Assembly (NCBI RefSeq): GCF_026421305.1
Contig: NZ_JAPJBQ010000006.1
Location: forward strand, 62,001-126,000
DNA from: Dyella silvae
GTDB lineage: Bacteria > Pseudomonadota > Gammaproteobacteria > Xanthomonadales > Rhodanobacteraceae
Length of the DNA: 64,000 nt
Direction: 5' to 3'
In this document: positions 1-64,000 of the stretch, one piece after another
How positions within the stretch are numbered: the first letter of the stretch is position 1
How the letters are laid out: each line of letters starts with the position of its first letter
The notes under the pieces: model-generated
Told to the model about the DNA's origin: nothing
The model's database searches: none
What the model saw: the letters and a program-made list of their open reading frames with translations, nothing else
Position numbers and translations under genes: made by a program

Positions 1-436
1 TGAGCACGGTGGCTTGCTTGCCATGACGATAGGCAACGGCGACCACATGGCGCTTTTCATTGGCCGTGGTGTCGTAGTCGTAGACGCGAATCTGATCCCA
101 GCCATCACGCGGCGCACTATCCGTCGCCAGCAGCAATGGCCAGGTCTTGGGCGGTGCATAGACTTTCCAGGCAGCGGCCACCGCGTCATCCACCTCGGCG
201 CCCTTGATGTCGATCAGCACCACATGCGAACCCGCCTCGGGTGGATCGAGCGTCACCTTATTGCCGCTGATATGCGCGGACCATTCGGTGGGGACGACAT
301 ACTGGGTACCTGCCGATGTCTTCCCCGGCGTATCGGCCTTGATCGCGGCACCCGCGGTGTCTTCGGGCACCGTCTGCGCCAGCGACGGTATCGCCAGGCC
401 GAGCAAGCCAAGGAACAACACACATCGCATCCACAT
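1..436 (-). CDS. Exported serine-hydrolase-like protein, N-terminal part (runs off the left edge)
   Basis: The minus frame opens at an ATG at 436 and stays open to the window edge, so only about 145 N-terminal residues are visible. GAGG lies 7 bases upstream of this ATG; a second in-frame ATG lies two codons later. The protein begins with a hydrophobic signal peptide ending near an Ala-Gln junction. A short beta-rich domain follows, with VVLIDIKGAEVDDAVAAAW at about residues 70-88 and an RDGWDQ motif. From memory, this domain precedes the beta-lactamase/serine-hydrolase domain in several xanthomonad and caulobacter-type exported hydrolases. The catalytic domain would lie outside the window, so the enzyme class is an inference. 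Confidence 0.55.
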   Translation of the reverse strand, partial: MWMRCVLFLGLLGLAIPSLAQTVPEDTAGAAIKADTPGKTSAGTQYVVPTEWSAHISGNKVTLDPPEAGSHVVLIDIKGAEVDDAVAAAWKVYAPPKTWPLLLATDSAPRDGWDQIRVYDYDTTANEKRHVVAVAYRHGKQATVL

Positions 437-755
437 GGAGGTACCTCGTCTTGAAGGAGGAAACGCTCTGCTGTCCGTCATGCACGAAGCTGAAGCCTAA
501 TCGCATGACGGGTGACGCTGGTGGTCCATGAAGTCTACACGCGCTGATGCGGGGCGCCAGTGTGTGCTGTTCCGACGGTGGGCTGCTAAATCGGCGTGAA
601 AGCGCCATCGCCTTTCGCGTTCGCCACGCCGATCTCCCTCGGAAGGAACCAGAAAGGAATAGCTGACTGAATGGGGATGCGAAGTGCCCTATACCACTCG
701 GCAACGATGCAGTCGTGAAGCAGCTGCGCCCTCCGCCACCTATTCAAGAGCAGCC
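437..755. other. Intergenic region between divergent genes, nothing recognised
   Basis: About 320 bases separate the start codons of the leftward hydrolase and the rightward PPOX protein, so promoters for both should lie here. I see no convincing sigma-70 pair, repeat or hairpin. Short open frames in the stretch have no protein-like composition. Confidence 0.5.
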
Positions 756-1436
756 ATGTCCGAACAGCCCATGGAATCCGACAGCTTTCCGAAAACAGAT
801 CGAACCCGCATCAGGCGCGAACCCCATCTGGGCAGTTACCAGCGTGCCGATGTCTATGCCGTGGTGGACGCCAGCCCACTCTGTCATGTCGGCTATGTCA
901 TCGATGGCGAACCGTTTGTCACCCCAACCATGCATTGGCGGCAAGGCGAGCGCCTTTATTGGCATGGCTCGGTGGGTAGCCGCTTCCTGCGGCAGGTCGA
1001 GGGAGCGCGCGCCTGCGTTACCTGCAGTCTGGTCGATGGCTATGTATTGGCGCGATCCGCGTTGAACCACGCCGTCAATTACCGATCGGCCATGCTGTTT
1101 GGTACTGCGCACGTGATGGAGTCACTCGAGGCGCGTGAAGAAGCCCTACGCCTGTTTATGGAGGGTCTTTTCCCGAAACGCTGGGACACACTACGTCCGG
1201 TGACGGAGAAAGAACTCCGCGCGACATCGGTGCTGTGGATGGATATCGAAGAGGCGACGGTGAAGGCAAGAACGGGCGATCCTTCGGATGCGGACGAATC
1301 GCATGTTCCCGTGTGGGCAGGTGTCATACCCATGCAGGCGACACTCAAAGATGCACAGCCCGCTCCGGAAGTTCCGGTATCGATCGTACTACCCGAACCT
1401 CTGGCTGCACTGGTCGCTTCCGGCAGGCTCCGCTGA
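756..1436 (+). CDS. Pyridoxamine 5'-phosphate oxidase-family flavin-binding protein
   Basis: A 226-residue cytoplasmic protein resembling the flavin/nucleotide-binding split-barrel proteins of the Pyridox_ox_2 group. Visible signatures are LGSYQRADVYAVVDASPLCH near the N-terminus, HVGYVIDGEPFVTPTMHWR (first beta hairpin of the barrel), a GSVGSRFLR phosphate-binding stretch and an ARSALNHAVNYRSAMLFG segment. The family binds FMN or F420-like cofactors, but the substrate is usually unknown. The frame is open upstream to 684. The ATG at 756 was chosen because family homology begins there, although only a weak purine stretch (AAGAG) precedes it. It is transcribed alone and converges with the downstream hydrolase, the two stop codons lying about 30 bases apart. 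Confidence 0.82.
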   Translation: MSEQPMESDSFPKTDRTRIRREPHLGSYQRADVYAVVDASPLCHVGYVIDGEPFVTPTMHWRQGERLYWHGSVGSRFLRQVEGARACVTCSLVDGYVLARSALNHAVNYRSAMLFGTAHVMESLEAREEALRLFMEGLFPKRWDTLRPVTEKELRATSVLWMDIEEATVKARTGDPSDADESHVPVWAGVIPMQATLKDAQPAPEVPVSIVLPEPLAALVASGRLR

Positions 1437-1466
1437 GCGCGAAGCGCTGCCGGTCACTAATGGGGC

Positions 1467-2639
1467 TTACTTACTGCGCTCAACTTCCACGGGTGCCACA
1501 TCACCCGCCTTCTGCGCCAGCGGCAAGGCATCGCTCACCAGGTGGGCGAGGAAGCGGCCTGGCTGTTCCTGCATCACCATGTGCGCCGAATCGGCAAACG
1601 AGACGAAGTGCTTGGACGGCGCCTGGATATCGTCGAACCACTTTTCAGTGAGCTCGTGCGCCGTGGTGTAGTCGTGCGCGCCCACAAAGACAATGATGGG
1701 GCAGTTGAAGTGCGTGGTGTGATCGAAGTTCACGGCCAGCAACGGATCCATCAGATGATTCAGCGTGAACAGGCTCCCCTTGTCGATCGCGGCGAGATCC
1801 TGCTTGCTGTAGTCGGGTGACAGTTCTTCGGCATCGACGTCGAACTGGTAGTCCTTGCGGCCCCAGGCCAGACCGCCGTAGTACATCTCCCATTTGCTGC
1901 GCACGCCAAGACGATCCAGAGTCAACTTGTTGCCCGGATACGGACCCATCGCTTCCAGCTCGGCCACCGCTTTGGCGTTGCCTTCGGCCCTGGCCTGAGT
2001 CAGCGCGAAGTTGTAGCCCACTTCTTCGTTGCGGCGGCCGTTCACCACCTGACCCACGGAAATGTACGCGTAGAACCAATCGGGATGCTGCTGTGCCAGG
2101 TTCACGCCGAGCACGGTGCCCCAGGAATGGCCGAGGATAAAAATTTTCTGCTTGTTGTAATGCTCGCGCAGATACTGCACCACCTGCGCTGCATCGTCGG
2201 TCATGCCCTGCACCGTCATGCCCGGCGCCATCGCCTTTTCCGAATTGGCGAGGTAGGTTTTACCGGCACCGCGCTGATCCCATTGCACGACGGTGAAGTA
2301 ATCCTCCCACGGCGTCTGGAAGGTGTAGGCCTCCGGCATCGCCGGCGCGGCCGGGCCGCCATGCAGGAACAGCAGGATCGGATTACGGCGATCCTTGCCG
2401 CGAATCGACAGCCACTGATCGATGCCATTGATGCGCACCTTGATGGTCTCTTCGATGCCTTGCGAGGTAGTGATCTTGCGATTGCTTGCGAGGATGCGGG
2501 TCACTTCATCGCGCGACATCAGCTGCGACTTGTCCGGTGCCGGCGCGGCCTGAGGTGCCGTGTCAGCAAATGCTCGAGGTGCGGTAACGCCAACAGCCAG
2601 TGCCAGCATGAAAAGAGCGGAAGTGCGCAGCGTGGTCAA
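1467..2639 (-). CDS. Exported alpha/beta hydrolase, proline iminopeptidase-like, TTG start
   Basis: A 390-residue enzyme when read from the TTG at 2639, which has AGGAGAG 5 bases upstream and gives a proper signal peptide (MTTLRTSALFMLALAVGVTA, cleavage near ARA-FA). The longer frame to an ATG at 2804 adds 55 residues without protein-like character. Family features are HGGP (residues 93-96, oxyanion region), WDQRGAG (120-126), the nucleophile elbow GHSWG with Ser172, an Asp in VGAHDYTT and a His in FADSAHMV near the C-terminus. This is the order of the S33 proline iminopeptidase/epoxide hydrolase group. The signal peptide places it in the periplasm or outside. Its substrate, a peptide or ester, cannot be decided from sequence. 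Confidence 0.82.
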   Translation of the reverse strand: MTTLRTSALFMLALAVGVTAPRAFADTAPQAAPAPDKSQLMSRDEVTRILASNRKITTSQGIEETIKVRINGIDQWLSIRGKDRRNPILLFLHGGPAAPAMPEAYTFQTPWEDYFTVVQWDQRGAGKTYLANSEKAMAPGMTVQGMTDDAAQVVQYLREHYNKQKIFILGHSWGTVLGVNLAQQHPDWFYAYISVGQVVNGRRNEEVGYNFALTQARAEGNAKAVAELEAMGPYPGNKLTLDRLGVRSKWEMYYGGLAWGRKDYQFDVDAEELSPDYSKQDLAAIDKGSLFTLNHLMDPLLAVNFDHTTHFNCPIIVFVGAHDYTTAHELTEKWFDDIQAPSKHFVSFADSAHMVMQEQPGRFLAHLVSDALPLAQKAGDVAPVEVERSK

Positions 2640-3094
2640 AGGAACTCTCCTGTATCGGTTTGGCCACCCACCGGAGTCCGCAGACGCCGTGAAGGTATGA
2701 AGTGGTGCCGGCCCTTGAACTCCTGCAGGGGCGGCACCTTTGTTGGTGTCTAGAGCAACTCGCGTGCCAGCCTCCGGACGCTCCATCAGATCACGCTGCG
2801 TCAATGACTTACGGCTGCCTCATTGCCCGACGACAGCGTCCGCGGACAAAGCGGCGGACATCGAGCCGGACGACCGGACGCGCCCCCGTCACTGCCTCAA
2901 GGCCTGCGCAAGCATCGCAAGAACGATGGTTTGTTCAGCGAAGACAGTACGTGCCAGCGTCGCGGCGGCGGGTGTGCCTACGCCATGCCGCCGATCTCAG
3001 TGCATGCAGATTCTTGCGCTCATTCAGCAAGCTTCACTTGCACAACATCACAGATCGCTCAAACTGGCCGACCTACCTTGCCAGAGTCTGTCGT
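2640..3094. other. Divergent intergenic region, 455 bases, with one hairpin
   Basis: The region lies between the leftward hydrolase and the rightward ClpP-fold protein. Open frames that cross it, including the upstream extension of the ClpP-fold gene to 2702, have erratic Arg/Cys/Ser-rich composition and are not credible. It holds the hairpin at 2704-2738 and presumably both promoters; nothing else is recognised. Confidence 0.5.
2704..2738. other. Imperfect hairpin upstream of the TTG-started hydrolase
   Basis: Arms at 2704-2715 and 2727-2738 pair at 11 of 12 positions around an 11-base loop. The hairpin lies 65 bases upstream of the hydrolase start, so it could be part of its 5' leader or a dispersed palindrome. 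No poly-T follows in either direction, so a terminator role is not supported. Confidence 0.4.
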
Positions 3095-4237
3095 GTGCGA
3101 GCCCTGAACGCTTCAGCCCCTTCCCCGCGCCGCACGCGCTCGCGCTATGTGATGTGGTGTGCGTTGCTGGTGACTTGCGCGGCAGCCGCGCTTTCGGTGC
3201 ATGCGCAAACGTCTGGCACACGCGCATCGCAGAGTGCCACGCAGACGCAGAACGCCGATCAGCTGGCCATCCAGGTCAACGATGACCGCATGACGCTGGC
3301 CGTCGCCAAAGTGCCGCAGATTTATCTGTACGGCCCCATCGACGCCAATGCGCCGCAGCGCGTCGAGGCATTGATCAAGTCGCACAAGATTCCGGAAGGC
3401 AGCGATATCTACCTGAATTCGCCGGGCGGCGACATCGACGCGGGCCTGGCGTTGGGCAGACTGTTTCGATCCGGCGCCATGACCACGCATCTGGGCTCGC
3501 CCCGGCGTACGGCACGCTCTCCGGTCGTTCCGAAAGCGTCGAGCTGCGTGAATGCCTGCGCCTTTGCTTTCGCCGGCGGACTCTATCGATGGGCCCCCAC
3601 CGGCAACGATCGCATGGGCGTGCAAGCCATTGACGGTGCCTCACCGAACACTGGCAAGCTGGCCGACTATCTCAAAGACATGGGCGTGAACCCCCTGGTG
3701 TTCAGCAACGCGCCAGGCAATGACGTCGCGTGGCTCACCAACGATCAGGTACTCGGCTACAACCTCGCCAACAACGGCCGCATTCCTCCCACGGCGGTCA
3801 ATCGCCCGATGAACGGAGTCGCTTCGCTTTCGCTCACGCAGATGGCGCGCGACGGCGAGCATCGCCTCACCCTGTTGTGCCGCCCCGACGGGATCACGGT
3901 CACGGCGTACTACACCATCGGTGCCGAGCGATCCCGCCAGATCGTGGCGCGCGCCACGCAGTCGTACTTCGAGCTCAACCATCAGCCTGCCACTGAGCGG
4001 GAACACATGGGCATCGCGGCAGTCGCGCAGTCCGTGGTGTTCTCCCAGCCCATCCCGCTGACGCAGCTGGATCAGCTGCTGTCCGCGCGCTCAATGGGCG
4101 CGTGGCTAGCCGACAAAGGCGGTGCCGTGCGCTATGGCTTCTGGATGGAGCTGGATCCCGTGCGCGACAACCTGCGCGACTACCGCAACAGCTGCCTGCA
4201 AATTGCAAAGGCGCAAACACCCGCGGCGAAGGGTTGA
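3095..4237 (+). CDS. Exported ClpP/crotonase-fold protein (COG3904-like)
   Basis: A 380-residue exported protein. The GTG at 3095 is preferred because it supplies an Arg-rich n-region (RRTRSRYV) before the hydrophobic core and an A-x-A site near HAQ. An ATG at 3152 would leave the signal without positive charge. The ClpP-like core reads IYLYGPIDANAPQ, then YLNSPGGDIDAGLALGRLF (oxyanion-loop type GG), then SSCVNACAFAFAGGLYR, where related periplasmic proteins usually show C-x-SAC. Here the serine position appears to be Asn, so catalysis is doubtful. The C-terminal 170 residues are not recognised. The gene faces the rcnB-like gene tail to tail with a hairpin between them. Likely periplasmic; biological role unknown. 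Confidence 0.62.
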   Translation: MRALNASAPSPRRTRSRYVMWCALLVTCAAAALSVHAQTSGTRASQSATQTQNADQLAIQVNDDRMTLAVAKVPQIYLYGPIDANAPQRVEALIKSHKIPEGSDIYLNSPGGDIDAGLALGRLFRSGAMTTHLGSPRRTARSPVVPKASSCVNACAFAFAGGLYRWAPTGNDRMGVQAIDGASPNTGKLADYLKDMGVNPLVFSNAPGNDVAWLTNDQVLGYNLANNGRIPPTAVNRPMNGVASLSLTQMARDGEHRLTLLCRPDGITVTAYYTIGAERSRQIVARATQSYFELNHQPATEREHMGIAAVAQSVVFSQPIPLTQLDQLLSARSMGAWLADKGGAVRYGFWMELDPVRDNLRDYRNSCLQIAKAQTPAAKG

Positions 4238-4276
4238 TCGCTTCATGCGCGCGTCAAGGTGACGCCGCGAACTTCC

Positions 4277-4305
4277 GATCGGCTCACCCTGGCGGTGAGC
4301 CGATC
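4277..4305. terminator. Perfect 12-bp hairpin between convergent genes
   Basis: Arms 4277-4288 and 4294-4305 are perfectly complementary around a 5-base loop, between the stop codons of the ClpP-fold gene and the rcnB-like gene. The site fits a bidirectional terminator, but neither side has a strong T tract. Confidence 0.6.
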
Positions 4306-4313
4306 CGATGCGA

Positions 4314-4718
4314 TCAAGGATTGATCGCGATATCGACCACCAGGCCGGAGGCGATGGCGGTGAGTACGATCTGGCCGCCGTCGCTGCGCACCCAGCGATA
4401 ACCCGGATCGGGCCGGCGCAGGTGATAACGCTCGTAGTCGGTCACGTAGTACGTACTCGTGTAGTACTCATCGGGCATCCGGTCGCCGCGGCGATAGACA
4501 TGCTTGTCCCATCCCTTGTGCTTGCCGTTGTCGTGGCGCCCCTCGTCCTTGGGGTTGTGACCGTGGTGATCGTCACCCTGGTCGTCGTCATAGCCGTGCT
4601 TGTCGTGACCATGACCGTGACCGTGGTCCTGGTCGTGATCGTCTTGCGGGCCCGCCAGGGCGATGGCACTTCCTGTGAGCAGAGCTCCTGCGATGACGAA
4701 GGTAAACAGGCGTTTCAT
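4314..4718 (-). CDS. RcnB-family exported protein with His/Asp-rich linker
   Basis: A 134-residue exported protein. The start at 4718 has GGAGA 6 bases upstream and opens a clear signal peptide (MKRLFTFVIAGALLTGSAIA). After cleavage comes an extreme His/Asp/Gly stretch (about residues 25-55, with HGHGHGH and DDHHGH). The family core follows: HVYRRGDRMPDEYY, then YVTDYERYHLRRPDPGYRW, ending in an ILTAIASGLVVDIAI-like hydrophobic tail. E. coli RcnB is a periplasmic protein that modulates nickel and cobalt efflux. No rcnA efflux gene lies nearby, so metal handling is inferred from family and His content only. Confidence 0.8.
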   Translation of the reverse strand: MKRLFTFVIAGALLTGSAIALAGPQDDHDQDHGHGHGHDKHGYDDDQGDDHHGHNPKDEGRHDNGKHKGWDKHVYRRGDRMPDEYYTSTYYVTDYERYHLRRPDPGYRWVRSDGGQIVLTAIASGLVVDIAINP

Positions 4719-4792
4719 TAAAGTCTCCGTGCAAGGCAAGTGATGCCTGGGTGGGCTGGCGCTATCTGGTAAAGACCCGCCGGCGCGTCATT

Positions 4793-6442
4793 TCAATCCG
4801 CTTTCTGGCTACCCGGATGCGACACGAAACGCGGCGTCTTCGCCTCGTCCGCGAATTGCCACGCGCTCAGGTAGGCAAGCTTGAGAATCCTGGCCATCTT
4901 GGGATAGTTGATCTTCTCGGCGGTATCGCTTGGGTGGTGGTAATCCGGATGGAAGCCGGTAAACCACCAGAAAGCGGGCACATTGTGCAGCACGAAGGGG
5001 AACTGATCCGAGCGGAAGAACACATTGAGCGCGTACTCGTGATCGAAACGGTCATCGAGCACCAGGCCCACCTGCTCATTCTGTTTGGTCACCGTGTGCA
5101 GGTAATCGGGGCTATAAGCGGCGCCGATCAGATTCAGGCGGTTACTGGTATCGGCCGGCACCTCGATCAGACCCTCGGTCTGCGGGCTCGGCTTTTCGTC
5201 GCGGCCAATCATGTCGAAATTGATCATGGCGCGCGTGGTATCGAGCGGACGCAGCGGATGCCCGGCCAGATAGTACGCGCCGAGCAAGCCGCGTTCCTCG
5301 GCGGCAAACACGGCAAACAGGATCGAACGCTTCGGCTTGGCCGGATTGGCGGCGAACGCTCGCGCCAGCGTCACCACGCCCACGGTACCCGAGGCGTTGT
5401 CGTCGGCGCCGTGCCAGATCTTTCCATCGCTCATGCCATCGTGATCGTGGTGACCGCTGATGATGATGGTTTCCGGAGCAAGCTTGGGGTCGCTTCCTTC
5501 CACCAGACCCACCACGTTCCAGGTGGTCGCTTCGCGTCGCGAGCTGTTGTGCAGATGCAAGCTGATGGCCGTATCGGGCAACGCCATCGAGCGCGGCTTG
5601 AGATCGCCATCGATGCCGTTCTGCAGCGCAGCCGGCGTGCTGCCACTGGTCGCCAGCAGCTGGCTCGACACGTCGGCCGAGATCACCATGCTCGGAATAT
5701 GCAGCGGGTTATCTGCCAACGCCTGCGACGGGATGGGATTGGCTGCGTGCTCAACGTGGTGGCCGATGCGCGCGCGCACTTCCTGCGCTGAAGGATGGTT
5801 GTGCGAAGGCTCGGGCGCGATCAGCACGGCGGCCGCGCCATGTTCCTGCGCGTTGAGCACCTTCACGTAGCCGGTGGCATAGCGGGTATTGCTGGTGCCG
5901 TTGAAGATCGAGCTGGGGTTCTTTTCCTGGGGCTCATGGTCAAACACCACCACGACCTTGCCCCTTACATCGAGCCCGGCGTAATCGTCATAACCAAGTT
6001 CGGGCGCGGTGATGCCGTAGCCGGCGAACACCACGGGGCCGGACACATCCTGATCGGTAGGAAACGAACCGCCGACGTCTGGATCTTTCCACTCGATGTC
6101 CTTGCCCTGGCGCTTGAGCGTGAGGCGCGTAGCCTTCGCATCGGGCCGGTATTCGATCAGCGGCACGGCCTGCAGATAGCTCGGGTGCCCGTCTGCATCG
6201 GTGGCGGCAGGCTTCAGCCCCGCCTTGGCAAATTCCGACGCGATCCACTGCACCGCCGCATCGTCGCCCGGTTGCAGCGAGAGGCGTCCTTGCAGCGCAT
6301 CGGAAGCCAGAAAGCCAATATCGGCGCGCAGATCGGTTTCACGAATCTGCGCGAGACCCGGCTGTTCGGCGGCGGGCACGGCCGCGATGGCCGCGGCAGA
6401 AAGACTGGCAGTGAGCGCGAGGGCAAACAACGTGCGAGACAT
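4793..6442 (-). CDS. Exported M28-family zinc aminopeptidase with PA domain
   Basis: A 549-residue exported metallopeptidase. A signal peptide ends near AVPAA. An alpha-helical N-terminal part is followed by a protease-associated domain (about 140-300, with VFAGYGITAPELGYDDYAG and a RGKVVVVF strand), then the M28 catalytic core. Zinc-site signatures appear in order: SGHHDHDG (about 328-335), HGADDNASG (about 343-351, bridging Asp), AAEERGLLG (about 377-385, general base and ligand Glu), NFDMIGRD (about 408-415) and HPDYHHPSD (about 500-508, final His). All expected ligands are present, so it should be active. Members trim N-terminal residues from peptides in the periplasm or medium. It stands alone, 65 bases from hrpB. 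Confidence 0.9.
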   Translation of the reverse strand: MSRTLFALALTASLSAAAIAAVPAAEQPGLAQIRETDLRADIGFLASDALQGRLSLQPGDDAAVQWIASEFAKAGLKPAATDADGHPSYLQAVPLIEYRPDAKATRLTLKRQGKDIEWKDPDVGGSFPTDQDVSGPVVFAGYGITAPELGYDDYAGLDVRGKVVVVFDHEPQEKNPSSIFNGTSNTRYATGYVKVLNAQEHGAAAVLIAPEPSHNHPSAQEVRARIGHHVEHAANPIPSQALADNPLHIPSMVISADVSSQLLATSGSTPAALQNGIDGDLKPRSMALPDTAISLHLHNSSRREATTWNVVGLVEGSDPKLAPETIIISGHHDHDGMSDGKIWHGADDNASGTVGVVTLARAFAANPAKPKRSILFAVFAAEERGLLGAYYLAGHPLRPLDTTRAMINFDMIGRDEKPSPQTEGLIEVPADTSNRLNLIGAAYSPDYLHTVTKQNEQVGLVLDDRFDHEYALNVFFRSDQFPFVLHNVPAFWWFTGFHPDYHHPSDTAEKINYPKMARILKLAYLSAWQFADEAKTPRFVSHPGSQKAD

Positions 6443-6507
6443 GGGGACTCCCGTGGAGGCGCGAGGTCACGAGGGTGCCATGTCGGCGGGGCCCGGGCAA
6501 ACGGTGA

Positions 6508-9024
6508 TCAGGTGCCTCGAGGCTTGGCGCGATGCGTTGGCGCCGCGGTCCACGGATCGTCCGGCCACGGGTGACGCGGATAGCGGCCCTTGAGCTCTTT
6601 CTTCACTTCAGGATAGGTGCGCTCCCAGAATCCCTTGAGGTCCTGGGTGACCTGAATGGGGCGGCCTGCGGGCGAAAGCAGATGCAGGGTCACCGGAATG
6701 CGGCCATTCGCGACGCGCGGTGTATCGGCCAGGCCGAACAACTCCTGCAGTTTCACCGCAAGCACGGGCGGCTCGCCTTCCGCGTATTCCAGGCGGCGAC
6801 TCATGCCGCTGGGCACGGTCAGCGCCTCAGGCACCTGCGCGTCGAGCTGGCGACGCTGTTCGTAATCGAACATCGAGACCAGCGCCTGCGAGAGTTCTTC
6901 CGCGCTCAGTGCATCGAACCGGCGCTTGCCATTGAGGTAGGGTCCAAGCCATTCCTCGAGCGTGTCGAGCAACGCACGGTCGGCGACATCAGGCAATCCA
7001 AGCTCCGGCATCCATGCACGCAGCGCCTGCATGCGTGCGCGCAGGCGGCGCGCGTTGTCGCTCCAGGGCAACGTATCGATGCCTTTGGCGCGAATCGCGG
7101 AAAGCAACGCGGGCAAGGCATCTTCAGGGGTCACCGGCACGCTGCGGCGATCGAGCACGATGGCAGCGTAGCGTTGTTCCTCGAATGCCTCCACGGCATT
7201 GCGATCGTCGTTCCAGCGCAGAACGCGTTCGCGCCTGAACTGAGCGGGGTAATCGCGCTCAAGCACGCGATGGTCGAGCGGCGCCGCGGCAAGGATCAGG
7301 CTATCGCGCGCTTCAAAACGCAGATCGAGTGCTACCAGCCATGGCTCGCCGTGCAGCGCGGTGTTGTCGTGCAACCGCGCGCCACGGCCGTTGGCGAGCG
7401 TGTAGCGCATCGGATTGTTGTCGTCGCGCCGCGCGACGCGATCCGGGAACGCATGCAATAAAAGATCGCCAACCGCATGGCTGTCTGGCACACCGCTCGC
7501 CGCTGACCGCACGTCGAGACGACGCCGCCAGCCTTTGCTTGCTTGTTCGATGGCGGCCAGCGCGCCCGCATCCGCGCCTCCACGCGCACCCGCCGTGTGG
7601 CGATCGCGCCACGCGTGTAGCGCGCTTACGCGGGCACGGAAGTCGTCGGTGCGCGCATGCTCGCCACGCAGCGGCGAGCGTGCTTCCATCAAGGCCAGCA
7701 AATCGGCGATAAGCGCACGCAACTCCGGTGCAGCACGCAACGCGGCGGCGCCGAGACGCGGCGTGGCACCGAGTTCCAACATCTCGCGGCCCAGTGGCGT
7801 GATGCGTCCATCCGCCGCCAGTGCTCCCAGCTGCGTCAGCAATTCGCGGCCCTGCGCCAACGCGCCCGCGGGCGGCGCATCCAGCCACGGCAGGCCGTTG
7901 TCGCTACTGGCCGTAACACCCCACGCGGCATGTTCCAGCGCGAGGCCGGAAAGCTCCGCTTGCGCGATCTCTGCCGTGCGCGCTGCATCGAGCCGCTTGC
8001 TCTGCGGCCAGAGTCGATACGCCGTGCCCTCAGCAACGCGGCCCGCGCGGCCTGCACGCTGATCCGCCGAGGCTTGCGAGATGGTCACCGTTTCCAGCCG
8101 GGTGAAACCGGAGTTGGGATCGAATCGCGGTTCACGTGCAAGGCCACTGTCCACCACCGCGCGAATGCCCGGCAAGGTCACACTGGATTCGGCGACATTG
8201 GTAGCGAGCACCACGCGCCTCATACCGGGTTCCGCCGGACTCAACGCGGCCTGCTGCTCCGCCAGTGACAGCTCGCCATGCAGCGCAACGATTTCCACGT
8301 CGTCGTCGAGCGCGGACTCGAGTATCGCCTGCGTGCGCGCAATTTCGCGGCGCCCCGGCAGGAAGGCCAGTACATCGCCGGCGTTCTCCTGCAACGCCTG
8401 CCGCGCCACGCGGGCGAGATGATGTTCTGTTGTTTCTTGCACGCGCGCTGCGGGATATTCCACCCGCACCGGGAAACTGCGGCCAGGACTGCTTATGCGC
8501 GGCGCGTCCAGCCATTGCGCAATGCGCTCGCCGTCCAGCGTTGCGGACATCACCACGATGCGCAGTTCCGGACGGAGCGTCCCCTGCACGTCCAGCGCCA
8601 GTGCCGCACCGAGATCGCCTGCAAGATGCCGCTCGTGGAATTCGTCGAACAGGATCGCGCCAATGCTGGCGAGCTCCGGATCGTCCTGAATCAGTCGCGT
8701 CAGGATGCCTTCGGTGACCACTTCGATGCGCGTGGCCGCGCTGATTTTCGATTCGAAGCGAATGCGATAACCCACCGTCTGGCCCAGCTCCTCACCCAGC
8801 TGCCGTGACATGAACTGCGCGGCGGCCCGTGCCGCGATACGGCGTGGTTCCAGCATCAGGATCTTCGCGCCGGCAAGCCACGGTTGATCGAGCAGCGCCA
8901 ACGGGACCTGGGTGGTTTTACCGGCGCCGGGCGGCGCTTCCAGCACAAGGCGAGGATGCGCGGCGAGCGAAGCGCAGATCTCGGGGAGCAGCGGCGTGAT
9001 GGGGAAGGACAGCGGGGTGGTCAT
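6508..9024 (-). CDS. hrpB: ATP-dependent RNA helicase HrpB (DEAH-box type)
   Basis: A cytoplasmic 838-residue helicase close to the length of E. coli HrpB (about 810). The N-terminal RecA domain contains Walker A APPGAGKTTQ (30-39), the DEAH variant DEFH at about 125-128 and MSATLDG. The second RecA domain has TNVAESSVTLPGI and a QRAGRAGRV motif. A helicase-associated domain and the HrpB-specific C-terminal region (VTQDLKGFWERTYPEVKKELKGRYPRHPWPDDP in part) follow. This C-terminal signature separates HrpB from HrpA. The physiological substrate is not settled for the family. The start ATG at 9024 gives a normal N-terminus. A repeat-rich spacer separates it from xpsD. Confidence 0.95.
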   Translation of the reverse strand: MTTPLSFPITPLLPEICASLAAHPRLVLEAPPGAGKTTQVPLALLDQPWLAGAKILMLEPRRIAARAAAQFMSRQLGEELGQTVGYRIRFESKISAATRIEVVTEGILTRLIQDDPELASIGAILFDEFHERHLAGDLGAALALDVQGTLRPELRIVVMSATLDGERIAQWLDAPRISSPGRSFPVRVEYPAARVQETTEHHLARVARQALQENAGDVLAFLPGRREIARTQAILESALDDDVEIVALHGELSLAEQQAALSPAEPGMRRVVLATNVAESSVTLPGIRAVVDSGLAREPRFDPNSGFTRLETVTISQASADQRAGRAGRVAEGTAYRLWPQSKRLDAARTAEIAQAELSGLALEHAAWGVTASSDNGLPWLDAPPAGALAQGRELLTQLGALAADGRITPLGREMLELGATPRLGAAALRAAPELRALIADLLALMEARSPLRGEHARTDDFRARVSALHAWRDRHTAGARGGADAGALAAIEQASKGWRRRLDVRSAASGVPDSHAVGDLLLHAFPDRVARRDDNNPMRYTLANGRGARLHDNTALHGEPWLVALDLRFEARDSLILAAAPLDHRVLERDYPAQFRRERVLRWNDDRNAVEAFEEQRYAAIVLDRRSVPVTPEDALPALLSAIRAKGIDTLPWSDNARRLRARMQALRAWMPELGLPDVADRALLDTLEEWLGPYLNGKRRFDALSAEELSQALVSMFDYEQRRQLDAQVPEALTVPSGMSRRLEYAEGEPPVLAVKLQELFGLADTPRVANGRIPVTLHLLSPAGRPIQVTQDLKGFWERTYPEVKKELKGRYPRHPWPDDPWTAAPTHRAKPRGT

Positions 9025-9097
9025 CGTGCAGATGATACCGGGGCAATCCGCTGATCATTCCGGCCAACGTGGGAATGATGTTATAGGCAGGGTTGTG

Positions 9098-9147
9098 GCG
9101 AGCACCCGCCCCTCACCCCAGCCCTCTCCCCGAAGGGGAGAGGGAGA
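9098..9147 (+). repeat. CTCTCCCC intergenic repeat, copy 1
   Basis: The repeat shows the common core GCGAGCACCCGCCCCTCACC followed by a CTCTCCCC/GGGGAGAG hairpin. The same core recurs at 18811-18856 and 44542-44590, and a shorter version at 9522-9562. All copies have the same orientation in this window. Confidence 0.85.
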
Positions 9148-9345
9148 AGTGGGGTGCCTCGCAAGACAACCAGCACACCCGACCAGAGGAAGCAAAGCGA
9201 CGTCCCGCCTTAAGCCCTCTCCGCTGTGGCGCGTTGCGGTGTAGCCGTACCGCGTGTCGGATGGATCGATAGGTTCCGATTACCCCAAGCGCCAAGGCTG
9301 GTATTAAACACGACGCTACGAGCCCTTTCAGGCCATTTTCTTTGG

Positions 9346-9381
9346 GTTACTTTTCTTTTGGGCCAGCAAAAGAAAAGTGAC
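9346..9381. other. Long AT-rich hairpin inside a composite intergenic repeat
   Basis: Arms 9346-9360 and 9367-9381 pair at 14 of 15 positions around a 6-base loop. The arms are A/T-rich (TTTTCTTTT against AAAAGAAAA), in strong contrast with the GC-rich surroundings. No gene reads rightward into it, so it is unlikely to be a simple terminator. Confidence 0.75.
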
Positions 9382-9413
9382 TCGGCCTCCGGCAGGAGGT
9401 CGAAACGCCCGCC

Positions 9414-9490
9414 GCGTAGGCGGCACGCTGGCGGGAACGCCACGTTCAGAGCCAAGAGCAAAGTCACTGGATCCCTGCCTTCGCAGGGAT
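9414..9490 (+). repeat. Composite repeat module, copy 1 (shared with 44447-44517)
   Basis: It begins with GCGTAGGCGGCACGCTGGCG, runs through a variable spacer containing GTCACTGG and ends in the 20-base hairpin 9471-9490 (8-bp arms, 4-base loop). The second copy at 44447-44517 has the same order and spacing with compensated changes in the hairpin arms. Confidence 0.8.
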
Positions 9491-9521
9491 AACGATTCTT
9501 ATGAAGCGACAAGGCTAGATT

Positions 9522-9562
9522 GGCCCCTCACCCCAACCCTCTCCCCGAGAGGGAGAGGGAGA
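9522..9562 (+). repeat. CTCTCCCC intergenic repeat, copy 2
   Basis: A shorter copy lacking the GCGAGCACCCG lead, with a slightly changed hairpin. It lies 12 bases beyond the xpsD stop codon and could act as the transcript end of the xps operon, although no T tract is visible. Confidence 0.8.
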
Positions 9563-9574
9563 CAAGTGCACGCG

Positions 9575-11935
9575 TTACGGCTGCGTCGGACTATTCGCAG
9601 CCCGCAACGGCGCCAACGACTCAAACTTCCGCTGATACTCGTCGGTCACCTGCTTGGCCTCATCACTGCTGCCAATCACGCGCGGCGTAATCAGCACAAT
9701 CAGCTCCGTGCGATTGCGATTGCGGCTGGTGGTACCAAACAACCGGCCGATCACCGGGATGCTGTTGAGCCCCGGAATACCGGTATTGGTCGCGCCTTCC
9801 TGCTGCTGGATCAGGCCGCCCAGCAACACCGTCTGGCCACTCTGCACCGCCACTTGCGTCGCCAGCTGACGCTGGCTGATGGTCGGATTGCCGTTCACCG
9901 ACGCCACCGTGGTGTCCACCTGGCTCACCTGCTGGCCGATGTTCATGTACACCAGACCACCCGGATTCACGCGCGGTTGCACGCTGAGAATCACGCCGGT
10001 GTTGAGGTAGTTCACCGAGTTGTAGACGGCCGTGCCCACGCCCGGATTCACGCTGGTCTGGTTGATCGGGATCTGGTCGCCCACCTGGATCTGCGCCATC
10101 TGGTTGTTCATCACCACCATCGACGGCGCGGACAGCGTCTTGGTGTTGCCGCTGATTTCCATCGCGCGCAGCGCCACCTGCAGGTTCTTGTTGACGAACG
10201 AATAGAACAGCGCGTCGCCCGGCGACGAGGCGGTACCGGGGTTGTACTGGTTGCCGCCCTGGCCCAGCGCGCCTTGCAGGTGATCGTTCTTGTCGCCCGG
10301 CGTAAAGGTGCCGTTGCCGTTGTTGGTGCCGCCCGAGAGGCCTTGCAGATACCACTGCACGCCGAACTGGAATTCACCGGTGAGATTCACTTCGAGAATG
10401 CGCGTTTCGATCTGCACCTGTAGCGGCGTGTTGTCGAGGCGCTTGATGGCCGATTCGATCTCCGCCCACTGCGAGGGGCGCGCACGCACCAGCAATTGGT
10501 TGTTCGTGTCCACCGAGCTGATGCGGATGCTGCCATCTTCGGAGGTGTATTGCTGGCCCGGCTGCGTACCGTTGTTGGTGTTGCCGTTACCGAATGCACC
10601 GCCACCAAAACTGGAGGTACCGATGCCACCCTGCTGGCCCGTGCCGCCGTTGCTCAGGCCAGTGCCGTTGTTGAGCCCGCCACTGCCGCCGCTGCCGCCA
10701 ATACCGGTGTTACCACTGCCGATGCCGCCCGTGGTGCTGCTACCGAAACTACCCGCGGTGCTGCCCATGCCGCTGCCCGACCCATTGGCATTCTCGGTCG
10801 AAACAAGGGTGTTGCTGTTGAGGCCCGGTCCGACCTTGCCGGCATTGCCGCCGTTGCCCGACGTGTTGGTGTAGATCTGCGCGAGGTATTGCGCCAGATC
10901 CGAGGCCTTGATGTTGCGCACGTCATACACGAACAGCTCCGGCTCATTGCCGCCGCCGCGGTCGATCCGCGTGATCCAGCTACCGACTTCTTGCAGGTAG
11001 TTGGGCTGCGTGCTGATCACCACCAGCGCGTTGGTGCGTTCAATAGGAATGAAGCGAAGCATGCCTGCCAACGGCGTGTCGCCCTTGGGGCCGAACATCT
11101 GGTCGAGCTGTGGCATCAACTCGGTGACGCCCGCGTGCTGCAGGCTGAAGACACCCACTGACATGCCCCGCAGCCAATCCACGTCGAAGGTCTGCACGCT
11201 GCGCTGGTAATTGGCCAACTCTTGCGGCGTGCCCGACATCACGATCACGTTGCGCGACGAATCGACCAGCAACACGGAGTCCGGCCGGGCAAACGGCTTG
11301 ATCAACTTCTGCATCTCGTTGGCCGAGATGTAACGCAGCGAGAACATGCGCGCCTGCAAGCCCGCTTGTGGTGCTACCGCACCCAGGCTGGGCACGAGGT
11401 TGCCAGCCACCGCGTCCTTCGCGGGCATCACGGTGTAGCGACCATCGCGCTGCACCAGCGCATTGCCGGTCCACGAAAGCAGCGTTTCCAAAATGGGCAG
11501 CGCCTGGCTGCTGTCCACCGGCTCGGAGGTGGAGAACGAAATGTTGCCCTGCACGCCCGGCACGATGGTGTAGTTCTGCTTGAGCAGATCGCCGAGGATC
11601 GCCTTCACCACCGCCTGCACAGGCTGGTTTTCAAAGTTGAAGGTGACGGCGCCTTCGCCCGAGGCGGCTTTACGTGGCTCGGCTACGCCGACGGGCCGTA
11701 CAAACTGGCCGCTGCCCTTGCTGATTTGCGGTTGCACGGCGGCGGGTTCCTGACCCGTGTTGCCACCTTGATGGACCGGTGCGGGCGCAGGTGCAGGCTT
11801 CTCGGTGCCGGCGAGGGCCTCGCGCTGAAGTTCTGCATTGTCACTGGGCTGGGGCAGCGTTTGGCAGCCGGCCAGCCATAAGGCGAGGCTGAGCGTGCCG
11901 ATGCGGTGGATCCGCGAGGTGCGCTGGATGGGCAT
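9575..11935 (-). CDS. xpsD: Type II secretion secretin XpsD (GspD)
   Basis: A 786-residue outer-membrane secretin. The N-terminus is a lipoprotein signal with lipobox LAGC (Cys24). N0/N1 domains follow (VTFNFENQPVQAVVKAIL, about residue 95), then N2-N3 repeats (FSLRYISANEMQKLI; LFVYDVRNIKASDLAQYL). An unusually long Gly/Ser/Asn-rich insert spans about 360-459. The C-terminal secretin barrel follows, with VQIETRILEVNLTGEFQFGV, LSAPSMVVMNNQMAQIQVGD and LLGGLIQQQEGATNTGIPGL. It forms the exit channel for folded exoproteins. As in Xanthomonas it is the last gene of the xps operon, 3 bases after xpsN, which is expected to contact it from the inner membrane. Confidence 0.96.
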   Translation of the reverse strand: MPIQRTSRIHRIGTLSLALWLAGCQTLPQPSDNAELQREALAGTEKPAPAPAPVHQGGNTGQEPAAVQPQISKGSGQFVRPVGVAEPRKAASGEGAVTFNFENQPVQAVVKAILGDLLKQNYTIVPGVQGNISFSTSEPVDSSQALPILETLLSWTGNALVQRDGRYTVMPAKDAVAGNLVPSLGAVAPQAGLQARMFSLRYISANEMQKLIKPFARPDSVLLVDSSRNVIVMSGTPQELANYQRSVQTFDVDWLRGMSVGVFSLQHAGVTELMPQLDQMFGPKGDTPLAGMLRFIPIERTNALVVISTQPNYLQEVGSWITRIDRGGGNEPELFVYDVRNIKASDLAQYLAQIYTNTSGNGGNAGKVGPGLNSNTLVSTENANGSGSGMGSTAGSFGSSTTGGIGSGNTGIGGSGGSGGLNNGTGLSNGGTGQQGGIGTSSFGGGAFGNGNTNNGTQPGQQYTSEDGSIRISSVDTNNQLLVRARPSQWAEIESAIKRLDNTPLQVQIETRILEVNLTGEFQFGVQWYLQGLSGGTNNGNGTFTPGDKNDHLQGALGQGGNQYNPGTASSPGDALFYSFVNKNLQVALRAMEISGNTKTLSAPSMVVMNNQMAQIQVGDQIPINQTSVNPGVGTAVYNSVNYLNTGVILSVQPRVNPGGLVYMNIGQQVSQVDTTVASVNGNPTISQRQLATQVAVQSGQTVLLGGLIQQQEGATNTGIPGLNSIPVIGRLFGTTSRNRNRTELIVLITPRVIGSSDEAKQVTDEYQRKFESLAPLRAANSPTQP

Positions 11936-11938
11936 AAA

Positions 11939-12658
11939 TCAATGAGCTCCTTCGGGATTCGCTACCTGCTGCTGGGCGCGACGCTTCTGAATGGCTTCTC
12001 GCAACTGCCGGATGCGGTCGTTCTGTGCCTCGTTGGAGACTGGCACAGGTCCGCCCGGATTGACGGCAGTAGGCGCCGGTGTGTTCTGCACAGGCATCTG
12101 GTTGACCACCATGCCGCCCGCGGGCGCAGGTACCGGCCCCGGCGGCACGCCCGGCGCGTTGGCGCTCTTGGGCATGTCGATCGGCGCACCGGCCGGCAGT
12201 TCCAGTTCCGTGCGGCCCGACGCCGACTCGAACACGGCCGCGCGCGGCTTGAGTTCGGCAAGGCGCCAGCTGCCATCTGGCAGCATGTCGCCCTGGCGTA
12301 CACGTACTTCGTGGTCGCCGCTCTTGTCGCGCAACAAGGCCATGTGCAATGACGGCGTGAGGATGATGCCGGTGAGCTGCATGTCGCCGAGGCTGGCGCC
12401 TCCGCCACTGGCCGCGCGCAGCCCGGGCTTGCGATCGGGGTTGAACAACGGCTGCGTCCACACACTCGAGAACTGGGCCAGCGGCACGGGGGGCGGCAGG
12501 CCCTGATCATGCGTCTGCGGCAACGGCGCGGCAGCGCGCGGCGGCCCCCAGTGGACGCCACGCCCCACACCGGCGAGCAGCACCAACAGCAAGAGGCCCA
12601 TCGCTGCGGCCACACCCGCCAATACAGGGGTCAGACGACGCTGGGCGGCGGCATTCAC
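11939..12658 (-). CDS. xpsN: Type II secretion protein XpsN (GspC-like linker)
   Basis: A 239-residue inner-membrane protein with one transmembrane segment at about 11-32 and a periplasmic part. The segment FSSVWTQPLFNPDRKP resembles the start of the GspC homology region. LTGIILTPSLHMALLRD and the following beta strands to about 155 match the HR domain fold. A Pro-rich linker and a charged C-terminal helix (RIRQLREAIQKRRAQQQ) complete it. In Xanthomonas, XpsN joins the XpsL-XpsM platform to the secretin XpsD and takes the role of GspC. Its start overlaps the xpsM stop as ATGA. No separate gspC is present. Confidence 0.88.
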   Translation of the reverse strand: MNAAAQRRLTPVLAGVAAAMGLLLLVLLAGVGRGVHWGPPRAAAPLPQTHDQGLPPPVPLAQFSSVWTQPLFNPDRKPGLRAASGGGASLGDMQLTGIILTPSLHMALLRDKSGDHEVRVRQGDMLPDGSWRLAELKPRAAVFESASGRTELELPAGAPIDMPKSANAPGVPPGPVPAPAGGMVVNQMPVQNTPAPTAVNPGGPVPVSNEAQNDRIRQLREAIQKRRAQQQVANPEGAH

Positions 12659-13287
12659 GGCGCACCTCCCTGCGTCTGGTCGCCCGTGGCAGCACGTGGC
12701 TGATGCACGTAGCCGGACAAGGTGAACTGCACTTCCAACGGCGCACTCGCCTGCTGCATGGCAGCGACCGGGTTGCGATAGATGCTCAGATCATCTACGA
12801 ACAGATACGGTGTGCCCTGCTCCAGATCGTGCAGCGTTTCTGCCAGCGGCTGCACGTCGCAGCGCAGGCTGATGCTCACCGCTACCTTGCGGTAGGGCTC
12901 ATCCGGCGCCGCCGGTGGATTGGTCACCGGCATCTTCTGCGTCACGTCGCAGGCGCCGCCCTGCAGATGCGCGCCCACGGCATCCACCACGCGCTGCATC
13001 AGGCCGGCGGCCGCGGCGTTCGGATCATCCTCGGGCAGAAACGCATGACTGGCCGCCTGCCCCGCACCCATTGCCGCGATGCGCTGCTGCAGTTGCGGCT
13101 TCTCGGCGATGGCGGCGGCGTAGCGCGCATGAGTGTCACGCAGATCGTCCATCTCGTTGTGAATGCTCAACAGCGGCGACACAAACCACCAGTGCAGCAA
13201 CGCGAAGTACGCGATCACCAGCACTACCGCCAGCAACAGCATGGCGGCAATGCGGCTTTCGCGCGGCTTCATGGCATCCAGCTTCAT
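12655..13287 (-). CDS. xpsM: Type II secretion protein XpsM (GspM)
   Basis: A 210-residue bitopic inner-membrane protein: short cytoplasmic tail (MKLDAMKPRESR), one transmembrane helix at about 13-32, a coiled segment to about 75 and a ferredoxin-like periplasmic domain. The ATG at 13287 forms an ATGA overlap with the xpsL stop; the frame remains open further upstream but only inside xpsL. GspM binds GspL and stabilises it in the assembly platform. Two Cys residues (in GGACDVTQK and LRCDVQPL) could form a periplasmic disulphide. Confidence 0.9.
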   Translation of the reverse strand: MKLDAMKPRESRIAAMLLLAVVLVIAYFALLHWWFVSPLLSIHNEMDDLRDTHARYAAAIAEKPQLQQRIAAMGAGQAASHAFLPEDDPNAAAAGLMQRVVDAVGAHLQGGACDVTQKMPVTNPPAAPDEPYRKVAVSISLRCDVQPLAETLHDLEQGTPYLFVDDLSIYRNPVAAMQQASAPLEVQFTLSGYVHQPRAATGDQTQGGAP

Positions 13288-14456
13288 GGCGCGCCTCCGG
13301 CCGTGGCCGGCGCCGGCTTGGGCTTGGCTTCGACGGGCTTGCGCAGCTGCGCCACCATGTAGAAACGTTCCTTGCCGGTCGACGGGTCGGCCTGGATGGT
13401 GCCCTGGAAATTGGCATCCGTGATGACGGTGGAACCCTTGAACGCATCCACCAGACGCGCGGCCTGCGGGCTCTGCCCCTGGAAGCCGACCTGCCCGGCG
13501 TTGTCGATGCTCAAGCGTTCCAGCCACGCATTGGTCGGCAGGCGCTGGCTGATGTCCTGCAACACCGCCAACGCCGATACGGTATGCGCTTTGCGTTGGG
13601 CCAGAAAGCCGGCTGCGCCCGCGTTATCCTGCAATTGCTGCCGCAGCGTGGACACCTGTTGCGCCTCGGCACGCATGCCTTCGACGTCGTTGCGCATCTG
13701 TTCCAACGCGCTTTCGCGGTTATGCACGAACTCCAGCAGCGTCAGCAACAACAGCACCAACGCGGCAGCGGCCAGCGCGAGATTCAGACGCTGCCGCGGA
13801 TGCTGCCGGCGCGGCGTCAGTTCCGCGGGCAACAGATTGGCGCCGAGACGGTCATTGCCTGCCAGCACGTCCACCGCATCCACCTGCAGACCCGATGCGG
13901 CCAGTTTGGCCAGCAGCGGATCAAGCGTGGCGCGCGGCACGACCACCAGCTCCGCCGCAAAACGCCCCACCGGCGCGGAGGCGCGCGTTTCGCGCACGTC
14001 GTAGCGCACCTGTTCGACGCGGAACGGGGTCTGGCGATCCATCTCGAACGCGCCGATCTGGCGCAGGTTGTCGCGCGCCGCCAGCGGCAGACTCAGGCGT
14101 GGGCGCAGCACATCGGTCGTGCTCAAACACAGCGCCAGACGCAAGTCCTCGGTATCGACGCCACGCACGGCGTCGCCCAGTGCCACTTGCTGGCCAGCGG
14201 CATCGAGCTGGGTATGCCAGCGGGACAGCACGTGCGGCTCACCGGCCTTGCGCACCACCCAGTCGTCGCCCTCGTGCTGCAGCAGATGCCAGGCCAGCCC
14301 GGTGGCGAACTGCGCGCGCCAGCGCGCGGGCAGCAGCGCGGACAACTCATGTCCCCACCACGCCAGAAAACGCGGCAGCGGCGAAGCGCGCCATGCGCGG
14401 CGTGCGCGGTCGAGCTGCAGTCGCAGTGGCTGCGTAGCCGTACTAGCCGTAGTCAT
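13284..14456 (-). CDS. xpsL: Type II secretion protein XpsL (GspL)
   Basis: A 390-residue bitopic protein. The N-terminal cytoplasmic actin-like domain (about 1-215) recruits the ATPase XpsE. A transmembrane helix spans about 222-242 (ALAAAALVLLLLTLLEF). A coiled coil follows (MRNDVEGMRAEAQQVSTLR), then a periplasmic PilN/GspL-type domain (LPTNAWLERLSIDNAGQVGF). GspL couples ATP hydrolysis by GspE to the membrane platform. The gene overlaps xpsK and xpsM by ATGA at both ends, suggesting translational coupling and fixed stoichiometry. Confidence 0.92.
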   Translation of the reverse strand: MTTASTATQPLRLQLDRARRAWRASPLPRFLAWWGHELSALLPARWRAQFATGLAWHLLQHEGDDWVVRKAGEPHVLSRWHTQLDAAGQQVALGDAVRGVDTEDLRLALCLSTTDVLRPRLSLPLAARDNLRQIGAFEMDRQTPFRVEQVRYDVRETRASAPVGRFAAELVVVPRATLDPLLAKLAASGLQVDAVDVLAGNDRLGANLLPAELTPRRQHPRQRLNLALAAAALVLLLLTLLEFVHNRESALEQMRNDVEGMRAEAQQVSTLRQQLQDNAGAAGFLAQRKAHTVSALAVLQDISQRLPTNAWLERLSIDNAGQVGFQGQSPQAARLVDAFKGSTVITDANFQGTIQADPSTGKERFYMVAQLRKPVEAKPKPAPATAGGAP

Positions 14457-15316
14457 TCCCCGTCACCCTCCTGCCAACGCAGTACCGCGTACGGCAACGC
14501 GCCCGGGCGATTGCCCTGCAGCCGTACCGTGGCGCGCACGACGGCGCGTGTGCCGTCGGCCAGCGTGGCCTCCGCGCGAATACTATGCGTTACTCCCTGC
14601 ATACCGGCTAGGGCCGCCGCCGGCGGCGCTGCCAAACGGGCGGCCAGGATGGCCTGAGCCTGCTGCGCCGTCATGCCGGGAATGGCCTGCAATGCCAACG
14701 GCGGCGCCGTGGCGGGATCGGGGCTCTGCCGGCCGGACCACAGCGTGACCTGCGAGGCCACCTTGCGATACACCGCCGGGTCCATGCCCAGCACCATCTG
14801 CAATTCCTCGACGCTGCCAAACGGGCCATGCCGGGGACCGTAGTCGCGGCCCGCCTGCGCATAGGTCATGTTGGGCACGCTGCCCGGCGGCGTGTAAGCG
14901 AAACTGCGCCAGTCCACGATGTTGCGCACCAGCGCCTGCGCCGCGTTGTCGGCCATGCCAGCTGCGCGAAACAGGTTCTGCAGTACGTCGGGCGACGCGG
15001 CGTTGAGATCCACTTTGCCGACTTCACTGACGACGCTGATGCTGACCTTGGCGCCATCGAACTCAAACGGATACACGCGTCCGTCGGGCGTCCAGCGTTG
15101 CGGCGCTTGCGGATCCTGCAGGGCATAGATGGCGCGCATCAGGCCCGCTTCGGCGGCGTAATGGGCTTGCGTCTGGGCGAACTGGAAACGCGCCTGCAAC
15201 CCCTCGGTGCGTGCCAGCACGGCGTAACCGCCAAGCAGGATGGCCAGCAGCGTGCAGGCCCACAACACGACCAGCAAGGCCACGCCACGCTGACGCTGGT
15301 GGAGGGCGTACGTCAT
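14453..15316 (-). CDS. xpsK: Minor pseudopilin XpsK (GspK)
   Basis: A 287-residue protein with a prepilin-type leader (MTYALHQRQRGVALLVVLWA). The residue five after the cleavage glycine is not Glu, as is normal for GspK and unlike other pseudopilins. The globular part has VGKVDLNAASPDVLQNLF and ALVRNIVDWRS, matching the GspK helix-hairpin-like insert. With I and J it caps the pseudopilus. The start at 15316 overlaps the xpsJ stop as ATGA. An upstream in-frame extension lies entirely inside xpsJ and was rejected. Confidence 0.92.
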   Translation of the reverse strand: MTYALHQRQRGVALLVVLWACTLLAILLGGYAVLARTEGLQARFQFAQTQAHYAAEAGLMRAIYALQDPQAPQRWTPDGRVYPFEFDGAKVSISVVSEVGKVDLNAASPDVLQNLFRAAGMADNAAQALVRNIVDWRSFAYTPPGSVPNMTYAQAGRDYGPRHGPFGSVEELQMVLGMDPAVYRKVASQVTLWSGRQSPDPATAPPLALQAIPGMTAQQAQAILAARLAAPPAAALAGMQGVTHSIRAEATLADGTRAVVRATVRLQGNRPGALPYAVLRWQEGDGE

Positions 15317-16029
15317 TGCGGACTCCGCCGCTGCAGGCCTTGCAGCAGGTCGGCCTGACCCTGCGTGGCGGAGGCATCCACCCGCAGCGGTGCGTCGAGC
15401 CCTGGCCAGAACGTGGTGCCATCCAGCTGCAGGGCGATGCGCACGATGCGCGGCATGGCGCGGCTGTCGTTCCACTGATCGCGCCATTCGCCCGGCATCT
15501 GCGGTGTGTCGGCGGTGCGATAGCTGAAGCTGCCGCTGCGAATGCCGTCCACCAGCACTTCGGGCTCGCCCAGAGCATGCGGTTCGCTACCGTCTGGTGG
15601 CATGAGCGCAAAGCTTGCCTCCAGCCGCGTGCCGCCCTTGCCGTTGGGCACCAGCTTCAATCGCTGCAGTTGTGGCCCCAGCCGGCCCAGGTAACCGGGC
15701 AACGGCGCCACGAACAGAAGTTCGTTGGCATTGCCCTTGAAGAACAATGGATCACCTTTGTCATTGCGAGCCAGCGGCACGGCGCGTGCCTGCGCCAGCT
15801 CGCGGCGCAGAAACTGCTGGGCCGAGCGCACCTCGTCGAGGCGTTCGATCGAAGCCTCGCCCGAGCGCACCGCGTGGGTGGCCGTGCGCACGCCGGCGTA
15901 GATGCCAAGCAGCAACAAGGCGAACAACGCCAGCGCGCCAAGCACTTCGAGCAAGGTAAAGCCGCGTGACCGCAACGCCGCACGACAGGTGGCGCGGATT
16001 TCGGCGTTGCGGGCGCGCACCGGCGTCAT
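15313..16029 (-). CDS. xpsJ: Minor pseudopilin XpsJ (GspJ)
   Basis: A 238-residue pseudopilin. After a leader of about 22 residues comes the prepilin peptidase motif RGFTLLEVL with Glu5, then the hydrophobic helix. The globular domain has DGIRSGSFSYRTADTPQMPGEW and a conserved P-R-I-V-R-I strand typical of GspJ. The ATG at 16029 makes an ATGA overlap with xpsI. It is part of the tip complex I-J-K. Cleavage and methylation need a prepilin peptidase (PilD/XpsO), which is not encoded in this window. Confidence 0.92.
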   Translation of the reverse strand: MTPVRARNAEIRATCRAALRSRGFTLLEVLGALALFALLLLGIYAGVRTATHAVRSGEASIERLDEVRSAQQFLRRELAQARAVPLARNDKGDPLFFKGNANELLFVAPLPGYLGRLGPQLQRLKLVPNGKGGTRLEASFALMPPDGSEPHALGEPEVLVDGIRSGSFSYRTADTPQMPGEWRDQWNDSRAMPRIVRIALQLDGTTFWPGLDAPLRVDASATQGQADLLQGLQRRSPQ

Positions 16030-16418
16030 GCGGTCTTCACCGGCCCAAGCATGCGCAGCGTGCTGAAATGCGCGGAGCGTTCGCGCGAACGCGTGCCCCA
16101 GAACACATCCAGATCGAGCTTCATGATCTGCATGGGCGCGTTTGCATCGGCCGGACCCGCATGCCAGGGCGTTACCACGAGACGCCAACGGTAGTGTTCG
16201 TCAAACCGGCCTTCGCGCGTGCCCGGTTGCAGCGGTGCGGTGATATCGACGGTATCGAGCAGGTTGCGTGCCCACAGGGCCGCCTGACTGTGATCGTCCG
16301 CGTTGCGCGTCAACGCCACCGAGCTGCCCGCCACCTGCATCAGCGCGACAAATGCGATCGCCAGCAGCAACGTCGCCGCAATCACTTCCAGCAGACTGAA
16401 GCCGCGCGCGTGCTTCAT
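16026..16418 (-). CDS. xpsI: Minor pseudopilin XpsI (GspI)
   Basis: A 130-residue pseudopilin with a very short leader and the motif ARGFSLLEVIAATLLLAIAF (Glu5 present). The remainder shows ALWARNLLDTV and a YRWRLVV strand, as in GspI. The start at 16418 overlaps the xpsH stop (ATGA); the longer open frame upstream is inside xpsH. It nucleates the pseudopilus tip with J and K. Confidence 0.9.
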   Translation of the reverse strand: MKHARGFSLLEVIAATLLLAIAFVALMQVAGSSVALTRNADDHSQAALWARNLLDTVDITAPLQPGTREGRFDEHYRWRLVVTPWHAGPADANAPMQIMKLDLDVFWGTRSRERSAHFSTLRMLGPVKTA

Positions 16419-16927
16419 AGCTTGGCACTCACGTCGGCGACGCTGACGGCACCCGTCAGCCACGCCACATTCACCTGCCACTGGCGGCGCTCGCGCTGCA
16501 GCGTGATATGGCCACCGGTGGAGCTGCCGTCCGGAAAGAAGCGGATGCGGCCGGTGGTGGCGTTGACCTGATCTTCCTTCGCGCTGGTGATACCAATGCG
16601 CATGCCAGAAGGCAGCCGCACCGGCTTGCCTTCATCCGCGCGATAGGTGTTGCCGCGGATATCCACGTCGAAAGTGTGCTCGTTGCCGTGCACGATGGCC
16701 TGAGTACGCGTGGCACGCAGCGCCGCGGCCAGTTCACCGCTCGCCGCACTCACGCGCGCGCTTGCGAGACCCTGCGTCACCGACACCGCCACGGCAGCCG
16801 CGGCAATGCCGATCAACAGAATCACCGCGAGCATTTCCAGCAAGGTGAAGCCACCTTGCGCACAGCGCTGCGCCCTTGCCAGAGGCGAGAGCGACGTGAT
16901 GGGTGCGCGTGGTGGCTTCGCCGGCAT
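16415..16927 (-). CDS. xpsH: Minor pseudopilin XpsH (GspH)
   Basis: A 170-residue pseudopilin with a longer than usual leader of about 25 residues, then QGGFTLLEMLAVILLIGIA with Glu5. The GspH beta-rich domain contains ALRATRTQAIVHGNEHTFDV and IRFFPDGSSTGGHITL, a strong GspH/FimT signature. It links the major pseudopilin shaft to the I-J-K tip. It lies 5 bases after xpsG. Confidence 0.92.
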   Translation of the reverse strand: MPAKPPRAPITSLSPLARAQRCAQGGFTLLEMLAVILLIGIAAAAVAVSVTQGLASARVSAASGELAAALRATRTQAIVHGNEHTFDVDIRGNTYRADEGKPVRLPSGMRIGITSAKEDQVNATTGRIRFFPDGSSTGGHITLQRERRQWQVNVAWLTGAVSVADVSAKL

Positions 16928-16932
16928 CGCGG

Positions 16933-17358
16933 TTACTGCCAGTTGCCTACGTCGGCGTTGTAACCGTCGCCGCCGGGCTTGCCGTCCTGGCCGTAGAAGA
17001 TCAGATCGAAGTTGCCGTGATCACCGGGATACTTGTAGCCAAAATCATGGCCCCACGGATCGTGCAGCTCCGACTCTTTCGCATAGGGGCCCTGCCAGTT
17101 GCGTGCGCTGGCGGGCTTCACCAGCAGATCCTGCAGCTGTTGCGGCGGGGTGCCGTTATCCAGCGCGTAGTTCTCGATCTTCTGGCTCAGCGTGGTGAGC
17201 TGCGCCTTGCCGGCACCGTATTTGCCCTTGTCGACATTCTTGCCGACCTGGGTCACCACCACCGCACCGATGATGCCGATCAACACGATCACCGCCAGCA
17301 TTTCCAGTAGCGTGAAGCCGCGCGTGAGGCTTAGGCGGCGGATAGTCCGTTGTTGCAT
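16933..17358 (-). CDS. xpsG: Major pseudopilin XpsG (GspG)
   Basis: A 141-residue major pseudopilin. The leader MQQRTIRRLSLTRG is followed by FTLLEMLAVIVLIGIIGAVV with Glu5. The C-terminal part has the GspG calcium-site region (WGHDFGYKYPGDHGNFDLIF) and GQDGKPGGDGYNADVGNW, nearly diagnostic for GspG. The start at 17358 has GAGGT 8 bases upstream; the frame extends to 17400 without added homology. It polymerises into the periplasmic pseudopilus that pushes substrates through XpsD. Confidence 0.95.
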   Translation of the reverse strand: MQQRTIRRLSLTRGFTLLEMLAVIVLIGIIGAVVVTQVGKNVDKGKYGAGKAQLTTLSQKIENYALDNGTPPQQLQDLLVKPASARNWQGPYAKESELHDPWGHDFGYKYPGDHGNFDLIFYGQDGKPGGDGYNADVGNWQ

Positions 17359-17413
17359 GGGCGAATACCTCGTGGTCGTCAATCGGGGGAGACACGTCAT
17401 CGGACAACGCGAC

Positions 17414-18631
17414 TCATTGGATGTTGCTGGTGAGGCTGAGCAGCGGCAGCAGGATCGCGGCCATGATGATCGCCACCAGTACGGTCATCACGATGGTCAG
17501 CGCCGGCACCAGCGCCGCCAGCAGGCGATCGATGGCGCGGCGGCTTTCCAGCTCGAAGGTGTCGGCCACCTTCAGCAACATGGTGTCGAGCTGGCCGGCT
17601 TCTTCGCCCACCTGCACCATCTGCAGGGCCAGCCGTGGAAAACGTTGCGATTGCGCCAGCGCGAAACTCAAGCCCGTACCGCCTTTCACCTGCTCGGCGG
17701 CCTGCTCCAGCGCCTGGTCCAGCGCGCGATTGGCAGTGACCTGACGCGCGATGCCCAGCGCAGAGAGCAGCGGCACGCCGTTCTTCAACAAGGTGCCCAG
17801 CGTGCGTGCGATACGCGCCGTCTGGATCTTCAGCAGCAGCGGACCCACCACGCGCATAGTGAGCAACCGCGCGTGCCAGGCCAGCAAGATGGCCGGATCG
17901 CGCAGCCTCGCGCGAGCGATCAGCACGCCCAACACCAGCAAGATGAGCAGCGCCCACCACCAGGCCTGCAGCGTGCCGCCCACCGCCAGCACGATTTGCG
18001 TGATCAGCGGAATCGGTACCTGCATGTCCTGAAAGATCGGGACAAACTGCGGCACCACGTAAGCCAGCAACAGCAGCAACGAACCGAGCACACCCACCAT
18101 CAGGAACGCCGGATAGATCAGCGCGTTGATGATGCTGCCACGCAGCTGTTGCGAGCGTTCCAGATAGTCGGCGAGGCGGCGCAGCGTATCTTCCAGCGAA
18201 CCGCCCGCCTCGCCCGCGCGGACGAGGCTGATGTAGAGCTTGGGGAACACGCCGTGTTCATCGTCCAGCGCCTGCGACAGCGGCGTGCCGCCACGCACGC
18301 GGTCGCGCACGCGTTCGATCAACTGTTTCGCGCGCTCGCCTTCCGGCAGATCCATCAGAATGCCCAGCGCACGATCCAGCGGCTGGCCCGCACCCAACAG
18401 CGTGGCCAGCTGATGCGTGAACTGCGCCAGCTGATCGCCGGTGAACGGGCCTCGCTTGAACAGTGCCGCCAGCCCGCTGCCGCCCGCATCGGCGTCGGCG
18501 GCGCGTGCGTCGAGCGGGGTGTGGCCCTGGTCCTGCAGGCGGCTCACCACCTCTTCCACACTGGCGGCTTCCATCTGGCCTTGCAGTACCTCGCCGGTGG
18601 CGGCGACGGCGCGGTAGCGGAATTGGGTCAT
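17414..18631 (-). CDS. xpsF: Type II secretion inner-membrane platform protein XpsF (GspF)
   Basis: A 405-residue polytopic protein with two homologous GspF/PilC domains. The N-terminal segment is MTQFRYRAVAATGEVLQGQM. The first T2SF domain has FTHQLATLLGAGQPLDRAL, and transmembrane helices lie around ILMVGVLGSLLLLLAYVVP and a following hydrophobic block. The second domain has ARTLGTLLKNGVPLLSALGI and FPRLALQMVQVGEEAGQLD, and the protein ends with a last membrane helix. Start at 18631; an upstream ATG at 18658 adds nine residues. It is separated from xpsE by 240 bases of repeats, unusual inside this otherwise overlapping operon, so a second promoter or attenuation is possible. Confidence 0.95.
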   Translation of the reverse strand: MTQFRYRAVAATGEVLQGQMEAASVEEVVSRLQDQGHTPLDARAADADAGGSGLAALFKRGPFTGDQLAQFTHQLATLLGAGQPLDRALGILMDLPEGERAKQLIERVRDRVRGGTPLSQALDDEHGVFPKLYISLVRAGEAGGSLEDTLRRLADYLERSQQLRGSIINALIYPAFLMVGVLGSLLLLLAYVVPQFVPIFQDMQVPIPLITQIVLAVGGTLQAWWWALLILLVLGVLIARARLRDPAILLAWHARLLTMRVVGPLLLKIQTARIARTLGTLLKNGVPLLSALGIARQVTANRALDQALEQAAEQVKGGTGLSFALAQSQRFPRLALQMVQVGEEAGQLDTMLLKVADTFELESRRAIDRLLAALVPALTIVMTVLVAIIMAAILLPLLSLTSNIQ

Positions 18632-18693
18632 GACGAAGCCCGCAGCGCATGGCCGCAATGCGTAATCGCACGAATACGCTTCGGCGTTTCACG

Positions 18694-18790
18694 CTCGTCA
18701 TTCCGGCGCAGGCCGGAATCCAGAGGCGACCACCTCACGGCAGTGCCTCGGCATAACGGCGCTGGATTCCGGCTTTCGCCGGAATGACGG
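18694..18790. repeat. Inverted pair of ATTCCGGC hairpins (repeat family A)
   Basis: Two 20-base hairpins, 18700-18719 and 18766-18785 (ATTCCGGC arms with 4-base loops), lie in opposite orientation. Flanking TCGTC/CCAG and CTGG/GACGG are also mirrored, so the whole block can fold into one long stem. The same paired layout recurs at 52791-52911, 59747-59891 and 61801-61903. Confidence 0.85.
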
Positions 18791-18810
18791 TGAGGGTAAA
18801 CGGATGCTAT

Positions 18811-18856
18811 CGCGAGCACCCGCCCCTCACCCCAACCCTCTCCCCAAAGGGGAGAG
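18811..18856 (+). repeat. CTCTCCCC intergenic repeat, copy 3
   Basis: It has the same GCGAGCACCCG lead and CTCTCCCC/GGGGAGAG hairpin as copies 1 and 4. It sits directly after the family A pair inside the xps operon, 15 bases after the xpsE stop, in the orientation antisense to xps. Confidence 0.85.
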
Positions 18857-18871
18857 GAAGTCATGGCAGCG

Positions 18872-20605
18872 TTAACCCTCTTGCGTAACACGCAACACCT
18901 CCTCAATGGTGGTGATGCCTGCCACCGCCTTGGCGATGCCATCCTCATACATCGTGCGCATGCCTTCGGCACGCGCCAGTCGTTCGATCTCGCCGGCATC
19001 CGCGCGCTGCATCACGAGGCGGCGCAGCGGATCGCTCATCACCAGGAATTCCATGATGGCGCGGCGTCCGCGATAACCACTGGGATTGGCGGCGCTGGTG
19101 CCGGGCTTCCACAAGCGAATCGGCCGTTCGTTGGTGTACTTGTGCAGCTCAAACTGCTCCACCACCTCAGGCAGCGCTTCATACGGAATCGCCGTCTCCG
19201 GATCGAGCCGGCGCACCAGGCGCTGCGCCAGAATGCCGTTGACGGTGGAGCCGAGCAGGTAATCCTCCACACCCATGTCGAGCAGGCGCGTTATTCCGCC
19301 GGCCGCGCTGTTGGTATGCAGCGTAGAAAGCACCAGGTGGCCCGTGAGCGCCGACTGGATGGCGATGCGGCAGGTTTCCAGATCGCGCATTTCGCCGATC
19401 ATGATCACGTCCGGATCCTGACGCACGATGGAGCGCAGGGCACCGGCGAAATCCAGCCCGATCTGCGGTTTCACCTGAATCTGGTTGATACCTTCGATCT
19501 GATATTCGACCGGGTCTTCGACCGTAATGATCTTCACGTCGGGCGTGTTGATCTTTGACAACGCGGTGTAGAGCGTGGTGGTCTTGCCCGAGCCGGTAGG
19601 GCCGGTGACCAGCAGAATGCCGTGCGGGCGCTCCAGCACATCGATGAAACGTTGCTGGAAGTGATCGGTAAAACCCAGCGATGAAAAGTCGAACACGACC
19701 GACTCGCGGTCGAGAATACGCATCACCACCGACTCGCCGAAGCTGGTAGGCACGGTAGACACGCGCAGATCCAGCTCCTTGCCCTGCACGCGCAGTTGGA
19801 TGCGACCGTCCTGCGGCAAGCGGCGCTCGGCGATATTGAGCTTGGCCATGATCTTGACGCGCGAAATCACCGCGGCGGTGGAGCTCGAAGGCGGCGCTTC
19901 CACCTCGTGCAGCACACCGTCGATGCGGTAGCGCACTTTGAGGCGGTTCTCGAACGGTTCGATATGCACGTCAGACGCGCGCTGTTCTACCGCGCGCTGC
20001 AAGATCAGGTTCACCAGGCGGATCACCGGCGCCTCGGAGGCGAGGTCGCGCAGGTGCTCCACGTCGTCTTCCACCGCGGCGCTACCGTCGAGGTTCTCCA
20101 CGATGGTGCCCATCGCGGAACGGCCGGAGCCGTAGTAGCGCTCAATCAGATCGTCGATCTCCGAACGCAACCCGATGCGCATCGCCACCGGCCGGCCAGC
20201 GGCCAGTTGCATGGCTTGCAGCGGATACGAATCGGCCGGATCGGACACGACCAACCCCAGCCCGTCCTCACCCACGCGCACCGGCACCACGTGCTGCTGC
20301 TTGAGGAAGCGCACGGAGACATCCAGCTCGGCCGGCGGCAGCTCGGGCGCCTCGCGGGCGGCCAGCAACGGTGTATGGAGCAGTTCCGACCAGGCCTCCG
20401 CGAGATCGCGCTCGGACACCAGACCCAGGCGCGCCATCAGCCCGGTGAGCGTGCCGTCGGGCGATTCTTCATGCAGCCGGCGCGCACGCGCCAGATCCGT
20501 GTCTTTCAGCCGGCCACGGGAGACCAGCAGCGTGCAAACCGCCGCCTCGCGGCTATCTGACGCCGCTCCCTCCTCGTTGGCCGCCGGCTTTGCGACTGCC
20601 GACAT
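18872..20605 (-). CDS. xpsE: Type II secretion ATPase XpsE (GspE)
   Basis: A 577-residue cytoplasmic ATPase and first gene of the operon. The N-terminal GspE domain (about 30-150) binds XpsL. The catalytic core carries RASDVHIEPFENRLKVRYRI, Walker A GPTGSGKTTTL (about 332-342), the Asp box ITVEDPVEYQIEGINQI, Walker B DPDVIMIGEMRD and the His box LSTLHTNSAAGGITRL. The two CxxC pairs that bind zinc in most GspE proteins are absent: the region between LVRRLDPET and GYRGRRAIMEF has no Cys. The ATG at 20605 follows a GGGGTGAA stretch; the 37-residue upstream extension lacks homology. Confidence 0.95.
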   Translation of the reverse strand: MSAVAKPAANEEGAASDSREAAVCTLLVSRGRLKDTDLARARRLHEESPDGTLTGLMARLGLVSERDLAEAWSELLHTPLLAAREAPELPPAELDVSVRFLKQQHVVPVRVGEDGLGLVVSDPADSYPLQAMQLAAGRPVAMRIGLRSEIDDLIERYYGSGRSAMGTIVENLDGSAAVEDDVEHLRDLASEAPVIRLVNLILQRAVEQRASDVHIEPFENRLKVRYRIDGVLHEVEAPPSSSTAAVISRVKIMAKLNIAERRLPQDGRIQLRVQGKELDLRVSTVPTSFGESVVMRILDRESVVFDFSSLGFTDHFQQRFIDVLERPHGILLVTGPTGSGKTTTLYTALSKINTPDVKIITVEDPVEYQIEGINQIQVKPQIGLDFAGALRSIVRQDPDVIMIGEMRDLETCRIAIQSALTGHLVLSTLHTNSAAGGITRLLDMGVEDYLLGSTVNGILAQRLVRRLDPETAIPYEALPEVVEQFELHKYTNERPIRLWKPGTSAANPSGYRGRRAIMEFLVMSDPLRRLVMQRADAGEIERLARAEGMRTMYEDGIAKAVAGITTIEEVLRVTQEG

Positions 20606-20943
20606 GCGTTCACCCCGCTCCAGTGTTACGTCCTGTTTCGCAGATACCGCCCCCAACGGCACCAAGGACGCATTGTTAACACACCCGCCGGTTGACGCGC
20701 GAGCACGGTATCTCACCCTGCCTCACAGGTATCGACCGCGTGTCCAACGATGCGTTCAACAAGTATCGAGGGTAGTCAGGCCCCATGACCGTTCGCTTGC
20801 TGCACCGGCCGGGCCGCGGCTGACGTTCCAGCGCATCGGGCCCGGGCCTTAGCCCGCGATATCTTGCGAAACTACCCTCCCGATGTTTTCGGTTCTCTGC
20901 GCTCCTGAGAGAATGCCCCCTTTGACTCGCTGCCGCCCTCCCC
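20606..20943. other. Divergent promoter region of xpsE and tatD
   Basis: About 340 bases between xpsE (leftward) and tatD (rightward), so it must contain the main xps promoter. I see no clear sigma-70 pair, operator or strong hairpin and no plausible small gene. Confidence 0.5.
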
Positions 20944-21738
20944 ATGCAACTGATCGACATTGGCGCCAACCTCACCCATGAATCGTTCCGCCATGACTTC
21001 GATGAGGTGCTGGCGAGGGCGAAGGGGCATGGCGTCGAGCAGCTGGTGGTCACCGGCGCCTCACGCGATGGCAGCACGCATGCACTGGCGTTGGCTCAGG
21101 CACACCCGGGCGTGCTCTACGCCACGGCGGGCGTGCATCCGCATCACGCGATCGATTACGACGACGCCACCGATGCGCTGCTGCGCGAGCTGGCGGCGCA
21201 TCCGGAAGTGAGGGCAGTGGGCGAAACCGGCCTCGACTACAACCGCAATTACTCGCCGCGCGATGTGCAGCTCGCTGTGTTCGAGCGGCAATTGCAGATC
21301 GCGGTGGACGTGCAGAAGCCGCTATTCCTCCATCAGCGCGATGCGCATCACGACTTCATCGCCTTGTTGCGCCGCTATCGGGACAAGATTCCGGGCGCGG
21401 TAGTGCACTGCTTTACCGATACGGGCGACGCGCTGCGCGATTACCTGGCGCTGGACTGCCATATCGGCATCACCGGCTGGATCTGCGATGAGCGACGTGG
21501 AACGCACTTGCGTGAGCTCGTGAAGGAGATTCCCGCCAACCGCCTGATGATCGAAACGGATGCGCCGTACTTGCTGCCGCGAACCGTGCGCCCACAGCCG
21601 TCGCACCGGCGCAACGAGCCGATGTATCTGCGGCACATCTGCGAGGAGATCGCCCGGGACCGAGGCGAATCCCCGCAGGAGACAGCCATGCACAGCACGG
21701 CGGCAGCGCGGGCTTTCTTCGGATTGCCTTCTGATTGA
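20944..21738 (+). CDS. tatD: TatD-family metal-dependent DNase
   Basis: A 264-residue cytoplasmic TIM-barrel hydrolase. Motifs run in order: DIGANLTHESF, ATAGVHPHHA, AVGETGLDYNRNYSP (ligand Glu), FLHQRDAHHDF (His), GAVVHCFTDTG (His) and MIETDAPYLLPR (Asp). The stretch GITGWICDERRG together with SHRRNEP is characteristic of TatD itself rather than YcfH or YjjV. E. coli TatD has 3'-5' exonuclease activity on single-stranded DNA and RNA and was linked to quality control. It is monocistronic, with a strong terminator right after the stop. Confidence 0.93.
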   Translation: MQLIDIGANLTHESFRHDFDEVLARAKGHGVEQLVVTGASRDGSTHALALAQAHPGVLYATAGVHPHHAIDYDDATDALLRELAAHPEVRAVGETGLDYNRNYSPRDVQLAVFERQLQIAVDVQKPLFLHQRDAHHDFIALLRRYRDKIPGAVVHCFTDTGDALRDYLALDCHIGITGWICDERRGTHLRELVKEIPANRLMIETDAPYLLPRTVRPQPSHRRNEPMYLRHICEEIARDRGESPQETAMHSTAAARAFFGLPSD

Positions 21739-21742
21739 AAGC

Positions 21743-21770
21743 AAAGGCCCCGCTTGAGCGGGGCCTTTGT
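21743..21770. terminator. Bidirectional rho-independent terminator
   Basis: A perfect 12-bp stem (21743-21754 with 21757-21768) with a 2-base loop, flanked by AAA and TTT, lies between the convergent tatD and OmpA-like genes. Confidence 0.92.
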
Positions 21771-21791
21771 TCTTATGCAAGGGATGCCGAC

Positions 21792-22364
21792 TTACTTCAA
21801 TGGCGCGTTGGTAATGACGATCTCCACGCGCCGATTCTGGGCCCGGCCCTCAGGCGTGTCATTACTCGCCACCGGGTGACGCTCACCAAAGCCTTGCGCA
21901 GACATCAGGCGATCGGAAACGCCCTGCTTCGCGAGATAGCTGACCACTTCATCGGCGCGAGCGGACGACAGATCGACATTGGTGGGGAAACGCGCTTTCA
22001 GCGCCTCACCGATCGGCACGTTATCGGTAAAAGCCTCGACCGCGATGCGCTGCTTGCTCAACGAGGCTAGCGAGGGGGCAACCTTATCCAGCGTCGACTT
22101 GCCCTTGGCATTGAGCAGGTGGCCGCCTTCGGAGAACAGCACCTGATCGACCATGGTGACCCGGAGTTCGCCCTTCAGCTGCTTGATGGTTGCTTCGTCA
22201 GTGCTCAACCTGGCGGATAACTGCTTGTTCAACGCAGTGAGCTGAGCGTCTTCCGACGCATACTGGTTGGCCTGGGCCACTTCCTTCTTGTACGTGCCCT
22301 CGGACACGCAGCCGGATGCCACGGCAATGAGACCGGCCAGTGCGGCGATCCTTAATGTGTTCAT
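21792..22364 (-). CDS. OmpA-family outer-membrane lipoprotein
   Basis: A 190-residue lipoprotein. Lipobox VASGC gives acylated Cys19. A coiled region of about 25-70 follows (QLTALNKQLSARLSTDEATIKQL), then an OmpA/MotB peptidoglycan-binding domain (about 75-187). That domain shows IAVEAFTDNVPIG, LSSARADEVVSYLAKQGV, SAQGFGERHPVASNDTPEGRAQNRRVEI, including the Asp and Arg that bind diaminopimelate. It probably tethers the outer membrane to peptidoglycan. It is monocistronic and faces tatD. Confidence 0.9.
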   Translation of the reverse strand: MNTLRIAALAGLIAVASGCVSEGTYKKEVAQANQYASEDAQLTALNKQLSARLSTDEATIKQLKGELRVTMVDQVLFSEGGHLLNAKGKSTLDKVAPSLASLSKQRIAVEAFTDNVPIGEALKARFPTNVDLSSARADEVVSYLAKQGVSDRLMSAQGFGERHPVASNDTPEGRAQNRRVEIVITNAPLK

Positions 22365-22510
22365 GACTTACTCCCTCGATTGACGACCCATTTCCACACG
22401 CGTCAAGGCAGACCACCTGACTGCCCTCCATGTGTCTGGTCACCTTAACGAAGGTCGTCCGCGCGTGTGCGCCGAAAACGCAAAGGAATCCGACTATTTA
22501 GATGTACGCA

Positions 22511-23044
22511 TCAGCCTACGATCCGGGTTTCTCCGGGGGCGAGTTGATCCAGCGCGTACGGGCCGATGCGCTCGCGAATCAGGCGCAACGTAGGAAAGCC
22601 CACGGCCGCCGTCATGCGCCGCACTTGCCGGTTACGTCCCTCGCGCAAGGTGATGCGTAACCAGCTCGTGGGGATGAGCTTGCGAACACGCACGGGTGGA
22701 TCGCGCGGCCACAACCATGCCGGCTCGCTGGCGTGCTCTGCGCCCGCAGGCAGGGTTGGCCCATCGTTGAGCGTCACGCCTCGACGCAAGGCGGCGATGG
22801 CGTCGTCGGTGATCTGGCCATCGACCTGCACCAGATAGGTTTTAGGCTGCTTGTGGCGCGGATCGGTGAGCTTGTGTGCCAGACGCCCGTCATCCGTGAG
22901 CAGCAACAGGCCCTCACTGTCGTGATCGAGCCTTCCCGCCGGATAGACGTCTTTTTGCCTGACGAACTCCGCCAGCGTGCGGCGGCCATCCGCGTCGCTG
23001 AACTGGCACAGCACGCCATAAGGTTTATTGAGCGCAACTAGCAT
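22511..23044 (-). CDS. rluE: 23S rRNA pseudouridine synthase, RluE/RsuA type
   Basis: A 177-residue cytoplasmic enzyme without an S4 domain. [16 protein letters not shown] opens the catalytic domain. The active-site loop is [21 protein letters not shown] with catalytic Asp, followed by KTYLVQVDG and the C-terminal [22 protein letters not shown]. Absence of S4 and this short architecture fit RluE (U2457 of 23S rRNA in E. coli). The ATG at 23044 starts exactly at the family N-terminus; an ATG seven codons upstream (23065) is possible. The upstream methyltransferase gene ends 44 bases away. Confidence 0.82.
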
Positions 23045-23088
23045 GCAGGCGTCGCCACGACGCATCGATGACGCGTCGTGGCTATGGC

Positions 23089-23985
23089 TTATTGAGCGGA
23101 AGAGGTTGCCGGCGACGCAGGCTTTACGAAGCGCAGCGTCATGCGATCCGACTCGCCGATGGCGAGATACTTCTCGCGATCCTGGTCGCCCAGCGTCAAC
23201 GTCGGCGGCAAGGTCCACACGCCCTTGGGATAGTCCTTGGTGTCCTTCGGGTTGGCGTTGATCTCGCTCTCACCTTCGAGCTTGAAACCGGCATCGGTCG
23301 CCAGCTTCTCCACGTAGCTGGTGGGCAGATAGCCACTGCTCTTGATCGCCTCGAGATTGGCATTGTCTGCCGCACGATGATCGACCACACCCAGTACGCC
23401 ACCCGGACGCAGTGCCGCGTAGAACGCCTTGAACATGGCAGGGGCCGTATCGGCTTCTACCCAGTTGTGCACGTTGCGGAAGGTGAGCACCAGATCCGCC
23501 GAACCGGGCGCACTCAATACCGGTGCTTTCGGATCGAATTCCAGAATCTGTGCCTTGCCGTAGTGAGCGGCATCAGCGGCGAACTTCTCTTTCAGGCTGG
23601 TCAGGTTGCGGCTGGCCTCGCCCTCGCGGGCAGGCTTGGCCACGGCGGCGATGTAATGACCGTTGTCGTGCAGCAGCGGCGCAAGAATCTCGCTGTACCA
23701 ACCCGTGCCCGGCGTGATTTCAATCACCGTGAGATCCGGCCGGACGCCAAAGAACTGCAGCGTGGCCTTGGGGTGGCGGTAGACGTCGCGTGCCTTGTTC
23801 TGTGGCGAACGCCAGTCGCCGGCCAGCACCTGGTCCAGCTGGGACGCAGTGAAGTCGCTGGCACTGGTGGGCGGCACCAGCGCGCTGGTGGGCTGATCCT
23901 GCGGCTGCGCATTGGCGGGCGTGTTACTGCCACTGCACGACGCCAGCAGCACGGCTGCCAGCCCCACAATCAAACGGCTCTTCAT
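23089..23985 (-). CDS. Lipoprotein with class I methyltransferase fold (COG4798-like)
   Basis: A 298-residue protein combining a lipobox (LLASC, Cys17) with a methyltransferase-like Rossmann core. [20 protein letters not shown] (about 86-105) matches the SAM-binding motif [16 protein letters not shown] and [20 protein letters not shown] match motifs IV-VI. The start ATG at 23985 has AGGGG 5 bases upstream and the signal peptide is convincing. Exported relatives are annotated as predicted methyltransferases, but SAM is not known to be available in the periplasm, so the true activity is open. It shares the strand of rluE and frmA. Confidence 0.75.
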
Positions 23986-24153
23986 CGACGACCCCTGGCA
24001 AAAACGCGAGACAACAGGCACAGCATAATGGCCCCAGCTTGCCGGCCACTACGTATACAAATGGTGGATAGACAAGGGTGATCCCTTGTCAGCCCTCAGG
24101 AAACCACGGCTGGCTTGAGGCTGCCTTTCATGGCGAAAGGCAGCCCGCCGCGC

Positions 24154-25326
<1,173 letters not shown>

Positions 25327-25366
25327 TCAGTGAAACTGATTTTGCGATGACGCCGACACTCTATTT

Positions 25367-25450
25367 TGTGGGAGCCCACCCTGTGGGCGACAAGGCGATG
25401 AAGCGGTGACGATGCCACGCCGCAGTCGCGCACAAGTGCGCTTCTACAGG
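25367..25450. repeat. Inverted pair of REP-like palindromes (repeat family C), copy 1
   Basis: One palindrome (TGTGGGAGCCCACC...GGTGGGC type) and a second inverted one (GTCGCGCACAAGTGCGC...CTACAGG) are separated by a spacer with GATGAAGCGGTGACGATGCC. The copy at 35290-35376 has the same layout and a similar spacer (GCGAAGCGCTGACGTTGCC). The form resembles REP/BIME elements. Confidence 0.82.
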
Positions 25451-25465
25451 CAAGAGCCGTTGCTA

Positions 25466-26383
25466 CTACGCAGCAGCGTGGCCGTTGTTGCCGGTGGCGT
25501 AGGACATGGCTTCCGCATATTTGCCGGCCTCGCACAGCAGCCACTCGCGAAAGGTGCGCAGTCCGGCGTGATCCTTCGCATGCTCCGGATACACCAGGAA
25601 GTACGCCTCGGGAATCTGTTGATAGCGTTCGCCCAATACCTTGAGCAAGCCTGCTTCGATCATCGGCCGCGCCATCACCATGCGCCCGAGCGCCACGCCC
25701 ATGCCTTCGAGTGCGCCGCGCTGCAACGCATCGGTGTTGTCGAACTGCGCTACATAGCGGCGCGGCGGCTTGCCACCGGTGGCGGCGAACCAGTCGCCCC
25801 AGCGATCGCCAGGATCACCCAGCAAAGGCCACTGGCTGAGATCTGCTGGATCCGCATCACCCATGCGTTCCAGCAAGGCGGGCGACGCCACCGGAGCGAT
25901 CCATTCGCCGAACAAACGCTCAGTCACCAGACCGGGCCATGGGCCACGGCCGTAACGCACTGCCGCGTCGACCGGGTCGCGCTCGAAATTCACCAGCTCC
26001 ACGCTGGACTGCAGGTTGAGTTCCAGCTCGGGATGGGCCGCCACCAGACGCGCCAGCCGCGGCACCAGCCACGTGGACATCACGCCCGGTATGGCGCTTA
26101 GGGTCAACGCGTCCTCGCGGCGGCAGCGAAAGCCTGCCATGCCGCGATCGATGCCCTCGACATGGTGCCCCACTGCCTCCATCAGGCGGCGCCCCTGGGC
26201 GGTGAGCTGCACGCCACGCGGACCACGTTCGAACAACTTGCACTCGAGGCGCTGTTCCAGCTGCCGCACCTGGTGGCTGAGCGCGCTGACGGTGAGGTTG
26301 GCCTGTTCGGCGGCACGCGAAAGATTGCCCAGCCGGGCGACCTGCACGAACTGTTGGAGTAGATCCAGCGAGACACGTGCCAT
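25466..26383 (-). CDS. LysR-family transcriptional regulator (GcvA-like group)
   Basis: A 305-residue regulator. The N-terminal winged HTH reads LLQQFVQVARLGNLSRAAEQ, then LTVSALSHQVRQLEQRLECKLFER. The effector domain starts near LTLSAIPGVMSTWLVPRLAR, with NFERDPVDAAVRYGRGPWPG and LALGRMVMARPMIE-like segments typical of the GcvA/AmpR branch. The ATG at 26383 has AAGGAA 6 bases upstream; earlier ATGs add an 18-residue Lys-rich tail without homology. It is divergent from the 64-residue protein gene at 26488, the most obvious candidate target. The ligand is unknown. Confidence 0.88.
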   Translation of the reverse strand: MARVSLDLLQQFVQVARLGNLSRAAEQANLTVSALSHQVRQLEQRLECKLFERGPRGVQLTAQGRRLMEAVGHHVEGIDRGMAGFRCRREDALTLSAIPGVMSTWLVPRLARLVAAHPELELNLQSSVELVNFERDPVDAAVRYGRGPWPGLVTERLFGEWIAPVASPALLERMGDADPADLSQWPLLGDPGDRWGDWFAATGGKPPRRYVAQFDNTDALQRGALEGMGVALGRMVMARPMIEAGLLKVLGERYQQIPEAYFLVYPEHAKDHAGLRTFREWLLCEAGKYAEAMSYATGNNGHAAA

Positions 26384-26487
26384 TTGAATTTCCTTCAAGG
26401 CTGGCTTGCGAATATATCGCTTTTTCGCCATCTGCAAGGCGTCTATCTTGAACGCCTACTCAAACGATGGCACGACGGGAGGATGTC

Positions 26488-26682
26488 ATGAGCTCGCTCT
26501 TCACGAACCTGTTGTTCATGCACGGCCATATCACCGACCCTGAACTGGCACGCCGTCTGGCGAACACGCCGCAGGTCGCACCCCGCCCCACCGGCAAGCG
26601 CCAGCGCGTGCCGAAAGCGGACGGAGCCGCCAGGAAGATCCCCATCGCGCCGGCAGCGCTCGCCCAGGGCGGCTGCGGTTAA
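26488..26682 (+). CDS. Small conserved-looking hypothetical protein (64 aa)
   Basis: It starts at an ATG at 26488, 6 bases after a strong GGGAGG. The N-terminal half (MSSLFTNLLFMHGHITDPEL) could form a short amphipathic helix. The C-terminal half is basic and Pro-rich (TGKRQRVPKADGAARK) and ends in GGCG. No signal peptide or known domain is visible. Its strong ribosome site and divergent position, 104 bases from a LysR gene, argue that it is real and possibly controlled by that regulator. Confidence 0.6.
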   Translation: MSSLFTNLLFMHGHITDPELARRLANTPQVAPRPTGKRQRVPKADGAARKIPIAPAALAQGGCG

Positions 26683-26703
26683 CCCATGTCCCCGCGGTAG
26701 TGC

Positions 26704-26732
26704 AGCGGCGCCGCCCGAGTGACGGCGCCGCT
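26704..26732. terminator. Hairpin between convergent genes
   Basis: A 10-bp perfect GC stem (26704-26713 with 26723-26732) sits between the stop of the 64-residue gene and the stop of the GH3 gene. TTCGTTT follows on the plus strand. Confidence 0.7.
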
Positions 26733-26736
26733 TCGT

Positions 26737-28959
26737 TTACAGATGACCGGCGGGTAGCTTCAGTGTGACGGGCGTGCCGAGGTCTTCGGACGAGTTGCCT
26801 TCCGCCACGCCATAGTCGCCACCGCGCACCATCCAGCCGTGGGTGGCAACGTCGAAGTCCGCCAGCAGGCGACGTTCGAGCGGAATGGCCAGCTCGCGAT
26901 GTTCGCCCGCCTGCAGGAATACCTTGGTGAAGCCCGCCAGGCGTTTCGCTTTGGCACCAGGCGGCTGCACGTAGACCTGCGCCACTTCGGCTCCCGCATG
27001 CGAGCCGGTGTTGCGCACGTCCACGGTGGCGATCAACTGTCCGTCGCGCGACGACACCTTCAGCGGACCGTGTTCAAAACGGGTGTACGAAAGACCGTAG
27101 CCAAACGGGAACAACGGCTTGATATCGCGCGACTGAAACCAGCGATAGCCGATATCCGCGCCTTCGATGGCGTAGTCGACCGAGGCCGGTGGCGTGCCGC
27201 CAACTGCAGCCGGAAGCTCCGGACGCGGCAACTGGGACAGATCGCGTGGCCAGCTCAGCGGCAGACGGCCCGATGGATTGACCTTGCCCGACAGCAGGTT
27301 GGCGATAGCCACCCCACCATCGCCGCCCGGATACCAGGTCTCCAACACGGCGCCCACCTGATCGAGCCACGGCATGGCCACCGGACCGCCGTTCTCCAGC
27401 ACCACGATGGTTCGCGGGTTGGCCTTGGCGACGGCCGACACAAGTGCATCCTGTCCGTCGGGCAGGGAGATATCCGGCGCATCAAGCGATTCGGTGGCCC
27501 ATTTCTGCACAAACACCACGGCCACCTGCGACTTCGCTGCCAGCGCGGCAGCGGCCGCCACGTCGCTGCCTTCGGCAAACTGCACGTTCGCTTTCGGCGC
27601 CATTGCACGAAGGGCCTTGAGCGGCGCATAGGGGTGATACATCACGGGGCCGGGCCACTTAGTGGGTTCGAGCCCCGGCACGGCGTTGCCGCCTTTGGCA
27701 GTCACCAATGATGAGCCGCCGCCTGCCAGCACGCCCTTGTCGGCATGCGCACCGATTACCGCGACCGACGTGAGCGTGGCGGCATCCAACGGCAGCAGAT
27801 CGTGCTCGTTGCGCAACAGCACAGCGCCCGCTTCCAGCGTTTCGCGCGACACCGCGAGGTTGGCCTTGCCGTCAATCGGCGCTTTCTTCGCGGGGTGCTC
27901 AAACACACCTGTAGCGAACATGCTGCGCAAAATGCGCTGCACCATGTCGTCCACGCGCGCCTGTGTTACTTCGCCCTTGGCCAGCGCATCGCGCAACGGC
28001 GCATCGAAGAACACTTGTTGATCGAAGATTTCGCCCGCCGATTCCTGATCCAACCCCGCGTTCACGGCCTTGGCCGCGCTGTGCGCGCCACCCCAGTCGG
28101 ACATCACGAAGCCGGGATACTTCCAGTCGCGCTTGAGCACCTGATTCATCAGGTAGTCGTTCTCGCACGCCCAGTCGCCGTTGACCTTGTTGTACGAACA
28201 CATCACCGAGCCAGGCTTGCCGCGCTCGATCGCCAGTTCAAAGGCCAGCAGATCGGACTCGCGCATCGCCTGTTCGCCGATTTGCGCGTTGATGGTGTTG
28301 CGCCCGGTCTCCTGGTCGTTCAATGCAAAGTGCTTGATGGTGGAGATCACGTGCTGGCTTTGAACGCCGCGAATGGTTTCGCCGACGATAGCGCCGGCCA
28401 GCAGCGGATCCTCTCCCGCATATTCAAAGTTGCGGCCGTTGCGGGGTTCGCGCATCAGATTGATGCCACCCGCCAACAGCACATTGAACCCCTTGCTGTG
28501 CGCTTCGCTACCGATCATGGCGCCGCCACGATAGGCGATCTGCGGATCCCAGCTGGCCGCGGTGACCGGCCCGGCCGGGAGTGGTGTGGCGTCGTCGCCC
28601 GGACGCATACGGTCGGAGCTCGCGACACCAAGGCCCGCATCGCTCTCCTCCAGCGCAGGAATACCAAGCCGCGGAATCGGTGGCACATAGCCTGCGGAAG
28701 CGATGGCTCCTTTCGGAAACGGTTTGTCGGCGGGGCGATCCGGGCCCGCGTAGTAGCTGCGTATCAGCTGGAATTTTTCATCCTGCGTCAACTGCGCCAC
28801 CAGTAACTTCGCACGCGCATCCGGCGACAACGCCGTATCGCTCCATGGTGTCGCTGCGGGCGGCTGCGCCGATGCTGTACTCGTCCATGCAGACAAGCCC
28901 ATCGCTATCGCGCCCGTCAAAGCCACGCACTGCAGTGCCACTGCGGTCTTGCGCTTCAT
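26737..28959 (-). CDS. Exported GH3-family beta-glucosidase
   Basis: A 740-residue exported glycoside hydrolase. The ATG at 28959 has GGAGG 6 bases upstream and a signal peptide ending near ASAQ. Domain order: GH3 N-terminal TIM barrel with KGFNVLLAGGINLMREPRNG, STIKHFALNDQETGRN and the nucleophile region GFVMSDWGGAHS (Asp288); a GH3 C-terminal sandwich (VAVIGAHADKGVLAGGGSS, VVLENGGPVAMPWLD); and a fibronectin III-like domain (GAEVAQVYVQPPGAKAKRLAGF). It hydrolyses beta-glucosides or oligosaccharides outside the cytoplasm. Its 5' end faces the palindromic element at 29046-29318. Confidence 0.93.
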   Translation of the reverse strand: MKRKTAVALQCVALTGAIAMGLSAWTSTASAQPPAATPWSDTALSPDARAKLLVAQLTQDEKFQLIRSYYAGPDRPADKPFPKGAIASAGYVPPIPRLGIPALEESDAGLGVASSDRMRPGDDATPLPAGPVTAASWDPQIAYRGGAMIGSEAHSKGFNVLLAGGINLMREPRNGRNFEYAGEDPLLAGAIVGETIRGVQSQHVISTIKHFALNDQETGRNTINAQIGEQAMRESDLLAFELAIERGKPGSVMCSYNKVNGDWACENDYLMNQVLKRDWKYPGFVMSDWGGAHSAAKAVNAGLDQESAGEIFDQQVFFDAPLRDALAKGEVTQARVDDMVQRILRSMFATGVFEHPAKKAPIDGKANLAVSRETLEAGAVLLRNEHDLLPLDAATLTSVAVIGAHADKGVLAGGGSSLVTAKGGNAVPGLEPTKWPGPVMYHPYAPLKALRAMAPKANVQFAEGSDVAAAAALAAKSQVAVVFVQKWATESLDAPDISLPDGQDALVSAVAKANPRTIVVLENGGPVAMPWLDQVGAVLETWYPGGDGGVAIANLLSGKVNPSGRLPLSWPRDLSQLPRPELPAAVGGTPPASVDYAIEGADIGYRWFQSRDIKPLFPFGYGLSYTRFEHGPLKVSSRDGQLIATVDVRNTGSHAGAEVAQVYVQPPGAKAKRLAGFTKVFLQAGEHRELAIPLERRLLADFDVATHGWMVRGGDYGVAEGNSSEDLGTPVTLKLPAGHL

Positions 28960-29045
28960 CCGACTTCCTCCGGTGTTCGCATCGCCACGCGCTCGCCCCG
29001 GCATCACAGACGCCGCGCGTATACTCGGGCCGTTGAGTATGCACC

Positions 29046-29318
29046 AAGGGATGCTCTGATCCATTCAACGATGGCGTCACCGCTCCTGCTTGCCCGCCGG
29101 TTGGTGTTGCGCCGGCGAAGGCAGGCTGGTTGCCTGTCGAGACGGTGCGGCGCCAACCGGCGGGCAAGCAGGAGTGGCCCTCCGGGTGATGCCCAGCGAG
29201 CCCACAGGACGCGGTGCGCGGCTTGCCCAGGCAGCCAGCCTGGGCTGCGCCACGCTCCACGCCCTGCGGGCTCGCTGGGCGTCATGCCGCCATCGTTGAA
29301 TGGATCAGAGCATCCCTT
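29046..29318. repeat. 273-bp palindromic element: 31-bp perfect terminal inverted repeats enclosing two long hairpins
   Basis: Outer arms 29046-29076 and 29288-29318 are perfectly complementary over 31 bp. Inside are hairpin I, with 22-bp perfect arms 29083-29104 and 29153-29174, and hairpin II, with 13-bp perfect arms 29191-29203 and 29268-29280. Hairpin II continues as an imperfect stem to an 8-bp apex (GCCCAGGC/GCCTGGGC at about 29225-29245). As a single strand it should fold into a three-way junction. It lies between the divergent GH3 and aldo/keto reductase genes, ending 31 bases before the latter's start. No transposase is visible. Confidence 0.92.
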
Positions 29319-29349
29319 CACCCTCCCCACATCGCCTACGGAGTCCCCA

Positions 29350-30294
29350 ATGAATCTGCGTCCCCTCGGCCGGTCCTCGCTTTCGGTGGCTCCGCTCGCC
29401 TTCGGTGGCAACGTGTTCGGCTGGAGTGCCAATGAGCAGCGCTCGTTCGAACTGCTCGACGCCTTCGTTGACGCCGGCTTCAACCTGATCGACACGGCGG
29501 ACGTGTATTCGGCGTGGGTGCCGGGCAATCGCGGCGGCGAATCGGAAACCATCATCGGCAAGTGGCTCAAGCGCAGCGGCAAGCGCGACAAGGTTGTCAT
29601 CGCCACCAAGGTGGCCAAGTGGACCGAGCATCCGGGACTGTCGCCGATGAACATCAATCAGGCGGTAGAAGGCTCGCTCAAGCGCCTGCAGACGGATGTC
29701 ATCGACCTGTATCAGGCGCATGAGGATGACGCCACCGTGCCGCTGCACGAAACGCTGGAGGCGTTCGGCAAGCTGATCGAGCAAGGCAAGGTACGTGTGA
29801 TTGGTGCGTCGAATTACGGCGCAGATCGTTTCGGCGAAGCACTGGCCGTGTCCGCCAAGCTTGGCTTGCCACGCTACGAAACACTGCAGCCGGAATACAA
29901 CCTGATCAACCGCAAGCTCTACGAGAAGGAGCTCGAGCCACTGGTGATCTCCGAGAATATCGGCGTGATCAATTACTACGCGCTCGCCAGCGGCTTCCTC
30001 AGCGGCAAGTACCGTAGCGCAGCGGACCTCGCCAAGAGCGCCGCGCGTGGCGGCTCGGTGCAGAAGTACCTCAATGCGCACGGGCTCGGCGTGCTGGCGG
30101 CACTGGATAAGGTAGCTGCCGAATACAACGCCACGCCGTCGCAGGTCGCCCTGGCATGGCTGATGGCGCGCCCCAGCGTGACGGCCCCCATTGCCAGCGC
30201 CACCAGCGTGTCTCAGCTCCAGGAGCTGTTCAGTGCGGTGACGTTGCAGTTGAGCAAGGCGGATATCGCTGCGTTGGATCAGGCCAGCGCTTAA
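29350..30294 (+). CDS. Aldo/keto reductase
   Basis: A 314-residue cytoplasmic TIM-barrel oxidoreductase. Signatures are MNLRPLGRSSLSVAPLAFGG, FNLIDTADVYSAWVPG (catalytic Asp and Tyr), KVVIATKVAKW (catalytic Lys), IDLYQAHEDD (His), GKVRVIGASNYGADRF and PIASATSVSQLQEL near the cofactor site. The tetrad is complete, so NADPH-dependent reduction of an aldehyde or ketone is expected; the substrate is unknown. The frame is open far upstream through the palindromic element. The ATG at 29350 fits the family N-terminus exactly but has only weak ribosome-site similarity. Confidence 0.9.
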   Translation: MNLRPLGRSSLSVAPLAFGGNVFGWSANEQRSFELLDAFVDAGFNLIDTADVYSAWVPGNRGGESETIIGKWLKRSGKRDKVVIATKVAKWTEHPGLSPMNINQAVEGSLKRLQTDVIDLYQAHEDDATVPLHETLEAFGKLIEQGKVRVIGASNYGADRFGEALAVSAKLGLPRYETLQPEYNLINRKLYEKELEPLVISENIGVINYYALASGFLSGKYRSAADLAKSAARGGSVQKYLNAHGLGVLAALDKVAAEYNATPSQVALAWLMARPSVTAPIASATSVSQLQELFSAVTLQLSKADIAALDQASA

Positions 30295-30312
30295 GTTGCC
30301 TCGGTCATTCAA

Positions 30313-30342
30313 CTCGTCATTCCGGCTTTGGCTGGGATGACG
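30313..30342. repeat. Degenerate single family A hairpin
   Basis: CTCGTCATTCCGGC and a GGGATGACG half match the family A consensus, but the arms have diverged. It lies between convergent genes and may serve as a terminator. Confidence 0.55.
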
Positions 30343-30368
30343 CGTTGAACAGGTCGCCCGATAGATGC

Positions 30369-31451
30369 TTACTGCGCCGGCGCCATGCCTTCCGCGTCGC
30401 TGCCATCCGGCGCCTCTACCTGATAGCCCCTGGCTTTCAGACGAGCGATCAACCCGCGCGGCGACAGCACATCCTCCATCGGCAACATGGCAAAGGTCTG
30501 CGCGTTGGTGCTCAGCGCCTGCACGGCTGCGTCGATCCAGATGGCCTCTGCCTTCTGCTTCACATCATTGAAGCCCAGCTGTTTGGCGAAACCCGCTTCG
30601 GTAATGGCGGATATGCAGGCCTCGCGCTGATCGTTCATCGGCAGGCTGCGCAGCATGTCGATGTCACCGGTCGCCCATGCATTGGCGCGCTCGGTGATGC
30701 GGCCCATATCGCGCTCCACCGTGTCGAGCGTGCGGCCGAAACACTCGCGGTCGTCCATCGGCGAGGTCTTGAAGGTCTTTACTGCATTGCGCGGCTCATC
30801 CACCAGCATGGTGTAGCGCGCGGTGATGAACTTCACTTTGTGCTTGGTGGCGAGATCGCGCACTGTATCTTTCACACCACCTGACGCCGTCAGACCGTGG
30901 CGCTTGATCGCCTTGTCGTACAACTCCACCGCCGCGAAGATGGGACGCCAATCCTCAATGCCGCGATCGTTGCCCAGGTATTGTTTCTTGAGTACCAGCC
31001 AACGCGCATAGTCGGGCGCGGGCACCATCTGTTGCAGCGTCTGTCCATCGGGATTCTTGCGCGCGCCGACCAGCGACGGCAGCAGGAACAGCTTGCCGAA
31101 GAAGTTGGTCTTGGGTTTGAGCGACACGGAGGGCGGGCCCAGCACTTCCTGCGATTCGGCGATGGCCTGCTCCACCTCATCGGTTTTCCACTGAATGCGA
31201 TCCGGCAGCGGCGACAGCGTGCCCAGCACCCACATCACATGATCGCCTTTGCTCACCCTCCACAGTCCGGGGCCGGGCTGCACCCCACTGACCGATACCG
31301 CTTCGAGATTGGTGACCTGCGACGGCGGCGTGGCTGCGGATGCAGGCGCGTTCTGCGCGGACAAGGGCGCAGCCACCGCCAGAGCGAGCAGGCTCGCGGC
31401 GAAGAGCAAGGGCAGATACTGCTGCCGTGGTCTGGCGGGAATCCGTTTCAT
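30369..31451 (-). CDS. TraB/GumN-family exported protein
   Basis: A 360-residue exported protein. The signal peptide ends near PLSAQ. The family core starts with GPGLWRVSKGDHVMWVLGTLSPLP (the GTxH-like first motif, here with Ser-Pro), followed by a Glu in DEVEQAIAESQEVLGPPSVSL. The C-terminal end contains NAQTFAMLPMEDVLSPRGLI and ARGYQVEAP, matching the final motif of the family. TraB/GumN proteins are proposed metalloproteases of the Tiki fold. The usual GxxH is replaced here by GTLSP, so the metal site may be altered. It is transcribed with a 75-base gap after chrA. Confidence 0.75.
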   Translation of the reverse strand: MKRIPARPRQQYLPLLFAASLLALAVAAPLSAQNAPASAATPPSQVTNLEAVSVSGVQPGPGLWRVSKGDHVMWVLGTLSPLPDRIQWKTDEVEQAIAESQEVLGPPSVSLKPKTNFFGKLFLLPSLVGARKNPDGQTLQQMVPAPDYARWLVLKKQYLGNDRGIEDWRPIFAAVELYDKAIKRHGLTASGGVKDTVRDLATKHKVKFITARYTMLVDEPRNAVKTFKTSPMDDRECFGRTLDTVERDMGRITERANAWATGDIDMLRSLPMNDQREACISAITEAGFAKQLGFNDVKQKAEAIWIDAAVQALSTNAQTFAMLPMEDVLSPRGLIARLKARGYQVEAPDGSDAEGMAPAQ

Positions 31452-31526
31452 CGCATCATGTTCCTTGAGGGATCTGCGTTATGACCGTACCTGCGGCGGC
31501 GCAGTTCCTTCCGCAGCATCGTGTGT

Positions 31527-32744
31527 TCAGTGAGCCAGCCACGCGCCGGTGAGCGTAGCCGCTACGCACCAGAGCACGGCGACCCACGCCGGCTGACGTG
31601 CCACCGCCAGCATGACGAAGCCGCAGGCGGCGATAAGCACATCCGCCGCATCGTGCATGCTGCCTTTCCACACCGGATTGTAGAACGCGGCGGCGAGCAA
31701 GCCGACAACGGCGGCATTGATGCCAGCCACCATGCGTACCGCATGCGCACTGGTCGAAAGGCGCTGCCAGAATGGCAACACGCCGCTCAGCAACAGAAAA
31801 CCGGGCAAGAAGATCGCGATCAGCGCCACCAACGCGCCAGCGCCGCCGCCCTGTCCACCGTGCATCTGGCTGCCGAGATACGCCGCGAGCGAGAACATCG
31901 GCCCCGGCAACGCCTGTGCTGCGCCGTAGCCCGCGAGGAAGCTGTTCTCGTCCACCCAGCCGGGCGTCACCAGCGCTTGCCGCAACCACGGCAACACGAC
32001 ATGACCGCCGCCGAAAACGAGCGCACCCGCGCGATAGAACGCTGCCGCCGTTTGCGCCAGCAGGCCACCTCGCACATCGGGCGACAGCGCAAGCATCAGG
32101 AGCACGGCGTAGCACGACAGCAGCACCATGGCGGTTCTGCGGCCATAGCCGGGCGAAGGCGCCTGCTCGGGATGCGCCGCCACGCTGCGACACACCCAGG
32201 GGGATAACGCCGCAGCGAGCACGATGACCAGCAACTGCATCCATGCTTGCGACTGCCACAGCAAAACCGCGGCGGCGCCGATAGCCAGCGCGCGGCGCGG
32301 CAGGTCGGGCGCCAGCGAACGCCACATGCCCCACACGCCCTGCGCGACCACCACGACTGCCACCAGCTTCAGGCCGTGCAGCAACGCCTGCCCCGATGCG
32401 CCATGCAGGTAAGGTGCCCACCATGCGAAGCCGAGCATCAGTAACGCGGAAGGCAACGTGAAACCGATAAAGGCGGCCAGCGCGCCACGCCAACCCGCCC
32501 GCATCAGACCGATGGCAAAACCGAGTTGACTGCTCGCAGGCCCTGGAAGGAACTGACATAGCGCCAGCAGTTGCGAGAAGCGGGCATCGTCGAGCCAGCG
32601 ACGTTCTTCGACAAAGGCGCGGCGGAAGTAGCCCAGATGAGCGATAGGGCCTCCGAATGAGCGAAGACCTAGCGAAAGGAAAGCGAGGAAGACCTCACCG
32701 GCACGGCCGGTCGGTGGCACGTCGTTGTCTGACAAGGCGCTCAT
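31527..32744 (-). CDS. chrA: Chromate transporter ChrA
   Basis: A 405-residue inner-membrane protein with two homologous chromate-transport domains. The first has LGLRSFGGPIAHLGYFRRAF, ERRWLDDARFSQLLALCQFLPGPASSQ. The second has YRAGALVFGGGHVVLPWL and GYGAAQALPGPMFSLAAYLG. Around ten hydrophobic helices are visible. This long-chain form is typical of proteobacterial ChrA, which lowers cytoplasmic chromate, probably by efflux. The ATG at 32744 lies upstream of the first conserved motif; a longer frame to 32837 overlaps the terminator region and was rejected. Confidence 0.92.
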   Translation of the reverse strand: MSALSDNDVPPTGRAGEVFLAFLSLGLRSFGGPIAHLGYFRRAFVEERRWLDDARFSQLLALCQFLPGPASSQLGFAIGLMRAGWRGALAAFIGFTLPSALLMLGFAWWAPYLHGASGQALLHGLKLVAVVVVAQGVWGMWRSLAPDLPRRALAIGAAAVLLWQSQAWMQLLVIVLAAALSPWVCRSVAAHPEQAPSPGYGRRTAMVLLSCYAVLLMLALSPDVRGGLLAQTAAAFYRAGALVFGGGHVVLPWLRQALVTPGWVDENSFLAGYGAAQALPGPMFSLAAYLGSQMHGGQGGGAGALVALIAIFLPGFLLLSGVLPFWQRLSTSAHAVRMVAGINAAVVGLLAAAFYNPVWKGSMHDAADVLIAACGFVMLAVARQPAWVAVLWCVAATLTGAWLAH

Positions 32745-32800
32745 GCATCGCAGCCTAGCGCAAGGTGTTTGCGGATGCTTTTCTGTGGGAGCGCGGGAAT

Positions 32801-32830
32801 GAAAGAAGGCCGCTTGCGCGGCCTTCTTTC
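32801..32830. terminator. Rho-independent terminator of the isocitrate dehydrogenase gene
   Basis: A perfect 13-bp stem (32801-32813 with 32818-32830), 4-base loop, with AAAG and CTTTC flanks. It follows the icd stop codon by 22 bases in the minus direction. Confidence 0.9.
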
Positions 32831-32851
32831 GATCCATCGTTAAACCGGCGA

Positions 32852-35393
<2,542 letters not shown>

Positions 35394-38300
35394 TCAGGCG
35401 CGCTCACCCACCGGCAGGGCCTGCGGCTGACGACGACGTCCGCGCCATGCGGCAAAGCGGTCGGCCAGGCAGGAGAAGATCACGTACAGCGCCGGCGTGC
35501 TGAGCAGCGTCAGGCTTTGCGAGATGATCAAGCCACCAATCAGCGCGATACCCAGCGGCCGGCGCAGATCCGAACCCTCGCCCAGGCCGACGGCGATCGG
35601 CACGGCGGCAAGAATCGCCACCATCGTGGTCATCATGATCGGGCGGAAGCGCACCATGCTCGCCTCATAGGCAGCCTCTGGTGCACTCAGCCCGCGCTCG
35701 CGGCGCGACACCAGCGCGAAATCGATCATCATGATCGCGTTCTTTTTCACGATGCCGATCAGCAACACCAGCGCGATCTGCGCGATCACCGACAGCTCGG
35801 TACCTGTCATCCACAGCGCCATCAGTGCACCCACACCCGCAGCTGGCAAGGTGGAAAGAATGGTCACCGGATGAATCAGGCTTTCGTACAGCATGCCGAG
35901 CACGATGTAGACCGTGACCACCGCGCCGAGCAACAGCCACAACATGCCGCTCTGCGACTGCTGGAAGCGGCGGAAATCGCCACCGATGTTGATGCGGATG
36001 TCGCCGGGCAGGCGCATCTGCGAGCCGGTCTGCTGGATGATCTGCAAGGCTTCGCCCATGCTCACGCCCGGCGCGAGATTGAAGCTCATGCTCATCGTGG
36101 TGTACTGGTTTTCGTGCGTAATCTGCGTCGGCGCCAGACCTGGCTCCTGACGTGCAAACGCAGTGAGCGGCACCATGGCGCCATGGCTGCTCGAGACATA
36201 GATGGCATCGATAGCCGCAGGCGTGGCGACCTGATTGGGCAGCGCGTTGACCACCACTTTGTACTGATTGAGGTCGGAGTAGATCGTGCTGATCTGGCGC
36301 TGACCGAACGCGTTGTACAAGGCACCGTCGATGGTGCCGATGCCCACGCCAAGGCGAGCGGCCTTGTCGCGATCGATCACGATGTTCTGCTGCAGGCCGG
36401 CGTCATCGATATCGCTGCCAACATCTTTGAGCTTGGGATTTTTCTTCAGCTCGGCCACGAGCTTGGGTAACCAGGTCGCGAGCTCTTCCGGCGAATCACC
36501 TTGCAGCGATACCTGGTACTGGGCGCCCTGACTGGTGCCACCGCCACCGAAGCTGGGCAGATCCTGGATGGGCCGCAGACGCACATTGAGATCGGGATAG
36601 CGCGCCGCCTTGGCACTCAGGCGCGCCAGCACGGCAAAGGTGTCGTCCTTGCGGCCTTGCGCATGCGTCTTGAGTTCGATGTCGAACGTACCGGACGAGC
36701 CCTGGCGGCTGGTGCCCAGGCGCGAGCCGACGCGCGCGACATCGTGATCCTTGAGCAACATATCGATCAGCCGCTGCTGCCGCGCCACCGCGTCCTGGAA
36801 CGACACCGTGGCGCCCGAGGTCGCGCGGCCGCGAATCAGGCCCGTGTCCTGCGGCGGGAACAGGCCCGTCTTGACCACGCCGAACAGGAAAACGGTCGCC
36901 ACGATAAGCGCCAGCGGCGTCAGCGAGAAGGCCAACGCATGCTTGATGGAGAACTTCAGCGCTTTGGAATACACGTTCTGCATGCCGGTCTGGAAAGCTT
37001 CCAGCGCGATACCGATGCGCGTGGTCGGCTTGTCTTCGTCATGGCCGCTCAGGAACTGGCCGCACAGCGATGTCGTGAGCGTCAACGACACGATGGAAGA
37101 GACGATGATCGCCGCCACCAGCGTGATGGTGAATTCCTTGAAGAACAGACCGGTGATGCCGCTCATGAACAACAACGGGATAAACACTGCCACCAGCGAG
37201 GCGGTGATCGAGACGATGGTGAAGCCGATCTCCCTGGCACCGGCCAGCGCCGCCTGCATGCGCGTCATGCCCTGATCGATGTGGCGCACGATGTTCTCGA
37301 TCACCACGATCGCGTCGTCCACCACGAAACCAATCGCAATCACCAGCGCCAGCAGCGTGAGGTTGTTGAGCGTGAAGCCGAGGATGTACATCACCGTCGC
37401 CGCGCCAGCCAGCGACAGCGGCACCGCGGCGGTGGCGATCAGCGTAGGCGCGAGGCGACGCAGGAACAGCGCCATGGTGAGCATCACCATGGCCAGGCTG
37501 ATCAGCAGTGTGGCCTGCACTTCATGCAGCGATGCGCGAATGGTCGGCGTGCCGTCGAAATACGGCGTCAGCGTGGTGCCCGGCTGCAGATAGCTGCGCA
37601 ACAGCGGCACGGCGTCCTTCACACGATCCACGGTGCCGATGATGTTGGCATTGGACTGGCGATACACGTACATCAGGATCGCCGGCTTGCCCTGAAACCA
37701 CGCCGCCTGATACGCGTCCTGCTGACCGTCGTACACCTTCGCCACATCGGACAGCCGCACCGGAACACCTTTGTGCGATGCGATCACCAGGCTGGCGAAG
37801 TCGGCCGCCGAATGCAGCGAATCATTCGCTGTAACCGACATGGTGGTCTGCCCGTTGGACAGGAACCCCACGGGCGAGGTGACGTTGGCGGCGGTCAGCG
37901 CATTGCGCAGCTGGTCGGGCGACAGACCCAGCGCATTGAGCAGGCGAAGATTCACGTCGACGCGAATTGCCGGCGTCGCCGCGCCGAGGATGTCCACTTC
38001 CGATACGCCATCGAGCTGACGAAGGCGCTGCGCCAGCAACGAGTCGGCCACGTCGTAGAGATCGCGGGCGGATTGGGTATCCGAGGTCAACGCGAACGCG
38101 ATGATCGGGTCGTCGTTGGGGTTGGCCTTCTGGTAGCTCGGCGGCGCATTGAGGCCGCTGGGCAGATCCGACTGCGCCGCGTTGATGGCCGCCTGCACGT
38201 CGCGGGCCGCCGAATCAAGATTGCGGCCAGCCTGAAACATCATGAACACCTGCGTGCTGCCCAGCGAGCTGGAAGACCGCAAAGTGTCGATGCCCGGCAC

Positions 38301-38519
38301 CTGGCCCAGATGACGCTCCAGCGGCGCGGCCACGGTGGAGGCCATGGTGCTGGCGCTGGCGCCCGCCTGCTGGGCCTGCACGAAAATCACCGGGAACTGC
38401 ATGTTGGGCAGCGCGGCCACGCCAAGCAGCAGGTAGCAGATCATGCCGACCACAAACACGCCGATCGCCAGCAGAGAGGTGCCGATCGGGCGGCGGATGA
38501 AAGGGCCGGAGATATTCAT
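35394..38519 (-). CDS. mdtC: RND multidrug efflux permease, MdtC-like
   Basis: A 1041-residue inner-membrane proton antiporter subunit. It starts MNISGPFIRRPIGTSLLAIG and has the usual 12 transmembrane layout with two large periplasmic loops. AIGFVVDDAIVVIENIVRHI in TM4 carries the paired Asp of the proton relay. PAGVGALMALWMTGTELS and GIVKKNAIMMIDFAL mark the second half. MdtC-type permeases work as heterotrimers with MdtB. It is the last gene of the mdtABC-like cluster, separated from mdtB by 328 bases with a hairpin and a repeat. Confidence 0.93.
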   Translation of the reverse strand: MNISGPFIRRPIGTSLLAIGVFVVGMICYLLLGVAALPNMQFPVIFVQAQQAGASASTMASTVAAPLERHLGQVPGIDTLRSSSSLGSTQVFMMFQAGRNLDSAARDVQAAINAAQSDLPSGLNAPPSYQKANPNDDPIIAFALTSDTQSARDLYDVADSLLAQRLRQLDGVSEVDILGAATPAIRVDVNLRLLNALGLSPDQLRNALTAANVTSPVGFLSNGQTTMSVTANDSLHSAADFASLVIASHKGVPVRLSDVAKVYDGQQDAYQAAWFQGKPAILMYVYRQSNANIIGTVDRVKDAVPLLRSYLQPGTTLTPYFDGTPTIRASLHEVQATLLISLAMVMLTMALFLRRLAPTLIATAAVPLSLAGAATVMYILGFTLNNLTLLALVIAIGFVVDDAIVVIENIVRHIDQGMTRMQAALAGAREIGFTIVSITASLVAVFIPLLFMSGITGLFFKEFTITLVAAIIVSSIVSLTLTTSLCGQFLSGHDEDKPTTRIGIALEAFQTGMQNVYSKALKFSIKHALAFSLTPLALIVATVFLFGVVKTGLFPPQDTGLIRGRATSGATVSFQDAVARQQRLIDMLLKDHDVARVGSRLGTSRQGSSGTFDIELKTHAQGRKDDTFAVLARLSAKAARYPDLNVRLRPIQDLPSFGGGGTSQGAQYQVSLQGDSPEELATWLPKLVAELKKNPKLKDVGSDIDDAGLQQNIVIDRDKAARLGVGIGTIDGALYNAFGQRQISTIYSDLNQYKVVVNALPNQVATPAAIDAIYVSSSHGAMVPLTAFARQEPGLAPTQITHENQYTTMSMSFNLAPGVSMGEALQIIQQTGSQMRLPGDIRINIGGDFRRFQQSQSGMLWLLLGAVVTVYIVLGMLYESLIHPVTILSTLPAAGVGALMALWMTGTELSVIAQIALVLLIGIVKKNAIMMIDFALVSRRERGLSAPEAAYEASMVRFRPIMMTTMVAILAAVPIAVGLGEGSDLRRPLGIALIGGLIISQSLTLLSTPALYVIFSCLADRFAAWRGRRRQPQALPVGERA

Positions 38520-38695
38520 GCCGTCAAGAAGCCAGGAACAACGCGCGAGGCGTGGGGGTGTTCAGAGAAGCCGCACACCATGTCAGGGCGCACGCACGAG
38601 TAACCGTATATACCGCACATTGACTGCTAAACGCATGACGGCAGGTTTGGTTGAAGCCGCGGGCACCTGTGCGGTGCACGGATTTGCCTCACCTT

Positions 38696-38717
38696 CATTC
38701 CCCCTTCCGCGGGAATG
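38696..38717. repeat. Family A hairpin (single copy)
   Basis: CATTCCC and GGGAATG arms surround a CCTTCCGC centre, followed by ACAGTGAGGGGAATGGGTG, which resembles the linker after the family A hairpin at 44498-44517. Confidence 0.7.
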
Positions 38718-38766
38718 ACAGTGAGGGGAATGGGTGTTTCGCGAGGGCACCGGCTTCGAAAACGCC

Positions 38767-38800
38767 GAAAGGGGCGCGCCATCGCGGACGCACCCCTTTC
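38767..38800 (-). terminator. Hairpin after mdtB
   Basis: Arms GAAAGGGG (38767-38774) and CCCCTTTC (38793-38800) enclose a GC-rich, partly paired loop. Reading leftward from mdtB, the stem is followed by GGCGTTTTCG, a short T run, so partial termination between the permease genes is plausible. Confidence 0.55.
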
Positions 38801-38847
38801 ATGGCCTTGCCGGCGCCCCGGCGCATGCCGGGCCGCCGTGGAACCTG

Positions 38848-41800
38848 TCACATCACTCCGCGCGCCTGCGCGCGATCGATTTCGCGCTGCTCCCGCCGCT
38901 CGCGCAGCCAGTCGGAGAAGCGTTCCATGTAGAGGTAGATCACGGGCGTGGTGTACAGCGTCACCAGCTGCGACAGCAGCAGACCGCCGACGATGGAGAC
39001 ACCGAGCGGACGACGCAGCTCGGCGCCGATGCCGTTGCCCAGTGCCAGCGGCAACGCACCCAGCATGGCCGCCGCGGTGGTCATCATGATCGGGCGGAAG
39101 CGCAGCAGACAGGCGCGGCGGATCGCTTCACGCGGCTTCATGCCTTCGCGCTGCGCCTCGATGGCGAAGTCGATCATCATGATCGCGTTCTTTTTCACGA
39201 TACCGATCAGCAGCACGATACCCACGATGCCGTCCACCGACAGGCTCATGCCGCACATGATCAGCGCCAGCAACGCACCGACACCGGCCGGCGGCAGCGT
39301 GGAGATGATGGTCAGCGGGTGGATATAGCTCTCGTACAGCACGCCCAGCACGATGTAGATCACCACGATGGACGCGACCAGCAGCAACACTTCGTTGGTC
39401 AACGAGGTGGAGAACTCCGCCGCCTTGCCGATGAACTGACCACGCACCTGCGGCGGGAAGTTGACCTGTTGCTCCACTTCGTGGATGGCCTTCACCGCCT
39501 CGGACAACGAATAGCCCGGCGCGAGATTGAACGAGATGGTCACCGCCGGCAGCTGCTGCTGATGGCTCACCACCAGCGGCGCATTGGTCACTTCGGCCGT
39601 CGCCAGCGACGCCAGCGGAATGGTGCCGCCCGCGCCGATGATCACGCCCGTGTTGGCCACACCCAGCCCCGTGCTGGTGGACGAGTTGCTCGACGCCACC
39701 TGACCAAAGCTGGTGGCATTGCTGCCGGTCAGCGCGCCGCTGCCATTGCTCTTCACCGTGAGCTGATTGAGCAGCGCGGTGCTGGAGCGGAACTGCGGCG
39801 CCACCTCCAGCACCACGCGGTACTGGTTGAGCTGGGTGAAGATGGTCGAGATCTGACGCTGGCCGAACGAGTCGTACAGCGTGTCGTCGATCGTCTGCAC
39901 CGGCACGCCAAGGCGGCTGGCTTTTTCGCGGTCGATGGTGAGCTTGAGCGAGGTGCCCTGATCGGCAAGGTTGTTGTCCACATCGGCCAGTTCCTTGCGC
40001 TCGCGCAGGGCCTGGGTCATCTGGGTGGCGTAGCCGGACAGCTCAGCGGAGTTCACATCGGACATCGAGTACTGGTACTCGGTGGCGGAGACGCGGGTAT
40101 CCAGCGTCACGTCCTGCACCGGCTTGAGATACAGCGCCACGCCCGGAATATCGGCCGCTTCCTTCTGCAAACGCGCCAGTACCTCGTCGAGGCCATCGCG
40201 GTCGCCGCGATCCTTCAGCACGATGCTGAGCTGACCCTGGTTGAGCGTGGGGTTGATGGAGCCCGCGCCGATGAAGGCGGCCACACCCGTCACGGCCTTG
40301 TCGCGACGCAACGCTTCGGCCACCGCCTTGGTGCGCTGTTCCATCTGCGGGAAGGCAACATTCTGGTCGGCCTGCACCACGCCGGTGACGAGACCGGTGT
40401 CCTGCTCAGGCAGCAGGCCCTTGGGAATGACGATGTACAGGAAGATGGTGACCACGATGGTGGCGCCCGCGACCAGCATGGTGAAACGCTGATGGTCGAG
40501 CACCCAGTCGAGCGAACTTTCGTACACATTGACCAGACGGGCCCACCAGGTCTTCTTGCCCGCGGCGGCGTGACGCTCGTGCGCGTCGTCGCCTTCCGGC
40601 AACGCGTCGGGCTTGAGCAGGTAGGCGCACATCATCGGCGTCAGCGTCAACGACACCAGCATCGAGATGGCCACCGCAATGGTCAGCACCCAGGCGAATT
40701 CGTGGAAAAGACGGCCGGTAACACCGGGCATCAGCAGCAGCGGCAGGAACACCGCGATCAGCGACACGGTCAGCGACAGCACGGTGAAGCCGATTTCCTT
40801 CGCGCCGATTTCGGCCGCCTCCTTGCCCTCCTTGCCCTGCTCGATGTAGCGCACGATGTTTTCGATCATCACGATCGCATCGTCCACCACGAAACCGGTG
40901 GCGACCGTCAGCGCCATCAGCGACAGGTTATCCAGCGACATGCCGGTGAAGGCCATCACGCCGAACGTGCCCATCAGCGAGAGCGGCACCGCGACCGACG
41001 GAATGATCGTGGCCCACAGGCGGCGCAGGAACACAAAGATCACCGCCACCACCAGACAGATGGTGAGGATCAGCGTGAATTGCACGTCCTCCACCGAGGC
41101 ACGGATGGTGATGGTGCGGTCGGCGAACACATCCAGGTGGACGTCCGCCGGCAACACGGCGCGCAGCTGCGGCAGGATGTTGCGGATCTGCTCCACCGTC
41201 TGCACGATGTTGGCGCCCGGCTGGCGACGGATGTCGAGCAGCACGGCAGGCTTGCCATTGGCCCACGCGGCGAGCTGATCGTTCTCGACGCCATCGATCA
41301 CGTTGGCCACGTCGGACAGGCGCACCGGCGCGTTGTTTTTGTACGCGATGATGGTGCTCTTGTACTCGGCGGCATTGGCGAGCTGGTCGTTGGTGCCGAT
41401 GCTGTAGGACTGGGTGGCGCCGTTGAGCGTGCCCTTGGGCGCGTTGACGTTGGCCTCGGTGAGCGCGCTGCGCACGTCCTCCATGGTGAGGCCGAGGTTC
41501 GCCAGCTGCGACGGATTGACCTGCACGCGCACCGCGGGGCGCACGTTGCCGGCGATCGACACCAGGCCCACGCCCTGCACCTGCGAAAGCTTCTGCGCCA
41601 GGATCGAGTCGGCGTAGTTGTTCACATCGCGCAGCGGCAGGCTGTCGGAGGTGAGCTTGAGCGTGAGGATGGGCGCGTCGGCCGGGTTCACGCGGTTGTA
41701 CACCGGCGGATACGGCAGCGTGCTGGGCAGCGTGCCGCGGGCCTGGTTGATGGCCGCTTGCACGTCCTGAGCCGCGATATCGATGTCGCGATCCATCGCG

Positions 41801-42084
41801 AACTGCAACACGATGGTGGACAGACCCGCCGACGAGTCGGAGGTCATCATGGTCAGGCCGGAGATCTGGCCGAAGTTGCGCTCCAGCGGCGTCGTGACCA
41901 GCGAAGCCATGGTCGATGCGCTGGCGCCCGGATACTGCGTGGTCACCACGAGGCTGGGCGCGTCGATCTCGGGCAGCGCCGATACCGGCAACTGGCGATA
42001 GCCGAGAATGCCGAGCAGCAGCACCGCCACCATCAACAGCGAGGTGGCGATCGGTCGGCGAATGAAGAGTGTGGAGAAGCCCAT
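38848..42084 (-). CDS. mdtB: RND multidrug efflux permease, MdtB-like, with Gly/Ser-rich insert
   Basis: A 1078-residue inner-membrane permease, about 40 residues longer than E. coli MdtB. It opens MGFSTLFIRRPIATSLLMVA and carries ATGFVVDDAIVMIENIVRYI (proton-relay Asp pair) and PPAGVGALLALIMCGMSL with GIVKKNAIMMIDFAI in the second half. Between LTVKSNGSGALTGSNATSFG and GGTIPLASLATAEV (about residues 780-822) sits a Ser/Gly/Asn-rich insertion in the second periplasmic loop, not found in the companion MdtC. It lies 130 bases after the adaptor gene. It should pair with MdtC and MdtA to export hydrophobic compounds. Confidence 0.93.
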   Translation of the reverse strand: MGFSTLFIRRPIATSLLMVAVLLLGILGYRQLPVSALPEIDAPSLVVTTQYPGASASTMASLVTTPLERNFGQISGLTMMTSDSSAGLSTIVLQFAMDRDIDIAAQDVQAAINQARGTLPSTLPYPPVYNRVNPADAPILTLKLTSDSLPLRDVNNYADSILAQKLSQVQGVGLVSIAGNVRPAVRVQVNPSQLANLGLTMEDVRSALTEANVNAPKGTLNGATQSYSIGTNDQLANAAEYKSTIIAYKNNAPVRLSDVANVIDGVENDQLAAWANGKPAVLLDIRRQPGANIVQTVEQIRNILPQLRAVLPADVHLDVFADRTITIRASVEDVQFTLILTICLVVAVIFVFLRRLWATIIPSVAVPLSLMGTFGVMAFTGMSLDNLSLMALTVATGFVVDDAIVMIENIVRYIEQGKEGKEAAEIGAKEIGFTVLSLTVSLIAVFLPLLLMPGVTGRLFHEFAWVLTIAVAISMLVSLTLTPMMCAYLLKPDALPEGDDAHERHAAAGKKTWWARLVNVYESSLDWVLDHQRFTMLVAGATIVVTIFLYIVIPKGLLPEQDTGLVTGVVQADQNVAFPQMEQRTKAVAEALRRDKAVTGVAAFIGAGSINPTLNQGQLSIVLKDRGDRDGLDEVLARLQKEAADIPGVALYLKPVQDVTLDTRVSATEYQYSMSDVNSAELSGYATQMTQALRERKELADVDNNLADQGTSLKLTIDREKASRLGVPVQTIDDTLYDSFGQRQISTIFTQLNQYRVVLEVAPQFRSSTALLNQLTVKSNGSGALTGSNATSFGQVASSNSSTSTGLGVANTGVIIGAGGTIPLASLATAEVTNAPLVVSHQQQLPAVTISFNLAPGYSLSEAVKAIHEVEQQVNFPPQVRGQFIGKAAEFSTSLTNEVLLLVASIVVIYIVLGVLYESYIHPLTIISTLPPAGVGALLALIMCGMSLSVDGIVGIVLLIGIVKKNAIMMIDFAIEAQREGMKPREAIRRACLLRFRPIMMTTAAAMLGALPLALGNGIGAELRRPLGVSIVGGLLLSQLVTLYTTPVIYLYMERFSDWLRERREQREIDRAQARGVM

Positions 42085-42214
42085 GGGTATGCCGTCGCGT
42101 TTAGTGACGGGCGCCCATCCGTGCGGCGCCCCGTGTCGTTGCTAAAGGGGCGGGAGGCGGCAAGCGAGAGCGGGCATGCGTGCCCCTCGACCCTCGCCTC
42201 CCATCCCTCTACCG

Positions 42215-43477
42215 TCAGCCGCCGCGGCGGCCGCCGCCCTGCTGTGTCCGCTTCTTGGCCTGGTCCACTTCGGCAGCCGTCGGCGCTGCCGGCACTTCGC
42301 CGGGCTTCAGTGCCTTGACCTTGCTGCCGGGCTTCAGGCGGAACTGACCTTCAGTCACCACCTGATCGTTCAGCGCCAGGCCCGAACCGATCATCACGTG
42401 GCTGTCGCCCACTTCACCGGCCACCTTGACCGGATTCATCTTGACCGTCTGTTCCTGCGGCTGCACGAGGTAAACGTAGTCGCCGTCCGGACCGCGCTGC
42501 ACCGCCTGCGCCGGGATCACCAGGCCGCCGTTCACCGTACGCACCTTCAGGCGCACGTTCACGAACTGGCCCGGCCACAGATCACCCTTGGTGTTCTGAA
42601 ACACCGAACGCAGCTTGAAGGTGCCGGTGGTGGTGTCGATCTGGTTGTCCACCACGTTGAGCTGACCGTCGTCGGCGATGGTGTGCGCATCGGTACGATC
42701 CAGCGCCAGCACGTCCAGCGGGTCGTCGCCGCCCGACGCCTTGCGCACCATGTCCAGGTTCTGCTCGGGCAGGTTGAAGGTGACGTAGATCGGATGGATC
42801 TGCGTCAGCGTGACGATCTGCGAGGTGGTGGTCACCACGTTGCCCGGGTCGACATTGCGGATGCCGGCCACGCCATCGATGGGCGAGAGGATGCGGGTGT
42901 AGTCCAGGTTGACCTTGGCCGAACGCACCGCTGCCCGGTCGGCTGCCACGCTGGCGGTGAGGTTGGCCACATTGTTGCGGAAGGTGTCCATGTCCAGCTG
43001 CGCCACGTAGCCCTTGGCCACCAGCGCATCGTTACGCTTGAGCGTGCTCTGCGCGGTGGCGAGCTGGGCCTCGTCCATCTGCTGCTTGGCTTCGGCCTGG
43101 TCATAGGCGGCCTGGAACGGGCGCGGGTCGATCTGCGCCAGCAGGTCGCCCTTCTTCACTTCCTGGCCTTCCTTGAAATTGATGCTCAGCATCTGTCCGC
43201 TGATCTGCGGATTGATGGTGACGGTATTGAGCGCCTGCACGGTGCCGAGTGCGGTCAGGTAGACCGGCACGTCCTGCTTCACCACGGGCTCGACGGTGAC
43301 AGGCACCGGCGTGTCCTTGTCCTGCCCGTCCTTCCCCTGGCCCTTTCCTTTTTCCTGACCGCCCTGCTGCGCCTGCGCGCCATCCTCGGCACCCGGCTTG
43401 TGCAGCAGACGGAAGCCCACGGCTCCCACCACGATCACGGCCAAAACGATCAGCGCGATCTTCCAAAAACGCGACAT
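42215..43477 (-). CDS. mdtA: RND efflux periplasmic adaptor, MdtA-like
   Basis: A 420-residue membrane-fusion protein. The ATG at 43477 has GGGAG 8 bases upstream and starts MSRFWKIALIVLAVIVVGAV, a signal anchor without lipobox. A Gly/Lys/Gln-rich stretch (about 38-58) precedes the lipoyl half-motif VYLTALGTVQALNTVTI. The alpha-hairpin runs over QAAYDQAEAKQQMDEAQ to NNVANLTASVAADRAAVRSA, and the second lipoyl half is VNLDYTRILSPIDGVAGI. A beta barrel (TLTQIHPIYVTFNLPEQ) and a basic RRGG tail follow. It bridges MdtBC to an outer-membrane channel that is not encoded nearby. First gene of the cluster, divergent from the cytochrome gene. Confidence 0.93.
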   Translation of the reverse strand: MSRFWKIALIVLAVIVVGAVGFRLLHKPGAEDGAQAQQGGQEKGKGQGKDGQDKDTPVPVTVEPVVKQDVPVYLTALGTVQALNTVTINPQISGQMLSINFKEGQEVKKGDLLAQIDPRPFQAAYDQAEAKQQMDEAQLATAQSTLKRNDALVAKGYVAQLDMDTFRNNVANLTASVAADRAAVRSAKVNLDYTRILSPIDGVAGIRNVDPGNVVTTTSQIVTLTQIHPIYVTFNLPEQNLDMVRKASGGDDPLDVLALDRTDAHTIADDGQLNVVDNQIDTTTGTFKLRSVFQNTKGDLWPGQFVNVRLKVRTVNGGLVIPAQAVQRGPDGDYVYLVQPQEQTVKMNPVKVAGEVGDSHVMIGSGLALNDQVVTEGQFRLKPGSKVKALKPGEVPAAPTAAEVDQAKKRTQQGGGRRGG

Positions 43478-43817
43478 GAAAAACTCCCAGAATTGACGGC
43501 AGGCCACCCGACCCCACCGGCGCCCGCGGGTATTGAAGGCCCTGCGCCTGACTTGTACGTCGAGTGAAAGGATAGGGTCAGTTCAACGGCAATAGACAAT
43601 GCCAGTTGACATGGGTGCCCTATGACCGATGGCAGGGTTTTGCCAGCGTATCGCTTCAAAATGAAGTAATTTGCATGAAATCAACCGGTCCAAAGCGCGA
43701 CAGGACGCCGCTTCTGACCGACTGAAACTTATCCCGGCGTTCGTCTATACTCGCGCACTGTTGTCTGAACCTTTGCCAACCCGGCCCCGCGGCCGTCCAT
43801 AGATATGGAGTCATTGA
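43478..43817. other. Divergent promoter region of mdtA and the cytochrome gene
   Basis: A 340-base stretch, visibly AT-richer than its surroundings in 43620-43760. It contains a candidate rightward promoter (43722-43751). No regulator gene for the efflux system lies beside it. Confidence 0.5.
43722..43751 (+). promoter_or_regulatory. Candidate sigma-70 promoter for the cytochrome c gene
   Basis: A CTGAAA element (4 of 6 to the -35 consensus) stands 18 bases before TATACT (5 of 6 to -10). The predicted start would be about 60 bases upstream of the GTG start codon. Judged by eye only. Confidence 0.45.
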
Positions 43818-44351
43818 GTGAGCGGTTCCCTGACGAAGTCCGACCAGAGCTTCATGCGCAGCTTCTCTTTGCTGATCGCCGGCCTGTGCGTGTTGACCCT
43901 GCTGCTGATCGGCGGCGCGTGGTTTATCTACGACCACGAGCCGAAGGAAGTGAATCCGCAAACGTCCGCACAGGTCGCTGAACGCATCGCGCCGGCTGGC
44001 GCCGTGTACGCCGGCGACACCGGTCGTGCAGCCATGCAGGCCGCGCAGGAAGCCGCCACCAAGGCCGCTGCCTCGCAGGTCGCCTACGGCGGCAGCACCG
44101 ACGGCAAGACCATCTACGACAACCTGTGCCACAGCTGCCACACCGCTGGCGTGGCGGGCGCACCGAAGCTGGGCGACAAGGGCAACTGGGGTCCGCGCAT
44201 TGCCCAGGGCCTCGATACGCTGGTGAAGCACGCTATTGATGGTTACAAGGGCCCGGACGGCAACATGATGCCGGCCAAGGGCGGCAACCCGGCGCTGACC
44301 GACGAACAGGTGAAGAACGCCGTGCATTGGATTGTGGATCAGGCGAAGTAA
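43818..44351 (+). CDS. Membrane-anchored cytochrome c5-like protein
   Basis: A 177-residue protein starting at GTG 43818, 7 bases after GGAG. A transmembrane anchor spans about 13-36 and the rest is periplasmic. An Ala-rich linker precedes a single class I cytochrome c domain with CHSCH (Cys104, Cys107, His108) and a distal Met in NMMPAKGG (about 150). GAPKLGDKGNWGPRIAQG is typical of the c5/CycB group. It probably shuttles electrons to a terminal oxidase or reductase. It is monocistronic, with a strong terminator after it. Confidence 0.9.
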   Translation: MSGSLTKSDQSFMRSFSLLIAGLCVLTLLLIGGAWFIYDHEPKEVNPQTSAQVAERIAPAGAVYAGDTGRAAMQAAQEAATKAAASQVAYGGSTDGKTIYDNLCHSCHTAGVAGAPKLGDKGNWGPRIAQGLDTLVKHAIDGYKGPDGNMMPAKGGNPALTDEQVKNAVHWIVDQAK

Positions 44352-44374
44352 GGCTGGTCCCTTCTTGTGTCCTG

Positions 44375-44401
44375 AAAACGCCGCCCTTGGGCGGCGTTTT
44401 T
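44375..44401 (+). terminator. Rho-independent terminator of the cytochrome gene
   Basis: A perfect 12-bp stem (44375-44386 with 44389-44400), 2-base loop, then TGTTT. It begins 24 bases after the stop codon. Confidence 0.93.
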
Positions 44402-44446
44402 GTTTGGGTCCTTCATAGCAGGCGATGGCAATCCCGATATCGCGGT

Positions 44447-44517
44447 GCGTAGGCGGCACGCTGGCGGAAGAGCCAGTTCAAGAGCGAAAGTCACTGGATC
44501 CCAGCCTTCGCTGGGAT
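44447..44517 (+). repeat. Composite repeat module, copy 2
   Basis: It starts with GCGTAGGCGGCACGCTGGCG as at 9414, has the same GTCACTGG element and ends in a 20-base hairpin (44498-44517) whose arms differ from copy 1 by compensating changes. It runs on into the GTGAGGGGAAT linker and the CTCTCCCC repeat. Confidence 0.82.
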
Positions 44518-44541
44518 GACGGTGAGGGGAATAAGTGCTAC

Positions 44542-44590
44542 CGCGAGCACCCGCCCCTCACCCCAGCCCTCTCCCCGAAGGGGAGAGGGA
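44542..44590 (+). repeat. CTCTCCCC intergenic repeat, copy 4, overlapping the acpH 3' end
   Basis: It has the same GCGAGCACCCG lead and hairpin core as copies 1 and 3. The acpH stop codon (44558-44560) and its last codons lie inside this repeat. Confidence 0.88.
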
Positions 44591-45175
44591 GCCATGGGCT
44601 TCGATCCATTCCCGCGCAAACCCCTGCAACTGCGGGAAAAACACCTCAAACCGCCCCCGGAGCTCGGCGTCCAGCCCGACCAGCACCGGCATCGCCTCAC
44701 CCACCGGATTCTCCCGGCGCAGCCGGTGCGAGATGCCATCCAGCGCCGCCGCCAGCTCCTCCGGTCTCGCGTAGCCGCCCGGCAAGGCATGGGCGTCCAT
44801 GTAGTGACGAAACCGCAGCAGTGCCGGTGGCAGCAACGGCTCGTAGCGGCGCAACAGCTCCCGCACACCCGTGGAGTACGGCTCCAGTCCCTGCTCGCTC
44901 CAGCGCGGGAATTCACGCGCCAGCAGATGATCGAACCACATATCCAGCAGGATGCCGCCATACCGGCGATACGGTGCGGGCAGCAGCGATCGCGCTGCCG
45001 CCACCACCGGGTGGCTGTCGGTATAGACGTCAATGGCGCGATGCAGCCGGATGCCGGCGATAACACCCTCCGGCAAGGCCGGATCGGGCTGGCCATGCAC
45101 AAAGTCGCCCATCAGGCCGCCCAACCGCAGCAGCTCGTCGTCGCCTGCCAAAAAGGTGTGTGCGAGGTGGTTCAT
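44558..45175 (-). CDS. acpH: Acyl carrier protein phosphodiesterase AcpH, repeat-derived C-terminus
   Basis: A 205-residue cytoplasmic hydrolase that removes 4'-phosphopantetheine from holo-ACP. It starts MNHLAHTFLAGDDELLRLGGLMGDFV. The metal-binding HD-type residues lie in GIRLHRAIDVYTDSHPVV, with a later DMWFDHLLA motif. The E. coli enzyme has 193 residues; here the final residues (about SLSPSGRGLG) are encoded by an intergenic repeat that also supplies the stop codon. The ATG at 45175 is 9 codons inside a longer frame and matches the family start. Its start is 48 bases from the divergent alpha/beta hydrolase gene. Confidence 0.87.
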   Translation of the reverse strand: MNHLAHTFLAGDDELLRLGGLMGDFVHGQPDPALPEGVIAGIRLHRAIDVYTDSHPVVAAARSLLPAPYRRYGGILLDMWFDHLLAREFPRWSEQGLEPYSTGVRELLRRYEPLLPPALLRFRHYMDAHALPGGYARPEELAAALDGISHRLRRENPVGEAMPVLVGLDAELRGRFEVFFPQLQGFAREWIEAHGSLSPSGRGLG

Positions 45176-45223
45176 AGCCTGCTTTCCAAACGCCGGACAC
45201 ACGTGCCGGTTATCATCTTAGGC

Positions 45224-45913
45224 ATGAACCCCGCCCTTCTCCCGACCCAACCCGATCATTTTCCGGCCCAGGCTGCCAGCTTCGCGCTGGAAGGGCCCGC
45301 CGGCAAGCTCGAGGCCGTCAGCGACGTGGCCGTGCCCGAAGAGGCCCGCCGCGGTACCGCCATCATCTGCCACCCGCATCCGCTGCAGGGCGGCACCATG
45401 CACAACAAAGTGGTCACGATGGTCGAGCGGGCGTTGCGCGAGTCGGGGCTGGATACGGTGCGCTTCAACTTCCGCGGCACCGGCGAGTCGGAAGGCACCT
45501 ATGACCATGGCAACGGCGAAGGCGACGACCTGGCCGCCGTCGTCGCCTGGGTGCGCCGCGTGCGTCCCGACGATGCCCTGTGGCTGGCCGGCTTCTCGTT
45601 CGGCAGCTATGTCTCCATTCGTAACGCCGTTCGCCTGCATGCCGACACGCTGATCAGCATCGCGCCCCCGGCCGGCCGCTGGCCATTCGAAGGATTCGAG
45701 CTGCCCACGATCCCGTGGCTGGTGGTGCAGGGCGAGGAGGACGAAGTGGTCGACCCGCAAGCGGTCTACAGCTGGATCGATGGCATGCGCAAGAAGCCGG
45801 TACTGGTGCGCATGCCGGAAACCAGCCACTTCTTTCACCGCCGCCTGATGGACCTGCGCGGCGCCATCAAGCACGAAGTGCAGCCCTGGCTCCCGCCGCT
45901 CCGTCAGGATTGA
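45224..45913 (+). CDS. Small alpha/beta hydrolase (COG2945-like)
   Basis: A 229-residue cytoplasmic hydrolase. The first strand region ends AIICHPHPLQGGTMHNKVV, the HPHP signature of this group. VRFNFRGTGESEGTYDHG and the nucleophile elbow LAGFSFGSYVS (Ser) follow, then the acid Asp in VVQGEEDEVVDPQ and the His in PETSHFFHRRL. All three catalytic positions appear present. The family is annotated as an esterase or dienelactone hydrolase without a known natural substrate. The downstream zapE gene begins 72 bases later and may be cotranscribed. Confidence 0.88.
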   Translation: MNPALLPTQPDHFPAQAASFALEGPAGKLEAVSDVAVPEEARRGTAIICHPHPLQGGTMHNKVVTMVERALRESGLDTVRFNFRGTGESEGTYDHGNGEGDDLAAVVAWVRRVRPDDALWLAGFSFGSYVSIRNAVRLHADTLISIAPPAGRWPFEGFELPTIPWLVVQGEEDEVVDPQAVYSWIDGMRKKPVLVRMPETSHFFHRRLMDLRGAIKHEVQPWLPPLRQD

Positions 45914-45985
45914 TGTCGCTTTACCCTCCCCCATCCGTTCGATGTCCCGCGCCCCCGGCGGGATGCAGCAGAGCTTGCCGTACCC

Positions 45986-47104
45986 ATGAGTGATACCCCC
46001 TTGCTCGCGCCCAGCGCGCGTTACCACGAAGGCGTCGCCGCGCACCGCTGGGAGGCCGACCCGGCCCAGCAGGCGCTGTTGCCCGAGTTCGACCGCATGC
46101 ATGCGGCGCTGATTGCCTCGATGTCCAATGGCAACGGCGGCCTGTTTGGACGTCTGAAATCGCTGCTCGGCAATGACACCCGCGAGGGTGTGCAGGGTCT
46201 GTACCTGTGGGGCAGCGTGGGCCGCGGCAAGACCTTTCTGATGGATCTGTTCGTGGCCAGCCTGCCGCAGGGCATGGCGCTGCGCCGCCACTACCACCGC
46301 TTCATGGGCGAAGTGCACGAACAGCTTCGCGCACTGGGCGAGCGGCAGGATCCGCTGGTGGAAGTGGCCTCCAACATTGCGTCGCGCTGCCGCGTGGTGT
46401 GCCTGGACGAGTTTCTGGTCAACGACATCGGCGACGCGATGATTCTCGGCACGTTGCTGCAGGCGCTGTTCGAGCGCGGCGTGGCACTCGTGACCACCTC
46501 CAATACTGCGCCGGTAAATCTCTACAAGGACGGCCTGCAGCGTGCACGCTTCCTGCCCGCCATTGCGCTGATCGAAAAGCACTGCCGCGTCGTGCAGATG
46601 ATCTCGTCGCACGACTGGCGCCTGCGCGCGCTGACCCAGGCGGCGGTGTACCAGACACCCCCCGGTCCCGAAGCGGAGCGCGCGCTGCTGCGCATTTTCA
46701 CCAGCCAGGCGGAAGGTGGCGTGCAGGATGGTGGCGACATCATCGTCAATGAGCGACCGATTCCGGTGCGCAAGCGCGCCAAGAACATCTTGTGGTTCGA
46801 ATTCGCTGCATTGTGCGAGGGTCCGCGTGCGGTGGCGGACTATATCGAGCTGGCCAAGGCCGGCCCCGCCATCATCGTCTCCAACGTGCCACAGTTCACC
46901 GTCTACACCGACGATGCCGCACGCCGATTTGTGTTGCTGGTGGACGAGTTCTACGACCGCCACGTCAAGCTGATTCTCTCTGCCGCTGCGCCGATCACCG
47001 AGCTGTATGACGGCGAGCGCCTGCGTGCGGAGTTCGGGCGCACGGAGTCGCGACTGATCGAGATGCAGAGCGAGGAGTATCTGGCGAGCGAGCATTTGTC
47101 GTAA
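45986..47104 (+). CDS. zapE: Cell division protein ZapE (AFG1-like ATPase)
   Basis: A 372-residue P-loop ATPase. Walker A is GSVGRGKT (76-83), Walker B CLDEFLVNDIGDAMILG, sensor TTSNTAPVNLYKDGLQRARFLPAI. The C-terminal FVLLVDEFYDRHVKLILSA segment is typical of the AFG1/ZapE family. In E. coli ZapE acts at the constricting Z ring and is important under anaerobic or heat stress. It lacks the mitochondrial targeting extension, as expected. Confidence 0.94.
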   Translation: MSDTPLLAPSARYHEGVAAHRWEADPAQQALLPEFDRMHAALIASMSNGNGGLFGRLKSLLGNDTREGVQGLYLWGSVGRGKTFLMDLFVASLPQGMALRRHYHRFMGEVHEQLRALGERQDPLVEVASNIASRCRVVCLDEFLVNDIGDAMILGTLLQALFERGVALVTTSNTAPVNLYKDGLQRARFLPAIALIEKHCRVVQMISSHDWRLRALTQAAVYQTPPGPEAERALLRIFTSQAEGGVQDGGDIIVNERPIPVRKRAKNILWFEFAALCEGPRAVADYIELAKAGPAIIVSNVPQFTVYTDDAARRFVLLVDEFYDRHVKLILSAAAPITELYDGERLRAEFGRTESRLIEMQSEEYLASEHLS

Positions 47105-47214
47105 CGGGTGGGATGACCCGTGACGGCTGATCGCCGCCTCCCGCCTTTGCTCGTCATCCCGCTGTTTGCTCCTGTAGCTGCTAACGTTATTCCACCCTCC
47201 ACCGTGGAACCGCC

Positions 47215-47592
47215 ATGCCCATCCTGCTCGCCCTTGCCCTGCAGCTAAGCCCCGGCGCCGGAGCCGACTTCCACACGCGCATCACCCAGGCCAAGCTGGC
47301 CGAAGGCGCGGCGGCGGGCCCGGGATACCAGAAGCAGATGTGGGAGCGCATCGGCAATGCGACCACCGACGCCTACAAGTCGTGCCTTGCCAGCAACACG
47401 CCGGCGGACAAATCGCCCTTCACGCTGGCGGCCGATGTGCTGCCCGATGGACGTCTTGCCCGCATTGAAGTGCAGCCCGAAACGGCGGTTGCCAAGTGCA
47501 TGGCCGGCCAGTTCGCCAGCTGGCTGTTGCCCGCACCACCGGAGCAGCCCAGGCCGTATCCGATCGAGATCGATTTCAGCATCAAGAAGTAA
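47215..47592 (+). CDS. Small exported protein resembling an AgmX/PglI C-terminal domain
   Basis: A 125-residue protein with a short hydrophobic N-terminus (MPILLALALQLSPGAGA), probably a signal peptide. The mature part has YKSCLASNTPADKSPFTLAA, then DGRLARIEVQPETAVAKCM and ASWLLPAPPEQPRPYPIEI. The pattern of two Cys, a D-G strand, V-x-x-C and a W-x-L-P-x-P ending resembles the AgmX/PglI or TonB-like C-terminal domain, here standing alone. No partner gene is evident. The function is unknown and the fold match is from memory. Confidence 0.6.
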   Translation: MPILLALALQLSPGAGADFHTRITQAKLAEGAAAGPGYQKQMWERIGNATTDAYKSCLASNTPADKSPFTLAADVLPDGRLARIEVQPETAVAKCMAGQFASWLLPAPPEQPRPYPIEIDFSIKK

Positions 47593-47737
47593 ACCGATCG
47601 GCCGATCTCGCCTGCAAGGTCTTGCGTTGTCCACGTACCCTTTTGGCCTTCCATTTTTCACGTTGCGGCCGCTTGCGCCGACGCAGTAGTCTCGCGGGAA
47701 GGAAACGGGACCTGCGGTTCCGTAGGGGACTATCGCG

Positions 47738-49579
47738 ATGCGTACGACCACGGGATCCGACCCGGGGCAGCGCGCGGCCGGGCATCAGGAAGCACTCCCT
47801 GCCGTCGACCACACCCCATCTATCGATGGTTCGGCGGACGGATTCGCCGTTCCCGGTTTTGACGCGGTCGTGCGCCTGGTCACCGGTTCGCTCGGCGTGC
47901 CGCTGGTATCGCTGATCCTCCAGGGTGGCACCGCGTACTGGTTTGCCGACGGCAACGCTTTGCCGGTTCATGATCCGCGCGCGCTCCACCCCCGCTATCT
48001 GGAAGCGGCACGCAGCACCATGCCGAGTGTCGTGCCCGACACGCTGCTCGACGAGCGCTTCCGCGAAGCCGCACTTGAACTCGCCGCCACGCCAGGCCCC
48101 ATCCGTTTTTTCGCCAGCGAACCGGTTTACACGCTCACCGGGCAGCAGATCGGCGCGCTATGCGTGATGGATCTGCAACCGCGCGATGGCTTGAGCGAGA
48201 ACGAGCACACGGCACTGCGCGATGCCGCCTCCCTGATCGGCGCTGGCGTCGTGTTGCGCAGTTATCTGGGCCGCACCGATCCGATTACCCAGCTGCCGCA
48301 TCGCTATGCGTTTTTCGATGACTTGCGCAGTCACCTGCACAATGACGTCGCGCATGCGTGGGTGATGGCCATCGACGTCGCTCCGGTGCAGCGCTTCAAC
48401 GCCTTCATCCGCGCGATGGGACATGCCTATGCGGACGAGCTGATGCGCGCCGTGGCACAGCGGCTGCAAGGCTGGATACCGGCCAGGACACGCCTGTATC
48501 AGATAGGCACAACGCGATTCGCCGCCGTGCTGCCCGACCACCACATACTCGACGACACCAGCCGGCTGGATGATCTCGTCGCACGACTGCGCCAGCCGTT
48601 TGACTGCCTGGGCATTCCGCTGACCATCCAGCCCGGCGTGGGTCTGCTGAAGATCAATGCGAGCGAACTACGTGGCGGCGATCCGTTGCGCCTGGTGATG
48701 AATGCCTCGTATGCCGCCCAACACAGCGTGCGCGGCTGGGCGGTATACAACCGCCTGCAGGACGAACATCAGCGGCAGGAATTTTTCCTGGTAACCGAAC
48801 TGGCCGCTGCGCTCACCGAACGCACCGAGCTGGATCTGCATTACCAGCCTCGCGTGGATCTGGACAGCGGCCGTTGCGTGGGCGTGGAAGCGTTGGCACG
48901 GTGGCACCATCCCACCCTGGGGCTGATATCGCCCAACCAGTTCATCGGCTTGGCCGAACGCGCGGGCTTGATGCAACTGCTAACGCAGTGGGTACTCGAG
49001 CATGGCGTGGCACAACTGGCCATGTGGCGGCGCGACGGTCATGACATCAAGCTGTCGGTCAATGTCTCCAGCAGCGACCTCACCGCCGATCTGGTCGGGC
49101 GGCTGCGCGATGTCGCCGAACAACACAAAGTAGGGCTGGATGCGCTGGAACTGGAGTTCACCGAAAGCACGCTGATGGAGCACAGCGCCACCACTCGGCG
49201 GCATCTCACCGCGATCCGGCAGCTCGGCGCCGGCATCGCCATCGATGATTTCGGCACCGGTTACAGCAACCTCGCCGCACTGCGGCAGATGCCTGCGACC
49301 AGCCTGAAGATCGATCAGTCCTTCGTACGCGGCATGGGTACCAGCCGCCACGACGAAGCCATCGTGCGCTCCGTGGCCGAGCTCGCGCGAAGCATGGGCT
49401 TTCGCGTGGTGGTGGAAGGCGTGGAGACCTCGCAGCTTTACGAAAGCGTGCTCGGCATGGCGTGCGACGAGGCACAGGGTTTCCATATCTCGCATCCGCT
49501 GCCAGCGTCCGACATGCTGGCGTGGCTCGCCGCGCATCGCGGCATGCCGTCGCGGCAAGCCGTGCGTTGGGTTGAATGA
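47738..49579 (+). CDS. GAF - degenerate GGDEF - EAL cyclic-di-GMP phosphodiesterase
   Basis: A 613-residue cytoplasmic signalling protein. A GAF-like sensor covers about 40-175 (FFASEPVYTLTGQQIGALCVMD). A GGDEF domain (about 185-340) keeps TDPITQLPHRYAFFDDL, but its active-site motif is replaced by IGTTRFAAV, so it cannot be a cyclase. The EAL domain (about 355-605) retains the catalytic set: VEALARW (Glu384), SVNVSSSDL, LEFTEST, AIDDFGTGYSN, LKIDQSFV, VVEGVET and AQGFHIS. Active hydrolysis of c-di-GMP is therefore expected, with the other domains regulatory. Confidence 0.93.
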   Translation: MRTTTGSDPGQRAAGHQEALPAVDHTPSIDGSADGFAVPGFDAVVRLVTGSLGVPLVSLILQGGTAYWFADGNALPVHDPRALHPRYLEAARSTMPSVVPDTLLDERFREAALELAATPGPIRFFASEPVYTLTGQQIGALCVMDLQPRDGLSENEHTALRDAASLIGAGVVLRSYLGRTDPITQLPHRYAFFDDLRSHLHNDVAHAWVMAIDVAPVQRFNAFIRAMGHAYADELMRAVAQRLQGWIPARTRLYQIGTTRFAAVLPDHHILDDTSRLDDLVARLRQPFDCLGIPLTIQPGVGLLKINASELRGGDPLRLVMNASYAAQHSVRGWAVYNRLQDEHQRQEFFLVTELAAALTERTELDLHYQPRVDLDSGRCVGVEALARWHHPTLGLISPNQFIGLAERAGLMQLLTQWVLEHGVAQLAMWRRDGHDIKLSVNVSSSDLTADLVGRLRDVAEQHKVGLDALELEFTESTLMEHSATTRRHLTAIRQLGAGIAIDDFGTGYSNLAALRQMPATSLKIDQSFVRGMGTSRHDEAIVRSVAELARSMGFRVVVEGVETSQLYESVLGMACDEAQGFHISHPLPASDMLAWLAAHRGMPSRQAVRWVE

Positions 49580-49593
49580 CATTTCCGCACCAC

Positions 49594-49620
49594 CGTCGCG
49601 CACTGAGTGCGCTCCCACAG
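49594..49620 (-). repeat. Single REP-like palindrome (family C)
   Basis: CGTCGCGCACTGAGTGCGCT followed by CCCACAG matches the second half of the paired elements at 25367 and 35290. It lies between the EAL gene and the amidohydrolase. Confidence 0.75.
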
Positions 49621-49663
49621 GGAAGGCTTGATAGGATCGGGGCACCACTCGCGGAGACACCTC

Positions 49664-50959
49664 ATGCGCCTGACCTCACTTGCCCTGGCCGCCGCCACCG
49701 TTATGGCCGGCACGGCCCATGCCGCCGACACCACGCAACTCGTGCAAAACGAGCTTCCGCAGGTCACCGCCTGGCGCCGCGATATCCATCAGCATCCGGA
49801 ATTGAGCAACCGCGAAACGCGCACATCGGCGCTGGTGGCCGCGCAGTTGAAGAAGCTAGGTCTGGAAGTCCATACCGGCATCGCCCATACCGGCGTGGTC
49901 GGCATACTCAAGGGTGGCAAGCCCGGTCCCAAATTAGCCATACGCGCGGACATGGACGCGCTGCCGGTGACCGAAGAATTGGATCTGCCATTCGCCTCCA
50001 AAGCCAAGGGCGAATATCGCGGCAAACCCACCGGCGTCATGCACGCCTGCGGCCACGACGCACACACCGCCATGCTGCTTGGTCTGGCCACTACGCTGGC
50101 CGGCATGAAGAACGATCTGCCTGGTGAAGTGATGTTCGTCTTCCAGCCCGCCGAGGAAGGCGCGCCAGCCGGCGAGCAAGGCGGTGCGTCGCTGATGCTG
50201 AAGGAAGGCGTGTTCCGCGACTTCAAGCCGGATGCGATGTTCGGCATGCACGTGGTCAGCTCGCTCAACGTCGGCACCGTTGCCTTGCGGCCGGGCCCGA
50301 CCATGGCCGGCTCGGACTGGTTCAAGCTGGTGGTGCACGGCCGCCAGACGCACGGCGCCATGCCGTGGGGCGGCGTGGATCCCATCGTCACTTCGGCGGA
50401 AATCATCACCGCCGCGCAAACCATCGTCAGCCGCAAGCTCAATATTGGCGACCTGCCGGCCGTGCTCAGCTTTGGCATCATCGAAGGCGGCTCGCGCAAC
50501 AACATCGTGCCGGACAAGGTAGAAATGCAAGGTACTCTGCGCACCTTTGATCCGGGCATGCGCCAGCAGGCGTTCGACAACCTCAAGAGCATCGCGGACC
50601 ACATCGCGGCTGCGAATGGCGCCACAGTGGATGCGGAAATCCCCGTGGGCGACAGCAACCCCGTGCTGGTCAACAACCCTGCCCTGGAAGCCCGCGTGCG
50701 TACCAGCATCGCCACGGCCATCGGCGGCGATCATGTGATCGAAGCCAAGCCGTGGATGGCCTCGGAAGACTTCGCGTATTTCGCCAAAGAAGTGCCCAGC
50801 GTCTACTTCTTCGTAGGCGCCACACCCGCTGGACAGGATGCGCTGAAGGCTCCCGCCAACCACTCGCCGAAGTTCTTCATGGACGAAGGCGCGCTGAAGA
50901 TCGGCATGGAGTCGATGCTGCAAGCCACGCTCGACTACCTCAACACACCGGCATCCTGA
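49664..50959 (+). CDS. Exported M20 amidohydrolase (N-acyl-amino-acid hydrolase type)
   Basis: A 431-residue exported metal-dependent amidohydrolase. The signal peptide ends near AHAAD. The M20D hydrolase starts VTAWRRDIHQHPELSNRETRT. Metal ligands are seen in GVMHACGHDAHTAM, VFQPAEEGAPAGEQGG and FGMHVVSS, with the final His in KAPANHSPKFF. A dimerisation lid domain spans about 215-330 (GSDWFKLVVHGRQTHGAMPW). All ligands are present. Relatives cleave hippurate, N-acetyl amino acids or indole-3-acetyl conjugates; the substrate here is unknown. It heads the exported hydrolase cluster and has its own terminator. Confidence 0.9.
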   Translation: MRLTSLALAAATVMAGTAHAADTTQLVQNELPQVTAWRRDIHQHPELSNRETRTSALVAAQLKKLGLEVHTGIAHTGVVGILKGGKPGPKLAIRADMDALPVTEELDLPFASKAKGEYRGKPTGVMHACGHDAHTAMLLGLATTLAGMKNDLPGEVMFVFQPAEEGAPAGEQGGASLMLKEGVFRDFKPDAMFGMHVVSSLNVGTVALRPGPTMAGSDWFKLVVHGRQTHGAMPWGGVDPIVTSAEIITAAQTIVSRKLNIGDLPAVLSFGIIEGGSRNNIVPDKVEMQGTLRTFDPGMRQQAFDNLKSIADHIAAANGATVDAEIPVGDSNPVLVNNPALEARVRTSIATAIGGDHVIEAKPWMASEDFAYFAKEVPSVYFFVGATPAGQDALKAPANHSPKFFMDEGALKIGMESMLQATLDYLNTPAS

Positions 50960-50994
50960 GTACTCGCAACCTGGCGAATCAGGCCGCATAAAAA

Positions 50995-51021
50995 ACACAG
51001 CCGCTCATCGAGCGGCTGTGT
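50995..51021 (+). terminator. Rho-independent terminator of the M20 gene
   Basis: An 11-bp perfect stem (50995-51005 with 51011-51021), 5-base loop, with AAAAA before and TTAT after. It lies 35 bases downstream of the stop codon. Confidence 0.88.
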
Positions 51022-51224
51022 TATGGGTCGATGGCCGCCCGATGCTGCCTCAGTGGATAGCATCCGGATCAATGGATGGCCTGCGCCTCAGGGAAGGTCC
51101 ATTTGCCGCTCAAGACCCTCCGCCACCCTTCGTGGCCGTCTAGTACTTTTGTCACGGTCGCCTTGCGCGAAGCATACGCATACTCCGGACTTACATCGAT
51201 CCAATCATGTCCCGGGGAAGTTGC

Positions 51225-52766
51225 ATGCGTCGTCTTCTGTACCTGCTGCTGGCTGGCAGTCTCGTGTTGTCGCCCTGTTCCATCACGCTGGCCAAGGATG
51301 CGCCCACCGACAAAAAGGCCACGAGCAAGGAAGAAGACGCCCAGGCGCCCACCAGCGAAACGGCGGTACGCAGCAAACACAGCGTCAGCATCGGCGGCCA
51401 CTCCGTCGCCTATACCGCCACCGCGGGCACGCTGATCATTCGCGACGACAAGGGCCAGCCACAGGCCAGCGTGTTCTACGTGGCGTACACGGTGGACAAC
51501 GGCAAGCCGGAAAAGCGGCCGGTCACGTTTCTCTACAACGGTGGCCCGGGTTCTTCCAGCATGTGGTTGCACATGGGTTCGTTCGGCCCGGTGCGCATCC
51601 AGACCGACAGCCCGACTGCCACCGCGCCGGCACCGTACAAGCTGGTGGCCAACAACGACAGCCTGCTCGACAAGACCGATCTCGTATTCATCGACGCGGT
51701 CGGCGCCGGGTACTCGCGCCCGGTGGGCAAGGCCGAAGGCAAGGATTTCTGGGGCGTGGATCAGGACGTCTCTGCGTTCAGCCGCGCTATCCAGCGCTAC
51801 GTGACCATCAACAATCGCTGGAACTCGCCCAAGTTCCTGTTCGGCGAAAGCTACGGCACCACGCGCTCGGGCGCGTTGGTAGATGCGCTGCAGGACAAGG
51901 GCATGGCGTTCAACGGCGTGATCCTGATGTCGTCGATCCTCAACTACGGCGTGCGTACCCCGGGCTACGACGAGATGTACATCGGCTACGTGCCGAGTTA
52001 TGCCGCCGCGGCGTGGTATCACAACAAGCTCGCCAACAAGTCGGCCGACCTTACGGCCTATCTGCAGCAGGTGCGTGCATTCGCCCGCGGCCCTTACGCG
52101 GCGGCACTGGCGAAGGGACAGAATGTGCCGCCGGCCGAGGCCGATGAGGTAGCGCGGCAGCTGGCCAGTTACACCGGCCTGTCTGCCGATTACATCAAGC
52201 AGGCCAACCTGCGCGTGGATCCCGCGCGTTTCCGCAAGGAATTGCTGCGCAGCGAACGCCGCACCATTGGCCGCTTCGACGCCCGCTTTGAAGGCATGGA
52301 TGAAGACTCCGCCGGCGAAGTGCCCGATTACGATGCCTCCGATGCCGGCATCAGCGGCGCTTTCATTACCGCGTTCCACGACTACATCAGTGGCCAGCTC
52401 AACTACCACAGCGACCTGGAGTACCGCCCCACCTTTGCCGACATCGGCAAGGATTGGGATTGGAAGCATCAGGCAGCGGGCATCAAGCGGCCGTTGCAAA
52501 CGGCTTACGTGGCAGGTGACCTCGCGCACGCGATCCGCACCAACCCGCATCTGCAGGTGCTATCGGTCAATGGCTACTACGATTTCGCCACGCCGTTCTT
52601 CATCACCGAATACGACCTGTCGCACATGAATCTCGAACCGTCGCTGCGCGGCAACGTGCAGTTTCTGTATTACCCATCGGGGCACATGATCTATCTGAAC
52701 ACGGAAGCGCTGCAAAAGCTCAAGGGCGATCTGGCGCGCTATTACGACACTACGTCGCACTCTTGA
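51225..52766 (+). CDS. Exported S10-family serine carboxypeptidase, paralogue 1
   Basis: A 513-residue exported peptidase. The ATG at 51225 has GGGGAAG 5 bases upstream and gives MRRLLYLLLAGSLVLSPCS, a signal peptide; an ATG six codons earlier is less favourable. A short Lys/Glu-rich linker follows. The S10 core has VTFLYNGGPGSSSMWLHMGS (oxyanion loop), FLFGESYGTTR (nucleophile Ser209), NGYYDFATP (Asp453) and YPSGHMIYL (His487). The triad is complete. S10 enzymes remove C-terminal residues, often at acid pH. A second copy lies 196 bases downstream with a family A repeat pair in between. Confidence 0.93.
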   Translation: MRRLLYLLLAGSLVLSPCSITLAKDAPTDKKATSKEEDAQAPTSETAVRSKHSVSIGGHSVAYTATAGTLIIRDDKGQPQASVFYVAYTVDNGKPEKRPVTFLYNGGPGSSSMWLHMGSFGPVRIQTDSPTATAPAPYKLVANNDSLLDKTDLVFIDAVGAGYSRPVGKAEGKDFWGVDQDVSAFSRAIQRYVTINNRWNSPKFLFGESYGTTRSGALVDALQDKGMAFNGVILMSSILNYGVRTPGYDEMYIGYVPSYAAAAWYHNKLANKSADLTAYLQQVRAFARGPYAAALAKGQNVPPAEADEVARQLASYTGLSADYIKQANLRVDPARFRKELLRSERRTIGRFDARFEGMDEDSAGEVPDYDASDAGISGAFITAFHDYISGQLNYHSDLEYRPTFADIGKDWDWKHQAAGIKRPLQTAYVAGDLAHAIRTNPHLQVLSVNGYYDFATPFFITEYDLSHMNLEPSLRGNVQFLYYPSGHMIYLNTEALQKLKGDLARYYDTTSHS

Positions 52767-52790
52767 TGCCAAGAGTCGACCTCCATCGCC

Positions 52791-52911
52791 CCTCACCGTC
52801 ATTCCCGCGCAGGCGGGAAGCGCTTCACAACAGCCGAATGGCTGGTCATCCAGTGACTTTTGCACCGCCACAAAGGCACTGGATCCCCGCCTTCGCGGGG
52901 ATGACGTTGAG
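52791..52911. repeat. Inverted pair of family A hairpins
   Basis: ATTCCCGCGCAGGCGGGAA near 52801 and the 20-base hairpin 52883-52902 face each other with mirrored flanks (CACCGTC and GACGTTGAG). They lie between the two S10 genes and leave room for a promoter of paralogue 2 only after 52911. Confidence 0.78.
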
Positions 52912-52962
52912 GAAGCAACATGCCTGCAGCACCCATGAAAGGGCACCAAGGAATTCACTGAC

Positions 52963-54516
52963 ATGCGCCAGCTTTCCATCGCCACGCTCACCCTCGCCAC
53001 GATTCTCGCGCTGGGCGCCCTGCCCTTGCACGCCGCCGACACGCCCAAAGACGCGTCCAAGTCCGAACAGGGCGACAAAGACAAGAGCGCCGACGAACAA
53101 CCCATTCCGCCCGAACGCAAGTCCGTCACCAAGCACAGCGTGCGCATCGGCGGACGCACCGTGAACTACACGGCCACCGCGGGCACCTTGCTGATCCGCG
53201 ACGACAAGGGCAAGCCGACGGTAAGTTTCTTCTACGTCGCTTACACGGTGGACGGCGGCAAGAACAGCAAGCGGCCGGTGACGTTCTTCTATAACGGCGG
53301 CCCGGGTTCGTCGTCGATGTGGCTGCACATGGGCTCGTACGGTCCGGTGCGCGTGGCCAACGACGGCGACAAGCCGATTCCGCCCGCGCCGTATCACTGG
53401 GTGCCGAACGAGAGCAGCCTGCTCGACAAGAGCGACCTGGTGTTCATCGATGCGCCGGGCACCGGTTATTCGCAACTGGTAGGCAAGACCGAGGGCAAGG
53501 ACGTGTGGGGCGTAGACCAGGATGCCGACGCCTTCACCCGCCTCATCTCCCGCTACGTCAGCACCAACAATCGCTGGAACTCGCCGAAGTTCCTGTTCGG
53601 CGAAAGCTACGGCACGACCCGCTCGGCGGTGCTGGTGAAGTCGTTGCAGGAAAAGGGCATGGAGTTCAACGGCGTCATTCTGATGTCGTCGATTCTCGAC
53701 TTTGCCGTCGCCGCGCCTGGCATCGATCACGGCTACGTCATGAACCTGCCCACCGAGGCGGCGATTGCCTGGTATCACAACAGGGTGCCCAACAAGCCCG
53801 CCGACATTGGCGCGTTTCTCGCCGAAGTGCGGCGCTTTGCGTCCAGCGACTACACGCTGGCGCTGGCCAAGGGTGACGCCATCGAGCCGGCTGAGGCCGA
53901 CCGCATCGCCAATCAGATGAGCCGCTACCTGGGCCTGTCGCCGCAGTACATCAAGGAGGCCAATCTGCGTGTGGGTCCCAGCCGCTTCCGCAAGGAGCTG
54001 ATGCGCGACCAGCGCCTGACCGTCGGACGTCTGGACGGCCGTTTCCATGGCATCGACCCCGATGCGGCCGGGGAGGTGCCCGATGGCGATACCGCGAGCG
54101 ATGCCATTACCGGGGCCTATGTGGCGATGTTCAACCAGTACGCCGCAAACGAACTGAAGTTCACCACCGATCAGTCCTATCTGCCCAACAACTACGCCAA
54201 TGTCGGCAAGACCTGGGACTGGAAGCGCAAAAAGAACGGCGGCTGGTTGCAGGCCACCTATGTGGCGGACGACCTTGGCGACGCCATGCGGCGCAACCCG
54301 CACTTGAAGGTGTTCTCGGCCAATGGCTATTACGATCTGGCCACGCCGTTCTACGCCACCGAGTTCGACCTCGGCCATCTCGGCCTCGAACCGGCGCAGC
54401 GCAAGAACATTTCGTATGGCTTCTATGCCTCTGGCCATATGATTTATCTCGATCAGCGCTCGCTGGAACAGAGCAAAGCCGATCTGAGCCACTTCTATGA
54501 CGATGCTGCACCGTGA
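52963..54516 (+). CDS. Exported S10-family serine carboxypeptidase, paralogue 2
   Basis: A 517-residue exported peptidase clearly duplicated from the preceding gene; long blocks such as RPVTFFYNGGPGSSSMWLHM and NNRWNSPKFLFGESYGTTRS are nearly identical. The signal peptide ends near LHAAD and is followed by a charged Lys/Asp/Ser linker. The triad is Ser215, Asp458 and His492. Unlike paralogue 1, its C-terminus is coupled to the next gene: its TGA overlaps the GTG of the phosphoesterase (GTGA). Sequence differences in the specificity-bearing middle region suggest different peptide preference. Confidence 0.93.
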   Translation: MRQLSIATLTLATILALGALPLHAADTPKDASKSEQGDKDKSADEQPIPPERKSVTKHSVRIGGRTVNYTATAGTLLIRDDKGKPTVSFFYVAYTVDGGKNSKRPVTFFYNGGPGSSSMWLHMGSYGPVRVANDGDKPIPPAPYHWVPNESSLLDKSDLVFIDAPGTGYSQLVGKTEGKDVWGVDQDADAFTRLISRYVSTNNRWNSPKFLFGESYGTTRSAVLVKSLQEKGMEFNGVILMSSILDFAVAAPGIDHGYVMNLPTEAAIAWYHNRVPNKPADIGAFLAEVRRFASSDYTLALAKGDAIEPAEADRIANQMSRYLGLSPQYIKEANLRVGPSRFRKELMRDQRLTVGRLDGRFHGIDPDAAGEVPDGDTASDAITGAYVAMFNQYAANELKFTTDQSYLPNNYANVGKTWDWKRKKNGGWLQATYVADDLGDAMRRNPHLKVFSANGYYDLATPFYATEFDLGHLGLEPAQRKNISYGFYASGHMIYLDQRSLEQSKADLSHFYDDAAP

Positions 54517-56204
54517 ACAAACGCCCCACCTCGAACACCACTGACGACACCAGCGAGCAGCCGCTCGACCCATCGCGACGCCGCCTGCTTGGCGGCCTTG
54601 CGCTGACCGGCGCGTCACTCGCCGTCGGCGGGCGCGAAGCGCTCGCCAGTACGCCGTTGACCGTGCAGGCGGCATCCACACCGCTCGATGCCGCGTTGCG
54701 CGAGCACATCCAGCAGGTGGTGGTGATCTATGCGGAGAACCGCAGCTTCAACAATCTGTTTGCCGACTTCCCCGGAGTGGAGAAGCCACTCAGCGCATTG
54801 AAGCCCGAGCAGTACCAGCAACGCGACCGCGACGGTTCGCTGCTGAAGACCCTGCCGCCGGTGTGGCACGGCCTCGCGCCACACAAGCAGACGGTGAACC
54901 ATCGTACGTATCAGGTGATGCAGGACGACCTCACGGGCCTGCCCAATGCGCCGTGGGCGCTGCGCACGGGCGCTGGCGAGCCGCTGCCGCATGGCGTCGT
55001 GACGCGCGATCTGGTGCATCGCTTCTACGAGAACCAGCAACAGATCAACGAGGGCAAGAACGACGGCTTCGTGGCCTGGAGCGATACCGGCGCGATGGTG
55101 ATGGGCTACTACGGCGACAGCGCCGCTCATCTGCGCCTGTGGCAACTCGCTCGCCAGTACACGCTGTGCGACAACTTCTTCATGGGCGCGTTCGGCGGCT
55201 CGTTTCTCAACCACCAATATCTGGTGGCGGCGCAACCACCGTTCTACCCCGCCGCAGACCAGAGCCCTGCCCGCTTCAACATCGCCGTGACCGAAAGCGG
55301 CAAGCCCACCGACACACGCCTGAAGCTGGCCGAGGATTCACCGCGCAGTGCGATGGATGGCCGGCCCAAGTTCGCTTCGCGCAGTGCGCTGACGCCGGAT
55401 TTCTTCGCGGTCAACACCATGTCGCCGCCTTATGCGCCCAGTGCGACAGAGTCGGGCAGCCATCCGAATCTGGCCGATCCGGATAGCCCCAACACTTTGC
55501 CGCCACAGTCGCACCCGACCATCGGCGACGTGCTGTCCAAAGCCGGCGTGGACTGGGCGTGGTACGCCGGTGCGTGGCAGATGGCACTGGATGGCAAGGG
55601 CGATGGCGACGAGAAGCAGTTCCCGCAGCGGCCCAACTTTCAGATGCACCATCAGCCGTTGAATTATTTCAAGAGTTTCGCGCCTGGTACCGAAGCACGC
55701 GCCCGGCATCTGCGCGACGGGGGTACCGGCGAAACGTCGCAAACCAACCGTTTCCTCGCCGACATTGAAGCCGGTCGTCTGCCGACAGTGAGCTTCTATA
55801 AGCCGCAAGGCGATCTCAACATGCACGCCGGCTATTCGGATGTGGATGCGGGCGATCGGCACATCATGCGCATTGTGGACAGCTTGCAGAAATCGCCTGC
55901 CTGGAAGCACACGCTGGTGATCATCACCGTCGACGAGAACGGTGGCTGGTGGGATCACGTGGCGCCGCCCAAAGGCGATCGCTGGGGACCGGGCTCTCGC
56001 ATTCCGGCCATCATCGTGTCGCCATTCGCCAAGAAGGGCCATGTCGATCACACGATCTACGACACCGGCTCCATCGCCCGTTTCCTCACGCGCCGCTTCG
56101 GACTGGAGAAGCTTCCCGGCCTTGCATTGCGCGAACAGGCAATGACAGCGGCTGGCGGACCGCCACCCGGCGACCTCACCAACGCGCTGGATTTTAGGGC
56201 GTAA
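54513..56204 (+). CDS. Tat-exported phosphoesterase (AcpA / phospholipase C family)
   Basis: A 563-residue enzyme read from GTG 54513, overlapping the preceding stop. A twin-arginine signal (SRRRLLGGLALTGASLAVGG) points to export as a folded, metal-loaded protein. The phosphoesterase fold has QVVVIYAENRSFNNLFADFPG (metal-binding Glu-Asn), DNFFMGAFGGSFLNHQYL, the YKPQGDLNMHAGYSDVDAGD stretch and VIITVDENGGWWDHVAPP (metal Asp and Glu). This pattern matches acid phosphatase AcpA and the non-toxic relatives of phospholipase C. Substrate (phospholipid or phosphomonoester) is not resolvable. The coupling to an S10 gene suggests coordinated expression. Confidence 0.87.
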   Translation: MNKRPTSNTTDDTSEQPLDPSRRRLLGGLALTGASLAVGGREALASTPLTVQAASTPLDAALREHIQQVVVIYAENRSFNNLFADFPGVEKPLSALKPEQYQQRDRDGSLLKTLPPVWHGLAPHKQTVNHRTYQVMQDDLTGLPNAPWALRTGAGEPLPHGVVTRDLVHRFYENQQQINEGKNDGFVAWSDTGAMVMGYYGDSAAHLRLWQLARQYTLCDNFFMGAFGGSFLNHQYLVAAQPPFYPAADQSPARFNIAVTESGKPTDTRLKLAEDSPRSAMDGRPKFASRSALTPDFFAVNTMSPPYAPSATESGSHPNLADPDSPNTLPPQSHPTIGDVLSKAGVDWAWYAGAWQMALDGKGDGDEKQFPQRPNFQMHHQPLNYFKSFAPGTEARARHLRDGGTGETSQTNRFLADIEAGRLPTVSFYKPQGDLNMHAGYSDVDAGDRHIMRIVDSLQKSPAWKHTLVIITVDENGGWWDHVAPPKGDRWGPGSRIPAIIVSPFAKKGHVDHTIYDTGSIARFLTRRFGLEKLPGLALREQAMTAAGGPPPGDLTNALDFRA

Positions 56205-56218
56205 CACCTCGCGCCTCT

Positions 56219-56246
56219 TGTAGGAGCGCACTTGTGCGCTCCTACA
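56219..56246. repeat. Perfect REP-like palindrome (family C)
   Basis: A 28-base palindrome with 13-bp arms and a TT centre, beginning TGTAGGAGCGCAC. It lies 14 bases after the phosphoesterase stop and may also act as a transcript end. Confidence 0.85.
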
Positions 56247-56326
56247 ACGTAGCGGGCGTCGCCAGAACGCACCTCTCACATCCCGGATGGCATACTCCAC
56301 CGCCATTCCAAGCCGAGAGCTCCGCC

Positions 56327-56644
56327 ATGCGCCACACCCGCCTGATGCTCACCGCCCTCATCGCGATCGCTGCCACCACCGCTGCCCATGCGCAGACGGG
56401 CCTTGGCCCCATTGCCAACCAGTACAAGAACGCGACGAAGAACTTCGACATCGCTGACAAGAACAAAGACGGGCTGCTGACCAAGGAAGAAGCCGAGAAG
56501 GGTCCTGTGCCGTTCATTCGCGCGCATTTCGATGAGATCGACAAGACCCATCGCGGCGTAGTGTCCAAGCAGGATGTGGTGGACTACATCAAGTCGCTGC
56601 AGCAGGGACATAGCGCCCCGGCAGCGGCAAGTTCGACCCATTAA
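56327..56644 (+). CDS. Exported EF-hand protein
   Basis: A 105-residue exported protein. The signal peptide ends near AHAQT. A canonical EF-hand loop DKNKDGLLTKEE (about 44-55) has ligands at positions 1, 3, 5 and 12. A second loop DKTHRGVVSKQD (about 72-83) lacks the acidic residue at position 5 and is probably weak. The pair is spaced as in a calcium-binding domain. It may buffer or sense calcium in the periplasm; its place among calcium- or metal-dependent exported enzymes is suggestive only. Confidence 0.83.
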   Translation: MRHTRLMLTALIAIAATTAAHAQTGLGPIANQYKNATKNFDIADKNKDGLLTKEEAEKGPVPFIRAHFDEIDKTHRGVVSKQDVVDYIKSLQQGHSAPAAASSTH

Positions 56645-56665
56645 GTTGCGCTGATCGCCCTCCCC

Positions 56666-56692
56666 GTGGGAGCGCACAGGGTGCGCTCCCAC
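56666..56692. repeat. Perfect REP-like palindrome (family C)
   Basis: A 27-base palindrome with 12-bp arms (GTGGGAGCGCAC) and a 3-base centre, 22 bases after the EF-hand gene stop. It differs from the 56219 copy by a few compensating bases. Confidence 0.85.
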
Positions 56693-56790
56693 CGAAGCAG
56701 CCGGCTGCCCCTCCGGGGTGACCATCCGCACCCGCGGCCACCTGCCCGCCAGTGGCATACTCGGCGCTCCTGCTGATGGAGTTTCCCCCG

Positions 56791-58644
56791 ATGCGCCCGT
56801 TCCATGCCCTCGCCTTCGGCGCCCTTGTGCTGCCGCTGAGCGCCTTCGCTGCCGACCCGCACTCGTACGCCCAGCCCGACCAGGTCCGCGTCACCCACCT
56901 CGATCTGGATCTGAAGGTCGACTTTCCGCGCAAGCAGCTCGATGGCCAGGCCACGCTGAAGCTGGACTGGAAGGACCCGAAGGCCCAGTCGCTGGTGCTC
57001 GACACGCGCGACCTGAAGATCGCCCGCATCGAAGGCATCGACGCGGCCGGCAAGGCCAACGCGCTGAAGTACGCACTCGCGCCGCGCGACAAGGAGCTGG
57101 GCAGCAAGCTCACCATCGCTACGCCGCAGCATCCGGCGCAGGTGCGCATTGTCTACTCGACCGTGCCCACCGCATCGGGCCTGCAGTGGCTGACGCCGGA
57201 GCAGACCGCCGACAAGAAGTTGCCGTTCATGTTCTCGCAATCGGAATCCATCCATGCGCGTTCGTGGGTGCCGCTGCAGGATTCGCCGGCCATTCGATTC
57301 ACCTACAACGCCCACGTCACCGCACCGAAGGATGTGCGCGTGGTGATGAGCGCACTGAACGACGCTAACCACCCGCTCGACGGCGACTTCAGCTTCAGCC
57401 AGCCGCATCCGATCCCGTCGTACCTGCTCGCCATCGCCGCTGGCGACATCGCGGCGAAGGAAACCGGTCCGCGTTCGGCCGTCTATGCCGAGCCGAGCAT
57501 CGCAGGCAAGGCCGCGAAAGAGTTTGAAGACACCGAGAAGCTGATCAAGGCGGCCGAATCGCTGTACGGCCCGTATGCGTGGGGCCGCTACGATCTGCTG
57601 GTGCTGCCGCCATCGTTCCCGTTCGGCGGCATGGAAAACCCCAACATGACCTTTGCCACGCCGACCCTGCTGGTCGGCGACAAGAGCCTGGTCTCGGTGA
57701 TTTCCCATGAGCTGGCCCACTCGTGGTCGGGCAACCTCGTTACCAGCGCTGCCTGGCGCGATATCTGGCTCAACGAGGGTTTCACCACGTATGTGCAGGG
57801 GCGCATCACCGAAGCTGTCTATGGCAAGGCGCTGGCGGACGAGGAAGCGCTGATCTCCGCGCGCGGCCTGCAGAAGAGCATCAAGGACATGCCGGAGAAT
57901 GCGCAGCGACTCGCGCCAAAGCCTGGCATCGGCGCGGACGATTCGATTTCTGAAGTGCCTTACGACAAGGGCAGCTGGTTCCTGCGCACGCTGGAAGAGC
58001 GCTTCGGCCGCGAGACGTTCGACGCCTACCTCAAAGGTTACTTCGCGCACTTTGCGTTCCAGAGCATCACCACCGAGCAGATGCTCGACTACCTGAAGGC
58101 CAACCTGTTCGACAAGAACCCCGGCAAGATGAGCTGGGACGAAGTGAAGCAGTGGGTGTACGAGCCGGGCGTTCCCAAGAACGCGCCGCTGCCGGATTCA
58201 CCGCGCTTCAACGCCATCGACAAGGAGCGCGCATCGTTCCTCGCCGGCTCGCTCGCGGCCGACAAGCTCAATGCGAAGAGCTGGAACACGCAGGAGTGGA
58301 TGTACTTCCTCGACGGCCTGCCGGATGTGACGCCGCTGGAAAAGATCAAGCAGATCGATGCCGCATGGCACCTCACCGGCACGCCCAATGCCGAGATCGG
58401 CATGCGCTGGTATAGCCATGCGATCGCCGCCGGCGACAAGGATGTATGGAGCGCGGCTGCCGAGCACATGACCCGCATCGGCCGTCTGTACCTCACCATG
58501 CCGCTGTACAAGGCGTTCGTGAAAACGCCGGAAGGTCTCGCCTATGCCGAACAGGTTTACGCCAAGGCCAAGAGCGGCTACCACCCGCTGACGCAGGATG
58601 CGGTGGAAGCGCTGTTCGCCAAGGCAAAGAAAAACGGCAAGTAA
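56791..58644 (+). CDS. Exported M1-family zinc aminopeptidase
   Basis: A 617-residue exported enzyme with signal peptide ending near AFAAD. N-terminal beta domain (VTHLDLDLKVDFPRKQLDGQ) is followed by the catalytic domain with PFGGMENPNMTFATP (exopeptidase loop) and zinc site HELAH (306-310) plus Glu329 in LNEGFTTY, the exact M1 spacing. YDKGSWFLRTLEERFG holds the transition-state Tyr region. A C-terminal helical leukotriene-A4-hydrolase-type domain completes it, so it is closest to the LTA4H/cold-active aminopeptidase branch. The ATG at 56791 has GGAG 9 bases upstream. Confidence 0.94.
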   Translation: MRPFHALAFGALVLPLSAFAADPHSYAQPDQVRVTHLDLDLKVDFPRKQLDGQATLKLDWKDPKAQSLVLDTRDLKIARIEGIDAAGKANALKYALAPRDKELGSKLTIATPQHPAQVRIVYSTVPTASGLQWLTPEQTADKKLPFMFSQSESIHARSWVPLQDSPAIRFTYNAHVTAPKDVRVVMSALNDANHPLDGDFSFSQPHPIPSYLLAIAAGDIAAKETGPRSAVYAEPSIAGKAAKEFEDTEKLIKAAESLYGPYAWGRYDLLVLPPSFPFGGMENPNMTFATPTLLVGDKSLVSVISHELAHSWSGNLVTSAAWRDIWLNEGFTTYVQGRITEAVYGKALADEEALISARGLQKSIKDMPENAQRLAPKPGIGADDSISEVPYDKGSWFLRTLEERFGRETFDAYLKGYFAHFAFQSITTEQMLDYLKANLFDKNPGKMSWDEVKQWVYEPGVPKNAPLPDSPRFNAIDKERASFLAGSLAADKLNAKSWNTQEWMYFLDGLPDVTPLEKIKQIDAAWHLTGTPNAEIGMRWYSHAIAAGDKDVWSAAAEHMTRIGRLYLTMPLYKAFVKTPEGLAYAEQVYAKAKSGYHPLTQDAVEALFAKAKKNGK

Positions 58645-58651
58645 GCCGGCT

Positions 58652-58679
58652 GCGCCCCTCCTTGCAAAAGGCGGGGCGC
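58652..58679 (+). terminator. Hairpin after the M1 aminopeptidase gene
   Basis: Arms GCGCCCC (58652-58658) and GGGGCGC (58673-58679) with an inner CCTT/AAGG pairing. No T tract follows, so termination is only possible, not shown. Confidence 0.5.
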
Positions 58680-58718
58680 GCCGCCATCGATTGTTCGCCC
58701 TGAGTTTCTTATATCCCC

Positions 58719-59723
58719 ATGACTTCGACATCGACGACGCCCAAGCCAACCGTTTCCACCCGCCCGTTGTGGCAGCGGCTGGCCATACGCCGCCTCAAGT
58801 TCCTTGGCTACACCGCCGCGCTATTGATCGTTGTGCTGGGCGGCTCCTATCTGTTCGCTCCGCAATGGCTCATGCAGGCCGATGTGAAGCGTCAGGCTAT
58901 GGCCGCGCATGTCGACGAGCACTCCGTGCAGGTCGGCGACACCAAATGGGTGTATTTCGAAGGCGGCCAGGGTCCGACCCTGGTGCTGCTGCACGGCTTT
59001 GCCGCCAGCAAGGAAGTCTGGCTGAAACAGCTCGAACTGCTGACGCCGCACTTCCACGTGATTGCGCCCGATCTGCCGGGTTGGGGCGAATCCAGCCGCG
59101 TCGACGGCGCCAGCTACAACATCGATGCGCAGGTGGGGCGACTGCAGGGTTTTGTCAGCGCACTCAATCTGCAGCGCTTCGTGCTCATTGGCCATTCGAT
59201 GGGCGGCGCTATCGCCGGCGTCTACGCCGCTGAACACCCTGAGCATGTCGCCGAACTGGCGCTATTGGATTCGTTTGGCCTGAAAGCCGACGAGAATGAC
59301 TTCTCCCGCCAGGCCAAGGCCGGCAAGAACGTGTTTGTGTTCGACAATCGCGCGCAGTTTGCGCAGGCCACCGCGTGGGCCTTTGCCAAGCCGCTGGATA
59401 TCCCCGGCCGTTTTCAGGATGTGTTGATCAAGCACAACCAGGAGAACCGCGCCTTTATCGAGCACACGTTCAACGAGCTGCGCGATCCGTCGCAGTATCT
59501 GTCCGTGCAGAACCGTCTCGACAAGCTCGGCATGCCGGTGCTCGGCCTGTGGTGTCATGACGACAAGATCACCGACATCTCGGCACTCGACAGTTTGCGC
59601 AACGGCCTGAAGACCGCCAGCGCCATCAGCACCAGCACCATGACCGGCTGCAATCACATGCCGATACTCGAGAAGCCGGAAGAGACGGTGCGCATACTGA
59701 CGTCGTTTGCGCTGTCGCACTGA
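58719..59723 (+). CDS. Membrane-anchored alpha/beta hydrolase
   Basis: A 334-residue protein with an N-terminal membrane segment at about 28-47 (LKFLGYTAALLIVVLGGSYL) and basic residues before it, so the catalytic domain is probably periplasmic. Hydrolase motifs are LVLLHGFAASKEVW (oxyanion), APDLPGWGESSR, the elbow LIGHSMGGAIAG (Ser), Asp in WCHDDKITD and His in TGCNHMPILEKP. It resembles monoacylglycerol lipase/haloalkane dehalogenase-like enzymes. It lies 74 bases after the M1 gene. Confidence 0.88.
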   Translation: MTSTSTTPKPTVSTRPLWQRLAIRRLKFLGYTAALLIVVLGGSYLFAPQWLMQADVKRQAMAAHVDEHSVQVGDTKWVYFEGGQGPTLVLLHGFAASKEVWLKQLELLTPHFHVIAPDLPGWGESSRVDGASYNIDAQVGRLQGFVSALNLQRFVLIGHSMGGAIAGVYAAEHPEHVAELALLDSFGLKADENDFSRQAKAGKNVFVFDNRAQFAQATAWAFAKPLDIPGRFQDVLIKHNQENRAFIEHTFNELRDPSQYLSVQNRLDKLGMPVLGLWCHDDKITDISALDSLRNGLKTASAISTSTMTGCNHMPILEKPEETVRILTSFALSH

Positions 59724-59739
59724 GGCGCTCAAGCGCCTC
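59722..59739 (+). terminator. Short palindromic hairpin overlapping the hydrolase stop
   Basis: An 8-bp perfect stem (59722-59729 with 59732-59739) starts inside the stop codon and is followed by GCTTTCG. A weak terminator candidate. Confidence 0.5.
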
Positions 59740-59746
59740 GCTTTCG

Positions 59747-59891
59747 CTCGTCATTCCGGCGCAGGCCGGAATCCAGTGGCGGTATCGTTAGGTTGCCGCG
59801 TTTCGGCAAGACGTATATGCCAGATTGCCTTACGCTGGGTGATAACCCTGCTCTACTGTCACTGGATTCCGGCCTGCGCCGGAATGACGAG
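59747..59891. repeat. Inverted pair of family A hairpins with 32-bp perfect arms
   Basis: Arms 59747-59778 and 59860-59891 are perfectly complementary over 32 bp, and each arm itself contains an ATTCCGGC hairpin. It lies between the convergent hydrolase and ygjP-like genes. Confidence 0.9.
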
Positions 59892-59953
59892 CAAGAAAAG
59901 CGTCTCGGCACCTTTGACGGCTACCGGAGAGATGAGCTTCTGTTCGGTAGCTT

Positions 59954-60724
59954 TTAGTCCGCTACGTCGGCAACCAGCCGATCCAGTTCAGTCTTCAACC
60001 ACGCGCCGTTCATGCGTAGCCAGTCGCGCTGCTCGCGCCACTCGGGAAAGAGCACTTCCACCTGCGCCCAGAATCGCGGTGCGTGGCTGCGCACTTTCAG
60101 GTGGCATAACTCATGGGCAAGCACGTATCGCAGCGCATTGGATGGCGCGAGTGCCAGCGCGAGGTCGAGATTGATGCGATCGCGCGTGTCGAGGCTGCCC
60201 CACAGGCTCTTCATGGGACGCACGCGCAGTGCGGTGGGCGCCAGTCCGAGCATCGGCACATAGCTGGCAAGCCAACGGGACACATCGCGGCGTATCTGCG
60301 ATTCGAAATACGACGCGAGCAGGCCACGCGCCACGGGTAACGCGCGAGTGTGGGGGCGAGGAATCACCAACGTCACCGTGCCTTCGCCGGCATCGACGCG
60401 GGGATACGGGCCTTCTGCCCAGTCAAGTTGCACGGTTTCACCGCGCAGCGGAAATTCAGTAGGCGAGCCCACGCGTAACGGCGGCAGCGGATTGACGATG
60501 AGATGCAGCTCGTCGAGCTTGCGCTCCAGCCAATCGGCATGGTGTCGAAGGAACGCGCTCACCTGTGCCGGATGCGTGCCGTGCGGATACGACACGCGCG
60601 CGCCCTTGGGCGTGACGGTAAGGCGCAGTCGGCGCGCGCGCGGATGCGCGGTCTTCAGCACACGAATCGTGCTGCCGCTTGCGGTGGCCAGTTCGAGCCA
60701 ATCGCCTTCTAGGTGCTGCGTCAT
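59954..60724 (-). CDS. YgjP-type zinc metallopeptidase (DUF45/M48-like)
   Basis: A 256-residue cytoplasmic protein. The N-terminal strand-rich part (RRLRLTVTPKGARVSYPHGT) precedes the WLxRK-type segment HADWLERKLDEL. The catalytic part has SLWGSLDTRDRINLDLALAL and YVLAHELCHLKVRSHAPRFW, with HEXXH at 204-208 and a downstream His. This is the SprT/WSS1-like YgjP family, whose natural substrate is unsettled. The ATG at 60724 was chosen because the family N-terminus starts there; the open frame to 60895 is not protein-like. Confidence 0.85.
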   Translation of the reverse strand: MTQHLEGDWLELATASGSTIRVLKTAHPRARRLRLTVTPKGARVSYPHGTHPAQVSAFLRHHADWLERKLDELHLIVNPLPPLRVGSPTEFPLRGETVQLDWAEGPYPRVDAGEGTVTLVIPRPHTRALPVARGLLASYFESQIRRDVSRWLASYVPMLGLAPTALRVRPMKSLWGSLDTRDRINLDLALALAPSNALRYVLAHELCHLKVRSHAPRFWAQVEVLFPEWREQRDWLRMNGAWLKTELDRLVADVAD

Positions 60725-60822
60725 GTCCCCGCCTGCTTCGACTGCGTGGCGTCCAGGCCCACTAGTGTCCCAGAGGATATGTGGGGGGAGCATGCAGGCT
60801 TCGCAAGACGAGCCTGTGACCA

Positions 60823-60855
60823 GCCCCACCCTGCCGAATGGCCAGGGCGGGGCTG
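60823..60855 (-). terminator. Hairpin downstream of rdgC
   Basis: Arms 60823-60834 and 60844-60855 pair at 11 of 12 positions around a 9-base loop, 7 bases beyond the rdgC stop in the minus direction. No T run follows. Confidence 0.6.
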
Positions 60856-60861
60856 AGAATC

Positions 60862-61779
60862 TCAGGCCTCGGCGGGACGCGGCAGGCCGAACCATTCCTC
60901 CAGCTTGCCCAACAGGCGCTCGACCTCGAGGGTCAGCAGGGCAAAGGTGGCATCGGCCTCGGCGGCGGCGTCGGGGTGGCTGTCGCCCAGTTCGTCGACG
61001 ACCACGTCGAGGAACTTCAGCTTGCGCACGATCAGGTCTTCGCCGAGCACGAAGCTCATGCGCTCATCGAAGGTGAGACCGAGCTGAAACACCTGCTTGC
61101 CGTTGCGCAGATGCTCTTTCACTTCCTCACCGTCCAGATCCTGGCGGCGGCACTTGGCGATGGCGCCGGTGGCCGAGGCGGGGTCGCGCAGCTCCACTTC
61201 GTCGCCGAAGGCGAGGCCGGCCGGCAGATTGCCGTTGGCCAGCCAGTCGGTCATCAGCACGCGGGGGCCCTCTTCCGGGGCCAGCGGGACAGCAGGGAAA
61301 CTGCCCAGTGCCTCGCGCATCTGGGTGAGCGTGTTCTCAGCCGACTTGCGACTGGAGGTATCCAGCACCAGCCAGCCGTTCTTCTTGTCCACGTAGGCGC
61401 GCTGGCGCGAGCTGCGGATAAAGGCGCGCGGCACCAGCTCGGTCAGCACGTCCTCCTTCAGGCGCTTGCGCTCGCGGCCACCGACTTTGCGGCCTTCTTC
61501 TTCGGCGATCTTCTGCACACGGCGATGAAGTTCGTCGTTAACGACCGCGCCGGGCAGCAACTTGTCTTCGCTGCCGACGGTGACCATGGTGCAGGCGTTC
61601 ACGGCATGGGTCAGCGAGGCTTCCTCGCCCTTGCCCACGGGCGGCACGAAACCCTTGGTGCCCATTTCCATCGGGCCGCAGGGGCGCAACCGATAGTCAC
61701 CCAGCACCTCGTCGAGGCGGCTCAGGTCTTCGGAAACGGCGGGGGAAAAGCGGAACAGCGTGAGATTGCGGAAGAACAT
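60862..61779 (-). CDS. rdgC: Recombination-associated protein RdgC
   Basis: A 305-residue nucleoid protein that in E. coli forms a ring around duplex DNA and limits RecA. It starts MFFRNLTLFRFSPAV, contains FVPPVGKGEEASLTHAV and KIAEEEGRKVGGRERKRLKE, and the C-terminal FDERMSFVLGEDLIVRKLKF, all strong RdgC signatures. The length matches (E. coli 303). The ATG at 61779 is the family start; the frame continues to 61869 through a family A repeat. Likely monocistronic. Confidence 0.96.
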   Translation of the reverse strand: MFFRNLTLFRFSPAVSEDLSRLDEVLGDYRLRPCGPMEMGTKGFVPPVGKGEEASLTHAVNACTMVTVGSEDKLLPGAVVNDELHRRVQKIAEEEGRKVGGRERKRLKEDVLTELVPRAFIRSSRQRAYVDKKNGWLVLDTSSRKSAENTLTQMREALGSFPAVPLAPEEGPRVLMTDWLANGNLPAGLAFGDEVELRDPASATGAIAKCRRQDLDGEEVKEHLRNGKQVFQLGLTFDERMSFVLGEDLIVRKLKFLDVVVDELGDSHPDAAAEADATFALLTLEVERLLGKLEEWFGLPRPAEA

Positions 61780-61800
61780 TCGGTATCCGTGCTTTTGGCC

Positions 61801-61903
61801 GTCATCCCGGCGCAGGCCGGGATCCAGTCGCGGGGCATATGGGTGATGCCATTCCGCGTCTTCATGCACTGGGGCACTGGATCCCGGCCTGCACCGGGAT
61901 GAC
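61801..61903. repeat. Inverted pair of family A hairpins upstream of rdgC
   Basis: Arms 61801-61828 and 61876-61903 pair at 27 of 28 positions. The pair occupies most of the space between the tyrB-like stop and the rdgC start, so any rdgC promoter must lie within or very near it. Confidence 0.88.
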
Positions 61904-61926
61904 GAGCGTGTTGGGTCGAGGCTAGA

Positions 61927-63126
61927 TCAGCGGCTGACCGCAGCCACCGCACTCACCACCGTATCGAGGTTGGCGCGGTTGAGTGCGGCGACGCAGATGC
62001 GGCCGGTGCCGATGGCGTAGATGGCGTATTCCTCGCGCAGGCGGTCGACCTGAGCCTTGCTCAGACCCGAGTAGGAGAACATACCCGCCTGCTCCTGGAT
62101 GAAGCTGAACTGCGGAGCGCCGTCGGAAGCCAGCTTCTCCACCATGCCGGCACGCATGGCGTGGATGCGTTCGCGCATCTCGCCCAGCTCCTGCTCCCAC
62201 ATCGCCTTCAGTTCGACGCTGTTGAGCACGCCGGACACCAGCGCACCACCGTGAGTGGCCGGGCTGGAGTAGTTGGAACGGATGGTGCGCTTGACCAGCG
62301 ACTGCACGCGCAGCGCTTCGTCGCGATCCTTGCCCACCACGGACAACGCACCCACGCGCTCGCCATACAGCGAGAACGACTTGGAATACGAGTTGGCCAC
62401 CACGAATGCGTCGATGCCCGACGCAGCGAACAGGCGCACCGCCGTGGCATCGGCGTCGATGCCCTCGTCGAAGCCCTGGTAAGCCATGTCGATGAAGGGC
62501 ATCAGCTTGCGCTCCTTCACCAGATCCACCACCTGCTGCCACTGCCCGGCGTTGAGATCGACACCGGTCGGGTTATGGCAGCACGCGTGCAGCAGCACCA
62601 CCGTACCCGGCTCCAGCTTGCCGAGGTCGGCCAGCATGCCGGCGAAATTCAGGCCGTGGGTCTGCGGGTCGTAGTAGGCGTACTCCACCACCTCGAAACC
62701 CGCCGCGCTGAACACCACGCGATGGTTTTCCCAGCTCGGGCTGCTGATGGCGACCTTGGCGTTCGGCAGTACTTTCTTCAGCAAGTCGGCGCCAATACGC
62801 AGCGCGCCGCTGCCGCCAATGGTCTGCGAGGTAGCCACGCGGCCGGCGGCCAGCAGCGGCGAATCCTCACCGAACACCAGTTTCTGGGTGGCGACGTTGT
62901 AAGTGGCCAGACCGTCGATCGGCAGATAACCGCGCGGCTTGGCTTCCAGCGCCAGCGCCTGCTCCACCTCGCGCACGGCGCGCATGAGCGGAATGCGGCC
63001 CTGCTCGTCGTAATAGATACCCACGCCCAGATTGACCTTGCCCGGACGCGGATCGGCCAGATAGGCCTCGGTGAGTCCCAGGATCGGATCGCCCGGGGTC
63101 ATTTCAACGGATGCAAAGTGAGACAC
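61927..63126 (-). CDS. tyrB: Aromatic/aspartate aminotransferase (class I)
   Basis: A 399-residue cytoplasmic PLP enzyme. GTG at 63126 is preferred: it gives SHFASVEMTPGDPILGLTEA, matching the usual N-terminus of this subgroup and avoiding overlap with ttcA; an ATG at 63165 would overlap. Signatures are GKVNLGVGIYYDEQG, GSGALRIGADLL, LLHACCHNPTGVDL (Asn/Asp of the active site), VVANSYSKSFSLYGERVG with the PLP Lys249, and a C-terminal RICVAALN with the substrate-binding Arg. It exchanges amino groups between aromatic amino acids or aspartate and 2-oxoglutarate. Confidence 0.9.
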   Translation of the reverse strand: MSHFASVEMTPGDPILGLTEAYLADPRPGKVNLGVGIYYDEQGRIPLMRAVREVEQALALEAKPRGYLPIDGLATYNVATQKLVFGEDSPLLAAGRVATSQTIGGSGALRIGADLLKKVLPNAKVAISSPSWENHRVVFSAAGFEVVEYAYYDPQTHGLNFAGMLADLGKLEPGTVVLLHACCHNPTGVDLNAGQWQQVVDLVKERKLMPFIDMAYQGFDEGIDADATAVRLFAASGIDAFVVANSYSKSFSLYGERVGALSVVGKDRDEALRVQSLVKRTIRSNYSSPATHGGALVSGVLNSVELKAMWEQELGEMRERIHAMRAGMVEKLASDGAPQFSFIQEQAGMFSYSGLSKAQVDRLREEYAIYAIGTGRICVAALNRANLDTVVSAVAAVSR

Positions 63127-63130
63127 GGCG

Positions 63131-64000
63131 TTACTCGACTGATTCTTGTTGGAGTGACAGCTCATCGGGCGACCCGGCAAGCCACTGATGCGCATCGGCG
63201 CGTGCAGTACCTTCGCGCGCGCCCAGCGCGGCGAAGTCGAACAGATTGCGATCGGCGAGCTGGGAGGGAGCCACGTTACCCAGCGCGCGGAAAATAGTCT
63301 CGGCGCGGCCGGGCTGGGTCTTCTCCCAATCCTCCATCATGCGCTTAACCGCCTTGCGTTGCAGGTTTTCCTGCGAGCCGCAGAGATTGCACGGAATGAT
63401 CGGAAACTGGTGTTGTTCTGCATAGTCGGCGATATCGCTTTCCTTGCAGTACGCCAGCGGACGAATCACCACGTGACGGCCATCGTCCGAGCGCAGCTTG
63501 GGCGGCATGGCCTTCAGCTGCCCCTGATAGAACAGGTTCAGGAAGAACGTGCCCAGGATGTCGTCGCGATGATGCCCCAGCGCGATCTTGGTGACGCCAT
63601 TGGCTGCCGCCCAGTGGTACAGCGCGCCGCGCCGCAGGCGCGAACACAGGCTGCACATGGTCTTGCCCTCGGGAATGACCCGGGTGACCGTGCTGTAGGT
63701 GTCCTGCTCGATGATGTGGAACGGCACGCCGCGCCCGCTGAGGTAGTCCGGCAGGACATGCTCGGGAAAGCCCGGCTGTTTCTGGTCCAGGTTCACGGCC
63801 ACCAGCTCGAAACGCACCGGCGCCCTGGCCTGCAACGACAGCAGAATATCCAGCAAGGTGTAGGAATCCTTGCCGCCGGACAGGCACACCATCACCTTGT
63901 CGCCGTCTTCGATCATGTTGAAGTCGGCAATGGCCTGGCCTACCTGATGACGCAGGCGCTTGGCCAGCTTGGTGGCCTCGTGATGCTGCTTGCGGGTGGC
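63131..64000 (-). CDS. ttcA: tRNA 2-thiocytidine synthetase TtcA, 5' end beyond the right edge
   Basis: Minus frame open to the window edge; 289 residues are visible. The upstream part, read from the edge, gives [18 protein letters not shown] directly before [20 protein letters not shown], so the true start is outside. The PP-loop SGGKDS binds ATP. CxxC pairs in [11 protein letters not shown] and IPCNLCGSQ are the ligands of the iron-sulphur cluster, with [14 protein letters not shown] between. It thiolates C32 of certain tRNAs. The C-terminal tail is longer than in E. coli. The gap to tyrB is 4 bases, indicating cotranscription. Confidence 0.95.

Follow-up and report, generated by a model that had tools for sequence, protein, structure and literature searches.

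The element described here lies in a 64,000-nt stretch of the Dyella silvae genome (the window), between two divergent genes. One, on the minus strand, encodes a family-3 glycosyl hydrolase (start codon at about 28959; PF01915, E = 2e-53; PF00933, E = 3e-33), and the other encodes an aldo/keto reductase (ATG at 29350; PF00248, E = 3e-69). Arm reading confirmed the original prediction of a 273-bp palindrome with perfectly complementary 31-bp terminal arms (29046-29076 and 29288-29318). The outer stem could be extended to 34 nt (29046-29079 and 29285-29318) with 97% complementarity. The predicted three-way fold with two inner hairpins was also as first described, with the addition of a small hairpin at the junction. 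The 35-nt arms of hairpin 1 are 86% complementary and the 36-nt arms of hairpin 2 are 83% complementary. Positions are given in Table 1. The element had been taken to carry no gene, and no sign of one was seen inside it, though mechanical ORFs cross it.

The predicted folding energy of the element was -137 kcal/mol for the + strand as DNA, -241.9 kcal/mol for + strand RNA and -236.3 kcal/mol for - strand RNA. In each case none of 100 shuffled sequences matched this folding (z-scores of -17.4, -18.6 and -18.1, respectively). Folding the RNA of both strands had been proposed as a check, and both fold far better than shuffles. A comparison of the window with Rfam 15 gave 14 matches, all under the gathering score, and six family loci gave no match at the gathering score. 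Neither an intrinsic terminator (a GC-rich hairpin followed by a T run) nor any other promoter- or terminator-like site was found within 28900-29450. By eye, the promoter-like sequence GCGTATACTCG (29017-29027) is conserved upstream of the reductase gene in Dyella relatives. The element lies between this sequence and the reductase ATG, and so may be in the 5' untranslated region.

Table 1. Coordinates of the palindromic element and its parts in the window
Feature	Position	Strand	Remark
Whole palindromic element	29046..29318	+	Arm reading; bounds as in the original prediction
IS5-type ends proper, GGATGC...GCATCC, 267 bp	29049-29315		Comparison with L285 and L288
Left flanking 4-mer, CAAG	29045..29048	.	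Differs from right 4-mer
Right flanking 4-mer, CTTC	29316..29319	.	
Left terminal inverted repeat (outer stem 5' arm)	29049..29079	+	
Right terminal inverted repeat (outer stem 3' arm)	29285..29315	-	
Hairpin 1, 98 nt	29080..29177	+	Family-wide: wobble-tolerant, stabler as + strand RNA
Junction hairpin, CCC-TCC-GGG (predicted fold)	29178..29186	+	Longer in other copies
Hairpin 2, 98 nt	29187..29284	-	Family-wide: wobble-tolerant, stabler as - strand RNA

The source genome of the window (G000) gave 51 BLAST matches to the element at E ≤ 1, and reading of the outer arms in fetched loci identified at least 26 distinct dispersed elements, between 62 and 294 bp in length. At a cutoff of 1e-6, matches to the element occurred in 22 of the 61 genomes of relatives and in 7 of the 36 genera. 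The original prediction had called for a search for further copies in the parent genome and its relatives, and had set against itself the case of a single misjoined copy or of arms varying without compensation; the copies proved to be many and the variation in their arms compensated. Because elements of the same architecture are found elsewhere in the Dyella genome and in other genomes, an assembly accident is an unlikely source of the palindrome. No match to the window element was found among plasmids and phages, and none to L327 among phages.

A common plan of terminal stem, hairpin 1, small junction hairpin and hairpin 2 was seen by eye in 22 near-full-length folded copies. We grouped the elements by terminal sequence into three end types of our own labeling: type A (GGATGCTCTGATC...), to which the window copy belongs, type B (RGAGCCTGTTC..., GGGCGTGTCATCAATC...) and type C (GGCAACACTGATCAAGT...). 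The complete, single-contig genome G023 holds 21 full-length type-B copies differing from one copy at 0-6 of 263 positions, together with one 140-bp internal-deletion copy (22 places in all: L039, L258 and L262-L281). The flanks are CTAG on both sides in 21 of these 22 copies and CTAG/CTAA in the other. As judged from their sequences, the G023 copies are a recent burst, since the 21 full-length copies are near-identical and nearly all are flanked by CTAG.

The family also includes longer variants (L201, 341 bp, with ∼45 extra nt within hairpin 1; L362, 354 bp; L368, 360 bp). Shorter derivatives with both ends have partly or wholly lost the hairpins (L171, 62 bp; L204, 133 bp; L269, 140 bp; L174, 162 bp; L369, 168 bp; L048, 183 bp; L199, 195 bp; L314, 207 bp; L346, 208 bp; L009, 221 bp; L006, 225 bp). 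At L203 (G003:C2:184100-187600) two facing type-A ends stand at the unusual spacing of 501 bp, and arm reading gave no outer arms. Hairpin matches at contig ends (the end of C6 and start of C22 in G000, L182 and L181; C43, C46 and C5 in G081; C34 and C41 in G298) look as if assemblies broke at elements. REP-like palindromes (of the GTAGGAGC... type, and CGTCATCCCCGCG...) adjoin family copies at L035, L048 and L170 (768-855).

Twelve Dyella loci with the orthologous reductase were compared: in 10 the spacer between the hydrolase and reductase genes is kept and lacks the element, and the remaining two (L053 and L060) are not syntenic. With the element as query, the sole match among 80 compared relative loci was a 20-nt end match in L075. 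The joined flanks of 18 G000 copies led to uninterrupted sites in other Dyella genomes. For 13 copies, 57 loci were aligned that had been chosen for spanning the junction and are thus silent on the frequency of filled sites. A 4-bp YTAR duplication was apparent against empty sites at two G000 copies. L018 has CTAG on both sides against a single CTAG in L231 (TTAG, CTAT or CTAA in others), and L013 has TTAA on both sides against a single TTAA in L241, readable in one of four aligned loci. The window copy reads CACCAAG[GGATGC...GCATCC]CTTCACC against GCACGAAGCTCACC in L049, and shows no clean duplication because CAAG on the left differs from CTTC on the right.

The ends of the element are shared with IS5-family transposons. 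An element with type-A ends in G036 (L285; 1188 bp, CTAA on both sides) encodes a 326-aa transposase (NF033581, E = 6e-105; PF01609, E = 6e-32). A second, in G035 (L288; 1196 bp, flanked by TTAG and CTAG), has type-A ends and an interrupted frame, and an IS5-type element of G039 has similar ends with CTAG, CTAA or TTAG on both sides. Because these elements carry matching ends, the outer arms can be assigned as IS5-group ends. End-matched partners of this kind were found only in other genera, L285 and L288 in two related ones. There was no match to DDE_Tnp_1 (PF01609) in G000. Two of 11 Dyella genomes searched matched this profile, with frames that were longer (486 aa) or partial; across the wider family, matches were obtained in 27 of 59 genomes. 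In a pattern search of 21 genomes, 12 of them of the same genus besides G000, no inverted end pair at 0.7-3 kb indicative of an autonomous element in Dyella was seen. With no IS5-type transposase detected in G000 and in nine of the 11 Dyella genomes searched, the element may be immobile at present. No partner was found for the G023 burst: the IS5-family gene of that genome (L294) has no matching ends, and no long element with the same ends was seen when single ends were listed, six regions inspected and three read for frames. As candidate partners in G000, Y1/RAYT (PF01797, 0 matches) and PF13340 (no match) transposases were rejected.

The original prediction had raised the possibility of a non-autonomous mobile palindrome, which is supported by the dispersed copies, the empty sites, the YTAR duplications at other copies and the IS5-family partners with the same ends. 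We regard it as very probably a mobile element. In common with MITEs it is short (267-273 bp) and non-coding, with 31-bp perfect arms, dispersed copies and empty sites; target-site duplication is seen at L018 and L013, with CTAG on both sides of 21 of the 22 G023 copies, and is not visible in the window copy. In common with the IS5 group it has ends found in an autonomous IS5-family element and a 4-bp YTAR target, not clean in the window copy. On these sequence features, the element is classed as a non-autonomous transposon (MITE) of IS5-group type.

The two ∼98-nt hairpins keep their pairing through double changes, and do so under several end types. Double Watson-Crick changes, with each type seen at least twice, occur in 68 of 111 consensus pairs among 41 type-A elements. 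For hairpin 2, a set of 51 elements of types A, B and C shows double changes in 29 of 33 predicted pairs, together with twelve columns that are invariant across the three end types. Mismatched internal loops are likewise conserved across three end types. In the set of type A and C elements, changes on both sides of a pair along the same branch numbered 179 in the stem (against 85 single-sided changes) and 124 and 130 in the hairpins.

A hairpin working as the RNA of one strand should tolerate G-T on that strand above A-C; a cruciform or arm copying predicts an excess of neither. We therefore counted G-T and A-C in elements aligned by sequence alone, with pairs taken from folds that disallowed G-U, and obtained independent events by Fitch parsimony on a single FastTree tree. 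Of 125 candidate elements (67 + 58) we excluded 19, 15 for a length outside 240-300 nt and the others as duplicates or near-identical copies; the counts cover the remaining 89 elements of types A and C and 17 of type B. Two of 60 loci in one fetched batch gave no usable arms. A hairpin 1 pair with C-A in 37 of 87 cells was retained in the counts.

The two hairpins showed opposite preferences. In a first, smaller set the counts for the whole element were near-equal (104 G-U and 119 A-C), and asymmetry appeared only with the hairpins separated. In the 89 type A and C elements, G-T and A-C cells numbered 50 and 50 in the stem, 147 and 56 in hairpin 1, and 21 and 224 in hairpin 2; the 17 type B elements gave 12 and 10, 19 and 2, and 1 and 20, respectively. 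As independent events on the top strand, the G-T:A-C ratio for types A and C was 84:19 in hairpin 1 (p = 6e-11) and 19:104 in hairpin 2 (p = 2e-15), with no preference in the outer stem (30:40, p = 0.28). Events in type B were distributed 6:8 in the stem, 13:2 in hairpin 1 and 1:16 in hairpin 2. A weaker sign test on pairs gave 23:5 (p = 9e-4) for hairpin 1 and 6:20 (p = 0.009) for hairpin 2, and in type B 7:2 (p = 0.18) and 0:12 (p = 5e-4).

Mutation bias alone is unlikely to be the cause of the asymmetry. At paired positions of hairpin 1 there were 60 C>T, 14 G>A, 13 A>G and 5 T>C changes, compared with 35, 41, 25 and 28 at unpaired positions. At paired positions of hairpin 2, G>A, C>T, T>C and A>G changes numbered 72, 12, 21 and 6, compared with 22, 12, 7 and 24 at unpaired positions, where the lean is the same for G>A against C>T (22:12) and opposite for A>G against T>C (24:7). 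Both the A>G excess and the changes at unpaired hairpin 1 positions make cytosine deamination alone an unlikely explanation. Folding energies agreed in direction: in types A and C hairpin 1 was stabler on the + strand and hairpin 2 on the - strand in 89 of 89 elements each, counts that are not independent because the apex is shared by descent. The corresponding figures in type B were 16 of 17 and 17 of 17. Outside the order the preference was weaker (9 of 11 and 7 of 11); the three plasmid elements in this comparison were oriented by the junction motif and not by the model.

Strand-specific folding of the hairpins is thus likely. The favored strand of each is the one running 5' to 3' inward from its own end, and each hairpin seems to be selected in the strand that enters from that end, probably as RNA. 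Because the wobble preference flips between the hairpins and is absent from the stem, we distinguish an outer stem that serves as transposon ends from hairpins that are strand-selected. The earlier suggestion of a structured RNA is consequently supported in a different form, for two hairpins with opposite preferred strands. It does not hold for one three-way-junction RNA, regulatory or otherwise, in view of the flip and of a stem without strand preference. A cruciform binding site, also suggested, is a poorer fit, because a preference for G-T on one strand per hairpin is not expected of an extruded cruciform.

The best overall explanation, which we consider reasonably probable, is an IS5-group MITE with two strand-specific RNA-folding hairpins. 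An element of ∼267 bp with GGATGC...GCATCC ends would be moved in trans by an IS5-family transposase, the presumed agent for the window copy, and would insert into YTAR sites (CTAG, TTAA) with a 4-bp duplication. Each hairpin would fold in RNA entering from its own side. Since transcription entering from the left reaches hairpin 1 before hairpin 2, and from the right the reverse, such a device would work in either orientation of the element. The favored strands run inward, and for this reason we prefer hairpins that act in read-through or inward RNA. They may act on read-through transcripts through end protection, processing or a block, and such action may make insertions tolerable or protect the element. 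This read-through role is put forward tentatively, from the sequence pattern, as a possibility less likely than not to be correct. Points against the overall explanation are the lack of a clean duplication in the window copy, the lack of a promoter- or terminator-like site around it, and the small share of copies lying between convergent genes (5 of 65 by a crude frame score).

The strand signal might instead reflect DNA. The hairpins would then work in single strands during transposition or replication, with the 5'-outer strand of each half folding and being bound by transposase or a host protein. G-T is better tolerated than A-C in single-stranded DNA as well, and the wobble signal is symmetrical about the element ends, as such a role would have it. 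Nevertheless, IS5-family transposases are DDE enzymes (PF01609), which act on double-stranded ends, and the Y1 transposase (PF01797) is absent from G000. Copies with a deleted interior also exist (L171 of 62 bp; L269 of 140 bp, with CTAG on both sides), although the deletion may postdate movement. On balance we think a role as single-stranded DNA improbable.

The interior might also have no function, the palindrome of an ordinary MITE being kept perfect by arm-to-arm copying through template switching or gene conversion. The very common two-sided changes on the same branch, in stem and hairpins alike, are what arm copying would produce. It does not predict opposite wobble preferences in hairpins 1 and 2, nor the conserved mismatched internal loops and the twelve invariant columns across three end types, and we judge it somewhat less probable again than the single-stranded DNA role. 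A regulatory RNA or cruciform site specific to this locus, serving the reductase or the glycosyl hydrolase, would account for the position between two gene starts and the very stable fold. However, all 10 syntenic relatives lack the element at this place, its other copies sit at other places, and a cruciform predicts no strand preference; a locus-specific function is therefore highly improbable. We accordingly retain the IS5-group MITE with strand-specific hairpins as the preferred reading.

Related hairpins extend beyond Dyella. A model of hairpin 2 (R1), with at most 13 candidates per genome scored, matched at 1e-3 at least 77 of 299 genomes and at least 30 of 85 genera of the order; 45 of the 77 genomes are in the same family, and matches in other families weaker than ∼1e-8 may be chance. 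Over the class, with at most 10 candidates scored per genome, at least 10 of 369 genomes including G000 matched at 1e-6. Nine loci from the other nine genomes were read: eight have outer arms with 24-28 of 28 pairs, lengths of 259-283 bp and several different ends, and the ninth, near a contig end, has no outer arms. Plasmid copies from Halomonas (L332), Azotobacter chroococcum (L333) and Pseudomonas aeruginosa (L334) follow this plan too and measure 269-271 bp; no outer arms were obtained for another A. chroococcum match (L331). In L332 and L333 the two hairpin loops are, by eye, exact reverse complements, which could reflect pairing between the loops or a common origin of the hairpins.

That related cores are carried by different ends suggests that ends have been exchanged between elements. 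More speculatively, and with rather low confidence, there could be a superfamily of mobile RNA devices that spans the class. Its two-hairpin chassis, each hairpin being selected to fold in inward RNA, would occur in Gammaproteobacteria (Dyella and relatives, Azotobacter, Halomonas and Pseudomonas) under several different sets of transposon ends, would outlive any single transposase, and would have conserved apices that bind a host or transposase protein.

MITE interiors are easily mistaken for leftover sequence. Here the interior is conserved by structure, with a testable strand signature, under several types of the ends that a transposase requires. If the preferred explanation is true, the element has its own function, and one can test whether tolerable or useful RNA added to neighboring transcripts is part of the reason that bacterial MITEs spread. 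For other palindromic repeats, too, the wobble-flip comparison of G-T with A-C, in which the stem serves as an internal control, can distinguish an RNA explanation from a cruciform one.

Among known repeats, REPINs consist of two inverted hairpin units, and the partner of REPs is a Y1-type transposase, for which G000 gave no match (RAYT, PF01797). TIMEs are a few hundred bp long, with terminal repeats, Tn3-type ends and 5-bp duplications. The window family resembles TIMEs in size and terminal repeats and differs in its IS5-type ends and 4-bp YTAR target; identity with TIMEs was rejected on the 4-bp duplications at L018 and L013. The available portions of the literature describe TIMEs as Tn3-derived miniature elements (PMC4133298) and REPs and REPINs as palindromic, dispersed and non-coding (PMC3733652, PMC2817692, PMC3116915), like the present family. 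In those portions REPs measure 20-40 bp, against 98-nt hairpins here.

QMITE2 of Coxiella burnetii, with 7-9 bp direct repeats and a 113-145 bp core, is another small MITE with a stable fold predicted for its full transcript (review, PMC10969869). In the available part of this review, which treats stable transcript folds of bacterial MITEs in general, the QMITE2 fold is a prediction only, unaccompanied by covariation or a strand test. The IS5-family elements L285 and L288 share the terminal repeat GGATGCTCTGA... and YTAR flanks with the window family; they differ in being ∼1.19 kb long with a transposase frame, and no twin hairpins were seen in the parts inspected. No description of a twin-hairpin element was found in the open-access literature searched. 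The closest described element found was MITEPsy1 of Pseudomonas syringae pv. phaseolicola, which likewise has IS5-like ends (GGAAGGTCTGAAAAAGCC), a 4-nt duplication (of CTAG or YTAA) and no gene, and which the IS5-family element ISPsy2 is thought to move (PMC3189936). At 100 nt it is too short for two 98-nt hairpins, and the available part of its description reports no conserved interior structure. Within the literature searched, an IS5-group MITE with such an interior is apparently new.
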